Of a stretch of 64,000 nt of DNA, positions 1-64,000 are shown in pieces. A model generated the notes under the pieces. The model worked only from the letters and a program-made list of their open reading frames with translations. It did not search any database and was not told where the DNA came from. The position numbers and the translations under genes were made by a program. This DNA comes from Paenibacillus phyllosphaerae (GTDB lineage: Bacteria > Bacillota > Bacilli > Paenibacillales > Paenibacillaceae): positions 1-64,000 of the forward strand of contig NZ_JACHXK010000005.1 in the NCBI RefSeq assembly GCF_014192105.1, written 5' to 3'. Position 1 is the stretch's first letter, and each line of letters starts with the position of its first letter.

Positions 1-473
1 AATGTAGCCGATGTTGCCGTAATTGTTGTTTCACCTGTTGCTTTTGTTGCGGAGAGATCGCCGTTAAGCAATTTCTTTGTATTGAATTCTGTCGTGTTAC
101 CGATCCGGTTGATCTCGGATGTCAGCTGGTTCATCTCTTCTTGCAGCTGGCCGCGGTCTTCCGTTGTATTCGTATCGTTGGACGATTGGACCGCCAACTC
201 ACGCATACGCTGCAGAATGCTGTGTGTTTCGTTCAATGCGCCTTCTGCCGTCTGAATCATCGAGATGCCGTCTTGCGCGTTCTTCGAAGCCATGTCCAGA
301 CCACGAATCTGGCCGCGCATTTTCTCGGAAATAGCAAGGCCTGCGGCGTCATCGCCTGCACGGTTAATACGAAGACCGGAAGACAATTTCTCGATCGATT
401 TGTTCGTGTTCGCCGAGTTGGTGCTCAGCTGACGGTACGTGTTCAGGGACGCAATGTTGTGGTTAATACGCAT
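1..473 (-). CDS. hag: Flagellin, 3' end missing (window edge)
   Basis: N-terminal 157 codons of flagellin, the filament subunit exported by the flagellar type III apparatus. The translation begins [17 protein letters not shown] and continues through the conserved D0/D1 N-terminal region ([17 protein letters not shown], then [16 protein letters not shown]), which is diagnostic of the family. The gene runs off the left edge, so the variable centre and C-terminal D0 are not visible. The ATG at 473 has a strong ribosome-binding site (AAGGAGGAAA). It is last in the order flgK-flgL-yviE-fliW-csrA-hag, as in B. subtilis, but has its own sigmaD-type promoter and a CsrA-site leader, and is separated from csrA by a terminator. 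Identification is secure; only the extent is unknown. Confidence 0.97.
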
Positions 474-577
474 GATTAATTTCCTCCTTGAATTTGAGAG
501 CCCGCATCCTTGCGGTTCTTTGTTATGTTGCTTAGGCTCTTCGGCTCGTTTCTACCGCCTCACCCTTGCTACTATAT
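474..577 (-). promoter_or_regulatory. hag leader with two candidate CsrA-binding sites
   Basis: The roughly 100-nt untranslated leader of hag contains a small hairpin CCGCA-AGGA-TGCGG (502-515) that presents AGGA in its loop, with the core CAAGGATG. A second site, TCAAGGAGGA (about 481-490), overlaps the Shine-Dalgarno sequence. In B. subtilis, CsrA represses hag translation by binding two such sites, one upstream hairpin and one covering the SD, and FliW antagonises CsrA. All three partners (fliW, csrA, hag) are adjacent here. The sites are seen directly; their use by CsrA is inferred from the family. Confidence 0.72.
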
Positions 578-604
578 ATATCGGTGCTAGATTCGATTTG
601 TTTA
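578..604 (-). promoter_or_regulatory. SigmaD-type promoter of hag
   Basis: On the minus strand TAAA (604-601) is followed by a 15-base spacer and ACCGATAT (585-578). This matches the sigmaD consensus TAAA-N15-GCCGATAT except for one base. It lies about 105 nt before the flagellin ATG and after the csrA terminator, so flagellin can be transcribed separately from the upstream operon. Confidence 0.85.
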
Positions 605-651
605 TAGCAAACTACGTTTTTCTTCGCTCAATCAGGTGGAAAAACATGCAC

Positions 652-683
652 AAAAAAGCCTTCTGGCTCAAACCAGAAGGCTT
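652..683 (-). terminator. Rho-independent terminator after csrA
   Basis: A perfect 11-bp stem (656-666 pairs with 673-683, arm AAGCCTTCTGG) with a 6-nt loop is followed on the minus strand by a T-run. It lies 20 nt after the csrA stop codon and closes the operon before the separate hag promoter. Confidence 0.9.
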
Positions 684-704
684 CTTTATGCAGTAGCGTG
701 TATG

Positions 705-938
705 TTATTGGCCGCCGCCGCGCAGCAGGTCAGCTAGCTGCTGGAGTGATGATTCACCCTGCGCCGCTTCTTTATTAGAAGCTTGGATATTCATGTAGAT
801 TTCCTTGCGGAAAATCTCGACTTCCTTCGGCGCTCGAATGCCTAGCTTGACGTTCTCGCCATCGACACTGACGACAACCACCTCGATATTATTGTTAATC
901 ATAATCGATTCTCCAATCTTCCGCGCTAGAACGAGCAT
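705..938 (-). CDS. csrA: Carbon storage regulator / flagellin translational repressor CsrA
   Basis: 77-aa RNA-binding dimer that represses translation of mRNAs with GGA motifs around the SD; in flagellated Firmicutes the main target is hag. The sequence opens MLVLARKIGESIMINN, the invariant beta-1/beta-2 segment, and contains VKLGIRAPKEVEIFRKEIY with the RNA-contacting Arg. The 77-residue length is slightly longer than the 60-65 aa of enterobacterial CsrA and typical of Bacillales. The start is ATG with AGGGGG upstream inside the end of fliW; only 3 nt separate the fliW stop from the csrA start, suggesting translational coupling. It is followed by a strong terminator and then by its probable target hag. 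Confidence 0.97.
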   Translation of the reverse strand: MLVLARKIGESIMINNNIEVVVVSVDGENVKLGIRAPKEVEIFRKEIYMNIQASNKEAAQGESSLQQLADLLRGGGQ

Positions 939-941
939 GCT

Positions 942-1382
942 TTATTCCCCCTGCCCTGCAGCGCGTATAAGCGGATGCCGGTTGCTGTAAGGTGTATTAT
1001 GTAGAATTAGTTGCTTTGCGATTTGCTTTTCTTTATTAATGACAATCGGTGCAAGCAAATTAATCGTCGCTTCAGCCGCATTGGACGGCAGAATGATGAC
1101 TGACAGCACTTCGACCTGTGAGGAATCCGTAATACAAAGCTCCAGCTGGGCATGTTCTGTGAGTTCCCAATCGTAGTCCGGGTAGAAACGGAACGGGTCG
1201 CCAACAAGCAGCGTAATTTCCGGCATCTCTACAGATTGAAGCAGCTTGACCGGAAGATCAATCTCCAGCTCCAGCAGGGTAAACTCCTTCTGCTGCTCAA
1301 ACCCCGGAAGGCCTTGTTCGAACACGATCTGCTGCGATCCTGTCACCTTTACATTACCCAAGCGTTTCACTTCTACCTGCAT
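942..1382 (-). CDS. fliW: Flagellar assembly factor FliW
   Basis: 146-aa cytosoplasmic protein that binds either flagellin or CsrA. When flagellin is exported, freed FliW sequesters CsrA and relieves repression of hag. The sequence shows the family core: an early GLPGFEQQKEFTLLE segment, PVKLLQSVEMPEITLLVGDPF, and the C-terminal LLAPIVINKEKQIAKQLIL. Length matches B. subtilis FliW (about 144 aa). The ATG at 1382 has GGAGGAGCGATCA in front. It lies between yviE and csrA; the 93-nt gap to yviE contains a long inverted repeat that could partly uncouple fliW-csrA from the upstream flagellar genes. Confidence 0.96.
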   Translation of the reverse strand: MQVEVKRLGNVKVTGSQQIVFEQGLPGFEQQKEFTLLELEIDLPVKLLQSVEMPEITLLVGDPFRFYPDYDWELTEHAQLELCITDSSQVEVLSVIILPSNAAEATINLLAPIVINKEKQIAKQLILHNTPYSNRHPLIRAAGQGE

Positions 1383-1410
1383 TGATCGCTCCTCCTATCG
1401 TTCATAAAAC

Positions 1411-1468
1411 AAAGAACCATAGGCAGCGAGTGATGCAGATTCTTCTGCTTCGCTGTCTATAGTTCTTT
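1411..1468 (-). terminator. Long inverted repeat between yviE and fliW (possible leaky terminator)
   Basis: Arms 1411-1428 and 1451-1468 pair over 18 positions with two mismatched or wobble positions. A second small stem (GCAGA with TCTGC) sits in the loop. On the minus strand the hairpin is followed by TTCTTTGTTTTATG, a poor U-tract. It could act as a partial terminator or as an mRNA stabiliser between yviE and fliW-csrA. Confidence 0.5.
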
Positions 1469-1475
1469 CGCTAAT

Positions 1476-2042
1476 CTACAATGTCGTATCCAGCCTAGGC
1501 GGCGTAATTTCGACGCTGTTGCGCTGACGCATATAAATCTCAGTCGTGCCCGGCGTATAGCGGTGAACGGCACGGTTCGGAGTAACGTTGTAGTCAACGC
1601 CGCCCTTCTCGACATTAATCTTCGGTTTGTTCGCCGTATAACTCACATCCACGTTATCCATCGAAGCCTGCCCTTCGAAGGCGAATTCCGGGAATGTCTT
1701 CCGCCAATCTTTCGCCTGCTCGGCGATCGGGTTTCCGCCTTTTTCGATAGCAGCCATCTGATTCCCTTTTTCGACCGTTCGGGCAATGCCCTCTATGGCC
1801 AAGTCCGCCGATTTCTGATAAATCCGCTTCATCATTTCGAGGTTATTGCCAAGCGCGAGCGCATCGCGAGCCTTGGACTGGTCGATCTCCAGTTTGCCTT
1901 CCGGCTGCTGAATATCTAGTTTGGCTGCTGTCTGTTTCATATCAATCGTAGCCTGAGGCTGTTCGATCTCCTGTTTGGCCGGCTTCGTCCGTATGCCAAT
2001 AGCAGCGTAATCCTGGTGAATCTGAATTTGCGGAATACGCAT
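1476..2042 (-). CDS. yviE: DUF6470 family flagellar-operon protein (YviE)
   Basis: 188-aa protein of unknown function found between flgL and fliW in Bacillales. The N-terminus MRIPQIQIHQDYAAIGI followed by repeated PxATIDMKQ / AKLDIQQPEGKLEID beta-hairpin-like segments is typical of the family (DUF6470). No signal peptide or membrane segment is visible. It starts 12 nt after flgL with GAGGTGA as ribosome-binding site, so it belongs to the same operon. Its constant position suggests a role linked to hook-filament junction assembly or to flagellin control, but this is inference from context only. Confidence 0.88.
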   Translation of the reverse strand: MRIPQIQIHQDYAAIGIRTKPAKQEIEQPQATIDMKQTAAKLDIQQPEGKLEIDQSKARDALALGNNLEMMKRIYQKSADLAIEGIARTVEKGNQMAAIEKGGNPIAEQAKDWRKTFPEFAFEGQASMDNVDVSYTANKPKINVEKGGVDYNVTPNRAVHRYTPGTTEIYMRQRNSVEITPPRLDTTL

Positions 2043-2054
2043 GTCAAATCACCT

Positions 2055-3032
2055 CTATTTCAGAAAATCAACAAGACTCGGGCGAATGATCTGAGAACCC
2101 GCAGACAGAGAGGCTTGATACACATTCTCTTCCATCTTCAAGTTCGTAATAACCTCCGCCATATCCGCATCTTCTGTCTTCGATTGTACAGTCTGGAGAT
2201 TAATGTTGTTATTCTCAAGACGATTGGTAATCAGCTCAATCCGGTTCATACGCGCTCCAACCTCCGAGCGCTTCTCCAGCATCGTGCTTATCCTGGAATC
2301 CACTTTACCCAAAAGCGATTGCAGGGAAGACGTGTCTCCGGCATCGAGCGCTTTCACCGCTTGGCTAAGAATGTTGAACGCATTATCGCTGCTTTCCTCT
2401 TCGCCTGGTGTTACTGCATTACCGAATAATTCATCTCCGGTGACATTAACAGCCATGACCATTCCAGGAGATAGTTCGTATTTAATTTGCCCTGTATCTG
2501 CAGATACATTCTGCGCCAAGTAATTGGCCGTTGGATCGGCAGCTAACTGATCAGCCGTTACAGCAGCGGATTCATCGATCGTCATTTTCGTATAAGGAGC
2601 TGTCAGTGTCTGCTCGCCATTAAACATAAATTTGCCGTTAAACTGGCTGTTACCGATCTCGACAAGTTGGCTGTGCAGCTGCTTCAGCTCAATGCTGATA
2701 GCATCACGGGAATCTTGATTTAACGTATCCGAGGAGCCTTCAACCATAAGCTCTCGCACACGTTGCAATACCGTCGTCGCTTCGTCCATTGTCGCATCCG
2801 TATACTCGAGCAGCGATGTCGCCGAGCTGACGTTCTTCTCGTACTGATCATTGGCTTGAAGCTCACTGCGATAGCGCATGGCAAAAGTAAGACCTACAGG
2901 ATCATCGGACGGTTTATTGATTCTTTTCCCGCTCGATAATTGGTCCTGCAACGTATTCATACGATTCAAATTTGAGGTTATATTACTAAGGAGCTGCGAA
3001 TTCATCATGGACTGAGTTACGCGCAATGACAT
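2055..3032 (-). CDS. flgL: Flagellar hook-associated protein 3 FlgL
   Basis: 325-aa hook-filament junction protein, exported by the flagellar secretion system and placed between FlgK and the flagellin filament. The N-terminal helix (VTQSMMNSQLLSNITSNLNR...LQDQLSSGKRINKPSDDPVG) and the C-terminal helix (ENNNINLQTVQSKTEDADMA) are the flagellin-like D0/D1 coiled-coil segments. The length is about that of B. subtilis FlgL (298 aa), slightly longer in the central domain. ATG at 3032 with AGGGGGAAATCAG upstream. It lies 34 nt after flgK and is followed closely by yviE in one operon. Confidence 0.97.
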   Translation of the reverse strand: MSLRVTQSMMNSQLLSNITSNLNRMNTLQDQLSSGKRINKPSDDPVGLTFAMRYRSELQANDQYEKNVSSATSLLEYTDATMDEATTVLQRVRELMVEGSSDTLNQDSRDAISIELKQLHSQLVEIGNSQFNGKFMFNGEQTLTAPYTKMTIDESAAVTADQLAADPTANYLAQNVSADTGQIKYELSPGMVMAVNVTGDELFGNAVTPGEEESSDNAFNILSQAVKALDAGDTSSLQSLLGKVDSRISTMLEKRSEVGARMNRIELITNRLENNNINLQTVQSKTEDADMAEVITNLKMEENVYQASLSAGSQIIRPSLVDFLK

Positions 3033-3066
3033 CTGATTTCCCCCTGTTAGTTAAGCGTTATGCGAA

Positions 3067-4623
3067 TTATAGCCCGACTCGTCCCATGCCGTTGATGACT
3101 TTGTCCAGCATCTCGTCAATCATGGTCATATTCCGTGCTGCGGCATTATAAGCATGCTGGTATTTGATCAGATTAGACATCTCTTCGTCCAAGGAAACAC
3201 CGCTGACAGACTGTCGGTTGGATTCCACCTGATTAACAAGCGACTGCTGGTTCGTCAATTTGCGTGTAATTTCTTCAGACTGTACGCCGAGCTGACCGAC
3301 AACCGAACGCAGAAAGGCATCCGCTGTATTCTGATCGGGATCCGTCTCCGTACCAAAATTAAATTGGCCATCGCGCAATTGCGACATCAGTACCGCCATA
3401 GAGTTATTGCCGCCTACTACGGTTTCGCCATCGGTACCAAACGTGACTCGCATCGACGTAGCCAGTCTATTCGCGTTGCTCTCTATATCAGGGTTAACGT
3501 GCATGCTTAACGCCGTAATCCCCTCTGTTGTACCATCCAAATTCGTGAAAAGCGGTACCCCTACATCCCCGTTCGCAGAGGAATAGCCTAATTGGAGCAG
3601 ACCATTGATCCCTTTGACCGTAACCGATAGGTCATTCGTAAGCGTCCGGCTGTCTCCGGTGTACGTCACGCCATTCAGCGTCGTTCCGTCAGGCAAAACC
3701 GAACCTTTCGGAATCGTAACTTGTACGTCTCCGTTGGCGATCGTGTTCACCAGATTATCGAGATCCTTCATGTATCCCTCAACATAATTGTCGCGGGAGA
3801 CGATCATCCCATACATTTCACCGCTGTTCAAATCCCCGCCGGCATAAGCGGTAGCAACGGTCTCCGACGTTAGAGGCGTTACGGTGGTACCGCTGACAAG
3901 CTCAACCGACCCCATCGAAATCCGATAACCGCTCGATAAATTTTCTACATTCACATTCATGATTTTGGACAGCTTATCGGTCAAGAGATCGCGTTGGTCG
4001 CGTAGATCATTGGCGTCATTACCCAAGGACTCGATCTTCTGAATACTCAAGTTCAATTCTCCGATGGTGTTCAGAATTCCGTTAGCTTCATCCATCCGAA
4101 TCGAAACATTCTCCGTCAGGTCATTCTTCAAATCATTCAATTGCTTAGCCGTCTGATTGAACGTATCGACGAGCGCTAACGCCTGTTCACGAACAATTTT
4201 CCGTCCATCCGCACTTTCCGGATTTTTGCTCAAATCCGACCAGGCATCATAGAAGTTAGACATAACGGTACGAATACCCGTGTCAGATGGCTCATTCATA
4301 ATTTGCTCCAGCTTCGACAGTACATCCTGCTGTACCTCATAACTGCCGAGCGTCTTCGTTTCATTCCGGTATTGATCGTCCAGGAACTTCTCGCGAATCC
4401 GGGTGATAGAGTCATATTCTACCCCCGTTCCGATCTGGCCTGCAGCCGTAGAGCGTTGAAGGCCGAAGGCCTCCATCGGTCTAGAGGCGCTCAGATTAAC
4501 CGTCTGCCGCGAATACCCTTCCGTATTCGCATTGGCGATATTATGCCCCGTGGTGTTCAGTGCCGCTTGTTGCGCGAACAAGCTTCTTCGTGCGGTCTCC
4601 AGCCCATGAAAAGTTGAAGTCAA
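3067..4623 (-). CDS. flgK: Flagellar hook-associated protein 1 FlgK
   Basis: 518-aa first hook-filament junction protein. The N-terminus TFHGLETARRSLFAQQAA with TTGHNIANANTEGYSRQ is the conserved FlgK/FlgE-type motif. The C-terminus SLDEEMSNLIKYQHAYNAAARN...DEMLDKVINGMGRVGL is the flagellar rod-hook C-terminal helix. The central region carries the variable domain seen in longer FlgKs. The start is a TTG (4623) placed about 9 nt after AGAGGGGGC; homologues begin at exactly this position (M-x-STFHGLE). FlgN, its probable export chaperone, is encoded immediately upstream. Confidence 0.97.
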   Translation of the reverse strand: MTSTFHGLETARRSLFAQQAALNTTGHNIANANTEGYSRQTVNLSASRPMEAFGLQRSTAAGQIGTGVEYDSITRIREKFLDDQYRNETKTLGSYEVQQDVLSKLEQIMNEPSDTGIRTVMSNFYDAWSDLSKNPESADGRKIVREQALALVDTFNQTAKQLNDLKNDLTENVSIRMDEANGILNTIGELNLSIQKIESLGNDANDLRDQRDLLTDKLSKIMNVNVENLSSGYRISMGSVELVSGTTVTPLTSETVATAYAGGDLNSGEMYGMIVSRDNYVEGYMKDLDNLVNTIANGDVQVTIPKGSVLPDGTTLNGVTYTGDSRTLTNDLSVTVKGINGLLQLGYSSANGDVGVPLFTNLDGTTEGITALSMHVNPDIESNANRLATSMRVTFGTDGETVVGGNNSMAVLMSQLRDGQFNFGTETDPDQNTADAFLRSVVGQLGVQSEEITRKLTNQQSLVNQVESNRQSVSGVSLDEEMSNLIKYQHAYNAAARNMTMIDEMLDKVINGMGRVGL

Positions 4624-4639
4624 TTTAGCACGCCCCCTC

Positions 4640-5143
4640 TTAACCTCTCGTATCGTATTTATTTAAACGACGGTGTCCGTTCGCCTGTAACGCGCGGTGG
4701 TACGTCACTTCTTCTTCGACAGGTCCTACGAGCAGATCAAGCGAGTGATCTACATAATTGAGCTGCATACGAATCAGCTGCTGGTTAAAATCATTGATAT
4801 CTTTAAGCTTATCGACCAAGCGGCGCAATGTCTCGCTCGTCTCGATCAGCATTTTTTTCTCTTCGGCGCTGTATACAGCTTGAATCAGATGTTCTAGCTT
4901 GAACTTTCTTACGACAACTAGACCCGTCTGCTTAAAATAATCCCGGACAAGATTGCTTCGCTGCTGCTCAAGGTCTACGAGCGTCTGCAAGCACTTCTTT
5001 TCTTTGCTTGTCACTAGGGACAAGCCGTTCGTATCACGAGCTGCGATCACGGCCTGCTTCTCTTTCCCAAGCTCGACCAGCTGCTGATGTACGTGAATCA
5101 GTTCTTGCAGCACGGCAACGATTTGCCCAACGCCCTCTTGCAT
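4640..5143 (-). CDS. flgN: FlgN-family flagellar export chaperone (YvyG)
   Basis: 167-aa protein, almost all helical, that escorts unfolded FlgK and FlgL to the export gate. The sequence begins MQEGVGQIVAVLQELIHVHQ and shows the heptad-rich helices of the FlgN family (QQLVELGKEKQAVIAARDTN, EKKCLQTLVDLEQQR). No signal peptide is visible. Length matches B. subtilis YvyG (160 aa). The gene sits between flgM and flgK, the standard position for this chaperone, with AGGGG upstream of the ATG at 5143. Function is inferred from family and position. Confidence 0.92.
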   Translation of the reverse strand: MQEGVGQIVAVLQELIHVHQQLVELGKEKQAVIAARDTNGLSLVTSKEKKCLQTLVDLEQQRSNLVRDYFKQTGLVVVRKFKLEHLIQAVYSAEEKKMLIETSETLRRLVDKLKDINDFNQQLIRMQLNYVDHSLDLLVGPVEEEVTYHRALQANGHRRLNKYDTRG

Positions 5144-5189
5144 GTCAGCACTTGCCCCTCTCTACGTTTGAATACTGAATTGCGCGTTA

Positions 5190-5456
5190 TTAACGAATAA
5201 ACGGCAGTACTTTATCTGCAAGTTTATCTGCATCCACTTTGTACGTACCGGAAGACACCTGATTCTTGAGCTCTTGGATCCGTTGTGTACGGTCAGCATC
5301 ATTCAGGCGGCTGTGGGATAGCATCTCCATCGCCTCCGCGGAAATTTTGACTTCATCCGTCTGACGTTTGCGTTCAGTCGTTGCAGCTGCTTTAGCCTCG
5401 TTTTGTTTTTGGTACGGGTTAACTCCGCTAATGCGGCGTGTATCATTAATTTTCAT
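5190..5456 (-). CDS. flgM: Anti-sigmaD factor FlgM
   Basis: 88-aa negative regulator that binds sigmaD until the hook-basal body is complete. The N-terminus MKINDTRRISGVNPYQKQ and the C-terminal sigma-binding half (VKISAEAMEMLSHSRLNDA...RIQELKNQVSSGTYKVDAD) match FlgM, including the SGTYKVDA motif near the end. I chose the ATG at 5456, which has GGAGGG at good spacing; an upstream in-frame TTG at 5483 lacks a ribosome-binding site. A very good sigmaD promoter precedes it, giving the usual negative feedback: sigmaD transcribes its own inhibitor. Confidence 0.95.
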   Translation of the reverse strand: MKINDTRRISGVNPYQKQNEAKAAATTERKRQTDEVKISAEAMEMLSHSRLNDADRTQRIQELKNQVSSGTYKVDADKLADKVLPFIR

Positions 5457-5484
5457 GGAAATCCCTCCATCGTAAAAGCCCAAT

Positions 5485-5523
5485 AAAAAAACCGACTTAT
5501 CTGCTGTATACAGATATTATCGG
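5485..5523 (-). terminator. Terminator after yvyF, overlapping the flgM promoter
   Basis: Arms 5511-5523 and 5492-5503 pair as CCGA plus TATCTG with a small internal loop. Seven T's follow on the minus strand (5491-5485). This is a plausible rho-independent terminator for transcripts coming from comF/yvyF. The upstream arm contains most of the sigmaD -10 element of flgM, so terminator and promoter share bases. Confidence 0.7.
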
Positions 5524-5543
5524 CAATTTTACTTAAAAATTTA
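5517..5543 (-). promoter_or_regulatory. SigmaD-type promoter of flgM
   Basis: TAAA (5543-5540), a 15-base spacer and GCCGATAA (5524-5517) on the minus strand match the sigmaD consensus at all but the last base. The predicted start point is about 50 nt before the flgM ATG. Confidence 0.88.
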
Positions 5544-5577
5544 TATGATTTTTCCCGGAATGTCCAATTGTCATAAT

Positions 5578-5970
5578 CTAACTCTTCGTACGGTACACGC
5601 CTTGATTGGATTTGTTCTGCATTTCGGCCTTCATCTGCTCGGAAATTCGGTCAACGTCTTTTACGAGACGGCCGCGGCAATCCATGCACATGTTGCCTTC
5701 CCGAATCATCGTCGAGCATACTTCGCAAGGGTAGCCGAGATTGGGTGAGCCAATAATGGAAATGCGTCCTTCACGGATAAATTTCGAAATTTGCCTAACT
5801 GAAACGCCTGTCGCCTCAGACAGCTCTTGCGTCGTAATCCCTTTGTTCTGGCGCAAATGATCTGCACAAAGCGCGTACTCTTGGTCAATCTCCTTGATAC
5901 AGCTTGGACAAACATCTCTGAAGTTTTTCGAGAATATTTTACCGCAGCGTGGACAATTGGCAATATTCAT
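5578..5970 (-). CDS. yvyF: TIGR03826-family flagellar operon protein (YvyF)
   Basis: 130-aa protein with an N-terminal zinc-ribbon-like motif (CPRCGKIFSKNFRDVCPSC), a central helix-turn-helix-like segment (TTQELSEATGVSVRQISKFI) and a second cysteine pair set (YPCEVCSTMI...CMDCRGR). This is the layout of the flagellar-operon protein YvyF, thought to be regulatory; its target is unknown. The ATG at 5970 has GGGAGGAG upstream. It lies between comFC and flgM as in B. subtilis, and a terminator overlapping the flgM promoter follows it. Confidence 0.9.
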   Translation of the reverse strand: MNIANCPRCGKIFSKNFRDVCPSCIKEIDQEYALCADHLRQNKGITTQELSEATGVSVRQISKFIREGRISIIGSPNLGYPCEVCSTMIREGNMCMDCRGRLVKDVDRISEQMKAEMQNKSNQGVYRTKS

Positions 5971-6069
5971 GTCCAGACTCCTCCCATGCAGGTATTGATA
6001 TAGATGTCATTCTATCAGTTATATCGACAAAAAACATCATATTTCGATATATCCTTAGCGATGGTACTT

Positions 6070-6897
6070 TCAGGAACGCGCCAAGGTCAGCACATACAGT
6101 TCAAGCGACAAAGAAGGCTCGATCCGGCGCAAGGCTGTCGTCACGGCTTCGGCACAGGCATTGACCGTGCTGCCCGTCGTATAAATGTCGTCCACCAACA
6201 GAAGGCGAAGCGGTATTGAGGACGATGTGCAGCTAAGTCGATAGCGTAGAAACTGCTCCAGAACGGAAGCCTCGCCCGCAAATAGCGTCTTCGTATCCTG
6301 AATACGGTCGATGCGGCTCTTATAGCTTTGCTTACCGCTATGCCGGACCCGGACCAGCCCGTGGACAAGCGGAAGTCCGGCATGCACGGCAACGCTCGCC
6401 GAGAGCTGTTCCGCTTGATTGAATCCCCGCTCCATACGCCTTTCGGCGCTTACGGGCACCGGGATTACGGCCTCGAAGCGAATATCGCCATACGTCTGCC
6501 GCAGCTCGCGGATCAGACGATCATAGGCGCTGCAGAGAAAGCGGCCCAGCAGCGGGGCGAGCCGCTCGTTGCCGCGGTATTTGTATTGGGCGAGCCATTC
6601 CCGGATGGTCTCATCGTAACGAACGGCGCTGCGGCTCGCGGTGAAAAAGGTCACATCTCTCCGCATGCAATCCGGGCATGCTTCCGGACGGCCGCATATA
6701 GCGCAGCGGATCCGCGTGATCCAAGGAATCGCGTTCGTGCAGGAGGAGCATAGACCCGTGATGGCTCGTTGTCCGCCGCCATGACTGCCGTGAGCCCGGC
6801 CACAGACGATGCAAGCCGCTGCAGAGGAAGCTAGCCAAGCAGCTGTGGCGGATATTGCCTGGCCCAACATTAATCGCATTGCGTTCCATGAGGGCAT
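6070..6897 (-). CDS. comFC: ComF family phosphoribosyltransferase-like competence protein
   Basis: 275-aa protein of the late competence comF locus. The N-terminal part carries cysteine pairs typical of ComFC (CIVCG, CSSC, CAICGRPEACPDC), then the phosphoribosyltransferase-like fold with VIPVPVSAERRMERGFNQAE and the PRPP-loop-like LLLVDDIYTTGSTVNAC. The C-terminus ends soon after, as in the family (about 230-245 aa). In naturally competent bacteria it is needed for processing imported single-stranded DNA together with ComFA. I chose the ATG at 6897, 5 nt after the comFA stop; the ribosome-binding site (AAGGGGG) is rather far (12 nt), so the exact start is uncertain. A downstream Met six codons later is possible. 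Confidence 0.93.
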   Translation of the reverse strand: MPSWNAMRLMLGQAISATAAWLASSAAACIVCGRAHGSHGGGQRAITGLCSSCTNAIPWITRIRCAICGRPEACPDCMRRDVTFFTASRSAVRYDETIREWLAQYKYRGNERLAPLLGRFLCSAYDRLIRELRQTYGDIRFEAVIPVPVSAERRMERGFNQAEQLSASVAVHAGLPLVHGLVRVRHSGKQSYKSRIDRIQDTKTLFAGEASVLEQFLRYRLSCTSSSIPLRLLLVDDIYTTGSTVNACAEAVTTALRRIEPSLSLELYVLTLARS

Positions 6898-6902
6898 AGT
6901 AA

Positions 6903-9188
6903 TTAATGGCCCCCTTGCCTGCGGAACCGGGTGCTGCGGTCCGTACGCTCCATCAAATATCCCCGCTTGCCGGCCAGACGGTTCATCGCTTTGATCTGGC
7001 GGACTGCGGATTGCTGCGCCTGATTCCGGGACGGCGAGCAAAAGTAGACCCGACCCGCAGGGTCATCCTTCGAGCGTCCTGCCCGGCCCGCCATCTGGAT
7101 GAGGGAAGCGTCATCGAACAGCCTGCCGTCCGCATCGAGAATGAACACGTCGCTTCTGGGCACGGTGACGCCGCGCTCCAGAATGGTCGTCGTCACGAGC
7201 AGCCGGATCTCGCAGCTGCGGAAGCGGCGCACCTTCTCCGTTCGCGCCTCATCCTTCGAAGAGGTCCCCTCCACCGTAATGCGCGGAAAAGCGCGCCTTA
7301 GCTGCTCGACCAAAGGATCGACATGCTTAATCTGCTGCACGAATACAAACAGCTGCGCGCCGCGGTCAATGGACTCCCGCAGCGCTCGAATGAGGTGCAG
7401 CGGTGCCTTCCGGCGCTGAATCAGCTGCTTGACGGGCATGCAGTTCAGCAGTCGCGGAACTGGCAGCGGATGCCGGTGGAAGCGGACCGGGACCTGCACG
7501 TAAGGGAGCTGGCCCCGCTTCGCTTCCGAGCGGAGCTGCGCCGGCGGCGTCGCGGACAACAGCACGGTGACGCCCCCCTGCTTGCACACTCGTTCCGCAG
7601 CAAAGCTGAGCATCTCGTCGTTATGGTACGGGAACGCGTCGATCTCGTCGATCACGACCAGCTCGAAAGCTTCGCGGAAACGAAGCAGTTGGTGCGTCGT
7701 CGAGATCGTGATGCCGCCGCTCTCCCAGCGCTGCTCGCTGCCGCCGTATAGCGTCACGACCGTCTCATTCGGGAACGCGCGGCGGATGCGCGGATCGAGC
7801 TCAAGCACGACGTCTCGGCGCGGCGTGGCGATCAGGGCACGTCCGCCGCTTGCCAGGGCGGCGGCGATGAGCGGGAAGATCATCTCTGTCTTGCCCGCGC
7901 CGGTGACGGCCCAGAGGAGGAAGCGCAGGGGCGGGGTAGGCGAAGTGCGGAGAGGCTGCCGATGGTCGCTGCGCTCCGAAGGAGGCAGCGACGGGAGACG
8001 AAGCCAGCGCGGCGCGGCGTCGGTGGTGCTCGAGCGCCCTTGAGCGGGAACGACGCTTGCAGTTCCGCGAGGGGCGGGCGAGCGGCGCAGCGGCAGCAGC
8101 CGTGCCCAGGCGGGCGGACGGGTCTGCGGCCGCTCGCCCGCGATGAAGCGCAAGGCGGCCTCGGCAGCGGCCGCCTGAGCGGGGCTTAGCTTCCATGGCG
8201 CCAGCGTCGCCGCCATGGAAGCACTCGTGGCGACGGCGCCGTGCGTCGCCACCGGCAGTTGCTGCGGCATGCCGAGGATGAGCAGCCCGCATTGGCGGGT
8301 GCGGCCCATGGTGAGGCATGCCTCGCAGTAGGCGCAGGCCGCGCGCCCGCAGGCGGCGCAAGCCGTGCGCAGCAGCTGCGGCTCGCCGCTGCCGCAGCGT
8401 TCGCAGCGCAAGGCGCGGGCCTTGCCGCGGCGGCCGGTGGGGCTGAACCACCGGCCTGTTGGCTGCGGCGCCGGCGCCACGGCGCGATCGAGGCGAAGCT
8501 GCCCGAGCAGCGCGGCGAGCTGGAGCGCTTCGAGGACGGTGGCAAGATCCGGTTCACCGAGCATGGCGGCTGCCTCTCCTTCAAGCAGCCCTCGGCCTTG
8601 CAGCTTGACCGCGATCATGCAAGCCCGATTCACAAGTCGAACCGCTTGTTCGTAAGACTGTGCCGGAGCATACTTGCGCCAGTCGATAGACTTTCCTTTA
8701 TGTCTGCCATCAAGTAGACAGCTCTCGGCTTCTCTGCTTGCCTCCCCATACCACGCTACAGCCTGTCCTGTTCCCAGCCGCTGTACCGAAGGATTGCCGA
8801 ATACCATCGGCACAGCCGCCCCCCGGGCTGTACCGATCAGCTTGCCGAGACCTCTTCCATTCCGCTCGCTATCCGTTTGCTTCAATTTCTTCGCCTGCAC
8901 GCTGGCAGCTAACTTCCCTGCGATTTCTTCCGACTTCAACCGGTCATTCCCTTGCACCAATGACGCCGCTGCCTCAATTGCTTCATCAAGCGGCAATGGC
9001 TCGTCCCACATCAGCACGAACCGACCCGCGCTTGGCTGCCCCATACTCGCCCGCTCCTGTCCCGCTGCGTGGACAGTCGCCTTACGGAACGTGTCATCCA
9101 GCCACCAAGCCAGATCGATCTCGGGCGCAATCGTCCAGCCGCTTCGCGTCACGTTCTCTTCTACAACGACATATACATAAGCCAGCAT
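6903..9188 (-). CDS. comFA: ComFA, DEAD-box-like DNA-uptake ATPase
   Basis: 761-aa membrane-associated ATPase that drives import of transforming single-stranded DNA. A four-cysteine zinc finger type region (CERCG...CAACGRAACAYCEAC) lies at about residues 262-293. A Walker A (AVTGAGKTEM) is near 427-436, a DEAD-like VVIDEIDAF follows, then the helicase C-terminal domain with GTSSKDEARTEKVRRF and QMAGRAGRS. The start MLAYVYVVVEE has GGGAGGC 10 nt upstream. Between the LSPAQ Q-motif-like segment and Walker A there is a roughly 65-residue Arg/Ser/Pro-rich insertion that looks like an unstructured linker; B. subtilis ComFA is much shorter (463 aa). comFB is not present between comFA and comFC. Confidence 0.94.
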   Translation of the reverse strand: MLAYVYVVVEENVTRSGWTIAPEIDLAWWLDDTFRKATVHAAGQERASMGQPSAGRFVLMWDEPLPLDEAIEAAASLVQGNDRLKSEEIAGKLAASVQAKKLKQTDSERNGRGLGKLIGTARGAAVPMVFGNPSVQRLGTGQAVAWYGEASREAESCLLDGRHKGKSIDWRKYAPAQSYEQAVRLVNRACMIAVKLQGRGLLEGEAAAMLGEPDLATVLEALQLAALLGQLRLDRAVAPAPQPTGRWFSPTGRRGKARALRCERCGSGEPQLLRTACAACGRAACAYCEACLTMGRTRQCGLLILGMPQQLPVATHGAVATSASMAATLAPWKLSPAQAAAAEAALRFIAGERPQTRPPAWARLLPLRRSPAPRGTASVVPAQGRSSTTDAAPRWLRLPSLPPSERSDHRQPLRTSPTPPLRFLLWAVTGAGKTEMIFPLIAAALASGGRALIATPRRDVVLELDPRIRRAFPNETVVTLYGGSEQRWESGGITISTTHQLLRFREAFELVVIDEIDAFPYHNDEMLSFAAERVCKQGGVTVLLSATPPAQLRSEAKRGQLPYVQVPVRFHRHPLPVPRLLNCMPVKQLIQRRKAPLHLIRALRESIDRGAQLFVFVQQIKHVDPLVEQLRRAFPRITVEGTSSKDEARTEKVRRFRSCEIRLLVTTTILERGVTVPRSDVFILDADGRLFDDASLIQMAGRAGRSKDDPAGRVYFCSPSRNQAQQSAVRQIKAMNRLAGKRGYLMERTDRSTRFRRQGGH

Positions 9189-9228
9189 CGTTAACCTGCC
9201 TCCCTTCTTCGGACGGGCGGGCACAAAC

Positions 9229-9279
9229 ACAAAAAGCACACCCATAAGGCTGCCAATAGGCAGCTTCACGGGTGTGCTT
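9229..9279 (-). terminator. Strong hairpin plus T-run in the comFA leader
   Basis: Outer arms AAGCACACCC (9234-9243) and GGGTGTGCTT (9270-9279) enclose an inner GCTGCC/GGCAGC stem. TTTTTGTGTTTG follows on the minus strand. It lies after a good promoter (9307-9336) and only about 40 nt before the comFA start, so it is either the terminator of the preceding membrane-protein gene or an attenuator in the comFA leader. Confidence 0.8.
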
Positions 9280-9306
9280 CACTCGTCCGTCATCCAATTA
9301 CTTCCG

Positions 9307-9336
9307 ATTATACCTCGCCTTCTTTCCGTTACGCAA
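9307..9336 (-). promoter_or_regulatory. Candidate sigmaA promoter for comFA
   Basis: On the minus strand TTGCGT (9336-9331), an 18-base spacer and a perfect TATAAT (9312-9307). The predicted transcript would start near 9300 and run through the hairpin at 9279-9234 before reaching comFA. Confidence 0.6.
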
Positions 9337-9391
9337 TGACGCTTCATGCCGAGCTTGCTACTCTAGTCGCGGTCTATCGCCGCCGCATCAT

Positions 9392-9964
9392 TCACAACGG
9401 CAGCTTCGACCAGTCGGAAGGTTCGCGGAGATCGACGAGCACCGCATGCTCCGGCTCAGTTACGATTCCTTCGGCTTTCAGCCTCCACATCAGATGGGAC
9501 GGTTCCGGACTTGCCTTCCCTTCCTGCTTACGGACAGCTTGCTTCGACTTGAAGCGTCGCCCGCGTAAGCGTTGCCATTTCGACGGACTCTCCTCCGTCT
9601 TCAAGCTCAGCTCTCCCCCTTGTATCGGCTGTGCCTGACCTTGCCCGTGCGAACCGGATTCCTCCAGCCATCCCGTTCCGCCCGCTACCGTGACTTTCAT
9701 GCCTTCCCGCTCGAACAGCTTCGCAATGCGCAGCGTGTCATCGCGCGATCCGTCGTCCAGCACGGTTACCTGCAGCTCCTTGCCGTGTACATATGCATGT
9801 TGGCGCAGTGCGCGCATATACCATTCCATCCGCTCTTCTTCATTGCCCGCGACCAGTACGTAATGCGCTTCCCGCTTCTTCTTGGCCGATATACGGAAGG
9901 CGATATGAACGCAAAGGGCGGCCAAGATGTAACAGCCGAGCACCCACAATAAAATCTGGATCAA
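9392..9964 (-). CDS. Membrane-anchored protein with partial GT2-like fold, unrecognised
   Basis: 190-aa product with one N-terminal membrane segment (IQILLWVLGCYILAALCVHI) followed by a basic stretch and a short alpha/beta region. VTVLDDGSRDDTLRIAKLF resembles the nucleotide-binding DDxS start of family-2 glycosyltransferases, but the remainder of such an enzyme (DxD acceptor motifs, C-terminal half) is missing and is replaced by a low-complexity tail. The start is a TTG at 9964, set 6 nt after a near-perfect AAGGAGGTG; the in-frame TTG further upstream has no ribosome-binding site. It could be a degenerate transferase or an adapter; no function can be assigned. Confidence 0.7.
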   Translation of the reverse strand: MIQILLWVLGCYILAALCVHIAFRISAKKKREAHYVLVAGNEEERMEWYMRALRQHAYVHGKELQVTVLDDGSRDDTLRIAKLFEREGMKVTVAGGTGWLEESGSHGQGQAQPIQGGELSLKTEESPSKWQRLRGRRFKSKQAVRKQEGKASPEPSHLMWRLKAEGIVTEPEHAVLVDLREPSDWSKLPL

Positions 9965-10088
9965 AGCGGCCACCTCCTTTTGCCATATCTTATGCTTCCG
10001 TGCGCCCATGGGTTCCACGCCAGCGGGACAAGGGGGTAAATTGAGCAATCCGCCTGCTCACGCCGACTTACTTCATGCCACGCCTTCC

Positions 10089-10134
10089 AAAAACAAATAA
10101 CCATCCCTGCAGGACAACGCCCTTCGGGATGGTT
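10089..10134 (-). terminator. Terminator after the FlxA-like gene
   Basis: AACCATCCC (10099-10107) pairs with GGGATGGTT (10126-10134). On the minus strand the hairpin is followed by ATTTGTTTTTGG. It lies 56 nt after the FlxA-like stop codon. Confidence 0.75.
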
Positions 10135-10189
10135 ATATAACGCTTCTACGCTCACGGTCATAAGACCGGGCATGCAGCATGGATCGAAG

Positions 10190-10612
10190 CTACACGCGGA
10201 TATCGAGATTCTCGCCAACACCGGCCGCGGCCGCAACATTCACCGCATTGGCGGCTTGCGCCGGCTTCGAATTGCTGGCTTGCGCCTGCTCAGCCGCTTT
10301 CTTCGTTTCCTCGGCTTTGGCCTGGGCGATCTGGGCATCGATCTGCGCGATCTGCGCTTGGATCTGCTGGACCTTTTGCGCCTTCGTCTTCTCGTCTTCC
10401 TTGCTTGCCATCGCTTCCGTCAAGCTTTTCTGCAGCTCGGAGCGCGCCTTCTGCAGATCCGATACGGTGCTGCTGCTCGATGTGCTCGACGTCGTGCTGC
10501 TCGAACTGGAAGACGAACTGGACGAGCTGCTGCTCGAGGATGCCGTCGTCTTTACTGCGCTTGCCGTGCTTGCGCTTGTCAACAGACTTCTGGACGCGGA
10601 TGAAATATTCAT
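10190..10612 (-). CDS. FlxA-like protein with poly-Ser stretch
   Basis: 140-aa protein. The first 50 residues are almost entirely Ser/Thr/Ala with a run of 15 serines. Then comes a long amphipathic coiled coil (SDLQKARSELQKSLTEA...KVQQIQAQIAQIDAQIAQAK), the FlxA-like family signature, and an Ala-rich tail ending in NLDIRV. ATG at 10612 with GGGGAG five nt before. No signal peptide. FlxA-like proteins occur near motility or exported-protein genes in Bacillales, but their role is unknown. It is flanked by its own terminator and by a candidate -10 element (TATACT at 10658-10653). Confidence 0.72.
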   Translation of the reverse strand: MNISSASRSLLTSASTASAVKTTASSSSSSSSSSSSSSSTTSSTSSSSTVSDLQKARSELQKSLTEAMASKEDEKTKAQKVQQIQAQIAQIDAQIAQAKAEETKKAAEQAQASNSKPAQAANAVNVAAAAGVGENLDIRV

Positions 10613-10765
10613 GATTACTCCCCACTTTATACGTAAGATGATTACTGGTTTAAGTATAGGGGATGCGTCTAAGAGTAACCTGAAAGGAAACTGAACGATT
10701 GCTGAAAGAAGAAAATGGCTCGCGTTCGGGTTCCTGCTCCCTCATCCATAAGAGGTAACCTGATC

Positions 10766-11482
10766 TTATAAGCCTCTCCACAGTTTCGGCGGTGCGCCGC
10801 CTCCGAGCAGCGATGCATAAGCGTTGCCCGCAACCTCAACTTGCTTGTCCGCCGGCAGTACAACCGTCACCTGGCAAGTCGGGTTATTGTCCGCAAACAA
10901 CAGACCGCTCTCGGACGGTGCCGTGATCGTCACGTACAGCGTATCGCCGCTGCGGCTCGCTTCCGCTAGCTGCAGCGAGGCAGGTACCTGCTCATCCCGC
11001 CCCAGCTGATACCGGCATGCGCCCATCACCTGTACGTCGTGCTCAGCCTCCTTCGCCGCATCAACCATGACGGCGCCGGCAAAACTATACTCGCCCTGAA
11101 GCACGATACGCTTCACTTTCGGATCGGCAGGCAAAGTGAAATCCGCTGCCGGCACCCGTACCTCTTGCGAGCCGACGACGCCGCGGACCTCTTCGACAAT
11201 GCCGGTCGCGCTGGCCGTCGTCAGCAGCATGCAGCCCGCGCCAAGAATCGTGATGAAGACGATGCTGAACACATCATAACGGAGAATCGGATGCTCGCTC
11301 GGACTGCGCCACAAATAGATCAGCACTTCAAGCCCGAGCAGAATCAGTACCGTCGGCCACCAGACAAGTCCCTGCTCGAGCCATGCCGAGCCATCGAACT
11401 GGGTCAAGAGGAGCAGCACGCCCATGCCTGTCAGCGCCGCTCCCATCGACCATGTTCCTACGCGCCACTGCCTGCCCTTCAC
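10766..11482 (-). CDS. Membrane protein of ECF-sigma operon, LiaF-like arrangement
   Basis: 238-aa protein with three likely membrane helices in the N-terminal 100 residues (MGAALTGMGVLLLLTQF, PTVLILLGLEVLIYLW, VFSIVFITILGAGCMLL) and a C-terminal extracytoplasmic beta-rich domain (VRVPAADFTLPADPK...CQVTVVLPADKQVEVAG). This arrangement resembles the DUF5668/LiaF-type envelope stress sensors, but the match is structural, not clear in sequence. Its ATG overlaps the stop of the upstream gene by 4 nt (ATGA), so both are translationally coupled in the operon sigma / anti-sigma / membrane protein / this protein. Confidence 0.7.
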   Translation of the reverse strand: MKGRQWRVGTWSMGAALTGMGVLLLLTQFDGSAWLEQGLVWWPTVLILLGLEVLIYLWRSPSEHPILRYDVFSIVFITILGAGCMLLTTASATGIVEEVRGVVGSQEVRVPAADFTLPADPKVKRIVLQGEYSFAGAVMVDAAKEAEHDVQVMGACRYQLGRDEQVPASLQLAEASRSGDTLYVTITAPSESGLLFADNNPTCQVTVVLPADKQVEVAGNAYASLLGGGAPPKLWRGL

Positions 11483-12708
11483 GGCTGCACCTCCTTGGAC
11501 TTACCTCCCAGCAGAAGCTTGATGCCAACGCCGATGAGCACGAGCGCGGTCATGCCCGTTTTGAAATAATACCGGAACTGCCAGCCCCACTCTACGCTGA
11601 TCCGCTCGAGATAGTCGAGGAGCAGACGGTCGAACAAGTAGTAGACGCCCAGCAGCAACAGTGCGATACCGATCCACTTCTGACGGTACATCAGCCAATC
11701 GACGACCGGCACATCCGGCACGTAACCTTCGAGCGCATAGCGGGATTGCAGCTGCAGCGAATCGAAGAAGGCAAAGCACCAGATCAGTGGAACGATGAAT
11801 AAGAATAGCGACAACGACAGGGCATCCAACAAATAAATCGAGAGCAGGAAGGCCGCCATCAGCTGGAGGCCGCGTTTTTGCAAGCCTAAGTACATATGGC
11901 CCGCCCCCGGCATGATCGACAGGACGGTCGCGAACCAGCGGCTGCGCTTGCCGGTCACCCGATGCTCATCCCAATCCTCCATGATCGACCGGTCGATCAG
12001 CGGCTCGCCGGCCTGTTTGCGCTGCACCTGACGGATCGCATCGAACATGCCGTACAACCAGACGATCGGCAGCACGCCGAGGAACACCAGGAACCCGCCC
12101 TCATTCGCTAGCGCCGTGATGAACAAGATCATCGTCAGCAGGCCGAAAAATCCGATGAGCAGCGTCAAGCCGCGCTGCATCAGCCCGAGACTCAAGTGGC
12201 CCAACCCGGGCACGAACGACAGCAGGATCGTATAGAACCGCTCGCCTGCATCGTCCTTCTTGACGCCATAGGGCGGCATGCCGCTGCCATATGGCCCCGC
12301 GCCATAACTGCCACCGCCATGAAACTCGCCTCCATGGCCCATTCCGGCCGATCCCGGAGGAGGCGGCACATCTCCGGCACCCCACCCGGCCGCGCTCGCG
12401 TCCATATGCGGACCATAGACGGGCAGATGTCCCGGATACCCTCCCATACCGGCAGCGGGCTGACCATTATGCCGTAGCAAATAGATGACCAGATCCAACA
12501 TGTTGATGAGCCAGAACCCGAAGGCAATCAACAACATTACAAAGAAGAACTCCGGCATTCCTTCTGCCACGCCGACTAGAAAACCGAAGGCGGTTATCCC
12601 GAATATAATCAGCGCATAAATAAACCCTCTTGCCTTCCGGCCTACTGAAAAATGGCCCAAGCCGGGGACGATACCTAACAGCAGCGTCACTATCGGATTA
12701 CGTACCAT
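11479..12708 (-). CDS. Polytopic membrane protein with three PGxGH repeats
   Basis: 409-aa protein, not recognised by name. Three repeats of the form hhPGxGHxxxGxxxRG are visible (IVPGLGHFSVGRKARG near 13, FVPGLGHLSLGLMQRG near 166, IMPGAGHMYLGLQKRG near 268). Each is followed by one or two hydrophobic helices, similar to the small TM2-like modules found singly in other proteins. A Gly/Pro/His-rich linker separates repeats 1 and 2, and the C-terminus has two more helices. It starts 43 nt after the anti-sigma gene and overlaps the next gene by 4 nt. Probable role: an accessory membrane component of the ECF-sigma stress system (inference from operon). Confidence 0.7.
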   Translation of the reverse strand: MVRNPIVTLLLGIVPGLGHFSVGRKARGFIYALIIFGITAFGFLVGVAEGMPEFFFVMLLIAFGFWLINMLDLVIYLLRHNGQPAAGMGGYPGHLPVYGPHMDASAAGWGAGDVPPPPGSAGMGHGGEFHGGGSYGAGPYGSGMPPYGVKKDDAGERFYTILLSFVPGLGHLSLGLMQRGLTLLIGFFGLLTMILFITALANEGGFLVFLGVLPIVWLYGMFDAIRQVQRKQAGEPLIDRSIMEDWDEHRVTGKRSRWFATVLSIMPGAGHMYLGLQKRGLQLMAAFLLSIYLLDALSLSLFLFIVPLIWCFAFFDSLQLQSRYALEGYVPDVPVVDWLMYRQKWIGIALLLLGVYYLFDRLLLDYLERISVEWGWQFRYYFKTGMTALVLIGVGIKLLLGGKSKEVQP

Positions 12709-12751
12709 TGCTTATCTCTCCTCTCGCTTCTTAACTCAAGCTTCTTGATTC

Positions 12752-13300
12752 CTATTGATCCGTCCGCGGCTTCTCTACCAAAGAATTGATAACGACCGAG
12801 GTACGCGCCATAATGGATTCCGTCAGCGATTCACGCGGCTTCTCCACGCGCTCCTTCTCCCAGTGAGCCGGGCCATCGGCAAGCCGGTCGAAGACCCCTG
12901 CCGACATCATCAAGAGCATAAAACAGACGGCGATCACATAATGGAGCAGCCTTCGTCTGCCCGCTTCGGCGGCACTCCGCTGCTTGCGTCTCACCAGGTC
13001 ATCGCCCGCTTCTCCCGCAGATGCCGACGTTTCGATGCCCGTGATCACTTGCGCCGGAGTTTCTTTCCCAACCGCTCCTATCCCAAGTCCCGCTATTGCC
13101 GCCATCACCTCGTCGGTAAGGGCTAGCGCACGGTCTTCATGAAGCTGCACAGCCGGATCATCTATCTTTTCTAGCACTTCCATATAGTCGAGCAGGCAGG
13201 ATTCACACATAGCCAAATGGTGCTCGAGCTGTTCACGTTCAGCTTCTGCCAGCAAGTCTGCCGCATACAGCTGCCACTGCGTTCTGACCGGATGATTCAT
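12752..13300 (-). CDS. Anti-sigma factor with zinc-finger N-terminus
   Basis: 182-aa single-pass anti-sigma factor. The N-terminal cytosolic part has the HxxxCxxC motif of the zf-HC2/ZAS domain (LEHHLAMCESCLLDYMEVL), then an acidic linker, a membrane helix (LLHYVIAVCFMLLMMSAGVF near the middle of the C-terminal half) and a short outer tail. The ATG at 13300 overlaps the sigma factor stop (ATGA) and has GGAGG 10 nt upstream. Its partner is the ECF sigma factor encoded immediately before it; the ZAS domain should hold that sigma at the membrane until a signal is sensed. Confidence 0.9.
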   Translation of the reverse strand: MNHPVRTQWQLYAADLLAEAEREQLEHHLAMCESCLLDYMEVLEKIDDPAVQLHEDRALALTDEVMAAIAGLGIGAVGKETPAQVITGIETSASAGEAGDDLVRRKQRSAAEAGRRRLLHYVIAVCFMLLMMSAGVFDRLADGPAHWEKERVEKPRESLTESIMARTSVVINSLVEKPRTDQ

Positions 13301-13968
13301 GTGAGATCGTCCTCCTTCCAATGCTTGCGCATCCACTGCTTCGCCCGATACAATCTCGATTCGACGCTTTTGACCTCAATCTGCTCGGCCTCGGCGATTT
13401 CCCGCTGGCTCTTCTCTTCCAGATAAAAGGCGCGGACGACGCTGCTGTACCCTTCCGGCATCGCCTCGACCATCGCCTCCACGCGTTCCTTCCGTTCCTG
13501 GTGCAACACCACGGTCTCGGCGGGAGGGGAACAGCCCGTGCCGTCATGAACCCAATCGTCCATCCGCCCGCCAGCCGTCGGCGCCGCATAGTCGCCACCG
13601 GCAAGCGCTCCGCTGATTCCTTCCGTCTGCGCATGGCTGCCTACAGTCACAAGCGCCTGCTTGCGCGCCCGGCTCCGCCTCAGATCGATGGCGCCATTCA
13701 CCGCGATTCGCGAGATCCATGCCTTGAAGCTCTGTCCTCTGAATTGCGGCAGGGAGAGGTAGATTCGCATCAGCGCTTCTTGCAGCGCGTCTTCCGCATC
13801 TCTCGGATGCCGGAGCACGCCGTATATGAGCCCGTACAGCATATTGCGGTGCCTTTCGACCAGCAGCCGATATAGCTCCTGTTCGCCTTGCACGATTCGT
13901 TCTACTATTGCTTCATCCTGCAGCTGAATGCTTCTCTCCCCCTTCCTAAGGCCGCCTGCGCGTTCCAA
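13297..13968 (-). CDS. ECF (sigma-70 family) RNA polymerase sigma factor
   Basis: 223-aa ECF sigma factor with region 2 (YRLLVERHRNMLYGLIYGVL...DAEDALQEALMRIYLSLPQF, then FKAWISRIAVNGAIDLRR) and region 4 (VVRAFYLEEKSQREIAEAEQ...VESRLYRAKQWMRKHW). A roughly 60-residue Gly/Ala-rich linker joins them, longer than usual. The start is uncertain. A TTG at 13968 has AGGA upstream, but a much stronger SD (AAGGGGGAG) lies 6 nt before an ATT codon inside the reading frame (IQLQDEAIVERI), so initiation at that point is possible. It is translationally coupled to its anti-sigma factor. Confidence 0.92.
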   Translation of the reverse strand: MERAGGLRKGERSIQLQDEAIVERIVQGEQELYRLLVERHRNMLYGLIYGVLRHPRDAEDALQEALMRIYLSLPQFRGQSFKAWISRIAVNGAIDLRRSRARKQALVTVGSHAQTEGISGALAGGDYAAPTAGGRMDDWVHDGTGCSPPAETVVLHQERKERVEAMVEAMPEGYSSVVRAFYLEEKSQREIAEAEQIEVKSVESRLYRAKQWMRKHWKEDDLT

Positions 13969-14068
13969 TGCCCGATCCTCGTAAGCTTTCTCTTATTAAG
14001 ACGACAGCCAAGGGCCGAACCCCTGCACATCGGAACAACTTTTACGAATCTTATACATGCTCGCAATG

Positions 14069-14111
14069 AAAAAAGAGCCCCCACCAATCTGGAATCTGGC
14101 GGAAGCTCTTT
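14069..14111 (-). terminator. Terminator after degU
   Basis: Arms 14097-14109 and 14074-14086 form a 13-bp stem with three G-U pairs. A run of T's follows on the minus strand (from 14073 down). It starts about 13 nt after the degU stop codon. Confidence 0.85.
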
Positions 14112-14121
14112 ATTTACGTGA

Positions 14122-14853
14122 TTACAACTCAACCCAACCGAATTTGATGGAGTTGATGACGGCTTGCGTACGGTCGTCGACTTCCATCTTCTGCAGGATG
14201 CTGCTGACGTGGTTCTTGACCGTTTTCTCGCTGATGAACAGGAACTCCCCGATCATCTTGTTGCTCTTGCCCTCTGCCATGAGACGCAGCACTTCGGCCT
14301 CGCGGCGCGTAAGCGGATTGTCTTCGCTGGCAATGAACTTGACGCCTGCTTCGCGTGTCGCTGCGGCACCGGATACCGAACCGATCTCATCGAGGTACGT
14401 CATGCGGCGAAGCTGGTTGATCAGCTTGCCCGTCACCTTCGGATGGATGTAGGCATGGCCGCTGACGACCGAGCGGATCGCGTTGATGAGCACTTCGGCT
14501 TCCATATCCTTCAGCAGATAGCCGGTTGCGCCTTTGCGCAGCGTCTCGAAGACGTAGCTTTCATCGTCATGGATGGACAGAATAATAACTTTGACATCGG
14601 GAAAAATATCGCGTAGCCGCTCGGTGGCCACCACGCCGTTCTCGATCGGCATGTTAATATCCATCAGCACAACCTCGGGTTTCTGCTGGTTGCAGAACTC
14701 CAGCACCTGAATGCCGTCGTTGCACTCGCCGATAACCTCCAGGTCATCCTCCATATTAAGAATCCGCTTCAAACCTTCGCGGAACAATTGATGGTCGTCT
14801 GCGATCAATATTTTAATTTTATGTTTGCCGTTAGCTGCTTGAGCTTCCATCAT
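14122..14853 (-). CDS. degU: Two-component response regulator DegU
   Basis: 243-aa NarL/FixJ-type regulator. The receiver domain begins [20 protein letters not shown], has the phosphoacceptor Asp in [13 protein letters not shown] (near residue 61) and the conserved [11 protein letters not shown]. The C-terminal LuxR-type helix-turn-helix reads [20 protein letters not shown]...[20 protein letters not shown]. In Bacillales DegU controls exoenzymes, competence, biofilm and motility genes. ATG codons 1 and 2 are adjacent; GGAGTAGTGG lies in front. The start is 3 nt after the degS stop, so degS-degU is an operon, ended by a strong terminator. The neighbouring comF and flagellar genes match the B. 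subtilis order. Confidence 0.97.
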
Positions 14854-14856
14854 CCA

Positions 14857-16014
14857 CTACTCCTTTCTTTCCTCCGCATTAATGGGGATATGGATCGTAA
14901 TCTTCGTCCCCTCGTCAATGGTCGATTCGATTTCCAGCCTCCCCTCAACCAGTTCCACCCGCTCTCTCATCCCAATCAGTCCGAAATGGGCGCTGTCCTT
15001 GCGGGCTTCCACTTTGTCGACATGGAATCCTGCGCCGTTATCTCGAACGACGATTTTCACCATCTGCGCCTGGTAGGTAATTTCCAGTGATACGAAGGAA
15101 GGATTGGCATGCTTGAAAGCGTTGCTGAACGCTTCCTGAACCATTCGATAAATACCGGCTTCCATCGCGGAAGGCAGCCGTATTTCTCTGCCGACCGTGT
15201 CGAATATGGTCCGGATTTTGGTTTTCTCCTCAAAATCCTGCACATATTTGCGAAGCGTCGGTACCAGTCCCAGATCATCCAAGGCCATCGGACGCAGATT
15301 GAATATAATTTTGCGGATCTCCTCTAAACCGGAGCGTACTTGTTTTTTCAAGTCTATTAATTCTTCCTGCACAATTTGAAATTCCTGCTTGTGCAGCATT
15401 CTTTCCGCAATTTCCGTCCTAAGAACTAGATTGGCCATCGACTGGGCCGGGCCGTCATGGATCTCGCGCGCGATCCGTTTCCGTTCTTCTTCCTGGGCCA
15501 GAATGATCTTCATGCCGATGAGTTGGCGATTCTTGGCCGATTCCAGGATGCGGGTCACATGATTCAGATCCCCGGACAGGTACTCGAGCACGACATTGAT
15601 CTGGGAGGCGATCGTCTCTGCCCGTTCGATCGATTGTTCAATATTGCGCACGCGCTTCTGCAGATCGTCCCTGCGGGCCCGGAGATACGTCTCCTTCTCG
15701 CGGAACACCATCAGATCCAGCTGCAGCTGCGTGGCCTTCTCATACGCGCTCTTAATATCTTCTTCCTTATAACGTACAAAATCCCGGCTAACCTCGGTCA
15801 GCCGGATACGGGCACGTCGGTAATCGATCTCCAAACGGTCTACCTTATCGATAATTTCACTGGTCTCGGCCAGGACGTCCGTTAGCTCCTGACCGAGGGT
15901 GAACAGCTCCTTGCGTGCGGATTCGCATATTTCATATACTTGGTATTTGCTTTCTTCCATGACGTGAACCGCGTTCTTGATTACGCGATCGATATCATTA
16001 ATGCGATAATCCAT
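14857..16014 (-). CDS. degS: Sensor histidine kinase DegS
   Basis: 385-aa cytosolic kinase without membrane segments. The N-terminal two thirds is the DegS sensor coiled coil (long heptad-rich helices up to about residue 175). The HisKA_3 box follows (AQEEERKRIAREIHDGPAQS, phosphoacceptor His near 189) and then the HATPase domain with FSNAFKHANPSFVSLEITYQ and DNGAGFHVDK, ending in LIGMRERVELVEGRLEIES. It phosphorylates DegU, encoded 3 nt downstream. ATG at 16014. A candidate promoter lies 40-70 nt upstream. Confidence 0.97.
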   Translation of the reverse strand: MDYRINDIDRVIKNAVHVMEESKYQVYEICESARKELFTLGQELTDVLAETSEIIDKVDRLEIDYRRARIRLTEVSRDFVRYKEEDIKSAYEKATQLQLDLMVFREKETYLRARRDDLQKRVRNIEQSIERAETIASQINVVLEYLSGDLNHVTRILESAKNRQLIGMKIILAQEEERKRIAREIHDGPAQSMANLVLRTEIAERMLHKQEFQIVQEELIDLKKQVRSGLEEIRKIIFNLRPMALDDLGLVPTLRKYVQDFEEKTKIRTIFDTVGREIRLPSAMEAGIYRMVQEAFSNAFKHANPSFVSLEITYQAQMVKIVVRDNGAGFHVDKVEARKDSAHFGLIGMRERVELVEGRLEIESTIDEGTKITIHIPINAEERKE

Positions 16015-16055
16015 GTTGGCATCGGCTCACTTTCCCCAATAATCGCATTGTTCCT

Positions 16056-16083
16056 ATCATAGCACAGATGCCGCGCTTTTCGA
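16056..16083 (-). promoter_or_regulatory. Candidate sigmaA promoter of degS-degU
   Basis: TCGAAA (16083-16078), a 16-base spacer and TATGAT (16061-16056) on the minus strand, about 40 nt before the degS ATG. It lies in the 72-nt gap after the preceding gene, which shows no terminator. Confidence 0.5.
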
Positions 16084-16086
16084 CTA

Positions 16087-18774
16087 TTATTCGACAGTAA
16101 TTGTTTTGGCTTTTGCATTCCAGCCGACTGTAAGTCCCAGTTGCTCCGATACAAGACGGATCGGCACCATCGTTCTGCCGTTTCTCGAGATCGGCGCAAT
16201 TTCCGAGCTTAGCCGTTTGCCGTCAAGCAGGAATGACTTTTGGCCTATCCACATCTCCAGCAAATGACCGCCTCGCAGGACCGATACGCGCTTCGCTGTC
16301 TGATCCCAGCCAATGGTCGCGCCCATCGCGTCCGTGACGAATCGAAGCGGCAGATACGTCGTCCCGTTCAGCGCAACCGGAGCCGCGTCGAGCTTCATCG
16401 CTTGACCGCCAACCGTCGCGGCTTGGGAACCGAGCGTCAGGACGATCTTGCTCTTCGTCGGGGATGTTACCGTAGCCGGATATTGCAAAGTCAGGTTGTC
16501 GAACGACAGCTGGCCAGTCAGCGCCCGCTCGTCTTGTCCTTCCTCTAAGGAAGCGACGTACAAACGCTTCAGCTTAAGCGGGTAGGTCACATTGGACGGT
16601 ACGTCCGCCTTCAGCTGCTTCCAGCCGTTCCAGGTGACTTTGTCCGCCAGCGTTACCGGGTAGGCTTTGCCGGCGGCATCCGTAAATTCGGCCCGCACCC
16701 AGTTCACGCTGCCATCGCCGTATACGTCGACCGTCATCGTCGATGGCTTGCCTTCAATCGCTACGCCTGTGCCGTTCATCACCGCATAGGCCGCTTTGGT
16801 GCCGGATGTCACTTTGGAGAAATCATAGTTCAATTGGAGCGCCTGGCCGGTGCTTGATCCTTCCAACCCCGTCACAAGTCCTGCACTGCCTGTTACAGCA
16901 TTCGTGCCGGAGTACGAAATTGAGTACGTCGAACTATCAAAATCGATAAATTTCTTATTCGTCCCTGCCGTTAGCACGAGTGGAGCGGAGAAACCGTCGT
17001 AACGCGCGATCGCGTATCCTTCCGTCTTGCCTGCACCGATGGCGCTAATTGTAAGTTTGCCATCCTTAACGGCACCGGTAAATCCGCTTAGCTCCCACTT
17101 GACCGATTGCGCCGGAAGGGTGAATTTGCGGCCGTCGAGCAATGTCGCCGTGACCGGCACGGCGAATGTTTTGCCTGCCTCAAGAACAGGCGAACTCGCT
17201 TCGACCGACAGCTGGGCAATCTGGTCGCTGCCGATAATCTCCACCGACAGCTGATCCTTCACGCTGCCCGATACCGCGGTGAACGTCGTTTTGCCCGCCT
17301 TGGCCGCTGTATAGGTACTCCCGCTGAACGTGCCGAGACCGGTGGCATCCTTCCAGGTCGCCGCCACTTGCGCCGTATCGATGGGATTGTAGTACGTATC
17401 ATACCCTTTGAGGGAATAAGAAGCCTGCTGACCGATGAACAACACCGTGCTGCCGCTTGCCTTGAGGCCTCTCAGCTGGCCGGCCGGCGCTGTCGTGAAC
17501 ACGCCGATGCCGTTAGCGACGGCGCGCTGCGAGCTATTCTCCGTCGGATGAGCGAGCGTCGTCTCCGTCTCGCCGAGTGGTCTTGCAATCATGGTCGTCG
17601 AGCCCCCGCCGTCCAGATTAACCCCTTTCCAGACGCCGATCTTCACCATCGCTTGCTGCAGTTCCTTCAACGTCATGCCATCGCTCGATCCCACGTCTTC
17701 CACGGTAATGAGGTAGGCCTTGCTGTTGTCCTGGGAATAGCCTACAGCGGTCCTGGAGCGCTCGTAAGCGCCGCTAATGCCGCTTGTGTCCCGCGTGAAC
17801 GCAGAAGCCTTCCCTTGGTCCACGAGCAGCGTGTGCCCTCCGACGAGCATCTGCAGCGACGATGGGTCCACCTTCTGGTTCGTCGATTGCGCAATTAGCG
17901 AATAGTCGGCCGTCACCGGCTGCCCGACCTGCAGATGCTCGCGAACGAACTGAGCAGCCTTGCCGTGCGTACGCAGAATGTAGCCGTTCACCGGCGGAAC
18001 TCCCGCGATCATCGAGTTCTCGGCGATTTGCTGCACGACGCCGTCTACTACCAGCACTTCCGTCGGAGTCGTGGAGCTATCCTTCGCGTCAGGACGCGAT
18101 GCCGTCCAGGCGCTCGTATAGATATACATTGCATTGGCATGGCTATAACCATTGTCCGGCTCGGTCGTGTACGCGCCTTTGTTCAAGCCAGCGAGCGGGA
18201 ACGTCGAACCGTCGGCTGCCGTAACCAGCCCGTCGAAGGTGAACAGATCGACGATCGGCTTGCGATCGGCCGTAATCGCGAATGCATACATGCCGCTAAG
18301 CTTGGACGTACTCGATACGAGCGTGCCGCTGATCACCTCTGCTCCGATCGGGTTGCCCTTGCCATTGGTTGTATTGAAGAAGTCGGCATTCACGCCGGCC
18401 ACCGCGCCGCTGTTCTTCACCATCGAGCCGACGGAGGCGGTGCCCGTTACCGTGCCCTGCTTGCCATTCATCACGTTCAATTGTACATAAGGGTTCGTCA
18501 GATCGACTTCAATGACGTGAACATTGGACGTATCTCCGTCACTCTTGGTCCATTGGTAATGGATCAGCTTAGCGCCTGACGTAATCATCTCCTCGCTCTG
18601 CTTGACCAGCTGCTGCGTTACGGCTGCAGTCGCCGCATACGTGCTGCTGACCGGAAGAACGAGTGTAATAGGTTGAATAAGAAGCGCGGTTCCAAGCGCT
18701 GCAACGAGCAGCTTCTTGCCTGCGCGAAATTGTTCTATCTGTACAGTTGCCCTTTGGGTAGGTTTTCTATTCAT
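16087..18774 (-). CDS. Exported phosphodiester glycosidase domain protein with C-terminal copper-amine-oxidase-like domains
   Basis: 895-aa exported protein. A signal peptide (ALGTALLIQPITLVLPVSST, cleavage after AAT-like site near residue 48) is followed by a NAGPA/phosphodiester glycosidase domain (NVMNGKQGTVTGTASV..., GVNADFFNT, then WKGVNLDGGGSTTMIARP and ANGIGVF near 390-430). A beta-rich middle follows with a bacterial Ig-like segment (LFIGQQASYSLKGYD). At the C-terminus are two copper amine oxidase N1-like repeats (LNGTTYLPLRFVTDAMGATI and RNGRTMVPIRLVSEQLGLTV), which in Paenibacillus serve as wall-associated modules. Such proteins act on cell-wall or exopolysaccharide glycans; the substrate here is unknown. 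ATG at 18774 with GGGAGAG upstream. Confidence 0.85.
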   Translation of the reverse strand: MNRKPTQRATVQIEQFRAGKKLLVAALGTALLIQPITLVLPVSSTYAATAAVTQQLVKQSEEMITSGAKLIHYQWTKSDGDTSNVHVIEVDLTNPYVQLNVMNGKQGTVTGTASVGSMVKNSGAVAGVNADFFNTTNGKGNPIGAEVISGTLVSSTSKLSGMYAFAITADRKPIVDLFTFDGLVTAADGSTFPLAGLNKGAYTTEPDNGYSHANAMYIYTSAWTASRPDAKDSSTTPTEVLVVDGVVQQIAENSMIAGVPPVNGYILRTHGKAAQFVREHLQVGQPVTADYSLIAQSTNQKVDPSSLQMLVGGHTLLVDQGKASAFTRDTSGISGAYERSRTAVGYSQDNSKAYLITVEDVGSSDGMTLKELQQAMVKIGVWKGVNLDGGGSTTMIARPLGETETTLAHPTENSSQRAVANGIGVFTTAPAGQLRGLKASGSTVLFIGQQASYSLKGYDTYYNPIDTAQVAATWKDATGLGTFSGSTYTAAKAGKTTFTAVSGSVKDQLSVEIIGSDQIAQLSVEASSPVLEAGKTFAVPVTATLLDGRKFTLPAQSVKWELSGFTGAVKDGKLTISAIGAGKTEGYAIARYDGFSAPLVLTAGTNKKFIDFDSSTYSISYSGTNAVTGSAGLVTGLEGSSTGQALQLNYDFSKVTSGTKAAYAVMNGTGVAIEGKPSTMTVDVYGDGSVNWVRAEFTDAAGKAYPVTLADKVTWNGWKQLKADVPSNVTYPLKLKRLYVASLEEGQDERALTGQLSFDNLTLQYPATVTSPTKSKIVLTLGSQAATVGGQAMKLDAAPVALNGTTYLPLRFVTDAMGATIGWDQTAKRVSVLRGGHLLEMWIGQKSFLLDGKRLSSEIAPISRNGRTMVPIRLVSEQLGLTVGWNAKAKTITVE

Positions 18775-18885
18775 GATGCTTGCAACTCTCCCATCTCGCG
18801 AAATCTACAAGTTAATAGACTCCGACTATGGCCTAAAAGTTACGGTCGATAGAAACCCTCTATCATCTATCAAGCTATCAATAAG

Positions 18886-18925
18886 AAAAAGCTATCTCCC
18901 CTTCGTAGAAGGAAAGATAGCTTTT
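18886..18925 (-). terminator. Terminator after the 1449-aa SLH gene
   Basis: A long hairpin AAAAGCTATC...GATAGCTTTTT with an inner CCTTC/GAAGG stem, followed by TTTTTC on the minus strand. It begins 30 nt after the stop codon. The remainder of the 180-nt gap (18775-18885) shows no clear promoter for the gene at 18774. Confidence 0.88.
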
Positions 18926-18954
18926 CACATCCTGTATGGCACATTGCGAGTGGA

Positions 18955-21900
18955 TTAGATATCGAGGAAACCGAGCGTATCGAGCAAACGCTTGATCATT
19001 AAGACCGCTTCTGCCCGCGTCGCATTCGCTTTTGCCCCGAAGGTACCATCCGACATCCCGTTAATGACTCCGAGCTGCACGGCTTTGGCCACATCTACCT
19101 GTGCCCAAGAGCCGATCTTCCCGCTATCGCTGAATCGCTTCAAGAGCGAAGACGCATTGGTCGACAAGTCGAATTTCTCGCCCGCTACTTCTGCCGCCCG
19201 AATCATCATCGTCGCCATCTGTTCGCGCGTAACCGGACTATTCGGCATAAAGGTACCATCGGTCATTCCGTTAATAATGCCGGCTTTCGAAGCGGCCCCG
19301 ATATAAGCGGCGGCTGCACTGTTCGTGTCTACGTCCTTGAAGACGGCCGCAGCCGTTTTGTCCCCCGACAGACCTAAGCCTTTGGAAATATAGGCGGCAA
19401 ACTCGGCGCGCGTGATGGAGGCTTTCGGCGCGTACGTCGTGAGCGACCGTCCCTCCACGATATATTTGTTCGCCAGCAGCAGAATATCGTTCCGCGCCCA
19501 GTGCGTGCCCAAATCCGTGTAGGTGACATTGCCTTTAATGACGGCATAAGCGCTGTTGCCTTGACGCTGGAACGTTACGGTGGACTCGCCATCCGTCGTC
19601 TCCACATGCGTCGGCGCATAAGACAGCTTCTCGGTTACCGGGTCATACCATACCACGGCCGTCTGGCGCGTATCGAGCGTAGAACCCGTCGCGATCGACC
19701 GCGTCGTATAGCCCGTGAAGCTCTCGATCTTCGTCTGCTTGCCGTTATACAGCACGTAAGTCTCGAAGTTCATCGGACCGGCAAGCAACTGGGAGCCCGC
19801 TGCGCTAATCGCGGTCGTAAGCGGCGCTGTCAGCGCGTTGTTTCCCGAATCGATCGTAATGAGCAGCGATCCGGTGCTCGCGATGTTCGAAGTGATCGTG
19901 GTGAAATCCACGTACTTGAACGGTACCTCGTACGAGATATCGTCATATACCACCGCGAACGAAGCATCCGGCTCGTCGATTAGCTTATCCTTAATCGTCT
20001 GCAGCGGTATTGCTACGCTGCCCGCCGCCTCCGTGTCCGGCACTTCGAAGAAGACTTTCGGCTCGCTCTCGAGCGAATCGAGCATATCGAATGCGCCTTT
20101 CAGCTTACCGGAAGAGATCGAATAGCGGTTGATTGTTTTCCCACCTGGCGACGTCTCGGGTGAAGTCGAGGCCGTCTGCACTTTCAGGCCAATCCCTTCG
20201 CCTGTTGGACTAGCTGTAAAATCGCTCGTCGGATCGTCCGCCCATGTCGTCTGGTTCGCGACCGCCAGATCCGTGAACGAATCGGCGATGACGCCGCTTG
20301 CGGAACGAAGCAGTATCGTCGACGGGTTATAGGTCAGTCTGACGGTATCGCCGATCGCGATCGGCGTCGACAGCGTCAGCGTTACTTTCGACGTGCTAAT
20401 CTCGACCGCGGATACGAGACGCACCGAACTGTTCGCTTTCACCGTGAATTGCGAAGCGAGCGGTACATAGCTGCTATCGAGATTCGAGGAGAAGGAAACC
20501 GTCACCTTCTCTCCTTTGGCAATCGCGCCCGTCACCGCTATTGTGGACGAAGTTGTTCCGCTTGCATCCACATTGGCGAACGATTCAGCCGGGTTACCGG
20601 CTGTGTCGGTCAGATACGGATCTTTGCGCGTATAGCTGACTTTCACCGTCTGGCCCGTGCTTGCCGCCGATGCCAGCGTCAATTTCACCTCATAGCCCGT
20701 GATCGTTACACTCGTAACGGCACGTGAGGCCCCGTCGACGAGCACGGTATACGCCGTAATCGATGGCTTGTTGCTCGTGCTTAGCGACTCGTTGTAGGTG
20801 AGCGTGATCGTATCGCCTGCCAGCGATGCGTTCTTCAGCACCGGAGCCGTCGTGTCGATACCGTTCAAGATTTGATAGTTGCTGAACGAAGCCAACGCAT
20901 TATCCGAAAGGTCATACAGCGGATAAGATCCTTTGGAATACGAGACGGTTACCGTCTGCGCGGCCGTCACATCATTGCCGGTTAACGTAATGAGCACCAC
21001 GTTCGACGAACCGGTTACCGTCGAGATCGAGCGGGTCGAACTCGCGACCTTGACGCTGAATTGGCGATAGGCATAGGTGCTTAAGTCCTGAAGTTCTTCG
21101 CTGAAAATCAGCGTGATCAAGTTGCCGGTTACCGAACCGCTCAGCAAGGTCGGCGGCGTCGCATCGGCTTGGTTCACGACCGTCTCGTTCGAGATGGTCG
21201 ACGCCGTCGATCCGTTAAGGTTGCGGATCGGATTCGCACCGACCGAGTACGAGAGTCTCACCTTTTGCCCGGAGATGACGGAACTTGCTAAGGTGAGATA
21301 GACGATCTTGCCGCTGACGGATACGCCAGTGACCGCTCGGCTCGCGCTATTGACGGTGACATAGAAGTTCGCCGTCGACGGTACGGACGTCGTGTCCAGC
21401 GACTGATTGTAGGTAATGGCGATTTTGCTCGTGCCCACCATAGCAATCGAAGTCACCGAAGGCGTACCGGAAGACGAGCCGGTCTTGAACGCCCATTGAT
21501 AGGCATTCAGAATGCCGTCGAACGTATTGCCATTCAGATCGGTTACGGCATCGGCCGCGATCTCGATATAATAGTTCGTATTCGCCGTGAGCGCGCTCTC
21601 CGGCGTGATCAGCAATCGGCGGTTGTTTGTCGAATCCGCTGCAATCGTTGCCTTCATATAACTTGTCGTGGACCTGCGGACTTTGGCCGTTGTATCCGGG
21701 TCGCCAACGAGCGTAATCGGCTCGCTGAAGGTCACCTCCAGCGTATTGCCCGAGATGGCCACATCCGTCTCATTGTTGGCCGGGGACAGCGTCACAATCG
21801 TCGGCTTGGTCGTATCATCGGACACCATGAACGTCCATGCGCTGGTGCTCGTAATGCCTGCATAATAGTTACCATTGGCATCGCGGAACGCTTGAGAGCC

Positions 21901-23304
21901 GATCTGTACATAATAAGTCGATCCCAGCTTCAGCGCAGCGCTTGGCTTAACCGTAATCGTCGTCGTGCCGCCGCCGCTTACTTGTGAAGAAGTAACCGGG
22001 ATGGAAGCTGCCGTCGTGCTGCCTGTCTTGATGACGATATCGCCCGTGCTCTGGTAAACCGGTTCACTGAAGGTCAGCGTCAATGTAACGCTTGTCGTGG
22101 ACACGGTACCTGTAGGCGTCTTATCGGTCAAAGTCGGCGCCGTCGTATCGCTGGTAACCCCTGTCGTGAAATTCCATACGGAGGCGTCCAGGATACCTTC
22201 GTACTGCAGCGAAGCCGTCGTCGCATCCCGTAATGCGCCGGCATCCACCATGATGTAGTATCCAGTGTTCGCTGTCAGGTTCGAGCTTGGGTCCCACGTT
22301 ACCGTCGAACCACTGACCGAGACGGACGAGCTCGTCACACTCACTTGTTGGACGATGCTGTTGTCCGCGATTTTTTTAATATACAAGTAGCCGCTGCCTT
22401 TGGAGACCGGTTGGGCAAAGGTCAGCGAAAGATTCGTATCGACGCTTACCGCATAAGCGTTATCTGCCGGCAAGAACGTTGGGGTACCAATTGGCGGACC
22501 CGCCGTTACGAAACGCCAGTCATTCGTGCTAAGGCCGTCGTAGCGATTGCCCGACGCATCCACGAACGCCGTGCTCGGAACGAGAATCTCATACGTATGA
22601 TTCGACTGCAACCCTTGCGGCGGGGTAATCGTGATCGAACTCGTACTAATGCCTGTTACATAGGAGGACGTCACTGCGAACGTCTGCGTATAATTGCTAT
22701 TCGTTACATCTCGAATGGTGATCGTTCCGGTATCGGAGTACACCGGCTCGCTGAAATTAAGGGTAAGCGTCGTATTAATCGACACATTCGTACCGCTCTG
22801 CGCCGGAGCATGCGAAGATAACGTCGGTTTCGTCTGATCGACGAATTGGACTGTCGTGAAGTTCCATGCAGCGGAACCCATCATGCCCGTATATTCTCCC
22901 CCGTCATCCGTACTCGCGAATGCGCCTGGATCAAGCGTAATGTAATACGCGGTTCCAAGTGCCAGATCTTTCGACGGATTGACGGTGACGACATTCGCGC
23001 TTGCCGAGTTGATCGACACGCGGGAGCTGCTCACCGCAATGCTTTCGTATTCGGTATTATCGCTTGCTTTATAAATGGTAATCGTCGGACTACCGCTTCC
23101 TTTGCGCACGGTTTTATCAAACGTAATGATGAAGTTCGCATCCACCGCGACATTCGTTGCATTATCCGATGGCGAGACGCTCAATATTGATGGACCTGTT
23201 GCGGCCATAACCGTTCCTGTGTTCACGATTGCGCCGATTCCGCATTGGATTAGCATAAGCATCGCTAACCCTGCCATCAACCATTTCCGATTCCTAAGCA
23301 ACAA
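18955..23304 (-). CDS. S-layer homology protein with Big_5/SWM-type repeats
   Basis: 1449-aa exported protein. A signal peptide (MLLRNRKWLMAGLAMLMLIQ) precedes about five Big_5-like repeats (PSDNATNVAVDANFIITFDK; APAQSGTNVSINTTLTLNFS; further copies ending WNFTTG / WTFMVSDD / WAFKTG) to about residue 610. Several SWM-type repeats follow (AYTVLVDGASRAVTSVTITG, with LTLASAASTGQTVKVSY), then a non-repetitive domain with a T-x-Y-A-P-T-H-V segment. Three SLH domains end the protein (RAEFAAYISKGLGL, GIINGMTDGTFMPNSPVTRE, GVINGMSDGTFGAKANATRA). SLH domains bind pyruvylated wall polymer; CsaB is in this window. The start is TTG (23304, or the next TTG) after GGGGAGGG. Probably a surface adhesin or scaffold. 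Confidence 0.92.
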   Translation of the reverse strand: MLLRNRKWLMAGLAMLMLIQCGIGAIVNTGTVMAATGPSILSVSPSDNATNVAVDANFIITFDKTVRKGSGSPTITIYKASDNTEYESIAVSSSRVSINSASANVVTVNPSKDLALGTAYYITLDPGAFASTDDGGEYTGMMGSAAWNFTTVQFVDQTKPTLSSHAPAQSGTNVSINTTLTLNFSEPVYSDTGTITIRDVTNSNYTQTFAVTSSYVTGISTSSITITPPQGLQSNHTYEILVPSTAFVDASGNRYDGLSTNDWRFVTAGPPIGTPTFLPADNAYAVSVDTNLSLTFAQPVSKGSGYLYIKKIADNSIVQQVSVTSSSVSVSGSTVTWDPSSNLTANTGYYIMVDAGALRDATTASLQYEGILDASVWNFTTGVTSDTTAPTLTDKTPTGTVSTTSVTLTLTFSEPVYQSTGDIVIKTGSTTAASIPVTSSQVSGGGTTTITVKPSAALKLGSTYYVQIGSQAFRDANGNYYAGITSTSAWTFMVSDDTTKPTIVTLSPANNETDVAISGNTLEVTFSEPITLVGDPDTTAKVRRSTTSYMKATIAADSTNNRRLLITPESALTANTNYYIEIAADAVTDLNGNTFDGILNAYQWAFKTGSSSGTPSVTSIAMVGTSKIAITYNQSLDTTSVPSTANFYVTVNSASRAVTGVSVSGKIVYLTLASSVISGQKVRLSYSVGANPIRNLNGSTASTISNETVVNQADATPPTLLSGSVTGNLITLIFSEELQDLSTYAYRQFSVKVASSTRSISTVTGSSNVVLITLTGNDVTAAQTVTVSYSKGSYPLYDLSDNALASFSNYQILNGIDTTAPVLKNASLAGDTITLTYNESLSTSNKPSITAYTVLVDGASRAVTSVTITGYEVKLTLASAASTGQTVKVSYTRKDPYLTDTAGNPAESFANVDASGTTSSTIAVTGAIAKGEKVTVSFSSNLDSSYVPLASQFTVKANSSVRLVSAVEISTSKVTLTLSTPIAIGDTVRLTYNPSTILLRSASGVIADSFTDLAVANQTTWADDPTSDFTASPTGEGIGLKVQTASTSPETSPGGKTINRYSISSGKLKGAFDMLDSLESEPKVFFEVPDTEAAGSVAIPLQTIKDKLIDEPDASFAVVYDDISYEVPFKYVDFTTITSNIASTGSLLITIDSGNNALTAPLTTAISAAGSQLLAGPMNFETYVLYNGKQTKIESFTGYTTRSIATGSTLDTRQTAVVWYDPVTEKLSYAPTHVETTDGESTVTFQRQGNSAYAVIKGNVTYTDLGTHWARNDILLLANKYIVEGRSLTTYAPKASITRAEFAAYISKGLGLSGDKTAAAVFKDVDTNSAAAAYIGAASKAGIINGMTDGTFMPNSPVTREQMATMMIRAAEVAGEKFDLSTNASSLLKRFSDSGKIGSWAQVDVAKAVQLGVINGMSDGTFGAKANATRAEAVLMIKRLLDTLGFLDI

Positions 23305-23342
23305 CTTTCCCTCCCCAAATAAACATTTACGTTAAAACACCT

Positions 23343-23370
23343 AGTATAATTGTCGGTCAATCGCGAGCAA
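23343..23370 (-). promoter_or_regulatory. Candidate sigmaA promoter of the 1449-aa SLH gene
   Basis: TTGCTC (23370-23365), a 16-base spacer and TATACT (23348-23343) on the minus strand, about 40 nt before the TTG start. It lies between the metK terminator and the gene. Confidence 0.6.
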
Positions 23371-23390
23371 AAATGAAGGTTTAAACGCAA

Positions 23391-23423
23391 AACAACCGTC
23401 CCCAGCTTCCGGAGACGGTTGTT
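23391..23423 (-). terminator. Terminator after metK
   Basis: AACAACCGTC (23391-23400) pairs perfectly with GACGGTTGTT (23414-23423). TTTTG follows on the minus strand. It starts 10 nt after the metK stop codon. Confidence 0.85.
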
Positions 23424-23432
23424 CGTATCTTC

Positions 23433-24641
23433 TTATGCGTTCACTTGTGCGTCTGCTTTCAGCTGCTCAGCCTTGTCGACGCGTTCCCAAGGAAGGTCGA
23501 TGTCGGTGCGGCCGAAGTGGCCGTATGCTGCTGTCTTGCCGTAGATCGGACGGCGAAGGTCGAGCATCTTGATGATGCCGGCCGGACGAAGATCGAAGTT
23601 CTTCTGGATGACTTCAACCAAAGTCTCTTCGCTTACTTTGCCAGTGCCATACGTATCCACGTTGATGGATACCGGGTTAGCAACGCCGATTGCGTAAGCA
23701 AGCTGGATTTCGCATTTGTCTGCAAGACCCGCTGCAACGATGTTCTTCGCTACATAACGAGCTGCATAAGCTGCGGAACGGTCAACTTTCGTTGGATCCT
23801 TACCGGAGAACGCGCCGCCGCCGTGGCGTGCATAACCGCCGTACGTGTCAACGATGATCTTACGGCCTGTAAGACCTGCGTCGCCTTGTGGTCCGCCGAT
23901 TACGAAACGGCCCGTAGGGTTGATGAAGTATTTGGTCTCAGCATCGAGCCATTCAGCCGGTACGACCGGCTTGATAACATGCTCCATGATGTCCTTCTGG
24001 ATTTGCTCCAGCGATACTTCTTCAGCATGCTGCGTGGATACGACGATCGTATCGACACGAACTGGCTTGCCGTCCACATACTCAATCGTTACTTGTGTCT
24101 TACCGTCCGGACGCAGGTATTCAAGCGTCTCGTTCTTACGCACTTCCGACAGGCGGCGTGCGATACGGTGGGACAGCGCGATTGGCAGCGGCATCAGCTC
24201 AGGCGTCTCGTTCGTTGCGAAACCGAACATGAGGCCTTGGTCGCCAGCGCCGATGTCTTCGTTCTCTTCGCGGATGTTCTTGCCTTCGCGGGATTCGATC
24301 GCTGCGTTAACGCCTTGCGCGATGTCAGCGGATTGCTCGTTAAGCGAAGTCAATACTGCGCAAGTTGTCGAGTCGAAGCCGAATTTCGCACGTGTATAAC
24401 CGATCTCTTTGATCGTGCGGCGAGCGATCGCCGAGATATCCACGTAGTCTGCACGGCTGCTGATCTCGCCAATAACGAGAACGAGGCCCGTAGCAACGGA
24501 TACTTCACAAGCTACGCGCGCGTATGGGTCTTGCTCGAGGAACGCATCAAGTACCGCGTCCGAGATTTGGTCACATATCTTATCGGGATGTCCTTCCGTG
24601 ACCGATTCCGAAGTAAACAAGTGCCGTCCTTTAATCGACAT
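23433..24641 (-). CDS. metK: S-adenosylmethionine synthetase
   Basis: 402-aa enzyme making S-adenosylmethionine from methionine and ATP. It opens [21 protein letters not shown], has the hexapeptide GAGDQG (in [14 protein letters not shown]) and the P-loop-like [19 protein letters not shown]. Length is standard (about 400 aa). ATG at 24641 with AGGAGG 12 nt upstream. It is a single-gene unit with its own terminator. The roughly 300-nt upstream gap carries no recognisable SAM-I (S-box) riboswitch, which controls metK in B. subtilis; instead it holds a structured repeat shared with the S-layer and mbl leaders. Confidence 0.99.
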
Positions 24642-24763
24642 CTGTTTCTCAACCTCCTGCTGCTCAAAATAAAGGTAAGTATGAAGAATAGTTCATGCAG
24701 GCGCTAGGTTACAATAGAGACGTTCTTCGCTCATGCATGATTCATGGTGAGTATTTCGCGTCC

Positions 24764-24844
24764 AAGGTGAATCGGCTGAGCCGTCAATGGTGGCGGAGCG
24801 CGCTTCACTCCGGAGAAATATAAACTTTCTTATATTTCAAAAAA
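24764..24844 (-). repeat. Structured intergenic element, copy 1 (metK leader)
   Basis: Two adjacent foldable units. Unit 1: GTGAA (24767-24771) pairs with TTCAC (24804-24808), with inner GCT/AGC and GCC/GGC helices. Unit 2: after the linking CTCCGGAG, GAAATATAA (24815-24823) pairs with TTATATTTC (24830-24838). The same CCGGAGAAAT core followed by a stem closing on ATTT recurs at about 32190 and 51400. It lies about 125 nt before the metK start. It does not match any RNA family I know. Confidence 0.7.
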
Positions 24845-24849
24845 TCAAC

Positions 24850-24869
24850 CTTTTCCGGTTGGAAAAGGT
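24850..24869 (-). terminator. Hairpin, possible terminator of the SASP gene
   Basis: CCTTTTCC and GGAAAAGG form a perfect 8-bp stem with a 4-nt loop. On the minus strand TTGATTTTTTG follows, so the T-run begins 4 nt after the stem. It is about 70 nt past the SASP stop and immediately before the structured element of metK. Confidence 0.55.
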
Positions 24870-24938
24870 CGCTAGTCAACTCTCTAAAACAGTATGATAC
24901 CGAAGATGTCGCTTTGTGTCAATGGCTGCGGCGGGTCT

Positions 24939-25226
24939 TCACAGCCCGTTCAATACTCGTTCCGCCTGCTCGACAAGCCGGCGCGTAATGGAGCCGCCAA
25001 TATATCCAACATCTCGGGTTGCCAGGCGGGACCATGGCACGCTGGCCGGGTCGTTCGACTCGCCGATCGTTCCAAAATCATCGGCTGCGAACTCCGTCAT
25101 TCCGAGCCGGTCCGGGGTCACCGCACCTGCCGTCAATCCCAGTTCTGCCGCGATTTCATACTTCATCTGATTGAGCGCTGCCTTACACTCCGGTACAACC
25201 ACGATGTTGCTTCGACGTCTAGCCAT
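24939..25226 (-). CDS. Alpha/beta-type small acid-soluble spore protein
   Basis: 95-aa DNA-binding spore protein that coats and protects forespore DNA. The sequence has the family pattern: VPECKAALNQMKYEIAAELG (consensus near the germination-protease region) and DVGYIGGSITRRLVEQAERV near the C-terminus (consensus G-x-I-T-x-R-L-V). It is more divergent than typical SspA/B: longer, with an insertion between the two conserved segments (FAADDFGTIGESNDPASVPW). I chose the ATG at 25226 (MARRRSNIVVV) with AGGAGGTG 9 nt upstream. Expected to be made in the forespore; I could not find a convincing sigmaG promoter. Confidence 0.9.
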   Translation of the reverse strand: MARRRSNIVVVPECKAALNQMKYEIAAELGLTAGAVTPDRLGMTEFAADDFGTIGESNDPASVPWSRLATRDVGYIGGSITRRLVEQAERVLNGL

Positions 25227-25416
25227 TTCTTCAAGCACCTCCTCGAATGTTGTATGACTAGTGTGCGCGCTGAGGAGGAATTCGAAGCCGCTAACTTCTT
25301 GTCAGCACGGGCAAAAATAGCTACCCCTGTCATGATACGCATATTCGTACTCCGTATGTTCCGGATGACGCAAACCTTAATGCAGCACCCTTGTTCATAT
25401 CGTTGTCCAAACGAAC

Positions 25417-25453
25417 AAGAACCCGCATGGAGTATGCTCCATCACGGGTTCTT
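25417..25453 (-). terminator. Hairpin after the 180-aa exported protein gene
   Basis: AAGAACCCG (25417-25425) pairs with CGGGTTCTT (25445-25453), with inner TGGAG/CTCCA pairing. No T-run follows on either strand, so termination would be weak. It lies 20-60 nt after the stop at 25475. The rest of the 250-nt gap to the SASP gene shows nothing else. Confidence 0.5.
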
Positions 25454-25474
25454 GCGTCGTGTCTTTAATGAAGG

Positions 25475-26017
25475 TTATGAGGACGGTTGATCTTGAATCG
25501 CGTATTGCCCGCGTACCAGGACAACGATGCTGCCGCTCGTCTGCTCCGGGGAAACTTGAATACCGCGACCGCCGCGAGCGGATAGCATGAGGTGATCATT
25601 CGACACCTTACCGCCGTGCTTAATCTCAGCGCCATCGGTTAGATCCGATAACCCGCTCGTGTCGCCACTGAATACCAGCGCCTTACCGGAACGAATGACA
25701 AACTCGGCACTGTTCAGCGAAACTATTCGTTTGCCTACCGGTACGGTGACCACTTCGAACTGTTGCGACGCGGTTGAGCCGCCTTCATCCGTTTGGCCGC
25801 CTGAGCTGCTGCCTCCCGTAGAACCGCCGCTTGACCCTGATCCGGATAAAGCCGCCAGCTTCTGATCGACATAGCTCTTCGTCACCACCGGATCTTCGAT
25901 CGATCCAGGGGTAATCGTCTCTCCATCGGCCTCCAGCCTATTGCTCAACATCGCCCCTGACAGGATTCCTGCAATGAGCACTCCTGCGATCGTCACTACT
26001 TTGAATTGCGTTCTCAA
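25475..26017 (-). CDS. Small exported or membrane-anchored protein, unrecognised
   Basis: 180-aa protein with an N-terminal hydrophobic anchor (FKVVTIAGVLIAGILSGAML), a segment VVTKSYVDQKLAAL, a Gly/Ser-rich linker (SGSGSSGGSTGGSSSGGQTD) and a C-terminal beta-rich domain of about 90 residues (FEVVTVPVGKRIVSLNSAEF...RGGRGIQVSPEQTSGSIVVL). The start is uncertain: a GTG at 26032 overlaps the GGAGGTG ribosome-binding site itself, so I favour the TTG at 26017. It follows the 835-aa exported protein by about 30 nt and is likely in the same operon. Similar domain layout occurs in Paenibacillaceae but no function is known to me. Confidence 0.7.
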   Translation of the reverse strand: MRTQFKVVTIAGVLIAGILSGAMLSNRLEADGETITPGSIEDPVVTKSYVDQKLAALSGSGSSGGSTGGSSSGGQTDEGGSTASQQFEVVTVPVGKRIVSLNSAEFVIRSGKALVFSGDTSGLSDLTDGAEIKHGGKVSNDHLMLSARGGRGIQVSPEQTSGSIVVLVRGQYAIQDQPSS

Positions 26018-26048
26018 AACGTCCTGCTGCACCTCCGATAACGTACGT

Positions 26049-28556
26049 TTAGCCGTTCGTCATGGCCGTATTGAGCTTCTTGGTCGCGAGCAGTTTTTTA
26101 TGTCCATTAAAGGAATCATATACATTGATCGTGAATGCCCGGAAAATGATTCCCGACAGTTTCGAATCTTCGAATGCGACCGAAGAGTCAATATCTTCGC
26201 CAAGCTTCAGCTCCGAATTGCTTCCATCGATATTCAGTACTTGCTCGTACTTGTTGTCTCCATCCTGTAATTCGATAACAAGCTGATGCGTTCCTGCCAC
26301 TTTTTCGTAAGTTGTCGATTTTTCGAGATCATACTCGAAATCGATCCGGATTTTGTAGGCATCTTCAAGCGATGGCGAGAATTTCTCCATGCTAAGCGTG
26401 TACGGGTTGATCTCCAGATCCTCGAATGCTTCCTGCTGAACGGTCGTATCCTCGAACGGAAGCGTGAACTTGTACGCATTCACGAATGCGTCAGCCGTGC
26501 CCTTCGCAGGCGTAAAGGCAGCTTCGGTAATGCCTTGGCCGATCCACAATTCTACATCCGTCAGATCGTAATCGATCGGGAATTGAGCCGAGACGGCTAC
26601 GAGACCTTTCTTACTCGGCGAAACCTTGTCGTCGATGTTGAGGAATGTTCCTTGGATATAACCGCCGTCCTTCGTCTTGAAGTAAGCTTGAAGATTCGGC
26701 AGGTTGGCCAGACGTGTCTCAAGGTTCGAATAATCGAACTCGGCATAAAGCACTTTCGTATCTTCGTCTTCATCCGTGTACGTATGAACCTGGTTAATCT
26801 TGAGGCTCGACTTGCGACCGATTTCTTTAATATCCATCGTCTCGGTTGTCTTCAGCGTTGGCGGCTCCATCATCGAGCTGCTCAGCTGGAAGCGTCCGAT
26901 CGGCGTAGAACCTGTACCGCCATCGCTATCCACTTCGGACAGGACGACCGTCATATCGTTCGACGTATACGTGTAAGGCACTTTCGTGCTGATGATATAG
27001 TTCGTGTAATCGCCGCCGTTCAGCGCGACGCTCGAATCGGTCTTAATCAGTTTGACGTTGGCATCGGCCACCTGATAGCCATTCAGCAGCAGCGTCGCTT
27101 TCAGGTTAGGCAGTGACTTCATACCTAACTGCGTGTTACGAACGGTAACCACCGCATTGATCAAATCCTGCTCGCCCCATGGGAGACGCTCGCCGCGTGT
27201 AAGCGAAAATTCGAACATACCTTGCTTCGTGTAGTAATTAATCGCGGTGTTGCTCGAATTCTGGTTCGCCGACTTGGCAGGGATCATGAACAATCCGGTT
27301 ACGAAACCCTTCTTGTTCTCTTCGCTCGTCTTGCGGATCACCAGCTTCAGCGTGCTTGTGCTAGCCGTCGATGGCAGGTCGAACTGCAGATATTGTTCCT
27401 TCGCAATGCCCGTCGACAATTCGACAGCCGTCGAAGACGACGAAGTTTTCGCCGGATACAGCGCGCCCGTGCTCGTCATGACATAGTAACTGTACGTTGG
27501 CAGCGTAACCGATGATTTGCCCGTGTTCGTATAGTTCAGATACATCGATACCAACTGCGTATCGCCGTCTTGATCGTAGTACGTATCACGGATCTTCGTA
27601 TTCACGGCCATGCCGTCAATCGTCAGTTTGCCGATTGCGCCAGCCTTCACGTAAATACTGTTCTGGTCGACAGGTTTCATCGCATAGGTGGCGAATGGAA
27701 TCTCTGTCTTCGTCGTAGCGTCCGTCGACGTCACGATCAGCTGCATATTCGGGTCAATCTTCGAGATCGGCAGCGTACCATATAGCTGCAGCTCTTTGCT
27801 CGTGCCTGGCAGAAGGGTTGTCTCGCTGCCGGAATCGACGCTAAGCTTGTTCATCGTGCCGCCCGAGCGCTTAATGTAATAATTCAGCGTCGAGAGGTCA
27901 ATACTTTGATTACTATAGTTCGTGATGCGGTAGGTCAGCGAGCTCTCCAATTGTCCGCCGATAACGACAAACTGGGCGCGTGGCAGGATCGTACTGATCT
28001 GCTTGCCATCGAGGCGCAGCACACGGCCTGTAGCTGTCGGTACAGTCAGGTTGTAGTTGGTCGGGATGGCCACTTCACCTAACGAACGCGTGTAGTTCGG
28101 TTGGCTGAAGTCCCACTTCACCAGCTTGAATTTGAGATCCGTTACGGTCACATTCGCATTCACGGTTGCCGTAAAGCGATATTCTTGCGTCGTCTTCGCG
28201 ACAACTTTCGTCTTCTTCGCATCCGTCTCATTCATCGTGATCGTATATTTGCTGCCGCTCTTCGTCCAGAGCTCCAGCCAATAGTCGGAGAAGTCGAGAT
28301 CCTTGGTCCCGCCGTTATAGACCGAAACGGTGAAATAGACCGTTTTCTCATTGCTGCCGTACATAAACTGAACGTTGGAAACACGGGCCGAGCTCGAACC
28401 GCCCAAATTAAACGCCTTCAAGGTCGTAACAGTCGTCGAAGTGGCAGCGGCCTTAACCGCAGTTGCAGCATGAATTTCATAGGGATTCGTGGTTAATGGC
28501 AAGATAGCCGTTGAAGCGATTAATAGAGAGAGTCCCGCACGATGCAATACGCGCAT
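26049..28556 (-). CDS. Large exported beta-rich protein, unrecognised
   Basis: 835-aa protein with a signal peptide (LHRAGLSLLIASTAILPLTT, cleavage near AAT around residue 33). The rest is a series of beta-sandwich-like segments of about 100-130 residues, many beginning with phrases such as VQFMYGSNEKTVYFTVSVYN, VVIGGQLESSLTYRITNYSN, VSMYLNYTNTGKSSVTLPTY and LYAEFDYSNLETRLANLPNL, each describing strand-turn-strand patterns. No SLH, LPXTG or catalytic motif is visible, so how it stays at the wall is unclear. I chose the ATG at 28556 with AAGGA 11 nt upstream rather than the in-frame start at 28610. It is followed by the 180-aa exported protein and lies directly after the S-layer gene. Confidence 0.75.
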   Translation of the reverse strand: MRVLHRAGLSLLIASTAILPLTTNPYEIHAATAVKAAATSTTVTTLKAFNLGGSSSARVSNVQFMYGSNEKTVYFTVSVYNGGTKDLDFSDYWLELWTKSGSKYTITMNETDAKKTKVVAKTTQEYRFTATVNANVTVTDLKFKLVKWDFSQPNYTRSLGEVAIPTNYNLTVPTATGRVLRLDGKQISTILPRAQFVVIGGQLESSLTYRITNYSNQSIDLSTLNYYIKRSGGTMNKLSVDSGSETTLLPGTSKELQLYGTLPISKIDPNMQLIVTSTDATTKTEIPFATYAMKPVDQNSIYVKAGAIGKLTIDGMAVNTKIRDTYYDQDGDTQLVSMYLNYTNTGKSSVTLPTYSYYVMTSTGALYPAKTSSSSTAVELSTGIAKEQYLQFDLPSTASTSTLKLVIRKTSEENKKGFVTGLFMIPAKSANQNSSNTAINYYTKQGMFEFSLTRGERLPWGEQDLINAVVTVRNTQLGMKSLPNLKATLLLNGYQVADANVKLIKTDSSVALNGGDYTNYIISTKVPYTYTSNDMTVVLSEVDSDGGTGSTPIGRFQLSSSMMEPPTLKTTETMDIKEIGRKSSLKINQVHTYTDEDEDTKVLYAEFDYSNLETRLANLPNLQAYFKTKDGGYIQGTFLNIDDKVSPSKKGLVAVSAQFPIDYDLTDVELWIGQGITEAAFTPAKGTADAFVNAYKFTLPFEDTTVQQEAFEDLEINPYTLSMEKFSPSLEDAYKIRIDFEYDLEKSTTYEKVAGTHQLVIELQDGDNKYEQVLNIDGSNSELKLGEDIDSSVAFEDSKLSGIIFRAFTINVYDSFNGHKKLLATKKLNTAMTNG

Positions 28557-28624
28557 TCCATCATCAGTCCTTTTTGTAGATTCTACTGATATAGACGAAA
28601 AGTAGCCCAAAAAGTTTCACTGGC

Positions 28625-28657
28625 AAAAAAAACAGGACCGATTTCTCGGTCCTGTTT
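28625..28657 (-). terminator. Strong terminator after the S-layer gene
   Basis: AAACAGGACCGA (28630-28641) pairs perfectly with TCGGTCCTGTTT (28646-28657), and eight T's follow on the minus strand. A second small hairpin (AGAGA/TCTCT, 28661-28676) sits between it and the stop codon. This arrangement suits a very highly transcribed gene. Confidence 0.95.
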
Positions 28658-28677
28658 CGTAGAGAGGTTAGTCTCTA

Positions 28678-31638
28678 TTATTTTACGATTACTTTGAACG
28701 TGATGGATTTACCGTTCGAAGTGATTGCTACAACGTTGAATGTGTCGCCAGCTTCAACAGTTGTAATTGTGTGGTCGTTAGTGAAGCCGGAGTAAACAAC
28801 GCTCTTCAGCGAAGTCGTGATAACTACGCCATATTGGTCAGTTACTTCAACAGCGTCAGCTGCGAAAGCTTTAACCAACGCATCGCTGTTAACGCTAGCT
28901 GCAGCAACGGAAGCAACGTTGCTACCTTCTTCTGTAGCTACACCTTGCGTACGAAGCGCAAGTGTTGCAGGTGCAGGAGCGTCATCGGATACTGTTACTG
29001 CTTTAGTAATCGGCTCTTGAGTAGTGTTCTTAACAGCAACGATTACGTTAACTGTCAGATCACCATCGTCGAATGCATCATCTGCATAACCGAATGCTTC
29101 GATTGTGCTATCGTCTGCATTGAATTCAACGTTGCCGCTAGTAGTTGTAACTTCATAGTACGAAGTAGGAATAGCAACTTTGGAACCGTCAGCCAGAACG
29201 CCACTTACAGTAAGGTCTTTGTCGTAAGTTGTTTCAGCTTCAGTTGGTACAGCCAGGATTTTGCCAAGGTCAGCTACTTCGTAAGAAGCGATGTCAGCTT
29301 GCTCAACAACTTTAAGATTCAGCGAGTATGCGCTGCCTTTAACTGTTTTGTCAGTAGTTGTGAGGTCAGCATTCAGAAGGGACAGCGTGAACTTCTGGCT
29401 ACCTTTCTTCTCGCCTTCAAACGTGAGGCCATCACGTTTTACATAGTTACCGCCATCAGTGATCGAAACAGTGTAATCTGCCCAATCGAAGCCTGGGTAG
29501 CTGTCGTCTGTTTGATCAAGCGTGCGACCGTATTGGTCTTGAATGATAACATCGTCAGCGATGCTCAGAGTATCTGTAGCATCAACTGCGTATACTTTTG
29601 CAAAGTCAGAGTCAATGCCGGAGATTACAGTTGGTACAGCTGCTTCTCCAACTTTGATCGTTTGGTTGATAACTTTGTTTGTTTTTGTTACAGCAGTCAG
29701 TACATAAGTACCTTCTTTGAGACCGTCAACAGTCAGGTTCACTTTGTTGTTCACGTAGTCAGCTACGAATTCAACGCCTTCGCCAAGCTCGTGACCACCA
29801 ACAGTGATGTTGCTGAATGCTGCATTCAGTTTGCTAGCAGAAGTAATTGCGTTGCCGAATTGGTCAACTGCTGTGAATGGTACATTGAACTCTTCACCTG
29901 CTGCTGCGAAGCTTGGGGAAGAGAATGTTACGGAATCAGCTGCAACCGCTTCTTTAACAACTACGTCGAAGGAAGCGAGTTTACCAGTTGTAGTCGATAC
30001 GATTGTTACTTTGGAAGTACCAGCAGCAACCGCATTGTCTTCATCTTCGTCACCTGCAAGTGCAAGTGCAACATATTCCACATCGTCGATCTCAACAGTT
30101 GTGAAATCGCCTTTAGTGTTGGAGTCTGTTACATAATCAACACTAGCATAGTTTTGGTTGGAAACCGATACAACTACGTCATCTTTAACATAAGATGCAT
30201 CTTTGATTGGGTTACCGTATTGGTCTTTAGCTGTTACGATCAGGAAGTACTCAGCAGCGTCATCGCCAGCTGTCAGAGTATCGCCATCTTCGTTGTACAG
30301 TTTATCGATGGAGATTTCAGCAACACGTGCTGGCGAAACGACAGTCAGAACTGTGTTTGCGAATGTGCTGGACTCTACATCAAGAACCGATACAGCAATT
30401 TTGTCATTGAGGTTCAACACGCCAGCTTCTGGAACAGTCAGAACACCGTCTTCAGCAGAGACTTTGCTGTTGCTACCACGGCCAACAGTAAATGTCAGTT
30501 GGTCTTCGTAGTCAGAAGTAACATCTTCACCGTATTGGTTCAAGACTTTGTAACCTACAGTGTAAGTTGCATCGTCTTCGTCATAACCACGAATGAGAAC
30601 CGCTTTGTCGGAAGTGAACTCGATTTTAGCAACTTTCTCGTCTTCAGCTGTGAAAGTAGCTGTGATCGCAGCTTCTTGCAGACCTGTTACGGAAACAGTG
30701 TACGAACCTTCAAGCAGGGAAGAAGCGAACTCAAGAGTCGCAACGTTCTTGTCAGCGTTGAAAGCTGCTGTTTGGTTAACAGTGTTGCCGTTAGCGTTCT
30801 TAACAGTGATTACAGCTTTAGCTGTGTCAACTGCTTGGTTGAAAGTCAGCTCGAGTTTGTCAGCGCCAGTCAGCTTAGCTGTAGCCGTGATTGCTTCGAG
30901 TTTAACTTCAACTTCATAAGTTACGCCTTTGTATTCAACGGATACTTTAGTCGCTACGCCGACTTGCAGAGCGTCCGTAAGTTCTTTTTTAACTACGCCA
31001 CCGTCAGTGAACGTAACTTCGATGTTTTTGGAGTCAACAACTTTCGTGCTCTTCACGGAAGTTTGTGTTTTCTCGTAAACAACGAACGATGCGTCAACGA
31101 GGTCGCCACGAGTAGCAAGCTTCGTGTAGTCAGCGGAAGCAGGGATCAGACCAGCTTCAACAGCTGCTGCTACATAGCCAGTAGCCCATGCGCTTGTTTT
31201 GCCTTCAACTGTTGCGTCAGCTTTAGGAGTAAGACCCATTGCAGTTACAACGATCTTAGCAACTTGCTCAAGCGTAACGTTCAGTTTAGGACCGAATTTG
31301 CCAGCGCCGATACCTTCGAGAATTTTCTTCTCAGCCAGTGCGCCGATTTCGCCGATTGCCCAGTGGTTAGCTGGTACGTCAGTGAAAGAAGCTGCTGCAG
31401 TAGCGTTACCAGTCAGGTTCAGCAGTGCTGCAAGAGCTTTAGCGAACTCTGCACGAGTCATGTTCGCTTCCAGGTGGGATTGACCATCTGGGTAGCCTTG
31501 GAAGATACCTGCTGTTTTCATTGCTTGGAATTTACCTTCTGTGTCAAGCGTCGTTGTTGCGTCAGCTGCGAATGCTGCGGATGCGAACATCGAGAAAGCC
31601 ATAGAAGTTGCTAGGATTGCGGATAAACTTTTTTTCAT
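28678..31638 (-). CDS. Probable major S-layer protein (N-terminal SLH domains)
   Basis: 986-aa exported protein. A classic signal peptide (MKKSLSAILATSMAFSMFAS, ending AAFAAD) is followed by three SLH domains in the first 210 residues (GIFQGYPDGQSHLEANMTRA; FTDVPANHWAIGEIGALAEK; a more divergent third ending near LVDASFVVYEKTQ). About 750 residues of Ig-like/Big-type beta domains follow, with a recurring DQYGNPI / DQFGNAI / DQYGRTL motif. Codon choice differs from the neighbours (GCT, GTT, ACT, AAC preferred), as in very highly expressed genes. The single sigmaA promoter, 180-nt leader, SD AGGAGGAG and strong terminator also fit. SLH domains should bind the wall polymer pyruvylated by CsaB. 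Confidence 0.93.
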   Translation of the reverse strand: MKKSLSAILATSMAFSMFASAAFAADATTTLDTEGKFQAMKTAGIFQGYPDGQSHLEANMTRAEFAKALAALLNLTGNATAAASFTDVPANHWAIGEIGALAEKKILEGIGAGKFGPKLNVTLEQVAKIVVTAMGLTPKADATVEGKTSAWATGYVAAAVEAGLIPASADYTKLATRGDLVDASFVVYEKTQTSVKSTKVVDSKNIEVTFTDGGVVKKELTDALQVGVATKVSVEYKGVTYEVEVKLEAITATAKLTGADKLELTFNQAVDTAKAVITVKNANGNTVNQTAAFNADKNVATLEFASSLLEGSYTVSVTGLQEAAITATFTAEDEKVAKIEFTSDKAVLIRGYDEDDATYTVGYKVLNQYGEDVTSDYEDQLTFTVGRGSNSKVSAEDGVLTVPEAGVLNLNDKIAVSVLDVESSTFANTVLTVVSPARVAEISIDKLYNEDGDTLTAGDDAAEYFLIVTAKDQYGNPIKDASYVKDDVVVSVSNQNYASVDYVTDSNTKGDFTTVEIDDVEYVALALAGDEDEDNAVAAGTSKVTIVSTTTGKLASFDVVVKEAVAADSVTFSSPSFAAAGEEFNVPFTAVDQFGNAITSASKLNAAFSNITVGGHELGEGVEFVADYVNNKVNLTVDGLKEGTYVLTAVTKTNKVINQTIKVGEAAVPTVISGIDSDFAKVYAVDATDTLSIADDVIIQDQYGRTLDQTDDSYPGFDWADYTVSITDGGNYVKRDGLTFEGEKKGSQKFTLSLLNADLTTTDKTVKGSAYSLNLKVVEQADIASYEVADLGKILAVPTEAETTYDKDLTVSGVLADGSKVAIPTSYYEVTTTSGNVEFNADDSTIEAFGYADDAFDDGDLTVNVIVAVKNTTQEPITKAVTVSDDAPAPATLALRTQGVATEEGSNVASVAAASVNSDALVKAFAADAVEVTDQYGVVITTSLKSVVYSGFTNDHTITTVEAGDTFNVVAITSNGKSITFKVIVK

Positions 31639-31827
31639 AACCTTTTTGTCTCCTCCTCGAATATCTTTCACTTTGTTTCGAGAGCTTCAGCTTCCGTTCA
31701 AGAACGTAAGCCTTGCTTCCCATAAAATGATGTCTACGAGCAAGCAGCCGATCCATGTCGGAGACTGTCGCAGAAACTAGTAAACAGGTGAAAAATGTAA
31801 AACTACTAGGGAACTACACACCTCAAC
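31639..31827 (-). other. Untranslated leader of the S-layer gene
   Basis: About 180 nt between the predicted transcription start (near 31821) and the ATG. It contains a strong SD (GAGGAGGAG) but no good open reading frame with its own ribosome-binding site. Long stable leaders are common on S-layer mRNAs. No clear riboswitch is visible. Confidence 0.5.
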
Positions 31828-31856
31828 ATTATACAATGGCGATATTCCTAGGTAAA
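31828..31856 (-). promoter_or_regulatory. SigmaA promoter of the S-layer gene
   Basis: TTTACC (31856-31851), a 17-base spacer and a perfect TATAAT (31833-31828) on the minus strand. It lies 190 nt before the S-layer start codon. Confidence 0.75.
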
Positions 31857-32022
31857 GTAGATTTTAGGAAACTTCGTTCCAAAATCTCTCATCTTGCTAC
31901 CGCCTCATTGTCGTTTCGTGGTGTTCACATGTAATTAAACGCAGCCTATCTCAAAAAGTTGCGGTGTTGCGAAAAAACTTTTAAAAACTTTTTCTATCTC
32001 TATGAACTTGTCCATCTAAGGT

Positions 32023-32086
32023 GCTCGTTTACCCTAGGTTGTTGCTCGTTTACCCCGCCACATCGCCTAGTATAGCTTGTTTACCT
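32023..32086. repeat. Three direct repeats GCTCGTTTACCC upstream of the S-layer promoter
   Basis: GCTCGTTTACCC at 32023-32034, again at 32044-32055, and GCTTGTTTACCT at 32075-32086. Start-to-start spacings are 21 and 31 bp, i.e. two and three helical turns, so all copies face one side of the DNA. They lie about 170-230 bp upstream of the -35 element and could be a regulator-binding array. Confidence 0.55.
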
Positions 32087-32140
32087 GAGCCGCGTCATCA
32101 CAAAACACTTCCCATAAGAGGACAACTCTCGCATCTCTGC

Positions 32141-32250
32141 CAACAAGGTGAACCGGCTAACGCCGTCTTTGAATGGCGTAGCGCGGTTCATTCCGGAGAA
32201 ATTGAGAGTGATTTATAATCGTGAAACTTATAAATTCCTCAATTTTAAAA
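32141..32250 (-). repeat. Structured intergenic element, copy 2 (upstream of the S-layer gene)
   Basis: Unit 1: TGAACC (32149-32154) pairs with GGTTCA (32185-32190), with inner GCT/AGC and ACGCC/GGCGT helices. Then TCCGGAG. Unit 2: AAATTGAG (32199-32206) pairs with CTCAATTT (32238-32245), with an inner TTTATAA/TTATAAA stem. Compared with the metK copy, the stems differ in sequence but keep their pairing. It lies between the terminator of the 1410-aa SLH gene and the S-layer promoter, outside the predicted S-layer transcript. Confidence 0.7.
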
Positions 32251-32293
32251 AAGAAGCAGCGGGAACTGGCAATTTGCCGTTCGTCGCTGCTTC
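32246..32293 (-). terminator. Terminator after the 1410-aa SLH gene
   Basis: GAAGCAGCG (32253-32261) pairs with CGCTGCTTC (32285-32293), with an inner GGCA/TGCC pair, and six T's follow on the minus strand. It begins 13 nt after the stop codon and abuts structured element copy 2. Confidence 0.88.
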
Positions 32294-32305
32294 TGCCGTA
32301 TTGGA

Positions 32306-35300
32306 TTAGTTCAACTTCGGAAGCTTCTTGAGATCCGCCATCACTTTACCAGTGATAATGGCTGCATCGGAACGCAGCAGATAGGACTGCGATTCGAATA
32401 CATATCCTTTGGTCAGGTCAGCGGAATCCACCGGTGAGCCTTGAATATAGCCCTTCTTGGCAATCGCGAGTACAGAGGCTCTTGCATAATAACTGATATT
32501 CGCATAATCCTTGAACTGCTTCTGAAGCGCTGCAGCAATCTTGGTCGCATCCGTGTCGAGCTTCAATTCAAGCGCACGGGCTAAAATAACCGTAGCCTCG
32601 CCGCGCGTCAAGCTGTTGTTCGGCTCGAACGTCTTCGGCTGCGTACCACGAATAATACCTAGACGTGCAGCCGTCTCAATATAACGATAATCCCACAGGG
32701 CATCCGGGTTGATAATCGGAGCCACGTCATCGAAGCTCGGGTTATCAAGATCGTAGTTCAGTTCGATCTGCATGGCATCGATGATCATCTTGGCGAATTC
32801 ACCGCGTGTCGTATACATATCTACGCCGAAGTCGTCGTAGCTAGAAGCATTCATAATGCCTTTGGAGAACATTGCTTCCAGGTAGTTGCGCGCATACGGA
32901 TGATTTGACGCGTCTGTGAAGGAATACGTCATTTTGCCGACAACATAATAACCGAATTGCTCGAATGGTACGGTTATCGTGTTCTTCTTCGTATCAACGG
33001 TACCACCCATGTTGACCCAATACTTGTTGTTCACGTCATAGTGGAAGACCGTGACTGTCGTGCCTACAGTCTCACGAATGTTCGGATCAAACGTAAGAGT
33101 CAATGTTCCACGCTTGGAAGCAACAAGCTCTAGGTCTTCGGACCGCTCATCATAAGTCGGGATGGTTGTACCGTTCGGTCCGAGCTTGTTGTTCGGGTAT
33201 TGATAAGGATCTACACCGGATGTTACTGGATCATACGCCATCGTCGTCAGATTATCGGCCAGACCCGCATCAATCCAATATACCGGGCTTGCTTTACCGA
33301 AACGAGTCGGGAACGATACCCGGAAACGTGTTCCGTAGTTCTGCAAGATCAAGTCAAAGTCGGCGGGCACGTTGTCATACTCACGACGGTCTACTACCCC
33401 GTCCTCGGAGTTGGCAATGCCGAAGAGCAGTTTGTGCCCGGAGAATACTTGGTTCTTCAGGTTGGCCGGCACGTCCGGATCATTACGGATGAGCGATGTT
33501 CCTTTCGGGAACGTCAACGCGACCGAGCCATCGAATACTTTGTGCGAGCTCTTCATCTCTTCCATATATTGCGCGCCAGGAATGTTGGTCGGCTGATACG
33601 TAATGGTAAACGAATCAGAAACCGTATCACTGGCATTCGTGATGGTGTACGTGATTTTGTTCGCACCGGATTTAAGTCCTGTGATGGTCGCACGGAATGC
33701 ACCTGGATAGTCTACATCATCGGTTGTATCGCCGTCGTTGTTGTAGTCATAACCCGACTTGGTTGCCGTGACTTTGTTGATGACGACCGAGTCTGCGCCT
33801 TTTGCGTTAATAACGACTTCAACGAAGTTCTTGTTCACAATAGATTCTGCCGGCAGGTATGGACGGAGAACCTTGTATGGGAGCACCGTCGGATCGACTT
33901 CTAGGCGATAGCTCGCTTTCGGACCTGACGTACCGCTGTTGTACACGTTAAATACATAAGCGCTCGAACTGCCGTCCGCATTCAGCTCCTGCTTCTTCAC
34001 GATGAAGGAGAAGGTTTGATTGGACAAATCGTAACGTACGATCAGATTGCTGTCGATCGTCGAACCTTCCGGATAGTTACGCACGAAGGAACCGTTATTC
34101 ACGATTTGGAACGGTTTGGACAGATTCCACTCCAGTTCGCTTGTCAAAGACGTTCCAGTCACTTTGAGAATATAGTCCGTGAAGACAATATCGTTGTCTT
34201 CCAGATTCTCCATCTTCTCGTCTATGACATCCGGGTCGCCTGTGCTCGATTGGCCAAGGTCCAAGAAGTCGAACGTACCATAGATGTTCATGAACGATTC
34301 TTTGGTCGTATAGATACCGTTCGTCAGCGTAAAGTTCGTATCGTTGGCATTCGGAACGATAAAGTCGTTCTCGTTATCCGTGGAATACGTGAACGGATAT
34401 ACCGTCGAGCCAGCAAGCGGGATCTCCGGTAAGTTGGTCGGAATGATGTTGAACTTGACCGATTTTTCATAGTAGTTCTTCGTACCTTGGAACACGAACT
34501 TGATGGTATTCTCGCCGCTGAATAACGACTCGAAGGCCATATCGGTATAATACGTCGTTACGGTATTGTTATTCGCATCCGTCGAAGTGATCTTCGTGTC
34601 GGCATCGATCTGGAACACCGTCGAATGCGGGTCCACATCATTTCCGTCCTCGTCGTAAGGTACAAGCGGGATAAGGACGTTGTTCACGTAGAAGAAGATT
34701 GTACGCGTACCCTCTGTCTTGCTCGAAGTGTAACGAATCTCATCCGTATCATTAATATTGTACATCTCGCCTTTGAACTGCTTGAGCACGGTGTCAATGA
34801 TGTACTCTTTACGCTTGCTTGTCAGCTGCGTCGTATCGTCATAGACCGCCATGCCATCATAAATGCTATCGAACTGCACATACGGGCCGTACAGCATCGT
34901 AAATGTAGCTGTAGTCGTGGAAGAAGCCGCATCATCAATCTTGAGCGTAATGGTCTGCGTTCCTTCATATGGCATTTTGTCAAATACGAGAATAACGCGC
35001 TGATACTCTACGCCATCGATATTGACAACCCTGTCGTTGGCAGGATCATCATAGGTGAGAACCGTATAATCAGATTCCTTGATCTCTGTTTTGCTACCGT
35101 AAGCATTCCGGATTTCGGATACAACGACTTCCTTATTGAATTCCGTCGTATTGCCGACAAGCACTTCAACAGCAAGCGGCAACCCGTACAAACTTGCGCC
35201 GTCCAGCGTGACGCCGCCAATCGTTTTGTAAGAAAGTCCGCCTGAGTAGCCTGGCAGATAATTGACTGCTTTCACATAAGCTTCATCCGCATCATGCAGG

Positions 35301-36538
35301 GTGAAATATAAATCCGTGCTCGTCTCGCTCTCAGGCGTCGCGCCCAAGTAAACATTCACTTCATTCAACGCAGTCAGCTGAACGGTGAATTTGTTATTGA
35401 AGATCAAATTCGATGCCGCCGTATTCCCTACGTTCGGAAGTTCAAAACGATACTCGTAAATGAAGAAAGCCGCATTCTCCGTCGGCGTGCCTGTCACACG
35501 AATATTGGAATCCTGAATGGAGATGCCGTTCAGGTCGATCTTCTGAGTCGTATTACGCACGGCAACTTCAAAGCCTTCGAGGCCCGCTGCCGCGAAATCC
35601 GGATGCGGCGTAGCTTGTCCGCCTTCCACATCGGCATGATAGCTGTTAGGCACGATGACTTTACCGTAAACCGTGAATTTGGAGGTTTCTTTGGCTACTA
35701 GCGTAGGAGACGTGCTCAGATCTGCCGTGTCACTCGGGGTCGCCGTAGAACTAACCGTCCGATCTGCACTTGCGTCTTCCCATTCTTCCACCCGCACATC
35801 GATAAAAGAAACGGAACCATTATAGAAGGCTACGGTTCTGGTCGAGGTCGAAACCTGCGTACCGTTGGAGATTTTGAAGGTAATCGTATTCTGACCTTCA
35901 TTCAAAACAATCGGTGAAGCGGCAAAACTGTTATTGTTCGCGGTATTGACGGTATACGTCTTACTGCTGCCGTTGACGACGATCGTTACGCCCGTCGCAT
36001 TCGGCGCATTACCGGTAATGCTGATATTCGCCGTCGTTTTGCCCTTCGAAGCGGTCGATTGGACAACGGTTGTACCTACTTCGGTAATCGGGAAGCTGTT
36101 GCCGTCCAGATTAGCCGTCAAGTTATAAAGCATTGGCGAGTTGCGGTATTCGATATAGATCGAGTTACTCACTTCACCGCCGTTCCGCATGCCCGTGAAC
36201 GTGATTTTGTTCAAGCCCGGGAACAGCTGAACGTTGTAGATCGTGATCGCATTGTCCGTTACGTAGATGTTACTCGTAAGGTCCTCACGCGAGTTCTCGG
36301 TCTTATTATTAATAATCTGCAAGACACTATACGAAATGGTCGATGTGTCGACGTTGCTCACCGTACCCGTCAGTGTGACGCGCTCGGTCGTGACGACACG
36401 CGGCGAAGTCGCGGATGCGCTCTCGCCCGGGAAGTTGAAGCTGCCTGATGCCGCGGTCGCTGTCTGGATGGTGCCTGCCGGCACCAACTGGACGAACAGG
36501 CTGACAAGCATCAGCCATAAGCCTAATTTCTTAATCAC
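32306..36538 (-). CDS. S-layer homology protein, 1410 aa
   Basis: Exported protein with a signal peptide (LWLMLVSLFVQLVPAGTIQT) and a long beta-rich body with repeated Ig-like units (VSNVDTSTISYSVLQII, VTLTGTVSNVD, ITGNAPNATGVTIVVNGSSK, NEGQNTITFKISNGTQVSTS, later GAFRATITGLKSGANKITYT). The C-terminal 200 residues hold three SLH domains (ARNYLEAMFSKGIMNASSYD; DALWDYRYIETAARLGIIRG with NNSLTRGEATVILARA; ARASVLAIAKKGYIQGSPVD). The start is GTG at 36538 with AAGGAGG. A sigmaD-like promoter overlapping a perfect palindrome lies about 110 nt upstream, so it may be co-regulated with motility. Likely a cell-surface protein anchored to pyruvylated wall polymer. Confidence 0.92.
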   Translation of the reverse strand: MIKKLGLWLMLVSLFVQLVPAGTIQTATAASGSFNFPGESASATSPRVVTTERVTLTGTVSNVDTSTISYSVLQIINNKTENSREDLTSNIYVTDNAITIYNVQLFPGLNKITFTGMRNGGEVSNSIYIEYRNSPMLYNLTANLDGNSFPITEVGTTVVQSTASKGKTTANISITGNAPNATGVTIVVNGSSKTYTVNTANNNSFAASPIVLNEGQNTITFKISNGTQVSTSTRTVAFYNGSVSFIDVRVEEWEDASADRTVSSTATPSDTADLSTSPTLVAKETSKFTVYGKVIVPNSYHADVEGGQATPHPDFAAAGLEGFEVAVRNTTQKIDLNGISIQDSNIRVTGTPTENAAFFIYEYRFELPNVGNTAASNLIFNNKFTVQLTALNEVNVYLGATPESETSTDLYFTLHDADEAYVKAVNYLPGYSGGLSYKTIGGVTLDGASLYGLPLAVEVLVGNTTEFNKEVVVSEIRNAYGSKTEIKESDYTVLTYDDPANDRVVNIDGVEYQRVILVFDKMPYEGTQTITLKIDDAASSTTTATFTMLYGPYVQFDSIYDGMAVYDDTTQLTSKRKEYIIDTVLKQFKGEMYNINDTDEIRYTSSKTEGTRTIFFYVNNVLIPLVPYDEDGNDVDPHSTVFQIDADTKITSTDANNNTVTTYYTDMAFESLFSGENTIKFVFQGTKNYYEKSVKFNIIPTNLPEIPLAGSTVYPFTYSTDNENDFIVPNANDTNFTLTNGIYTTKESFMNIYGTFDFLDLGQSSTGDPDVIDEKMENLEDNDIVFTDYILKVTGTSLTSELEWNLSKPFQIVNNGSFVRNYPEGSTIDSNLIVRYDLSNQTFSFIVKKQELNADGSSSAYVFNVYNSGTSGPKASYRLEVDPTVLPYKVLRPYLPAESIVNKNFVEVVINAKGADSVVINKVTATKSGYDYNNDGDTTDDVDYPGAFRATITGLKSGANKITYTITNASDTVSDSFTITYQPTNIPGAQYMEEMKSSHKVFDGSVALTFPKGTSLIRNDPDVPANLKNQVFSGHKLLFGIANSEDGVVDRREYDNVPADFDLILQNYGTRFRVSFPTRFGKASPVYWIDAGLADNLTTMAYDPVTSGVDPYQYPNNKLGPNGTTIPTYDERSEDLELVASKRGTLTLTFDPNIRETVGTTVTVFHYDVNNKYWVNMGGTVDTKKNTITVPFEQFGYYVVGKMTYSFTDASNHPYARNYLEAMFSKGIMNASSYDDFGVDMYTTRGEFAKMIIDAMQIELNYDLDNPSFDDVAPIINPDALWDYRYIETAARLGIIRGTQPKTFEPNNSLTRGEATVILARALELKLDTDATKIAAALQKQFKDYANISYYARASVLAIAKKGYIQGSPVDSADLTKGYVFESQSYLLRSDAAIITGKVMADLKKLPKLN

Positions 36539-36647
36539 AGTCTGCCTCCTTCTCTTGCGTTCAGATCTATGGCCGATGCGGCATACCTAGTCGAAACCTC
36601 TAGGATCTGCAGCCGATGACCTAACCTGCATAAGATGTTATATACTT

Positions 36648-36676
36648 TCTATCGGCGATAGACTCTGAAAAGTTTA
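36648..36676 (-). promoter_or_regulatory. SigmaD-like promoter overlapping a palindrome (1410-aa SLH gene)
   Basis: TAAA (36676-36673), a 16-base spacer and GCCGATAG (36656-36649) on the minus strand match sigmaD in 11 of 12 positions. The -10 lies inside a perfect inverted repeat, TCTATCGGCGATAGA (36648-36662), which could be an operator instead. The rest of the 308-nt gap (36539-36846) holds the tagO terminator and a pair of direct repeats. Confidence 0.5.
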
Positions 36677-36749
36677 GGCTAAATCGAAATGGCACGATTT
36701 TACGTGCATGATTCGCTGAATGCTTGTTTTTCAAGTAAAAGTGAGCGTT

Positions 36750-36786
36750 TCGCATGCAAAAAAGTTGATTCGATCGCACGCAAAAA
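36750..36786. repeat. Pair of direct repeats TCGCATGCAAAAA / TCGCACGCAAAAA
   Basis: Copies at 36750-36762 and 36774-36786 differ at one base and start 24 bp apart. They lie between the tagO terminator and the promoter region of the 1410-aa SLH gene. A role is not evident. Confidence 0.4.
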
Positions 36787-36836
36787 CACCCTTCGGTTTA
36801 GGGCTTCCCGTTAAGGAAGTTCCTAGCCAAAGGGTG
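36782..36836 (-). terminator. Terminator after tagO
   Basis: CACCCTT...AAGGGTG outer stem with GG/CC, TAGG/CCTA and TTCC/GGAA inner helices, followed by TTTTTG on the minus strand. It begins 10 nt after the tagO stop codon. Confidence 0.88.
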
Positions 36837-36846
36837 TCGGGTTCGA

Positions 36847-37980
36847 TTATTTGGAACGCTGCTGTTCGGTGCGCATCAGCACACGCTGCAGGAAGTTGAG
36901 TACCGGCCGGCGTGTCTTATCGACGATGCCGATAAGCTCCGCGCCGATCTGTAAGATGAATACGAGCACCAGGATGACGACGAAGGTTACCCAGTTCGCA
37001 GCAGTCGACTCGACAATCGTAGATTGCAGAATCGCGCATGCTCCGAAGAATGCCGCGATCGCATAAATGATAAGAACGGTACGACGATGGCTGAAGCCAA
37101 GCTCACGCAGGCAATGGTGCAAGTGGCCTTTGTCCGGTGCGAAGATCGGACGCTTATTAATCCAGCGGCGTACGATTGCGAAGAACGTATCCGACAGCGG
37201 CACGCCGATGATTAGGAGCGGCGTAACGAACGATACGATCGTTACCTGCTTAAAGCCGAGCATGGACAATGTCGCAAGGCCGAAGCCGAGGAACAGTGAT
37301 CCCGTATCCCCCATGAATATCTTCGCGGGGTGGAAGTTGTACGCCAAGAAACCGATAATGCCGCCGAGCAGAATCGTGCTGAGCAGAATAACTGGCGCGA
37401 AGCCCATGATCGCTGCCATGATCGCAATCGTACCGATCGCGATTGCCGATACGCCTGCTGCCAGGCCGTCCAATCCGTCGATCAGGTTGATCGCGTTCGT
37501 GACGCCGACGATCCATAGAATCGTAAGCGGGATACTGATCCAGTCCGCAATCGGCTGCATCGCTTCGCCGAACGGGATGTTCAGCAGATTGATCTTAATA
37601 TCGAAGCCAAGTACGACAACGCCGGCTGCAATGATCTGACCGAGCAGCTTCACCTTCGCGGACAGCTCGAAGCGGTCGTCCAATGCGCCGATGATCACGA
37701 TAATCGTTCCGCCGGCAATCAAAGCGTTAATCAGGTTCTCATCGTAAGCCCGCAGCAACCCATCGGGTATAAACGGCTTGATGGCCAAGTATCCTCCGAC
37801 GAATGCAGCATATATTCCAAGACCGCCTAATCGCGGCATAATTCTCGTATGAACCTTGCGGTGATTCGGCTTGTCAATCGCGCCGATCTTGAAAGCGAGC
37901 TTGATGACTAACGGCGTCACTAGTAATGCCAAACAAAGTGAAACGATAAATCCAATTCCGTAAAGAAAGCCTTCAGCCAT
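36847..37980 (-). CDS. tagO: Undecaprenyl-phosphate N-acetylglucosaminyl 1-phosphate transferase
   Basis: 377-aa polytopic membrane enzyme of the MraY/WecA family, which starts wall-polymer synthesis by transferring GlcNAc-1-P to undecaprenyl phosphate. About ten membrane helices are visible. Family motifs include NHRKVHTRIMPRLGG (after KPxxRKVH), AINLIDGLDGLAAG (catalytic Asp pair region), FLAYNFHPAKIFMGDTGSLF and a cytosolic loop with GHLHHCLRELGFSHRR. This loop His motif is WecA/TagO-type rather than MraY-type. I chose the ATG at 37980 (MAEGFLYG) 6 nt after GGGAG. A perfect -10 (TATAAT, 38126-38121) lies 140 nt upstream. Together with tagA and csaB it makes the SLH-anchoring polymer. Confidence 0.93.
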   Translation of the reverse strand: MAEGFLYGIGFIVSLCLALLVTPLVIKLAFKIGAIDKPNHRKVHTRIMPRLGGLGIYAAFVGGYLAIKPFIPDGLLRAYDENLINALIAGGTIIVIIGALDDRFELSAKVKLLGQIIAAGVVVLGFDIKINLLNIPFGEAMQPIADWISIPLTILWIVGVTNAINLIDGLDGLAAGVSAIAIGTIAIMAAIMGFAPVILLSTILLGGIIGFLAYNFHPAKIFMGDTGSLFLGFGLATLSMLGFKQVTIVSFVTPLLIIGVPLSDTFFAIVRRWINKRPIFAPDKGHLHHCLRELGFSHRRTVLIIYAIAAFFGACAILQSTIVESTAANWVTFVVILVLVFILQIGAELIGIVDKTRRPVLNFLQRVLMRTEQQRSK

Positions 37981-38120
37981 CTTCATCTCCCTTTCATGTT
38001 CGTAAATCGAATCGCGCCGTCCGCCTGGTCTATGTAATAAGGACAGGCCGTGTCCGACTCACACCTGCGACAGTACGGGATTGATTTGATGTATCCGCCT
38101 TAGAACTATCGCCGGAATGA

Positions 38121-38126
38121 ATTATA
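38121..38126 (-). promoter_or_regulatory. Candidate -10 element of tagO
   Basis: A perfect TATAAT on the minus strand with no convincing -35 at 16-18 bp. It lies in the 218-nt gap between tagA and tagO, where no terminator for the tagA operon is visible. Confidence 0.4.
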
Positions 38127-38198
38127 CGCTGTTTGAAAAAGAACTTCCACTCTCATTTTCAAGCAATTTTCGCTGAATTCGGCAATTTTCTGCGCTAC

Positions 38199-39005
38199 TT
38201 AGTGGTATTTTAGCACTTTCTCTTTATCGCGCATCACTTTGAGGGCAAATTTCGGCAATACAAGCATGCGAGCCGCGCGCGTCGGCTGCTTCATGAGCCG
38301 GTAAAACCACTCGAGCCGAAGCCGCTGGAACAGCTTGGGCGCACGCTTCACGACGCCGGCAATAACGTCGAAACTGCCGCCGACGCCCATCATAATCGGA
38401 ACGCCAAGCGCTTGCTTATGCTTCGCGATCCAAGGCTCCTGCGTGTCGACCGACCGGGCAACGAACAACAAGTCCGCTTGCGCAGCATGGACCTCAGCCA
38501 CAACCTCCGCATCTTGATCGGCGCCGAAATAGCCATTGCGATAGCCCGCGATGATAAGCCCCGGATATTGTTCACTTACCCGCTTTGCCGTCGCCTCAAT
38601 AACATCCTGCGAGCTGCCAAGCAGGAACACCCGCCATCCGCGTTCCTGGCCGAGCCGGAACAGCTCATGCATCAGGTCGTAGCCTGCGACACGCTCTGCT
38701 ACGGGATGGCCGACACGGGACGCAGCCCACACGACGCCTGTTCCATCCGGCACGACGAGCTCCGCGCTGCGCATCGCTTGGTCGAATACCGGGCTCTCCA
38801 GCGCCGCCATGACCATGATCGGATTGCCAGTGATGATATGCGTAAGCTGGCGCTTCTCGATCCGCTGCATCAGCTGGCGTATCGTATCCTTCATATTCAG
38901 CTTAGAGAATTCGATGCCGTAAATCCGTACCGTAGGCACATTCATCGGCGCTGATTGGGCGCTTGCTGCAGCTTCTGTTGGCCGCAGCGTCGTGGACTGG
39001 CTCAT
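38199..39005 (-). CDS. tagA: WecG/TagA/CpsF family glycosyltransferase
   Basis: 268-aa GT26-family enzyme that adds N-acetylmannosamine to undecaprenyl-PP-GlcNAc, the second step in linkage-unit synthesis. Motifs: HIITGNPIMVMAALESPVFD, SAELVVPDGTGVVWAASRVG (conserved PDGxGVV), RVFLLGSSQDVIEATAKRVS and LLFVARSVDTQEPWIAKHKQ; MGVGGSFDVIAGVVKRAPKLF is the G-V-G-G-x-F-D motif. The C-terminus is cationic, fitting membrane association. ATG at 39005 overlaps the csaB stop by 4 nt and has GAGGTGA upstream. Last gene of the pgcA / DUF5693 / csaB / tagA operon. Confidence 0.95.
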   Translation of the reverse strand: MSQSTTLRPTEAAASAQSAPMNVPTVRIYGIEFSKLNMKDTIRQLMQRIEKRQLTHIITGNPIMVMAALESPVFDQAMRSAELVVPDGTGVVWAASRVGHPVAERVAGYDLMHELFRLGQERGWRVFLLGSSQDVIEATAKRVSEQYPGLIIAGYRNGYFGADQDAEVVAEVHAAQADLLFVARSVDTQEPWIAKHKQALGVPIMMGVGGSFDVIAGVVKRAPKLFQRLRLEWFYRLMKQPTRAARMLVLPKFALKVMRDKEKVLKYH

Positions 39006-40204
39006 TTTGGGCGTTCACCTCTATTAGTATGACGAAGCAGGCCGACAATTTGTTTCGCCGGTATCCGTGCTTCTTGCTTAAGTTGTTCAATGGCCGCGCG
39101 GTGTGCCGCAAGCCAGGTCTCCGGTTGGTCGATCAACGCCGCCGCCGCCTTCGAAAAAGCTTCGGGATCGAGCGCTTCGGTCGTGCCGATCGCCGTAAGG
39201 CCGAGACGCTTCAGGAACTGATCGATCTTCGGGTCATAGGACAGACCGAGCATCGGCACCGATTGGTTCGCCGCATAGATGAGCGCATGCAGCCTCATCC
39301 CGAAGAGCATGTCGCACTTGCTGACCTCCAGCAGCATTCGCTGGGGGTCGTCGCCGGCATCCACGAGCTCGGCGCTGCTGCCCGGGCCGAGCTCGCCCAG
39401 CCGTTCCATCACCCACTTCGAAGTCTCTTGGTCGGAGGGGGTGTGGAACGGAAGGAACCGCAGCCGCACCGCCCGGCTGCGGGCCAGCGCGCCAAGCGCG
39501 TCCGCCGCGCGAGCCAGGTCGGCTTCATCTTTGCGCCAATGGCGCAAAGATACGCCTACGACCGGCGCCTGCGCGCCATCCTGCGGAGCCGCACCAGCTG
39601 CGGCGGCTCCGGCACCGCTCGCTGCCGCGCCATCCTGCGGCAGCGGCAGCCCCATGACCGGATCGGGCACAATGTCGATCCGGTCCGAGCTCACGCCGAG
39701 CCGCCCGAGCAAAGCGGCGGATTCGGCGTCACGCACCGACACATACGCGCTGCGCTTCATGACGCCGCGAATGAGCGGATCCATCCACCGGCGGTTCACC
39801 GGCCCAATGCCTTGGGCGTAGATGAACGTCGGCTTACGCAGCAGCTGGGCGAGCTTGATGACGCCCGTGTAATAAGGAATCGTCAGCGCGCCGGTCGCAT
39901 CCTGCAGCAAGCTGCCGCCGCCGCTGATGAGTCCGTCGCTTGCGCGGATCGCACCGATGACTTCGCGTAGACGCATCCGATGGGCCGCCTTCACGCCGTA
40001 CATCTGCGTTGTCCAGGCCGGATCGATCGACAGGACGATCGGCTCGATCGTAACGCCCTGCGCCTTGCCTTCTTCCGCCAAGGCGAACAGGATCGATTTG
40101 AGCACCGCCTCGTCGCCGCTGTTCCGGAAGCCGTAATAGCCGGAGATAACAACGCGCCTTACTTCAGGTTTTGTCTGATTGCCGGTACGAAGCGCTGAAG
40201 CCAT
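39002..40204 (-). CDS. csaB: Polysaccharide pyruvyl transferase CsaB
   Basis: 400-aa enzyme that adds a ketal-linked pyruvate to secondary cell-wall polymer; SLH domains bind that pyruvylated sugar. Motifs: VVISGYYGFRNSGDEAVL at the start, SGGGSLLQDATGALTIPYYT, YAQGIGPVNRRW, and the C-terminal GMRLHALIYAANQSVPMLGLSYDPKIDQFL. An Ala/Gly-rich insertion near residues 205-225 (AAASGAGAAAAGAAPQDG) is unusual. The start is uncertain because the N-terminus overlaps the end of the DUF5693 gene; the ATG at 40204 has GGAAGGGG 10 nt upstream. Three SLH proteins in the same window are its obvious clients. Confidence 0.95.
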   Translation of the reverse strand: MASALRTGNQTKPEVRRVVISGYYGFRNSGDEAVLKSILFALAEEGKAQGVTIEPIVLSIDPAWTTQMYGVKAAHRMRLREVIGAIRASDGLISGGGSLLQDATGALTIPYYTGVIKLAQLLRKPTFIYAQGIGPVNRRWMDPLIRGVMKRSAYVSVRDAESAALLGRLGVSSDRIDIVPDPVMGLPLPQDGAAASGAGAAAAGAAPQDGAQAPVVGVSLRHWRKDEADLARAADALGALARSRAVRLRFLPFHTPSDQETSKWVMERLGELGPGSSAELVDAGDDPQRMLLEVSKCDMLFGMRLHALIYAANQSVPMLGLSYDPKIDQFLKRLGLTAIGTTEALDPEAFSKAAAALIDQPETWLAAHRAAIEQLKQEARIPAKQIVGLLRHTNRGERPK

Positions 40205-42264
40205 TTCCGCCAAACCCCTTCCAGTACCTGCCACACGCCAATCATGACAAGACCGATAATCGCGCCGAGCACAAGACCGAGTAGGATTCGGATAAGCGAG
40301 ATGTGCAGCGGTGTATGGATATGTGCGAACGTATCAACCATCGACAGTTGACCGATCGATCCTACGATAAAGAATACCCACGCCGCGCGATAGCGAAGCG
40401 CAAGGAAAAGCCCGAATAAGAATAAAGGATGCGAGAGCATGAACTCCTTCGTCCGAGGGCGGACGCCGAAAGTCGTCTCCAGCACATTGCGCATCAGCAG
40501 CTCGAATGTCGAGGCTTCTCCGGCATTGCCGGTACGCGACAGATAGTACATGCCGGCCACGCCGAGCACAGCCGCCACGACGACCCACAATACCGTAATC
40601 TGCATCTGAAGCAGCTTGCGGATATTCCCGATCAGCGTGCCGCTCGTAAAGAGGAACACGTACAGAGCGGACAGCGCGATCGGCGCCAAGTGTAGCAGGC
40701 TTACGCCGCGGAACTGCTCAAGCACGAGCGAGTACGTCATGTTGTTCAGAAGTCCGAAGACATAAGGGATGCCCAGCAAGGACATAACCGACGTCATGAC
40801 GAAGATGGACAGTGCCATCGTCAGTCTCCGACCGGCGCTGAGGCCAGGGAAGAACCAATTCAGCCCACCAATTCCTTTGCCTTCCGAAGCGCCGCCGACA
40901 GGGCGAAGATTACCGGTCGTATGCGCTTTGACCCGCCCGATCGCCCAAATAATCGCAAGCGTCGGCGCGCTGATCGAAGCACCGAGCGCGAGCCCTTGTT
41001 CGAGCGTCGACTTGGACAAGACGTGCAAGCCTGCGCTGCCGATCAGTCCGAGAACGAACACCGGAATGATACTGGCTGGAATAAACGCATTGACGAGCAG
41101 CGTAATTAACGCGATCGCTCCCAGACATAACAGCGCTTTGAGCGCCTTGTGCCACGTTGGCGGCGTCTCGTAATCGAATTGCTCGGCTTGGCCAATCTCG
41201 AAGCCGCGGTCATTCAGTTTCTTGATCGCTTCGCCTTCGCCGCTCAGCGCATCATAGAGATTATCCAGCGAGTTGACTACGGCCGACTTCGCGCTGCTGC
41301 GCATCGGCGCCGTGTTCAGGTAGAACATGCGGATATTGCGGTCTTTGGCCGCGAGATGGAACCGGTCTGCAATCGCTTCCGGCGACATCGCGGACGCGTC
41401 GGCGTCCGAGAGCGAATACAACCTCACAAGATTATAATGCGTCAAATACGCGAGCGAATTCATGCCTTTTTGCCCTTTGGCGATCGGCGCCTCGATTGCG
41501 GAGACGCCGATGTCGTATTTGTTCAGCAGAGCCGCGAAGCTCTCCAGGCTCTTCTTCTCGGCATTATCCGCGTAGCCTTTCACCGCATCGCCATCGAACA
41601 GGATTCGGCGGACGCCAAGCTGCTGGTATTCCGCGAGCTGCTTGTCCACCATTTGTTGATTATACGGAATTCGATCCGACAGGCGAGGCACAATACTGAA
41701 GCCCGCTGCGTGAATCGATTGCAGGGCGATCGGGTCCGGATTCATCGGCTTGAGCATCGCATTCTCTACCGGGGTTTCCAGCACAAGCCCCGAGCGGCCG
41801 CCAAAAGACCATGGCCGAACGGCGATCTCCCAAGCCTCGAACGTTTGCTCGATCATGGGACGAAGCGCCGCTTCCTCCTCCGCTCCAGTAAAGAGCAGGT
41901 ACGTGTAGTTCTCGTCCAGCGGAGCCGGCTTGTCCGCAAGCTCTGCCGCAGCCGCGGAGTTATACACGGCCAAGCGGTCCGACCAGACCATCTCTTCGAG
42001 GGAGGTCTCGAAGACCGCCATCGACGTTACGCCCGCTTCTTTCATATTGCCCAGCTGTTCTTCAATAAAAGCTTTCGGATGCGCCTGGTACGACGCTACC
42101 TGAACCAAATCCCGGTAATCGAAGACGAATTCGACTTTCTCTGCCGTATCTTCCATCTGCCAGCGCGCCGCGCCTAGCGGCAAAGCCGCCAGGACGCCTG
42201 CGAGCGTCAGCACCCACATTAACGCGCGTGCTCTACGATTCCACTGCTGCCACGATTGTTGCAC
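40159..42264 (-). CDS. DUF5693 family membrane protein
   Basis: 701-aa protein with one N-terminal membrane helix (ALMWVLTLAGVLAALPLG), a roughly 340-residue extracytoplasmic domain (VEFVFDYRDLVQVASYQAHP...VSAIEAPIAKGQKGMNSLAY) and about nine membrane helices in the C-terminal half. This is the DUF5693 layout. The outer domain looks like a TIM-barrel-type fold. I chose the GTG at 42264, 8 nt after AAGGAG, rather than the GTG at 42273 that overlaps that ribosome-binding site. It lies 12 nt after the pgcA stop and overlaps csaB, so it is part of the polymer-pyruvylation operon. A role in polymer modification or export is inference from context. Confidence 0.88.
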   Translation of the reverse strand: MQQSWQQWNRRARALMWVLTLAGVLAALPLGAARWQMEDTAEKVEFVFDYRDLVQVASYQAHPKAFIEEQLGNMKEAGVTSMAVFETSLEEMVWSDRLAVYNSAAAAELADKPAPLDENYTYLLFTGAEEEAALRPMIEQTFEAWEIAVRPWSFGGRSGLVLETPVENAMLKPMNPDPIALQSIHAAGFSIVPRLSDRIPYNQQMVDKQLAEYQQLGVRRILFDGDAVKGYADNAEKKSLESFAALLNKYDIGVSAIEAPIAKGQKGMNSLAYLTHYNLVRLYSLSDADASAMSPEAIADRFHLAAKDRNIRMFYLNTAPMRSSAKSAVVNSLDNLYDALSGEGEAIKKLNDRGFEIGQAEQFDYETPPTWHKALKALLCLGAIALITLLVNAFIPASIIPVFVLGLIGSAGLHVLSKSTLEQGLALGASISAPTLAIIWAIGRVKAHTTGNLRPVGGASEGKGIGGLNWFFPGLSAGRRLTMALSIFVMTSVMSLLGIPYVFGLLNNMTYSLVLEQFRGVSLLHLAPIALSALYVFLFTSGTLIGNIRKLLQMQITVLWVVVAAVLGVAGMYYLSRTGNAGEASTFELLMRNVLETTFGVRPRTKEFMLSHPLFLFGLFLALRYRAAWVFFIVGSIGQLSMVDTFAHIHTPLHISLIRILLGLVLGAIIGLVMIGVWQVLEGVWRKWLQRFVPAIRQNLK

Positions 42265-42276
42265 GCCTTCCACTCC

Positions 42277-43980
42277 TTAAGCCTTGTTATCTACCCGCTC
42301 CATGACGGCTTGCGTCAGGGCGCCGATTGCCGCGCTTGCTTCTTGTCTCGATGTGCCGCGAACCGCGAAATACACTTTGATCTTCGGTTCCGTGCCGGAT
42401 GGACGCAGGCAGAACCACGAGCCGTCCTCGAGCAGGAATTTCAATACGTTCTCCGGCGGCAGTCCGCCCAAGCCTGGCGCATAGTCCAGTACCTGGGATA
42501 CCTTCACGCCTGCCACTTCGGCCGGCGGGTTCGTGCGCCAGTCGGTCATGATGCCGGCGATCTGCTGAACGCCGTCCAGACCTTTAAGCGTGCGGGATTC
42601 CAAATGCTCCAGGTACGTGCCGAACTTCTCGTACAGCTCAAGCAGCACATCGTATAGCGTCTTGCCTTGCGCTTTGTAATACGCAGCTGCTTCCGCAATC
42701 AGCAGGGAGCCGATAACCGCGTCCTTGTCGCGCGCATACGTGCCCGCGAGGTAGCCGTAGCTTTCCTCGTAGCCGAACAGGAACGTTTTGGCGCCGGACT
42801 GCTCGAACTGCGTCATTTTCTCGCCGATATATTTGAAGCCGGTCAATGTGTTCACAACGTCAGCGCCATAGTGGCGCGCGATATCCGCACCCATCTCGCT
42901 CGTTACGATCGTCTTGACGACAATGCCGTTCGCCGGCAGCTGGCCGCGCTCTTGCAGCGTCGAGAGCAAGTAGTTGACCATGATCGCGCCGGACTGGTTG
43001 CCGGAGAGGACCACGTACTCGCCTTCATTGTTGCGCACGACCGCGCCTACGCGGTCAGCATCCGGGTCGGTGCCGATAATAATGTCCGCGCCTACCTCGC
43101 CCGCCAGCTTGATCGCCAGCGTGAACGCTTCGCGTTCTTCCGGGTTCGGCGATTTGACCGTGCTGAAGTAGCCATCCGGCTGCTCTTGCTCAGGCACGAT
43201 ATGCACGTTCGTGAAGCCAGCAGCAGCAAGTACGCCGCGCACAGGCAGATTGCCCGAACCGTGCAGTGCGGTGAATACGACCGATACATCCTTCGCCAGG
43301 CCATTCTTCAAAAGCTCCAGGTTCGGGCTGTTGGAGACAACCGTATCGACGTACTTGCGGTCCTCTTCTTCGCTCAGCCATACCAGCAAGCCTTGCGACT
43401 CCGCCTCTTCGCGGCTGATCCGTTTCACTTGATCGAAGCCGGTCACTTGCGCAATATGGCCGATCGCTTGCTCCGCATCCGCAGGCACCAGCTGGCAGCC
43501 GTTCTCGTCGTACACTTTGTACCCGTTATACTCCGGCGGGTTATGGCTCGCCGTGATAACGATACCGCTCGATGCGCCCAGCGAACGAACCGCGAACGAC
43601 AGTTGCGGCGTAGGACGCAGCGAAGTGAACAGGTAAGTCTTAATGCCGTTAGCCGCAAGCACGAGCGCCGAGTCGAGCGCGAATTCAGGCGAGTTGTTGC
43701 GGGAATCATGCGCGATCACAACCGATGGCTTGTCTGTGCGTTCGCTCAGCCAGTTCGCGAGTCCTTGTGTCGCTTTGCCAACCGTATATTGATTCAGCCG
43801 ATTCGTTCCCGCGCCCATGACGCCGCGAAGGCCGCCTGTGCCGAACTCCAGATCGCGGTAGAACCGGTCCTCAATCTCCTTCGTATTGCCGCTGATCGAG
43901 GAAAGCTCTGCTTTCGTCGCTTCATCGATAAGGGCATCCCCCAACCAAGCCTCGTAACGTTCAATTGCATTTTGTGTCAT
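42277..43980 (-). CDS. pgcA: Phospho-sugar mutase (alpha-phosphoglucomutase type)
   Basis: 567-aa enzyme interconverting glucose-1-P and glucose-6-P (or mannose phosphates). Catalytic serine loop ITASHNPPEYNGYKVY, metal-binding GTDPDADRVGAV, sugar-binding GYEESYGYLAGTYARDKDA, and phosphate-binding RPSGTEPKIKVYF at the C-terminus. The length is that of the Bacillus PgcA group (about 575-580 aa). ATG at 43980. It heads the operon pgcA / DUF5693 / csaB / tagA and so could supply activated sugar precursors for wall polymer or surface glycans. Confidence 0.95.
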   Translation of the reverse strand: MTQNAIERYEAWLGDALIDEATKAELSSISGNTKEIEDRFYRDLEFGTGGLRGVMGAGTNRLNQYTVGKATQGLANWLSERTDKPSVVIAHDSRNNSPEFALDSALVLAANGIKTYLFTSLRPTPQLSFAVRSLGASSGIVITASHNPPEYNGYKVYDENGCQLVPADAEQAIGHIAQVTGFDQVKRISREEAESQGLLVWLSEEEDRKYVDTVVSNSPNLELLKNGLAKDVSVVFTALHGSGNLPVRGVLAAAGFTNVHIVPEQEQPDGYFSTVKSPNPEEREAFTLAIKLAGEVGADIIIGTDPDADRVGAVVRNNEGEYVVLSGNQSGAIMVNYLLSTLQERGQLPANGIVVKTIVTSEMGADIARHYGADVVNTLTGFKYIGEKMTQFEQSGAKTFLFGYEESYGYLAGTYARDKDAVIGSLLIAEAAAYYKAQGKTLYDVLLELYEKFGTYLEHLESRTLKGLDGVQQIAGIMTDWRTNPPAEVAGVKVSQVLDYAPGLGGLPPENVLKFLLEDGSWFCLRPSGTEPKIKVYFAVRGTSRQEASAAIGALTQAVMERVDNKA

Positions 43981-44060
43981 TGTCCAGTTCCTTCCTCTCC
44001 GTTATTTCTTTTCTTTCCTATCTATGTGTTATTCATGTATGTACCGAGGTCAAAAAAAAT

Positions 44061-44498
44061 TTACGCCTTCTTCGGATCCTGCAGCGCGAACATAATCTCG
44101 CCTTCGGCCACGATCTTGTCGCCGACCTTGGCGGTTGCTTGTCCTTTGCCGATCGGCCCTTTCAGACGGGTAATCTCGACTTCCAAGATGAGCTGATCGC
44201 CCGGCGTCACTTGTCCGCGGAAGCGGAAGTTATCGATACCGGCGAAGAATCCGATCTTCCCGCGATTGGCTTCTACCATTAGAATAGCGACCGTTCCGAC
44301 CTGCGCGAGCGCTTCGACGATCAATACCCCGGGCATAACCGCGTATTCGGGAAAATGGCCCGTAAAGAAAGGCTCGTTCATCGTCACATTCTTAAGGCCC
44401 ACGGCGCGTTTGCCTTCTTCGACCTCCAGAATGCGGTCCACCAGCAGGAACGGCGGACGATGCGGAATAATTTGCTGAATTTGTTGAATATCGAGCAT
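44061..44498 (-). CDS. fabZ: 3-hydroxyacyl-ACP dehydratase FabZ
   Basis: 145-aa enzyme of type II fatty acid synthesis that dehydrates beta-hydroxyacyl-ACP to the trans-2-enoyl form. Hot-dog fold motifs: [20 protein letters not shown], the active-site [20 protein letters not shown] (His and, one helix later, Glu), and [20 protein letters not shown]. Length is standard. ATG at 44498 with AAAGGAGC upstream. It lies near mbl-flhO-flhP, as in Bacillus. No clear terminator follows before pgcA. Confidence 0.97.
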
Positions 44499-44557
44499 GA
44501 TAAAAGCTCCTTTCGCGTCAATACGTAATATTTTGATTCGTTGCGTGCAAGACTAAG

Positions 44558-44600
44558 CTTATCCTTCGTGGGACTGCAGTCACGAGGGTTAAGATAAGGG
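44558..44600. repeat. Imperfect inverted repeat upstream of fabZ
   Basis: CTTATCCTTCGTG and CACGAGGGTTAAG pair over 13 positions with two mismatches. It lies in the 181-nt gap between pgsA and fabZ and could be the pgsA terminator, but it has no T-run on either strand. Confidence 0.35.
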
Positions 44601-44679
44601 GGTCTGACCGAGAATGGCCGTAAAGCGCCGCTTGGTTAGACTTCTTTTTTGTTCGCGGAAGGGTATCGTACGCAGGGAA

Positions 44680-45231
44680 TTACGGAATATGGGTGGTGCG
44701 TGCAGACCCTTGAGCGCCATCCGTCTTGTAGCGGTTCAGCCGAGCGAACAGCACGACATAGATGACCGACGTCAGGAACGAGAACAGAATCACGCCCCAC
44801 AGATAGGCCTGCGCGAACGGCAGCTCGAAGAAAATGAAGACGATGGCGGCATAATACAGCACCGTCGTTAATTTCCCCATCCAGTTGGCCGGTACGGTCT
44901 TTTTTCCCCGAAAATGAAAAAACGCCGACCCCGCGATCATCCCCAGATCCCGTATGAAGAAGGCAACGCAGGCTCCCCAATGTAAATGCCCGGTCACGAG
45001 CAGGGAAATGATGACGGCAATCATCATGGACTTGTCGGCCAGCGGGTCCAGCATGGCGCCGATCATGGTCACCTGGCCGTTACGACGCGCCAAATACCCA
45101 TCCAGAATATCGGTTAATCCGGCAGCCAGCACGACGACGAGCGCCCACTTCATATGGCCGGAAGCAAACACCAGGATGTAGACCGGAATAAGCGCGAACC
45201 GCAGCATCGTTAGCATCGTAGGGAAATTCAA
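44680..45231 (-). CDS. CDP-alcohol phosphatidyltransferase (PgsA-like)
   Basis: 183-aa polytopic membrane enzyme with the CDP-alcohol phosphatidyltransferase signature D-G-x2-A-R-x8-G-x3-D-x3-D (DILDGYLARRNGQVTMIGAM with LDPLADK following). Four to six membrane helices are visible. It most likely makes phosphatidylglycerol-phosphate from CDP-diacylglycerol and glycerol-3-P. Its length matches PgsA, but a paralogue with another acceptor cannot be excluded because B. subtilis PgsA sits near recA-cinA. The start is TTG at 45231, 7 nt after AAGGGGG. A perfect -10 (TATAAT, 45285-45280) lies about 50 nt upstream, in a divergent promoter region shared with the plus-strand Big_2 gene. Confidence 0.88.
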   Translation of the reverse strand: MNFPTMLTMLRFALIPVYILVFASGHMKWALVVVLAAGLTDILDGYLARRNGQVTMIGAMLDPLADKSMMIAVIISLLVTGHLHWGACVAFFIRDLGMIAGSAFFHFRGKKTVPANWMGKLTTVLYYAAIVFIFFELPFAQAYLWGVILFSFLTSVIYVVLFARLNRYKTDGAQGSARTTHIP

Positions 45232-45279
45232 CCTTCATGCCCCCTTACCTTTTTCTGGGCGGTTCAAAGTTCCTCACTC

Positions 45280-45285
45280 ATTATA
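45280..45285 (-). promoter_or_regulatory. Candidate -10 element of pgsA-like gene
   Basis: Perfect TATAAT on the minus strand with a poor -35 (TTTTAT at 17 bp). It lies in the 293-nt divergent gap 45232-45524; I found no convincing plus-strand promoter for the Big_2 gene there. Confidence 0.45.
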
Positions 45286-45524
45286 CCTCTCGCGCGCTAA
45301 AAATAAAACCTCCGCAACCCTTGTCCTATCGGCGTTTTCATCGTTTTTTTCATAAGCCTTAAGTCGCAACTTTCTTCCTTTTTTCCGCTAGCTCTTCAAT
45401 CTCGCAACCGCCCTGCCGTTATTAATAGAAGGTAACAAGGCCATAGGTTTGCGTCTCCGGTATTAAGATTGGGAATGCAGCATTGGCCGATGCCTAATAA
45501 ATTAAAGCAGGTGAAAACAGTTTG

Positions 45525-47705
45525 ATGAAGACAACTATGCGAAGAGATGCAAGGGTTGCGCCGCGTTCGATCGTAGCTTCCGTCCTCGCGCTCGTCCTGA
45601 TGCTAACCTTTATGAATGGTATCGTACGGGCCGCCGAAGAAACCGTGACGAGCATCGCGTTCGAGACTTCGCCATCCACGACGATCTATATTAGCGAGAG
45701 CACCATCCAACTGAATGTCATCGCGACGACATCCGCCAACAATACGAAAGACGTAACGAGCAGTGCGATCTGGACATCGTCCAACCCCTCCGTGGTGAAA
45801 GTAAGCGGCGGTCTGCTGACCCCGCTGACAAGCGGCACCGCGAAGATCAGCGCACAATACGGCTCTTATAAAATATCGGTCGACCTGACTAGCGAATACC
45901 GCTATGACAGCATTACGATTAATTCCGACGGCGACGCAGCGCCGGATAAGATGGATTTTGCAGTGGGTGAGAAGCCGAGCTTTACGTTGTCCGCCGTCAA
46001 GGGCAGCACGACGACGGATTCCATCGCCGATGCCACGTGGACAAGCTCCTCGCCTTCGGTTGCAACTGTCAGCGACAAGGGCGAAGTCACCTTGATCGCG
46101 GCGGGCGAAACGACGATTACCGCTTCTTATAAAGGAAGAAAAGATACGGTCGTACTGAACGTCTCCTCGCCATACAGCAGTTTCGAAATCTCGCCGGATG
46201 GCTTGCTGGAACTTAAAACCGGCAACGATACGTTTAATTTGAAGGTTAACGCCACAAAATCGTCGGACGGCACAGCTGTCGACGTGACGGCAGATGCGGA
46301 ATGGACTTCGAGCAACACCGGCGTCGTCAAGGTAGACAAAGGCGTCGTTACCTCGGTCGGCGCAGGTACGGCTACGATCACGGTCACTCATCACGGCGTG
46401 AGCGATTCGATTACCGCCGTCGTGCGTCCTGCCCATGAGGCAATGCGCATTACCCCTTCGGCTGAGCAGCATATTCTGCTCAAGGGCGGCCCGATCGATT
46501 TCTCCGTCGCCGTTCCGAACGATAACAACCAATGGCAAACGGTCACGAATGCAACTTGGACCTCCAGCGATATTTATGTCGCGACCGTGGACAGCAATGG
46601 CCGCGTAACGCCGAAGGAAATCGGCCAGACAAAAATTACGGCAAGCTATAAAGGCTTGACGAAGACGGTCGTAGTCAACGTCTACCCGACGATCGACACG
46701 ATGGAGGCGGCATCCGATGAGATCGACGCCTTCGTAGACGAGCAAGTGAAGCTCCCTAGCGTAACGGCTATGACGCTCTGGGAAGAAAAATTCGATATCT
46801 CGAATCTGGTTAGTTGGACGAGCAGCAATACTTCCGTCGTTGAGCTTAAAGACGGCAAGTGGATCGGCAAACAAGTCGGCGAAGCGGTACTGACGGCTTC
46901 GGTCCAAGGCAAGAGCGTCTCCGTTACGGTCACGATTAGCGAAAAGCCGCTTGCGCTCACAACCGATGCATCGAATATCTCGCTTGTTATCGGCAAAGAA
47001 GTAGCGCTTCCGTCCGTTACGGTCGTTAATGAAAGCGGGACGGAAGAAGATGTAACGGACAAGGCAACTTGGAAAGCGTCCTCCCCGAACTTGCTGATCA
47101 AAGCGCCTAAGATGAAGGGACTTCTCAAGTCATCGGTCACGCTGACAGCCACTTATCTGGGCAAAACGACTACGTTCAAAGTCACGATCGAAGAAGAAGT
47201 TACGAAGCTGTTCATCGATGCCTCGTCGCTGACGTTGAATACGGGCAAGACCAAGTCGTTCAAAGTTACCGGCGTCTACAAGAACGGCAATTCCGTTAAC
47301 TTGAGCACGAAAGTCAACTTCTCGCTCAGCAACGAGACGGTCGCTTCGATGAGCAACAATGTCATCAAAGGCATCGCCGAAGGTACGACGGTCGTAACCG
47401 GTACCTATCAGGACAAGACGGTCACGGTCGTCGTGACGGTACAGCCAAGACTGACGAAGTTAACCATTACGAACAGAACGCTAACCCTCGCGCCAGGGTC
47501 TGCCCTGACGATGAAGGTAACGGCAACTTATGATACCGGAAAAGTCGTAGATGTGACGAAAAGCGCGATTTGGACTTCGTCCAAGGAAACGGTCGCCACG
47601 GTAAACAGCAGCGGCCAAATCGCAGCGGTTGCCAAAGGGGTATCGACGGTTAAAGCGGTATTCGAAGGTAAAACCGTTACGGTTCGCGTTACCGTTAAGC
47701 CATAA
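45525..47705 (+). CDS. Exported Ig-like (Big_2) repeat protein
   Basis: 726-aa secreted protein with an N-terminal signal peptide (SIVASVLALVLMLTFMNGIV, cleavage near AAE) and about eight Big_2 repeats of about 85 residues. The repeats are marked by copies of the motif ATWTSSNPSVVKVSG / TWTSSSPSVATVSDKGEVTL / AEWTSSNTGVVKVDKGVVTS / AIWTSSKETVATVNSSGQIA, each ending in V-x-A-G-x-T-x-I-T-A-x-Y-K-G. No anchor, SLH or LPXTG is seen, so it may be released or bind other surface material. ATG at 45525, 10 nt after AGGTGA; a TTG just before (45522) is also possible. It is a single-gene plus-strand unit among minus-strand genes. Confidence 0.9.
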   Translation: MKTTMRRDARVAPRSIVASVLALVLMLTFMNGIVRAAEETVTSIAFETSPSTTIYISESTIQLNVIATTSANNTKDVTSSAIWTSSNPSVVKVSGGLLTPLTSGTAKISAQYGSYKISVDLTSEYRYDSITINSDGDAAPDKMDFAVGEKPSFTLSAVKGSTTTDSIADATWTSSSPSVATVSDKGEVTLIAAGETTITASYKGRKDTVVLNVSSPYSSFEISPDGLLELKTGNDTFNLKVNATKSSDGTAVDVTADAEWTSSNTGVVKVDKGVVTSVGAGTATITVTHHGVSDSITAVVRPAHEAMRITPSAEQHILLKGGPIDFSVAVPNDNNQWQTVTNATWTSSDIYVATVDSNGRVTPKEIGQTKITASYKGLTKTVVVNVYPTIDTMEAASDEIDAFVDEQVKLPSVTAMTLWEEKFDISNLVSWTSSNTSVVELKDGKWIGKQVGEAVLTASVQGKSVSVTVTISEKPLALTTDASNISLVIGKEVALPSVTVVNESGTEEDVTDKATWKASSPNLLIKAPKMKGLLKSSVTLTATYLGKTTTFKVTIEEEVTKLFIDASSLTLNTGKTKSFKVTGVYKNGNSVNLSTKVNFSLSNETVASMSNNVIKGIAEGTTVVTGTYQDKTVTVVVTVQPRLTKLTITNRTLTLAPGSALTMKVTATYDTGKVVDVTKSAIWTSSKETVATVNSSGQIAAVAKGVSTVKAVFEGKTVTVRVTVKP

Positions 47706-47720
47706 TACGCTATGAAGCGG

Positions 47721-47772
47721 ACGCCGTTTTCCTCCTTGAAAGCTTGCTTTCAAGAGGAGAACGGCGTTTTTG
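47721..47772 (+). terminator. Terminator after the Big_2 gene
   Basis: ACGCCGTT...AACGGCGT outer stem with a long inner TTGAAAGC/GCTTTCAA stem, followed by TTTTTG on the plus strand. It begins 16 nt after the stop codon. Confidence 0.93.
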
Positions 47773-47841
47773 TCATGCTCGTTATGCCCCCCGCAGCAGC
47801 GGAATCAGGAGGCTGATTCCCTGATTACCATGCCGAACGCA

Positions 47842-47883
47842 AACAAGAGCACCTCCGCCTACCTCGGCGGTTGTGCTCTTGTT
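47842..47883 (-). terminator. Hairpin after the EpuA-like gene
   Basis: AACAAGAGCAC (47842-47852) pairs perfectly with GTGCTCTTGTT (47873-47883), with an inner CCGCC/GGCGG stem. Only a short T-rich tail follows on the minus strand (TTGTTTGCG). It closes the flhO-flhP-EpuA unit and faces the terminator of the convergent Big_2 gene. Confidence 0.75.
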
Positions 47884-47896
47884 CGTCATGCTATCG

Positions 47897-48232
47897 TTAC
47901 TTGTCCTGGAACACCAGATCGTACATGTGCTTCCACGTCTCCCATTGGAACACTTCGTCCCCTGGCGCCTTGCCAACGACGGTGAATCCGATGTAGAGAC
48001 CGCCCAGAAGACAGCCGACACATAGAATAGGGACGATGCTCTTGCGCAGGATCCATAGCAAAACGCGAAGCGCCGGATGCCTGCGGGCACGCGCTTCGCT
48101 CTTGCGGCCAGTCTCCTGGTCAGCTATCTCCTCGCGGGATTGACCGCCGCCGCCGGCAATGCCCTGCAGCGTCGCCCGCTCTGGCGAGGTAAGCCCTTCT
48201 AGTATCGTTACGGTTTCTTTCTTCGTTTCCAT
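47897..48232 (-). CDS. EpuA-like small membrane protein (PF11772-type)
   Basis: 111-aa protein with an Arg-rich cytosolic N-terminus, one membrane helix (SIVPILCVGCLLGGLYIGFT) and a short outer tail VVGKAPGDEVFQWETWKHMY. This matches the small EpuA-like family often mislabelled 'DNA-directed RNA polymerase subunit beta' in databases; it is not a polymerase subunit. The family is found next to mbl/flhO-flhP/fabZ in Bacillales. ATG at 48232, 20 nt after flhP. Function unknown; membrane localisation inferred from the helix. Confidence 0.85.
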   Translation of the reverse strand: METKKETVTILEGLTSPERATLQGIAGGGGQSREEIADQETGRKSEARARRHPALRVLLWILRKSIVPILCVGCLLGGLYIGFTVVGKAPGDEVFQWETWKHMYDLVFQDK

Positions 48233-48252
48233 TATGCTGTACCACTCATTTC

Positions 48253-49074
48253 TTACGCGCGAAGGTTATTAGCCAGACCCATCATCGTGTCGCTGGAAGT
48301 CAGCGCTCTGGCCGTCAGCTGATAAGCCCGTTGCACGGTGGTCAATTCCGTCATTTCTTCGGTCAGGTCGACGTTAGACTGTTCTAGATAGCCTTGCCTA
48401 ATCGTAATATCGCTATCCGTACCGGCGTCTACTTCCGTCAGCACATCGCCTACGTTCATACCATCGGCAATCGTATAGAGATTGTCGGCTACTTGCGTCA
48501 GCATGGCCGGCTTCTGCGCCTGCATCAGTCGAACCTGGCCGATCGTCTCGAACTCTCCCGCTTGCGATTGGCTGACGATAGACCCATCTTCATCGATCCG
48601 CACCGACTTGGCGTTCGTCGGCAGAATGATCCGGTCGCCGTCAGTGCCTACCACGGGATAACCTTCCTTGGTCGTCAAGATCGTCTCGCCGCTAGCGTCC
48701 ATAGTCGCTTGGAAGGCGCCGTTACGTGTATATGCAGTCGTGCCTGCGTCATCGGTAATCACTTCGAACAAGGCATTGCCGCTAATCGCCAGGTCATAAG
48801 GCAGATCGGTCTGTTGCAGCGGACCTTGAGACAGATCCGGTTGAATCGAGACAAGCCGCGAACCCCACCCTTGATTGAAGCCAAGCGGCGAACGGCGTCC
48901 CGGCTGCGAGAAATCCTCCGGCTGCTGCGTCATCGTCGTCAGCAGATCCTCGAAGGACGCTTCTTTACGTTTATATCCTACCGTATTTACGTTAGCAATG
49001 TTATCCGCCAGCAGGTCTAATTTCTGCTGCAGTCCGTTCATGGACACCATGGCATTAATCATCGAGCTGTTCAT
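48253..49074 (-). CDS. flhP: Flagellar rod/hook-basal body protein FlhP
   Basis: 273-aa FlgG-like distal rod protein. The N-terminal rod motif reads NGLQQKLDLLADNIANVNTVGYKRKEASF, and the C-terminal motif GYLEQSNVDLTEEMTELTTVQRAYQLTARALTSSD is the family signature. In B. subtilis FlhO and FlhP form the distal rod. ATG at 49074 with GGGAGGC in front, 100 nt after the flhO stop. It sits between flhO and the EpuA-like gene downstream of mbl, as in B. subtilis, and is probably transcribed from the sigmaD promoter of flhO. Confidence 0.95.
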   Translation of the reverse strand: MNSSMINAMVSMNGLQQKLDLLADNIANVNTVGYKRKEASFEDLLTTMTQQPEDFSQPGRRSPLGFNQGWGSRLVSIQPDLSQGPLQQTDLPYDLAISGNALFEVITDDAGTTAYTRNGAFQATMDASGETILTTKEGYPVVGTDGDRIILPTNAKSVRIDEDGSIVSQSQAGEFETIGQVRLMQAQKPAMLTQVADNLYTIADGMNVGDVLTEVDAGTDSDITIRQGYLEQSNVDLTEEMTELTTVQRAYQLTARALTSSDTMMGLANNLRA

Positions 49075-49174
49075 GCTGCTTGCCTCCCGTGCGAAGATAT
49101 GTTGGTGCGGACTAATCCGTTATACGACATGAAGCCGGCCGAAGTTGCGCATACTAAGCCATACCTTGTCACGA

Positions 49175-50026
49175 TTAGACGCGGCCGACCTCGTTCACCG
49201 CTTTGTCCAAGCTCTTATCGTAGAACTGAATGACCTTCTGGTTCGCTTCGTAGGCGCGAGCCGCCGACATCAGATCGACCATCGATTGAGCCGAGTCCAC
49301 GTTCGAGCGCTCCAAGTATCCTTGGCGCACTTCTACGCGTTCGCCAGCTGTCAGCGTCTGTGCCGCTTCGTCGCCCTCAAGCGCGAACTTGCCGTTACCG
49401 ACGCGAACAAGATTGTTCGGATTATCGACGCGGGAGATGAGCAGCTGCCCCGCTTGCTGTCCCGTCACCGGATTCACAAGCCGGAAGTCGGACGTAACCG
49501 TATACTGATCCATTGAGGCGTTCGCAGGCAGCTGAATCGGCGCTCCGTTCTGTCCTAGCACGGTAGAACCGTCGCCGGTCACGAGATAACCCTGATCATT
49601 AACCGAGAATCGGCCGCCGCGCGTATAACGCATCTCGCCGGACGGGTCCTGAACGGTGAAGAAGGCTTGCGGCTGATACGTCACTTCCCCGTCTTCGGAT
49701 ACCGATTTGCCGGAATCGTCGAAGGCGACGCCCGGTACTTCAATATCGGACATAATCGCAAAATCGGACGAGCGGTTCGTCTGCATCAGATCGCCCTGCA
49801 ACTGCATGGCGATGCTTTCTTCCGCCAGAACGCCGGTATTGAGCCGTCCGACCGACGTCTTGTTCTTGCCTTCGTTCAGCGCAATCATCATTTCCGGGAA
49901 GGAACGCGTTACCGCATTCGTCTGCTTGTAACCCGGTGTATTAATATTCGCAATGTTGTTGGTGACTGTATCATGACGGTGCTGTTGCGCGATCATCCCC
50001 GCTGCAGCCGTGTACAAACCTCTTAA
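49175..50026 (-). CDS. flhO: Flagellar rod/hook-basal body protein FlhO
   Basis: 283-aa distal rod protein of the FlgF/FlgG family. N-terminal LRGLYTAAAGMIAQQHRHDT with NNIANINTPGYKQTNAV, and the C-terminal GYLERSNVDSAQSMVDLMSA. I chose the ATG at 50026, 9 nt after GAGGAGG; the in-frame start at 50077 would add a peptide absent from homologues. The clear sigmaD promoter 85 nt upstream shows that flhO-flhP is expressed as a late flagellar operon rather than from mbl. Confidence 0.95.
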   Translation of the reverse strand, partial: LRGLYTAAAGMIAQQHRHDTVTNNIANINTPGYKQTNAVTRSFPEMMIALNEGKNKTSVGRLNTGVLAEESIAMQLQGDLMQTNRSSDFAIMSDIEVPGVAFDDSGKSVSEDGEVTYQPQAFFTVQDPSGEMRYTRGGRFSVNDQGYLVTGDGSTVLGQNGAPIQLPANASMDQYTVTSDFRLVNPVTGQQAGQLLISRVDNPNNLVRVGNGKFALEGDEAAQTLTAGERVEVRQGYLERSNVDSAQSMVDLMSAARAYEANQKVIQFYDKSLDKAVNEVGRV

Positions 50027-50109
50027 CATGTTAACGTTCCTCCTCGTATCGCTTCTCCCGCATACGGAAAGAAGCATAGCTGCTTAAGGATAGGCATTCG
50101 ATACGTTGT

Positions 50110-50136
50110 ATATCGGCATGAGCCGCGCAAAGTTGA
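50110..50136 (-). promoter_or_regulatory. SigmaD-type promoter of flhO-flhP
   Basis: TCAA (50136-50133), a 15-base spacer and a perfect GCCGATAT (50117-50110) on the minus strand. The predicted start is about 75 nt before the flhO ATG. The rest of the 266-nt gap after mbl shows no terminator. Confidence 0.85.
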
Positions 50137-50292
50137 AGAGCAGCTTGTCCAATCCAATGGACTAACTTGCGCCTCGGCACGCTCCCCTAAAGCGTCCTAC
50201 CCGCACAAACACTGAGCTTGTCCGCTTTGCCGGCTCTATAATCCGCCTAAAACTTACCTTCTCTTGATCGCTAATGCCTACCTTAATCCAAG

Positions 50293-51288
50293 CTATATCT
50301 TACGCGGAGAACGATCGAGATAGTCGAGCAGCAGGCCTGTCCCTTTCACGACGCAATGCATCGGATCCTCGGCAATGAGGACGGGCACCTTCAGTTCCTC
50401 CGCAAGGAGTGCATCCAAACCGTCCAACATGGCGCCGCCGCCCGTCAGAATAACGCCGCGGTCGATAATATCCGCCGACAATTCCGGCGGTGTCCGCTCC
50501 AGCACCGACTTGGCTGCCGCCACGATCGACGATACCGGCTCCCACAGCGCTTCGCGCACTTCGTCCGAATGAATCGTTACCGTCAGCGGCAAGCCGGATA
50601 CCATATCCCGTCCGCGAATATCGATCTCGTCCCGGCGTCCGGTATTGTATACCGTCGCAATCTTGATCTTAATATCCTCGCTGGTCCGTTCGCCGATTAG
50701 AAGCTTGTACTTATTCTTGATGTAGCGCATGATCGCGGAATCGAACTTGTCCCCCGCGACTTTAATAGAAGAGGCGGTGACGATATCGCCCATGGAAAGA
50801 ACAGCGATATCCGTCGTGCCGCCGCCGATATCGACGACCATATTGCCGCTAGGCTGATAGATGTCCATGCCTGCGCCAATTGCTGCCGCTTTAGGTTCCT
50901 CTTCTAAGAAGACGTCCTTCGCGCCGCTGCGTTCTGCCGCTTCGCGAATCGCTTTTTGTTCGACTGACGTAATATTCGTAGGCGCGCAGATGAGAATGCG
51001 CGGCCGGCTGTACCAGGAACGCGCACCGATCCGGTCGATGAATGCCTTGAGCATGATCTCCGTAATCTCGAAATCCGCAATAACCCCATCGCGAAGCGGC
51101 CGGATGGCGATGATATTGCCTGGCGTACGGCCTACCATCCGGTGCGCTTCCTCGCCTACGGCGAGCACTCGTTTAGTTTCGCTCTCGATCGCAACGACCG
51201 AAGGCTCATCCAGTACGACGCCCCTCCCCTTCACGTGAATGGACACATTCGCTGTCCCTAAATCAATACCGATATCCTTGCTAAACAT
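50293..51288 (-). CDS. mbl: Actin-like cell-shape protein Mbl
   Basis: 331-aa MreB-family cytoskeletal ATPase that directs lateral wall synthesis. Motifs: phosphate 1 (SKDIGIDLGTANVSIHVKG), phosphate 2 (GNMVVDIGGGTTDIAVLSMG) and the adenosine loop (RGVILTGGGAMLDGLDALLA). I chose the ATG at 51288, 10 nt after GGGGGA; the longer frame upstream reads through a tandem repeat and the leader element and is not part of the protein. Assignment to Mbl rather than MreB rests on its position between spoIIID and flhO, as in B. subtilis. Confidence 0.95.
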   Translation of the reverse strand: MFSKDIGIDLGTANVSIHVKGRGVVLDEPSVVAIESETKRVLAVGEEAHRMVGRTPGNIIAIRPLRDGVIADFEITEIMLKAFIDRIGARSWYSRPRILICAPTNITSVEQKAIREAAERSGAKDVFLEEEPKAAAIGAGMDIYQPSGNMVVDIGGGTTDIAVLSMGDIVTASSIKVAGDKFDSAIMRYIKNKYKLLIGERTSEDIKIKIATVYNTGRRDEIDIRGRDMVSGLPLTVTIHSDEVREALWEPVSSIVAAAKSVLERTPPELSADIIDRGVILTGGGAMLDGLDALLAEELKVPVLIAEDPMHCVVKGTGLLLDYLDRSPRKI

Positions 51289-51321
51289 ACGTCTTAAGTC
51301 CCCCAAAGCGAATAGTAGTCG

Positions 51322-51388
51322 ATCCCTGGAAAGACCGCTGTGGCCATCCCTGGAAAGACCGCTGTGGCCATCCCTGGCAGCGCCAGCA
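51322..51388. repeat. 24-bp tandem repeat in the mbl leader
   Basis: Two identical 24-bp units (51322-51345, 51346-51369; beginning ATCCCTGGAAAGACC) and a partial third (from 51370). They lie between the mbl start and structured element copy 3. Confidence 0.9.
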
Positions 51389-51455
51389 GTCTCCATCCGG
51401 AGAAATATAGGCACGCGTATAGGCATCGCCTTATACTGTTCTATATTTCCAAAAA
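51370..51455 (-). repeat. Structured intergenic element, copy 3 (mbl leader)
   Basis: Unit 1 is a short CTGGC-AGC-GCCAG hairpin (51374-51386). Then TCCGGAG. Unit 2: GAAATATAG (51402-51410) pairs with CTATATTTC (51441-51449), with an inner GTATAGGC/GCCTTATAC stem. The CCGGAGAAAT core is identical to the copies upstream of metK and the S-layer gene; unit 1 is different in sequence. It lies about 80-165 nt before the mbl ATG. Confidence 0.7.
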
Positions 51456-51516
51456 TGCTATCGTACAGTATTCGCTGAAATCAACGAAATTCCTCTATTT
51501 TTGTAGAAAAAATCGC

Positions 51517-51804
51517 TTACGTTTTAGCCGCGGCCACCACTTCACGTTTGCGTCCTGTACTCTTCTTATACTTGATTTTCGTGGCCTCTCCTCCCCTTAA
51601 GTGCCGGATCGATTTGTGATACTCCAGGATATGCTTCACCTGGTCCGCCAAATCGGGATTTATCTCCGGCAAACGCTCGGTTAAATCCTTGTGCACCGTG
51701 CTTTTGGAGACGCCAAATTCCTTAGCGATCGTTCGTACCGTATGCTTCGTCTCGACGATGCAACGGCCGATCTTGATGGTCCGTTCTTTGATGTAATCGT
51801 GCAC
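51517..51804 (-). CDS. spoIIID: Stage III sporulation transcriptional regulator SpoIIID
   Basis: 95-aa DNA-binding protein of the mother cell that switches expression from sigmaE to sigmaK genes. HTH: KHTVRTIAKEFGVSKSTVHK, followed by the conserved DLTERLPEINPDLADQVKHI and a basic C-terminal helix (HLRGGEATKIKYKKSTGRKR). GTG start at 51804 with GGGAGG 7 nt upstream. A sigmaE promoter lies 35-60 nt upstream, matching its known control in B. subtilis. Confidence 0.97.
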   Translation of the reverse strand: MHDYIKERTIKIGRCIVETKHTVRTIAKEFGVSKSTVHKDLTERLPEINPDLADQVKHILEYHKSIRHLRGGEATKIKYKKSTGRKREVVAAAKT

Positions 51805-51837
51805 GCTCCCGCCTCCCTACTCGAGATAGTTTGGTAC

Positions 51838-51865
51838 ATTATATGAGGGGGTCGGGTAGATATTC
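51838..51865 (-). promoter_or_regulatory. SigmaE-type promoter of spoIIID
   Basis: GAATATC (51865-51859), a 13-base spacer and CATATAAT (51845-51838) on the minus strand. The -10 fits the sigmaE form CATANNNT. spoIIID is a known sigmaE-dependent gene. Confidence 0.75.
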
Positions 51866-51941
51866 TTTGTGTCCAAGCATGACAAGCCAAGTTGTGCAAA
51901 TATTTTCAAAAAAGTACGAGTTAAACGGGTAAATAGACGTC

Positions 51942-51966
51942 AAGAGCAGGGATTTTCCCTGCCCTT
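51942..51966 (-). terminator. Hairpin after spoIIQ
   Basis: AAGAGCAGGGA (51942-51952) pairs with TCCCTGCCCTT (51956-51966) with one mismatch. No U-tract follows, so termination would be weak. It lies 22 nt after the spoIIQ stop codon. Confidence 0.5.
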
Positions 51967-51987
51967 GCCGCCTATCGAGCCCATTCA

Positions 51988-52725
51988 CTATTCCGCTTGT
52001 TGGTTAAGCAGCGCCGTCGGGTTGACTGCATTTCCGTTCTGGCGTACTTCGAAGTACAAGTGGTTGCCCAGGTCCTTGCCGATTTCGTTGCGGCCGGCTT
52101 TGGCAATGATCTGCCCTTGCTCTACCGAGTCGCCGACTTGAACCAATACGCCGGTCAAGCTTTGGTACACGGTCGTCAAACCGTCCGCATGCTTGATCTC
52201 AATGATATTGCCGTTCGTCGGATGCTGCATGACGATGCTTACTTTACCGCTGAGCGCTGCGGAGACGTCGAACGATTTGTCGCCTTCTGCCGTCAGGTTG
52301 ATGCCTTGGCTTGTCGTAAACGTATCGTTCACTTGCAAGATTGCGGATTGACGCTCTTCCGCCGTTGCTTTCTCATCATAGAAGTTGGTGGCGACCGTTA
52401 CCTTTTCGGCTGTCGGCCATGCCAGCGTCTCGCTTTCGGATGCCACTACTGCTTCGTCTGTCTCTACAGGCGTCTGTTCAACCTCGGTTCCCGTCTCTGT
52501 ACCTTGCGTGGTCTCGGCTACAGGTGTTGTCGTCGTTGCTGTGTCTTCCGGCGCCCGATAGATCCACATTAAGGTAACGATGATTGCCGCCGCTGCCATG
52601 AATGCTGCCGGCGCTGCCCATTTCTTCGAAAGCAGCTTCTTCCAAGCAGATGTTTTGACGGCACTTGCTCCCAGACCGTTTTTGGGAGTTTCTTGCGATT
52701 GTTTCGGTTTGTTTTGATCATTCAT
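51988..52725 (-). CDS. spoIIQ: SpoIIQ-like M23-fold forespore channel protein
   Basis: 245-aa protein with one membrane helix near the N-terminus (WAAPAAFMAAAAIIVTLMWI) and a LytM/M23-type domain outside. SpoIIQ links the forespore to SpoIIIAH in the mother-cell membrane during engulfment. The catalytic metal motifs are degenerate: the first is SQGINL rather than H-x-G-x-D, and the C-terminal H-x-H is HLYFEV (second His replaced by Tyr). This suggests a structural rather than hydrolytic role, as for B. subtilis SpoIIQ. A sigmaF-type promoter immediately upstream agrees with forespore expression. ATG at 52725 with GAGGTGA. Confidence 0.92.
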   Translation of the reverse strand: MNDQNKPKQSQETPKNGLGASAVKTSAWKKLLSKKWAAPAAFMAAAAIIVTLMWIYRAPEDTATTTTPVAETTQGTETGTEVEQTPVETDEAVVASESETLAWPTAEKVTVATNFYDEKATAEERQSAILQVNDTFTTSQGINLTAEGDKSFDVSAALSGKVSIVMQHPTNGNIIEIKHADGLTTVYQSLTGVLVQVGDSVEQGQIIAKAGRNEIGKDLGNHLYFEVRQNGNAVNPTALLNQQAE

Positions 52726-52745
52726 ATTCGATCACCTCATCAAGC

Positions 52746-52773
52746 ATTGTTGCCAGAACCTAGCAGTTTATAC
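52746..52773 (-). promoter_or_regulatory. SigmaF-type promoter of spoIIQ
   Basis: GTATA (52773-52769), a 14-base spacer and GGCAACAAT (52754-52746) on the minus strand fit the sigmaF pattern (GYWTA, about 15 nt, GGnnAnAnTw). The predicted start is about 15 nt before the spoIIQ ATG. spoIIQ is a known sigmaF gene. Confidence 0.65.
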
Positions 52774-52816
52774 GTGAGGCTTTCGAGTTTTTTAAGATTA
52801 TAAGCTTTGCAATCTT

Positions 52817-54037
52817 CTAGAGTCGATCCGGTAGCTTCATCGCCTGCTCCACAGCCGTGCCGGAGTAGTAGTGGGCGAGAATCTGCTTGGCCGTAGAGCC
52901 CGCTTGCGCCATACCGTTCGCGCCCCATTGGCTCATGCCGACGCCATGCCCGAATCCATACGTGGTGAACACTATATCATCGCCGTCTATCTTCCATTCG
53001 AATTGCGAGGAAGCCAGCTCCAATTTCTCTCGAACCTCTCGGCCGCTGAAAGTTTTGCCGCCGACCGCAATCTCCCCGATCCGCTTTCCCTCCGTCCGGT
53101 TCAGCACGCGCATCGAGGCGACGGCGTTCTTCTTGACGCCAAGCTTGCTCGCGGCTGCGCTCAGCTTCATCGTTACGCTTGCTTTGTAACGCGGCGAGAT
53201 CGCTTTATCCCACGGGCTCGTCACGCTTTGCAAATACGGAATATCCGTCGACCAGTAGTCGCCGGAGTTCTCGGTATAACCGTTGCTGGTGGAGAAGAAC
53301 GCCGCCTGGATCGGTTCGCCGCCGTAAGTGATGATCATGCCTTTGGTCTCCTCAACCGCCCGGGTCAGCTTAGCCAAGTTGGCTTCCTTCACCTCGCCCT
53401 TCCACTGGGTGAGGAGCGTCTTGAGCGGCACGTATACCTGATGCTGCACCGTATCGGTCACATCGGCCGCAACCGTAGGATTGCCGCTCGTATCCTCGCT
53501 CTTCAGCCTACGGTAAATATACGTTCGCGCCGCGATCGCTTGCGCCTTAAGCGCCTCCAGTTCAAAATCGACCGGCATCTCGCCGGCCAGCACGCCTCTA
53601 ACGTAGAATTCGATCGGCAGCGTCTCGATGCGCTTGTCCTCCGTGACGAAGACGCGGACCTGCATCCGTTCATAGTCGCTGTAGGTCCGCGCCGCCGCAG
53701 CTTGTCCGGCCCCAACGCTTTTGCCGCTGCCGCCCGCCGGCGGGTTAGTCGCCTTCTCGCCCGTATTCGCTTGGGCCGCCTTACCCTGCACCGCCTTGCT
53801 CCCCTGCTGCTGTTCAGCAGCTGCCTGACCGCTCGTCTTGCCCGAATTATCATTGTACTCCTGTAGGATCGGGGCGGATTCCACCTGACCGGGAGGCAAG
53901 CCGCCCTGGCCGCCTCCGAGCAGCTGGCTCTTAATTAGTACAATGACCAATATGCCGGAGGCAAAACTCGCCCCCCATTTGCCCAGCTCCCGCCGCCTGT
54001 TCCGGCGCTTCGTCTGCCATCTCATCTGCACCTGCAT
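52817..54037 (-). CDS. spoIID: Stage II sporulation protein D, lytic transglycosylase
   Basis: 406-aa exported murein enzyme that, with SpoIIM and SpoIIP, thins the septal wall during engulfment. An N-terminal membrane helix (GASFASGILVIVLIKSQLLG) precedes an unstructured Ala/Gly/Gln-rich linker, then the SpoIID/LytB domain: VRGVLAGEMPVDFELEALKA (catalytic Glu), AIAARTYIYRRLKSED, AAFFSTSNGYTENSGDYW and GFGHGVGMSQWGANGMAQAG. ATG at 54037 follows AAGGGAG. I could not read a convincing sigmaE promoter upstream. It is followed by spoIIQ. Confidence 0.95.
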   Translation of the reverse strand: MQVQMRWQTKRRNRRRELGKWGASFASGILVIVLIKSQLLGGGQGGLPPGQVESAPILQEYNDNSGKTSGQAAAEQQQGSKAVQGKAAQANTGEKATNPPAGGSGKSVGAGQAAAARTYSDYERMQVRVFVTEDKRIETLPIEFYVRGVLAGEMPVDFELEALKAQAIAARTYIYRRLKSEDTSGNPTVAADVTDTVQHQVYVPLKTLLTQWKGEVKEANLAKLTRAVEETKGMIITYGGEPIQAAFFSTSNGYTENSGDYWSTDIPYLQSVTSPWDKAISPRYKASVTMKLSAAASKLGVKKNAVASMRVLNRTEGKRIGEIAVGGKTFSGREVREKLELASSQFEWKIDGDDIVFTTYGFGHGVGMSQWGANGMAQAGSTAKQILAHYYSGTAVEQAMKLPDRL

Positions 54038-54195
54038 CCTGCTCCCTTCCTTAAGCTGAACCATGCTGCCTCTCGACTGACTTGGCTTACCCTATCTCTG
54101 CTCTTAGTCTATGAGGAGGGCTGATAGGCTAGAACATCCGGAAGGGCACGAAGCGGCGAGAAATGAGCGATCTGTCGGGGAAGCGCCTCCGCAAA

Positions 54196-54225
54196 TTGTC
54201 TGAAAATAGCCAAATATGGTATAGT
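54196..54225 (+). promoter_or_regulatory. Candidate sigmaA promoter of the vanZ-like gene
   Basis: TTGTCT (54196-54201), an 18-base spacer and TATAGT (54220-54225) on the plus strand. It would give a leader of about 175 nt containing several small hairpins and a possible 22-codon reading frame. Confidence 0.5.
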
Positions 54226-54407
54226 AGGTCATTAAGATGCGGTAAAACCGGCCTTAGAGTACGGCGAAGCGGAGTATAGGAGCGCGGCGAATCTGTCAAC
54301 AATTCATAGATAAGGAAGCGCCTAGGCGCATGCTTGCTTCAATGAAGAAGCGTCCTGCCGTTCGCGAACCGTTAAACCGTGCATCGGATCGATATTAGTT
54401 AAAGGTT

Positions 54408-54824
54408 GTGGTTCTCATTTGGCGATATGCTGCCATCGTGCTCTGGTGTGCCGTTCTGTTCGTCGGTACGTGCACGGTAAGCGCAAGCTTGCTCATCCAT
54501 CACTTCACCATTGATTTTCAACTTAGCTCACCGCGGTGGTCCGAACTGTTCAAGCTGGACATCATCCCGCGCAGCGATACGTTCATTATTCAAAAAATCG
54601 GCCATTTCACCGGTTTCTTCATTCTCTCCCTGCTCATGACCCGCAACGGGCGACAGCCGAAGGGGCTGATCTATGCCGTGCTGTATGCGCTGTTGACCGA
54701 AATCCTGCAGCTGTTCTTCAGCCGCGACGGACGGCTGTTCGATGTCGTCATTGATTCGGCCGGCATCTTCCTCGCGTACGGCCTATGCCGGTTACGCCTC
54801 AACCGGCGCCGTATGCGGCCTTAG
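54408..54824 (+). CDS. VanZ family membrane protein
   Basis: 138-aa protein with about four membrane helices (YAAIVLWCAVLFVGTCTVSA; FTGFFILSLLMT; GLIYAVLYALLTEILQLFFS; DVVIDSAGIFLAYGLCRL). The motif H-F-x-x-F-x-x-L and T-E-x-x-Q-x-F-x-x-x-R-x-x-x-x-D-x-x-x-D-x-x-G are the VanZ-like signature. VanZ-like proteins are often linked to resistance to cell-wall-active agents, but function is unknown here. The start is a GTG at 54408 with AAAGG only two nt upstream, so the start is uncertain. It is convergent to murA and divergent from spoIID. Confidence 0.85.
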   Translation: MVLIWRYAAIVLWCAVLFVGTCTVSASLLIHHFTIDFQLSSPRWSELFKLDIIPRSDTFIIQKIGHFTGFFILSLLMTRNGRQPKGLIYAVLYALLTEILQLFFSRDGRLFDVVIDSAGIFLAYGLCRLRLNRRRMRP

Positions 54825-54905
54825 CGGGCATGATCAGATGAAACGGGAATCCGTGGTTCTAGGTATGTTATCTACGCTTAGCATGTACAAAAAACGGCGC
54901 AAAAA

Positions 54906-54943
54906 AAGAGCAAGCGATCTTAAACTTAAGATCGCTTGCTCTT
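54906..54943 (-). terminator. Terminator after murA
   Basis: AAGAGCAAGCGATCTTAA (54906-54923) and its exact complement (54926-54943) form an 18-bp hairpin, followed by a run of T's on the minus strand. It begins 10 nt after the murA stop codon. Convergent vanZ-like transcripts would also meet this hairpin. Confidence 0.95.
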
Positions 54944-54953
54944 GGTCTTTCTA

Positions 54954-56396
54954 TTAGGTTACCGCCCATGTCGGCTGTGGCTTCAGACGAGCGACTTCCT
55001 TCTCACGCTTCGGCTTCTCGATGCTAGGCTCGAGCGATGCTGCGGCGATAACCGCTTCCGGTTGACCTACCGCTGCACTGACAGCAGCTTCTACGCCCGT
55101 TGCCAGGACATGAACCTTGTCGCTGCTAGCCTGCTCAACCGCCTCATGACGCTCGATAATCGCTCCGAGACTCGACAGCTTGCCTGTGATGTCCACGTAA
55201 CCGCGGTCCACATGATGGATGCCGGTTACTTCCGTATCTCCATCGGCAATCAATGCCGCGCAGATCAGCGCAGCGCCTGCGCGAAGGTCTGTTGCACATA
55301 CTTTGGCGCCTACGAGCGGCACGCCGCCGCTAATAATCGCCGTACGGCCTTCTACCTTGATCTGGCCGCTCATCTTGCTGAATTCCTCAACATGCATGAA
55401 GCGGTTCTCGAATACCGTCTCGGTTACGACGCTCGTGCCTTCCGACGCCATAAGCAGCGCCATCATCTGAGACTGCATGTCGGTCGGGAAGCCCGGATAA
55501 GGCAGCGTCTTCACGTCGACGCCTTTGAGCGGCTTGGTTGCGCGTACGCGCAGGCCGGTCTCCGTCTCCGTAATCTCGACGCCCATCTCCTCCATCTTGG
55601 AGATGACCGGCGCCAAGTGATCGGCGATCGCGCCTTCGACATGGACATCGCCGCCGGTAATGGCAGCTGCAATCATGTAAGTACCCGCCTCAACGCGGTC
55701 CGGAATTACCGTATGGTGAACGCCAACCAGCTTATCGACGCCTTCGATCCGAATAACGCCTGTTCCTGCGCCGCGAACGACTGCGCCCATCGCATTCAGA
55801 TAGTTCGCGAGGTCGACGATCTCCGGCTCCTTCGCCGCGTTCTCGATCGTCGTCGTGCCTTGAGCCAGCACGGCAGCCATCATAATGTTCTCGGTTGCGC
55901 CTACACTGGCGACGTCCAGATAAATCTTCGCGCCCTTCAATCTGCCGCTCGTACGAGCTTCAATGAAGCCGTGGCCGAGCATGATCTCCGCGCCCATCGC
56001 TTCGAAGCCCTTCAGATGCTGATCGATCGGACGAGTCCCGATCGCGCATCCGCCTGGGAGCGAAATTCGTGCGCAACCCATACGAGCTAGGAGCGGACCC
56101 ATCACGAGGAAGGAGGCACGCATTTTGCGAACCAAATTGTAAGGGGCTTCATATGACGACAACTGCTGCGCGGAGATGCGCATCGTTTCGTTCTCGTATG
56201 ATAGGCTTGCGCCGAGCGCGCCAAGCACTTGTTGAATGGTGTTCACATCGTCTAGAAAAGGAACGTCAGCGATGACGCTTTCTCCCTCTTGTGCAAGTAA
56301 CGTGGCCGCGAGTATCGGTAATACAGCGTTTTTTGCTCCGCTGACTTTAACGTTGCCGACGAGTCTCTGGCCGCCGCGGACGATTATTTTGCTCAT
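54954..56396 (-). CDS. murA: UDP-N-acetylglucosamine 1-carboxyvinyltransferase
   Basis: 480-aa enzyme of the first committed step of peptidoglycan synthesis, transferring enolpyruvate from PEP to UDP-GlcNAc; target of fosfomycin. N-terminus [20 protein letters not shown]; the fosfomycin-reactive Cys is present in [21 protein letters not shown] chose the ATG at 56396, 10 nt after GGAGGG. The protein is about 55-60 residues longer than usual (420-430 aa): after the standard end ([13 protein letters not shown]) there is an Ala/Val/Glu-rich tail with Pro/Lys-rich end. This tail is likely disordered and its role is unknown. Gene order DUF1146 / murA / spoIID is as in Bacillus (ywzB / murA / spoIID). 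Confidence 0.97.
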
Positions 56397-56610
56397 CTTT
56401 AGGTTTCCCTCCGCGCGCAGTTTTTCTTTACCTAATCGTGAAATATATGGCACCGGTCTCCGGCATCACATTCTCCATCTTATCACCGCTCTACACGAGT
56501 CGACAAGCGTAAATTTCTGACTGTCGAATTACGGCAGTTAATAAGATTCGCAAGGTGTTTTCGCTTTCGGTCCGTCATATATTACCCATTGTTAGCATGT
56601 TTCGAGGTTG

Positions 56611-56862
56611 TTATTCGACAAGTCCCTGTAGCAGGTTCGACCATTGCCAATAATCCAGAATAAACCGAGCGAATTGGTGGCCGAGAATGACAGCGACCAT
56701 AATCTGAAGCACCTTCGTGTAAACCGCCCTAGGCCGCTTCATAAAGGCATCCAGCCGGATCTCCTGTACGACGAACCAGGCAATCGTAATGCATACCAGA
56801 TCCACAATGATATACATGAGACCTTGCATGCCGGCGTGTGCGGCGTACTGTTCCCAATCCAT
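56611..56862 (-). CDS. DUF1146 family small membrane protein
   Basis: 83-aa protein with two membrane helices (MYIIVDLVCITIAWFVVQ; VLQIMVAVILGHQFARFIL) separated by a basic loop (KRPRAVYTKVLQ). This is the DUF1146 (YwzB) family, found between the atp/nuo operons and murA in Bacillales. Function unknown. ATG at 56862 with AAAGGCAGC upstream. The 214-nt gap to murA (56397-56610) shows nothing that I recognise. Confidence 0.9.
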   Translation of the reverse strand: MDWEQYAAHAGMQGLMYIIVDLVCITIAWFVVQEIRLDAFMKRPRAVYTKVLQIMVAVILGHQFARFILDYWQWSNLLQGLVE

Positions 56863-57026
56863 ATGCAGCTGCCTTTCTTCATAGCTTCATGCGGCTCTCG
56901 CGCCGCTCATCATTTCATTATAAACAGAACTATGGGCCATGCGCTACAACAAAGGTTTTGTAATATATAGCGATCTGATGAACACTTGCGAGAGCTGTGA
57001 GACAATAGACCTATATTGCGATAACA

Positions 57027-59447
57027 CTAGCTTTCGGACACTTCCAAAGACCCATCCGAACGTTCCATCGAAGTATCCACTTCCACAGGCTCCGTCTTCA
57101 AGGTAAAAAGATAATACTGGCGGTCGAACGGAGCCGACGCCGTTATTCGGACATAGTAGATCCCCGCTTCCAGCACCTGCTCGCCTTGGACGCTCATCTG
57201 GCCGGAACGGGACTGCAGCGCAAGTATGGGCTCCTGCCGCCGATCAACCAATTCCAGCTTCATCTGAACCCCTTGCGGGATTTGGGCTAGCGTTAGATTC
57301 ACCAGGCTCTCCGCGGTCAGCCGCAGCTGATACCAGTCGTTATCTCCGCTTGCGCCGATTACGCCCGTATAAGAGAGACCCGGTTTAATTACGGTCGCCT
57401 CATAGGATTTATTATTCGGCTCATTCGGGTCCTTATATTTTTGCCGGTATTCCATCTTCAGCACATATTGGGCGGCAGTCGGACTCGCTTGCGCGGACAT
57501 CGCATCATGGACCCGGATATAGTAGCTGCCCGGGGTGACCACCATCTGCTGGACGACTTCGGCCTCTCCTTCGCCGCCGATATCGATCTCGCGCAGTATC
57601 TCGCCCCGCCTGCCGATTCCGAGCGCCGGGTCAATGCGGACCGAATCCGTCGACAGCGTAAGCGAAAGGACGCCGCCCGTCTCGACATGGAGGATGAACC
57701 AATCCCGATCCCCAGCGGCATGAAAATTGCCGGTGATCGTCTGCGTGCGCGATGCGAGCGTATAAGCCTGATACGGCTTGTCGTTCACTTCATAAGCGTC
57801 GGCGGTATGGCGGAAGCCGGTTGTTAATAGATAAGGCAGGTCAAGCTCCACTTGGCTGTTGTAAAATCCAACCTCGATGTAGTTGATCCCCTTCTTGACC
57901 TTCCATGTCACGGTCTGATTGCCAAGCTTCGTCCCTTTGGTGCTTCGCGCAAGCGCGCTCGAGTACTGCACCAGCTGGACTTGCGGCATGGCGCTGCCTT
58001 TGGCCTTCGATTGGAACGTAAGCGTCAGCTCGCCGTCATACGGCACGCTGATCTTGAACCAATCGCGATCCGCGCCGCCGGCGAGCTCCCCTGCGATTGC
58101 GCTGCCGAGCGGGAACCGCCGCGATTGCGCCCGGGTATTGTTCGGCTCGTATGCATCCGGCTTGAGCGGCTGCTTCAATGAGCGGTCAATGCGGAGCAGC
58201 CCGTAGCCGGTCGCGTCGTCCACGCCAGCCGTCCCGATATCCTGCGCGCTCTGCCTCAGCAGCTCCCGCACCTGATACGGCGCCAGCGTCGGATGAACGG
58301 CCCAGATGAGCGCCGCTGCCGCTGCCGCCTGAGGCGCGGCCATCGAGGTGCCTTGCTCTTCCTCGTAGCCGCCGCCGCGGGCTGTCGTGAAGACGCGCCA
58401 CGGCGCAACCACATCCACCTCCGGTCCGGGATTGGAGCGCGGCTCCGGTTTGCTCGATGCCGTCGCGCCGCCTACGGCAAGCACGGTCGGGAACGCGGCC
58501 GGGTATTTGACTTCCGCCAGCGATCCGAGCGCCAGCCCGTCGTTGCCGCTCGCCGCGACGAGCAGCACGCCCATCTTCTCGGCATATACCGCGATGTCCG
58601 CCAGATACGGCGAGTACCTGTACAGGCCGACGGACAACACGACGATGCGCGCGCCATGCGACACGGCGTACATGATCGCCTTGCCGAGCCGCTCTTCGTC
58701 GCCATACCCTTGTTTGTCAAGCGCTTTAATCGGCATAATGCGCGCCGATCGGATAATCCCCGTCACGTTGCCTCTTTCCGGGCTGCCATGACCGGCGAGA
58801 ATGCCAGCCACATTGGTACCGTGGCCGTTATCGTCCTCCGGCGGCTTCGCCTCGTCGATCAGGTTGATCCCTTTGACGAGGCTTCCCTTCAGGTCGGGAT
58901 GGTCCAGATCGACGCCCGTATCGATGAGCGCGATGATCAGTTTCGTCTGATCCCTCGCGATCTTCCACGCCTCCGGCGCGCCGATCTGCTCCAAGTAGCG
59001 CTGCTTGGCGCCGACCTTACCGGAGCCGGAGGCGCTACCGGCCGCCGCGAGCAGCCCGACCGCCTGGTTCGGCTGCACGTACTCGACGCCCGGAATGGCG
59101 CTTAGCCGCGCGAGCCATTCCGCCGTGTCCGCCCCGGGGTCTGCCGGGCGGACCGTATCGACCACCGCCGGGTGCGTCTGGCGGTGGAGCGTGCGCGTGG
59201 CGGGCAGCGGCGAAGCCTGCGCGCCATCGCGCCATTTGAGGAGCCAGGTACTCGGCTCCTCCGCGGCGCGGGCGGCGCGATCGCCGGCGGGGGCGTAGCC
59301 CGCCGGATCGGCGCCGCCGAGCAGCAGCAGCGCGGCGAGTGCGGCGCTAAGCAGCAGCCGCGCAGCGCGGTAGAGCGCCGCGCGCCGGTTCGCGGCGCGG
59401 CGGTGGTTCGTTTGATCGGTCTGGTTCGTGCCCATGTGCTTCATCAT
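57027..59447 (-). CDS. Secreted subtilisin-like serine protease with three PPC domains
   Basis: 806-aa exported S8 peptidase. An unusually Arg/Ala-rich signal peptide (LLLSAALAALLLLGGADPAG) is followed by a propeptide and the catalytic domain. Asp176 is in ALIDTGVDLDHPDLKG, His209 in DDNGHGTNVAGILAGHG, oxyanion Asn302 in AASGNDG and Ser368 in GTSMAAPQAA; all are intact. Three pre-peptidase C-terminal (PPC) beta-sandwich domains follow, each with a D-x-x-E-x-N-(D/N) start and a D-(R/N)-D-W-(F/Y) turn (about residues 435-540, 545-650, 665-780). These are usually matrix-binding or removable. ATG at 59447 with AAAGG 7 nt upstream. A single gene unit; role likely extracellular nutrition. Confidence 0.95.
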   Translation of the reverse strand: MMKHMGTNQTDQTNHRRAANRRAALYRAARLLLSAALAALLLLGGADPAGYAPAGDRAARAAEEPSTWLLKWRDGAQASPLPATRTLHRQTHPAVVDTVRPADPGADTAEWLARLSAIPGVEYVQPNQAVGLLAAAGSASGSGKVGAKQRYLEQIGAPEAWKIARDQTKLIIALIDTGVDLDHPDLKGSLVKGINLIDEAKPPEDDNGHGTNVAGILAGHGSPERGNVTGIIRSARIMPIKALDKQGYGDEERLGKAIMYAVSHGARIVVLSVGLYRYSPYLADIAVYAEKMGVLLVAASGNDGLALGSLAEVKYPAAFPTVLAVGGATASSKPEPRSNPGPEVDVVAPWRVFTTARGGGYEEEQGTSMAAPQAAAAAALIWAVHPTLAPYQVRELLRQSAQDIGTAGVDDATGYGLLRIDRSLKQPLKPDAYEPNNTRAQSRRFPLGSAIAGELAGGADRDWFKISVPYDGELTLTFQSKAKGSAMPQVQLVQYSSALARSTKGTKLGNQTVTWKVKKGINYIEVGFYNSQVELDLPYLLTTGFRHTADAYEVNDKPYQAYTLASRTQTITGNFHAAGDRDWFILHVETGGVLSLTLSTDSVRIDPALGIGRRGEILREIDIGGEGEAEVVQQMVVTPGSYYIRVHDAMSAQASPTAAQYVLKMEYRQKYKDPNEPNNKSYEATVIKPGLSYTGVIGASGDNDWYQLRLTAESLVNLTLAQIPQGVQMKLELVDRRQEPILALQSRSGQMSVQGEQVLEAGIYYVRITASAPFDRQYYLFTLKTEPVEVDTSMERSDGSLEVSES

Positions 59448-60014
59448 ATTCAGCCTTTAACCCGCATTTTGTTCATATGAAACTTTTCGCGCCGGAAGTC
59501 CTCTTTTCCTTGTCCTCCTGCCTTCCGCCCGGATAAAGAGGACGAACGACCTACGTGAGCTAACACCGTCACCCGATATGTATGCGGCAGGAGAGCGGGT
59601 TAGTTTTAATTTTCGGTATAGCTCGCCTTCGGTGAAGCGCCTCACGCCGTTCACCTTAGGTTCTATTACACACTTTCCCCGGCTGCTACACCGCCGTAAT
59701 AAAAAGTCTTCTTGCGTATGTAACGTAACGGCTAGCGGGGAATGTTGCAGCACGATCGGATATTTTATGGGCATAGCATTCTGAGGGCATGAAATGTGCT
59801 TGCGACGGATCATGAGCAACGGGATCCGCCTATGCCCGACTTCGTTTTCCTGCATAAGCATGCTGTCCGTGGAATATATATCTCCCCTAGATTGGAGCAT
59901 CGACCGGCCGCGTGGGGGAAGAAAATTACCCCCGATTCGCTCTTTGGCGGTGACCGGCATATATATAACGAAAAGTCATTAGAGCATCGATCTATAGGGA
60001 GGCATGCGAGTCCA
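59448..60014. other. Gene-free stretch before rfbC with two long-range inverted repeats
   Basis: No credible gene is seen; a 167-codon minus-strand frame here has low-complexity basic composition and no ribosome-binding site. Two foldable plus-strand blocks are visible. In the first, GGGCATAG (59769-59776) pairs with CTATGCCC (59830-59837), enclosing CGGATC/GATCCG. In the second, ATATATAT (59874-59881) pairs with ATATATA (59959-59965), enclosing CTCC/GGAG and GGGGG/CCCCC stems. They may be structured leader RNA of rfbC. I found no convincing promoter. Confidence 0.4.
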
Positions 60015-60581
60015 ATGAAAGTTCAACCCGCACGATTGGCTGGAGTCAAATGGATCGAACCTACGGTGTTTGAAGATCACCGCGGATTCTTCATGGAGAG
60101 TTATAACGCAGCGGAATATGCGCGCAATGGCATCGCGGCTACCTTCGTGCAGGACAATCATTCCCTGTCTGCCGAAGCAGGTGTCCTCCGCGGACTGCAC
60201 TATCAGCTTCATCCGAAGGCGCAGACGAAGCTTGTCCGCGTCGTTGCAGGCAGCATTCTCGATGTCGTGGTCGATCTGCGCAGCGGTTCTCCCACGTTCG
60301 GGCAATGGGAAAGCTTCGTGCTGTCCGCCGCTAACAAACGTCAGCTGCTGGTGCCGGTCGGTTTCGCGCATGGCTTCTGCACCTTGGAAGCGAACACCGA
60401 GGTGCTGTACAAGGTTGACGAGGTGTACTCGCCCACCCACGAACGGGGCATCGCCTGGAACGATCCGGCTCTGTCGATCGACTGGCCGGTGACGAACCCG
60501 ACGCTATCGGCGAAGGATCAAATCTATCCCTCCCTCTCAGATGCCGAGTTGGACTTCGTCTATCAGGAGGATGAACGATAG
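60015..60581 (+). CDS. rfbC: dTDP-4-dehydrorhamnose 3,5-epimerase
   Basis: 188-aa RmlC-type cupin that epimerises dTDP-4-keto-6-deoxyglucose at C3 and C5 on the route to dTDP-L-rhamnose. Motifs: EDHRGFFMESYN, NHSLSAEAGVLRGLHYQLHP (active-site His/Gly-Leu-His region), VVAGSILDVVVDLRSGSPTFG, VPVGFAHGFCTLEANTEVLYK. I chose the ATG at 60015 with GGGAGGC upstream; the longer frame starting near 59796 lies in the gene-free leader. It is followed by rfbD, 128 nt further, so rhamnose may decorate the surface polymer; rfbA and rfbB are not in the window. Confidence 0.96.
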   Translation: MKVQPARLAGVKWIEPTVFEDHRGFFMESYNAAEYARNGIAATFVQDNHSLSAEAGVLRGLHYQLHPKAQTKLVRVVAGSILDVVVDLRSGSPTFGQWESFVLSAANKRQLLVPVGFAHGFCTLEANTEVLYKVDEVYSPTHERGIAWNDPALSIDWPVTNPTLSAKDQIYPSLSDAELDFVYQEDER

Positions 60582-60709
60582 ACTGCCCTTTTTGCACTAG
60601 AGGCGTGCACTAGGGGCGTGATGCCTATGCCGCAAACGAATGAGAGACGGCCTCTATCGCTCTATCGAACTGCTTGCTACTAATAGTTGAACGGGGAAGG
60701 AAGCTAGAG

Positions 60710-61552
60710 ATGAGAATACTCGTCACCGGAGCAGGCGGCCAGCTCGGCACCGAGCTCGTGCGCTTCCAGGATAGCCGGCATGAGCTGATCGGCTTGGCGC
60801 GTACAGCGCTGGATATTACCGATCCGGCCCAATGCCGGGAGGCGCTTAAGCAGATCAAGCCAGACGGCGTGATTCATTGCGCGGCCTACACCGCGGTCGA
60901 CCGGGCGGAGGACGAACCGAGCCAAGCGTTCGCCGTCAATCACCTCGGTACCCGCAATCTCGCCCTCGCCGCGCAAGAAACGGGGGCCAAATTGTGCTAC
61001 GTCAGCACCGACTACGTTTTTGACGGTCAAGGCACCCGCCCTTATCAAGAAAGCGATGCCGTGAATCCGCAGACGGTCTATGGCCAATCCAAACAGGCCG
61101 GAGAAGCGGAGGTCGCAAGCCTGCTCGATCGCTATTACATCGTCCGCACCTCTTGGGTATTCGGTCGTTACGGGCCCAATTTCGTCAAAACGATGCTCAG
61201 GCTCGCGCGCGAGGGCAAGCCGCTAAGGGTAGTCGATGATCAGGTGGGCTCACCTACGTACACGCATGACCTTGCACGCTTCCTGCTGGAGCTAGTACAG
61301 TCCGACCGTTACGGCATCTACCATGCGACGAACAGCGGCACTTGCTCCTGGTACGCCTTCGCCGAAGCGATCTTCGAGGAGAGCGGTCTTGCGGCGCAAT
61401 TATCGCCTTGCTCGTCAGCGGAATTCGCCAGCAAGGCGCAACGGCCCGCTTATTCCGTGCTTGGCCATGACGCCATCCGCGCGAACGGCTTCACCGATCT
61501 GCCTTCTTGGCGAGATGCGCTCATCCGCATGCTGCAGGAAGAGGAAAGCTAA
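60710..61552 (+). CDS. rfbD: dTDP-4-dehydrorhamnose reductase
   Basis: 280-aa short-chain dehydrogenase completing dTDP-L-rhamnose with NAD(P)H. Rossmann motif LVTGAGGQLGTEL at the N-terminus, catalytic YxxxK in VYGQSKQAGEAEV, and HCAAYTAVDRAEDEPSQAFAVN with YVSTDYVFDG. ATG at 60710, 7 nt after GGAAG; the upstream in-frame start at 60674 has no ribosome-binding site. Same strand and pathway as rfbC. Ends in a bidirectional terminator facing nuoN. Confidence 0.96.
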   Translation: MRILVTGAGGQLGTELVRFQDSRHELIGLARTALDITDPAQCREALKQIKPDGVIHCAAYTAVDRAEDEPSQAFAVNHLGTRNLALAAQETGAKLCYVSTDYVFDGQGTRPYQESDAVNPQTVYGQSKQAGEAEVASLLDRYYIVRTSWVFGRYGPNFVKTMLRLAREGKPLRVVDDQVGSPTYTHDLARFLLELVQSDRYGIYHATNSGTCSWYAFAEAIFEESGLAAQLSPCSSAEFASKAQRPAYSVLGHDAIRANGFTDLPSWRDALIRMLQEEES

Positions 61553-61560
61553 CTCACGCA

Positions 61561-61606
61561 GAAAAGCCGCCCTCTCTCATCTTCATGACGAGAAGGCGGC
61601 TCTTTC
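61561..61606. terminator. Bidirectional terminator between rfbD and nuoN
   Basis: AGCCGCC (61565-61571) pairs with GGCGGCT (61595-61601), with an inner TCTC/GAGA stem. CTTTC follows on the plus strand and TTTTC on the minus strand. It lies between convergent genes. Confidence 0.8.
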
Positions 61607-61639
61607 ATGTGATCGCGCAGCGATCCTTGTTTCTTTTGC

Positions 61640-63211
61640 CTAACGTACCAACAGATCCGTCACGATCGAGATGTGCTCGTTCATCCAGCTCAATAGCGGC
61701 GTCGGCACAATGCCTAACACCAGCGTTAGTGCCGCACAGATCCAAATGACGATGCCCGTCGTGACCGGAACCGGGATCGGCGTGTCGTCGCCGAGGCTCC
61801 GCATGAACATTTGCCTCGCAATCGCGAAGTAGAAGTAGTACGAGATGACGCTGCTGGCGACCATGACGGCCAGAATCCAGTACGCCCCGCTCTGCGCAGC
61901 CCCGAGCAGAATGAACAGCTTCCCGAAGAAGCCGCCCGTCACCGGCAGACCTGCGAGCGAGAGCAAGAAGATCAGCATTGCAATCGCGGTCCATGGCGCC
62001 CGGTGATACATGCCGGCGAAGCCGCCGAGCAGCTCCTCGCCGCGCGACCGCTCGACGAGCGAAACGACCGCGAATGCCCCGATGTTCATTAACATGTAGG
62101 CGATCAGGTAAAAGCCGAATTCGCCTGTATTCGAAGCATGCATATCCTGCAGCGACAGCCCGATCGGGATAAGCAAGTAGCCGGCGTTCGCAACGCCTGA
62201 CAGGGCGAGCAGCCGCTTCATATTGCGCTGCACCAGCGCCGCCGTCGTCCCGACGATCATCGCCGCGGCGGCCAGTACAAGCAGCAGGAGGAAGATATCA
62301 TCGGCGATCGGCCATCCCGGCGCAGAGGCGAAGAACCCGATGCTGAAGACGAGACGGAACATCGCGGCAAGCGAGGCCCCTTTGGCCACGACCGCCAGGA
62401 ATGCGGTGATCGGCGTCGGCGCGCCTTGATACACGTCCGGTGCCCAGGCATGGAACGGAGCAGCCGCTATTTTGACGCCGAAGCCCCCCAGCAGGAGGAA
62501 CAATCCGGCATAGAGCAGCTCGGGCGCCGCAATCGCCTGCTGCGATTGGAACGCTTGCGCGATCGCCCCGAAATTCGTCGCTCCCGTCAAGCCGTACAAG
62601 TAGGACATGCCGAACAGAATGAACGCGGAGGCGATACCGCCGGTCACGACGTACTTAAACGCCGCTTCCGCCGACTTGACCTCCCGCTTCCGTAAGCCCA
62701 CCAGCACATACGTCGTCACGCTCAGCAGCTCCAGCCCCACGTACAGCGTAATGAGGTCGCCCGCAGAGGCCATCATCATCGCGCCGACGACCGCCGGCAG
62801 CAGCAGATAGTAGAATTCGCCGCGGTTCGGCACCTCCTCCTGCTTCACCGTCCCCAGGCTCATCAATACGATCAGCGCGGCCGCGGCCAGGAACACCAGC
62901 TTCAGCATGCTTGCAAAGTCATCGATCCGATAGCTGTCCGCGAGCAAACGAATGACGTCTGCCACAGGTTCGCCCTCCCCGCTCCCCGCCTGATCCCTGT
63001 CGATCAGGCGCCAGAGCACGGCACCCATGGAAGCGACGAGACCCGTTAAGGTCAGGTAACCGATAACCGCACGGCTTGTGCTGCGCGCAAGGAACAGATC
63101 GAGAACGGCGAGCAGGATGAAAAAGGCCAACAGAATCCATTCCGGCGCGAAGTATGCCGCATCCGCCCACGATAGCGGGGCCAACTCGTTCGATACGGTA
63201 TCCGGACTCAT
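61640..63211 (-). CDS. nuoN: NADH-quinone oxidoreductase subunit N
   Basis: 523-aa proton-pumping membrane subunit of complex I (Nuo). About 14 helices. The antiporter-like motifs include LYVGLELLSVTTYVLVGL (conserved Glu), a broken helix with FGVKIAAAPFHAWAPDVYQG, and lysines such as AVVAKGASLAAMFRL. ATG at 63211 overlaps the nuoM stop by 4 nt (ATGA), so both are coupled. As last gene of the nuo operon it is followed by a bidirectional terminator. Many Bacillus species lack Nuo, whereas Paenibacillus/Cohnella types often carry it next to the atp operon and murA. Confidence 0.97.
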   Translation of the reverse strand: MSPDTVSNELAPLSWADAAYFAPEWILLAFFILLAVLDLFLARSTSRAVIGYLTLTGLVASMGAVLWRLIDRDQAGSGEGEPVADVIRLLADSYRIDDFASMLKLVFLAAAALIVLMSLGTVKQEEVPNRGEFYYLLLPAVVGAMMMASAGDLITLYVGLELLSVTTYVLVGLRKREVKSAEAAFKYVVTGGIASAFILFGMSYLYGLTGATNFGAIAQAFQSQQAIAAPELLYAGLFLLLGGFGVKIAAAPFHAWAPDVYQGAPTPITAFLAVVAKGASLAAMFRLVFSIGFFASAPGWPIADDIFLLLLVLAAAAMIVGTTAALVQRNMKRLLALSGVANAGYLLIPIGLSLQDMHASNTGEFGFYLIAYMLMNIGAFAVVSLVERSRGEELLGGFAGMYHRAPWTAIAMLIFLLSLAGLPVTGGFFGKLFILLGAAQSGAYWILAVMVASSVISYYFYFAIARQMFMRSLGDDTPIPVPVTTGIVIWICAALTLVLGIVPTPLLSWMNEHISIVTDLLVR

Positions 63212-64000
63212 GAATCGCCACCTCCTGACAGCTGCCCGAGCAGGAAATCGAAACTATGCTTGAGCGGCGAAGTAAGGACCGCCGGATAGACGCCGATCAG
63301 CACGATGAGCGCCAGCAGCACGATCATCGGCACCGCTTCGACTAGCCGCGCATCGCGGAAGGTCGTGAATCGCTCCTGGACCTGGCCGAACGTGATCGCC
63401 AGAACGCTTCGCAGCATATAGGCAGCCGAGAGGATAATCCCCAGGACGGCAACGGCGGTAAGCGCCGGCTGCGTATCGTACAGTCCGAGCAGAGCCAGCA
63501 GCTCGCCGACGAAGCCCGACAATCCCGGCAGTCCGATCGAGGCAAGACCCGCAGCGAGCAAAATTCCGCTCATGAACGGCATGCTCCGTGCAAAGCCGCC
63601 GAGCTCCTGCAGGTCGGTCGTCCCTGCCCGCTCCTGCAGGCTGCCGACGACGAGGAACAACAGCGCCGAGATCAAGCCGTGCGAGACAAGCTGAATGACC
63701 GCGCCGTTAAGGCCGATTCCGTTCAGCGACGCCAGCCCGAGCAACACGATCCCCATATGGCTGATCGAGGAGTAGGCCAGGACGAGCTTGAAATCTTTTT
63801 GCACAAAAGCGAGTATCGCTCCGTACAGCAGGTTGATCACGCCGAGCAGCGCGAGCACGAACGAGAACGATTCGACCTGCGCGGGGAATAGGAAGATCCC
63901 GAACCGCAGCAAGCCGTAAGCCCCCATCTTCAGCAGCACGCCGGAATGCACCATGACGATCGAAGGCGGAGCTTCCACGTGCACCTTCAGCATCCACGTA
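63208..64000 (-). CDS. nuoM: NADH-quinone oxidoreductase subunit M, 5' end missing (window edge)
   Basis: The C-terminal 263 codons of a proton-pumping subunit of complex I. The visible part starts just after the conserved lumenal WMLKVHVEAPPSIVMVHSGVLLKMG segment and contains YSSISHMGIVLLGLASLNG, the conserved lysine-bearing and histidine helices of NuoM. The gene continues beyond the right edge. It overlaps nuoN by 4 nt. Identification as NuoM rather than NuoL is based on sequence and on its place directly before nuoN. Confidence 0.95.
   Translation of the reverse strand, partial: TWMLKVHVEAPPSIVMVHSGVLLKMGAYGLLRFGIFLFPAQVESFSFVLALLGVINLLYGAILAFVQKDFKLVLAYSSISHMGIVLLGLASLNGIGLNGAVIQLVSHGLISALLFLVVGSLQERAGTTDLQELGGFARSMPFMSGILLAAGLASIGLPGLSGFVGELLALLGLYDTQPALTAVAVLGIILSAAYMLRSVLAITFGQVQERFTTFRDARLVEAVPMIVLLALIVLIGVYPAVLTSPLKHSFDFLLGQLSGGGDS

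Follow-up and report, generated by a model that had tools for sequence, protein, structure and literature searches.

A structured element at three sites

The window, the whole stretch of 64,000 nucleotides analysed here, contains three copies of a short structured element, found near metK, between two S-layer-homology genes, and near mbl. Each consists of two hairpins (HP1 and HP2), and each has a hairpin and a run of T directly 5' of it, called here its target.

24763..24837, minus strand: copy 1; covariance model match E 7e-10; HP1 shortened (AAATATAAGAAAGTTTATATTT), its apex deleted; HP2 complete; 3' end CACCTTG; neighbours a SASP gene (24939-25238) and metK (23433-24641)
24839..24869, minus strand: target of copy 1; terminator-like hairpin ACCTTTTCC..GGAAAAGGT, then TTTTTT; the copy starts after TTTTTTG
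32144..32245, minus strand: copy 2, full length; covariance model match E 1.8e-20; neighbours S-layer-homology genes at 32306-36538 (upstream) and 28678-31671 (downstream)
32199..32245, minus strand: HP1 of copy 2, an A+T-rich hairpin
32149..32190, minus strand: HP2 of copy 2, a G+C-rich hairpin, followed by the terminal CCTTG at 32144-32148
32247..32293, minus strand: target of copy 2, the terminator of the upstream S-layer gene, GAAGCAGCG..CGCTGCTTC with TTTTTT
about 51324-51448, minus strand: copy 3, diverged, with an internal duplication of ~24 nt; inserted after TTTTTGG; neighbours spoIIID (51517-51804) and mbl

A sequence-only reading of this DNA had seen three copies in one orientation. 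The copies are real and the orientation is as described (the window has ATTTCTCCGG exactly three times, always on the minus strand), but the coordinates have been corrected to those above. That reading also let the element close on ATTT, whereas it is properly read on the minus strand, AAAT first and CTTG last. The covariance model finds these three copies in the window and no others, its match to copy 3 spanning 51349-51448 (E 1.6e-6). RNA folding gives z values of -5.85 for copy 2, -3.31 for copy 3, and -2.21 for copy 1. The 10-mer ATTTCTCCGG taken alone would be weak proof, matching 6 times in the window with at most one mismatch against 4.6 expected.

The minus strand at 24839-24925, 5' of metK, has a promoter-like TTGACA..TATCAT and then, close by, a terminator hairpin and T-run, an arrangement kept in the congeners compared. 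This resembles an attenuator in the metK leader, and Rfam has no match to it. The hairpin and T-run that form the target of copy 1 are kept in the aligned relatives.

Architecture and covariation

The element is ~102 nt long (about 95-105) and contains no gene. From 5' to 3' it comprises HP1, a linker CTCCGG, HP2, and a terminal CTTG. HP1 is AAATACAAG...CTTGTATTT, reading AAATACAAGaaTTTATAAGtttcacgCTTATAAATcatCTTGTATTT in the genome-wide unit, and HP2 is TGAAAC...GTTTCA, within the unit TGAAAC...CGCC...GGCG..AGCCGTTTCA, then CCTTG. The ends are sharp: the 5' end is of the AAAT type and the 3' end is almost invariably CTTG, the terminus of 54 of the 58 copies from other genomes.

Compensatory change in the helices, first suspected from the three copies, has now been tested on 114 aligned matches, where 25 of 29 pairs show two-sided changes. 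The covariation score is 0.207, compared with 0.097 after shuffling (0 of 500 shuffles reach it) and with no more than 0.067 after sliding of partners. A second alignment, from other species, scores 0.277 vs 0.098, though it was fitted to the model and so is biased toward structure. Several stem types coexist (AAATACAAG/CTTGTATTT, AAATAGAAG/CTTCTATTT, ACATATAGG/CCTCTATGT, and AATTCTACG/CATAGAATT). The HP2 stem varies across families (GAATGAAAC/GTTTCACC, GAGAAAC/GTTTCTTC, GGTAAAC/GTTTATCC, and GCGAAAC/GTTTACGC), while the terminal CTTG is constant.

Mismatches on the element strand are more often G-T (126) than A-C (73), with p 2e-4 by cells, a figure in which related copies are counted; by column the excess is weaker (17:8, p 0.11). 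The element strand is therefore probably the folded one. Two further pairings judged by eye, one of the HP1 loop with HP2 and one of a guide sequence with the target, fail across subfamilies and were rejected.

Copy number and distribution

Genome-wide, ATTTCTCCGG has 70 exact matches, against 8 for its reversed control. A first covariance model, built from 20 copies, was used to search the genome and the family, as the sequence-only reading had proposed, and it yielded many copies, with covariation and no match to a described family. In the genome (7.9 Mb) there are 116 covariance matches at E<=0.1, a few of which are opposite-strand shadows, and from this search I count about 100-110 copies. 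Several lie in abutting head-to-tail arrays, joined as CACCTTG^AAATA (^ marks a junction). At such a junction each new copy has used the 3' hairpin of the preceding one as its target. In one array (L199, G000:C5:188659-189350), where a divergent subfamily has at least five copies head to tail, a run of N intervenes, so that tandem copies probably break this assembly. Comparison of flank against flank disclosed no larger repeated unit around the element.

Within the genus 21 of 22 genomes are positive, with widely different copy numbers. A first survey of families found the other families of the order patchily positive. A model trained on several species detects the element in 109 of 300 genomes sampled from the order, in 19 of 49 genera, many with at least 13 copies. 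In a sample of 300 genomes from the class, searched with the first model, 13 other genomes were positive, all of the same family and none outside it. Named positives among public genomes are Paenibacillus only, and plasmid matches are limited to two large replicons of Paenibacillus cellulosilyticus. A phage collection gave no match. Viral contigs do contain pattern matches, as do Chitinophaga, Verrucomicrobia, and others, but none fits the covariance model, and those in the latter groups are attributed to chance.

Filled and empty sites

The metK site is empty in 10 of 13 relatives. Diverged copies sit at exactly the same position in two others (G010 and G004), and the sequence of G018 is ambiguous. 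The empty site reads TTTTTTG^GAATCGAAACG and the filled one TTTTTTG^AAATATAAG..CACCTTG^GACGCG, with no target duplication. The S-layer site (copy 2) is empty in 7 of 7 relatives and the mbl site (copy 3) in 13 of 13. With its sites empty in nearly all the relatives compared, the element is mobile and not a conserved cis-regulator. Comparison of flanks shows that this genome has few places in common with 20 loci of G021. Both genomes have copies in the leader of purE, which I take from its sequence to hold a purine riboswitch, but at different places, those of G021 lying right after a terminator-like end. G390 has three 95-nt copies that are 100% identical and have unrelated flanks, so the movement was recent. 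Identical copies also occur in G505 and P. methanolicus.

The exception may be a leader whose gene was identified by eye, from its translation, as a putative mazE-like antitoxin. There the site is common to four species (G019, G017, G006, and G004), with nearly identical flanks and one or two copies (L064, L075, L078, and L079). Such persistence could reflect selection for function. At the window sites no position is kept 5' of orthologous genes. Tandem arrays at one shared site vary in number from species to species and might also be of use in typing.

Could the element nonetheless be a cis-regulatory RNA, a leader of riboswitch-like or protein-binding type that duplication has spread and selection maintains? 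The strong covariation, the mazE-like site just described, and the frequency of a co-oriented downstream gene (below) would fit such an RNA. It is nevertheless highly improbable when sites are empty in relatives, downstream genes are unrelated, identical copies occur in unrelated contexts, and nothing is invariant in the manner of a ligand pocket save CTCCGG and CTTG. The sequence-only reading had left the choice between a selfish intergenic repeat and a cis-acting RNA. The first is supported by the copy number (about 100-110), the tandem arrays, the sites empty in relatives, and the identical dispersed copies; a cis-acting RNA serving metK, S-layer, and mbl genes in general is not.

Insertion behind intrinsic terminators

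The main regularity escaped the sequence-only reading: the element is inserted immediately behind intrinsic terminators, among them attenuators in leaders such as those with a T-box. It was correct to say that the copies lie 5' of genes, as a downstream gene does follow, but this omits the terminator hairpin and T-run directly 5' of each copy. In this genome terminator-like flanks are found on the left of 23 of 87 copies, on the right of 1 of 87, and at 5 of 435 random positions. The corresponding figures in other genomes are 22/57, 1/58, and 10/348. The hairpin test is strict, so that between a quarter and half of the flanks, approximately, qualify as terminators; the others are T-rich, with weaker hairpins. 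At least four T's occur in the last nine bases of 56 of 57 left flanks in other genomes, against 69 of 348 random positions.

Neighbouring genes, predicted with a simple codon score, are both co-oriented with the element (++) at 50 loci and both anti-oriented (--) at 11, and the downstream gene is co-oriented at 68 of 87. At two loci, in different genera, the element directly follows a T-box leader on its own strand. Target choice plus tolerance best accounts for the position behind terminators.

Target duplication across 112 sites is no more frequent than expected from re-paired flanks (k = 1-7). This bears on the idea of an ordinary MITE moved by a DDE transposase, which the size, copy number, and intergenic position of the element might bring to mind. 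The idea is scarcely credible, for besides the lack of target duplication, orientation is fixed relative to terminators and there are no terminal inverted repeats (AAATACAAG.. vs CAAGGTGAAAC.., the ends being AAAT(A).. and ..CACCTTG).

Route of movement

I propose, with a probability of roughly 0.8, that the element is a non-autonomous, gene-less unit of ~95-105 nt, moved in trans by way of a single-stranded intermediate. The agent would act in trans because the element has no gene of its own. A trans-acting enzyme would take as its target a hairpin with a T-rich stretch behind it, and the element would move as a single-stranded form of the element strand, either RNA or ssDNA. An existing copy, with its own 3' hairpin and CTTG, has itself received further copies, which sit directly behind it and so build head-to-tail arrays. 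Landing behind terminators would spare genes, and this would explain how a genome tolerates more than 100 copies. Neither a mobilising enzyme nor an autonomous relative was found in searches for Y1, Y2, Rep_1, and group II maturase, or for 3' ends alone (GTTTCACCTTG), the last of which gave just truncated copies or chance matches.

Two routes can be considered within this proposal, and the likelihoods I assign to them are shares of it, not alternatives to it. In the first, read-through of a terminator would make RNA of the element, which a reverse transcriptase acting in trans would insert at terminators and copy into DNA, in the manner of group IIC introns. Those introns often lie shortly downstream of factor-independent terminators (PMC3240598), so the target is the same, as is the order of hairpin, T-run, and 5' end, and the strand that folds is the strand that read-through would transcribe. 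A few 5'-truncated copies that abut the terminator T-run, such as L211 (GCGTTCTTTTTTTG^TTTCTCCGG) and L206, favour the route slightly, but these copies may have been shortened by deletion afterwards, and intact 3' ends were favoured in the search. The group II maturase domain, to which the search for reverse transcriptases was directed, is absent from G021 (at least 49 copies) and G020 (17 copies). Such maturases are present in this genome, but their presence does not follow copy number. Group IIC introns are, moreover, large ribozymes with their own reverse transcriptase, while the element is ~100 nt, lacks genes, has no recognisable intron ends, and despite its insertion behind intrinsic terminators has no Rfam intron match. 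I regard the RNA route as possible, and tentatively so. Its boldest form would make the element a bacterial SINE, a gene-less RNA of ~100 nt copied into DNA in trans by a reverse transcriptase that targets terminator hairpins, loading riboswitch and T-box leaders with structured RNA; that I consider rather unlikely.

In the second route, which has its analogue in Helitrons, a HUH enzyme (rolling-circle or IS200/IS605-type) would act on a hairpin plus (C)TTG at both boundaries. Tandem copies are indeed bounded on both sides by a hairpin and CTTG^A, target duplication is lacking, and orientation is fixed. The nick site of pC194/phiX174-type Reps is CTTG^ATA, and the target of IS91 is CTTG/GTTC. 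The left target, however, is not always TTG. Y1_Tnp (PF01797) appears in one of 12 genomes tested, marginally, and not in this one. Y2_Tnp (PF04986) is intact only in G014 (fragments occur in G048, G018, and G029) and is also missing here, and the ends of the intact G014 element are quite different, attC-like, with no covariance model match. A search for Rep_1 gave no matches, its control being equally silent. I regard the ssDNA route as possible too, and as slightly less likely than the RNA route. The Y2 locus itself (L343:1-3170) has an IS91-like transposase beside a tyrosine recombinase, flanked by two attC-like imperfect repeats of ~110 nt.

The exact ends, the target, and the active genomes are now known, which makes a direct search for the enzyme possible.

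As a secondary matter, copies in 5' leaders (metK, purE, the mazE-like antitoxin gene, and T-box genes) are probably transcribed along with the gene and may be co-opted for regulation. They illustrate how T-box or riboswitch leaders gain extra structured RNA.

Relation to known elements

The view that no known RNA family matches the element stands. Rfam 15 has no gathering-level match in the window, and permissive searches of loci that contain copies turned up nothing credible on the element itself. No earlier description of such a Paenibacillus repeat was found in the open-access literature or Rfam, by which the family is apparently undescribed. With dispersed intergenic copies, present or absent among relatives, the element is a small non-autonomous interspersed repeat of the bcr/BOX-like kind, and its closest analogues in kind are the bcr repeats and the pneumococcal BOX, RUP, and SPRITE. 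The family is widespread and was active recently; its members are very small mobile elements, and their target, the intrinsic terminator, is sharply defined.

Repeats bcr1-bcr18 of Bacillus cereus are 100-400 bp, with tens to 130 copies per genome, confined to one bacterial group and showing features of mobility, by a mechanism that is unsettled (PMC6542083). The element resembles them in size, copy number, restriction to one group, and mobile features. It differs in that the mobility of bcr repeats is linked to a repeated TTTAT motif (PMC6542083), while the element makes no duplication and targets a terminator hairpin with T-run, and in range, an order instead of a species group. BOX, RUP, and SPRITE of Streptococcus pneumoniae are likewise small structured interspersed repeats whose orientation follows coding bias (PMC3049150). 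BOX and RUP, however, have terminal inverted repeats and target duplications, neither of which the element has, and SPRITE itself resembles a terminator (PMC3049150), while the element inserts behind one.

The rolling-circle transposons Helitron and IS91 share with the element a right-end hairpin, then a short conserved tetranucleotide (in Helitrons CTAG, occasionally CTTG), and the lack of target duplication (PMC4778049). They differ in that the element has a hairpin at its left end as well and no transposase, and this genome has no IS91-type enzyme. Derivation from IS91 was rejected, there being no Y2 transposase here and the G014 element having different ends. REP/REPIN and IS200/IS605-derived palindromic elements also have hairpins and no target duplication, but their target differs, and the absence of a Y1 transposase from this genome and from 11 of the 12 tested led to the rejection of an IS200/IS605-derived or REP/RAYT element.

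The covariance model can serve in annotating genomes of an order of common soil bacteria. At 51286-51426 the longest mbl ORF begins at an ATG within the inserted copy 3; relatives and a Pfam match indicate that the true start lies further downstream (ATGTTTAGCAAGGAT), and automatic annotation may wrongly lengthen mbl into the copy. Elsewhere in this genome, short tandem hairpin repeats of about 50 nt, GGATTGGTTTGAGCGGCCGTTAGGCCGATCAGCATTCCATC, form another family (L104:4510-4702 and L198:6279-6457).
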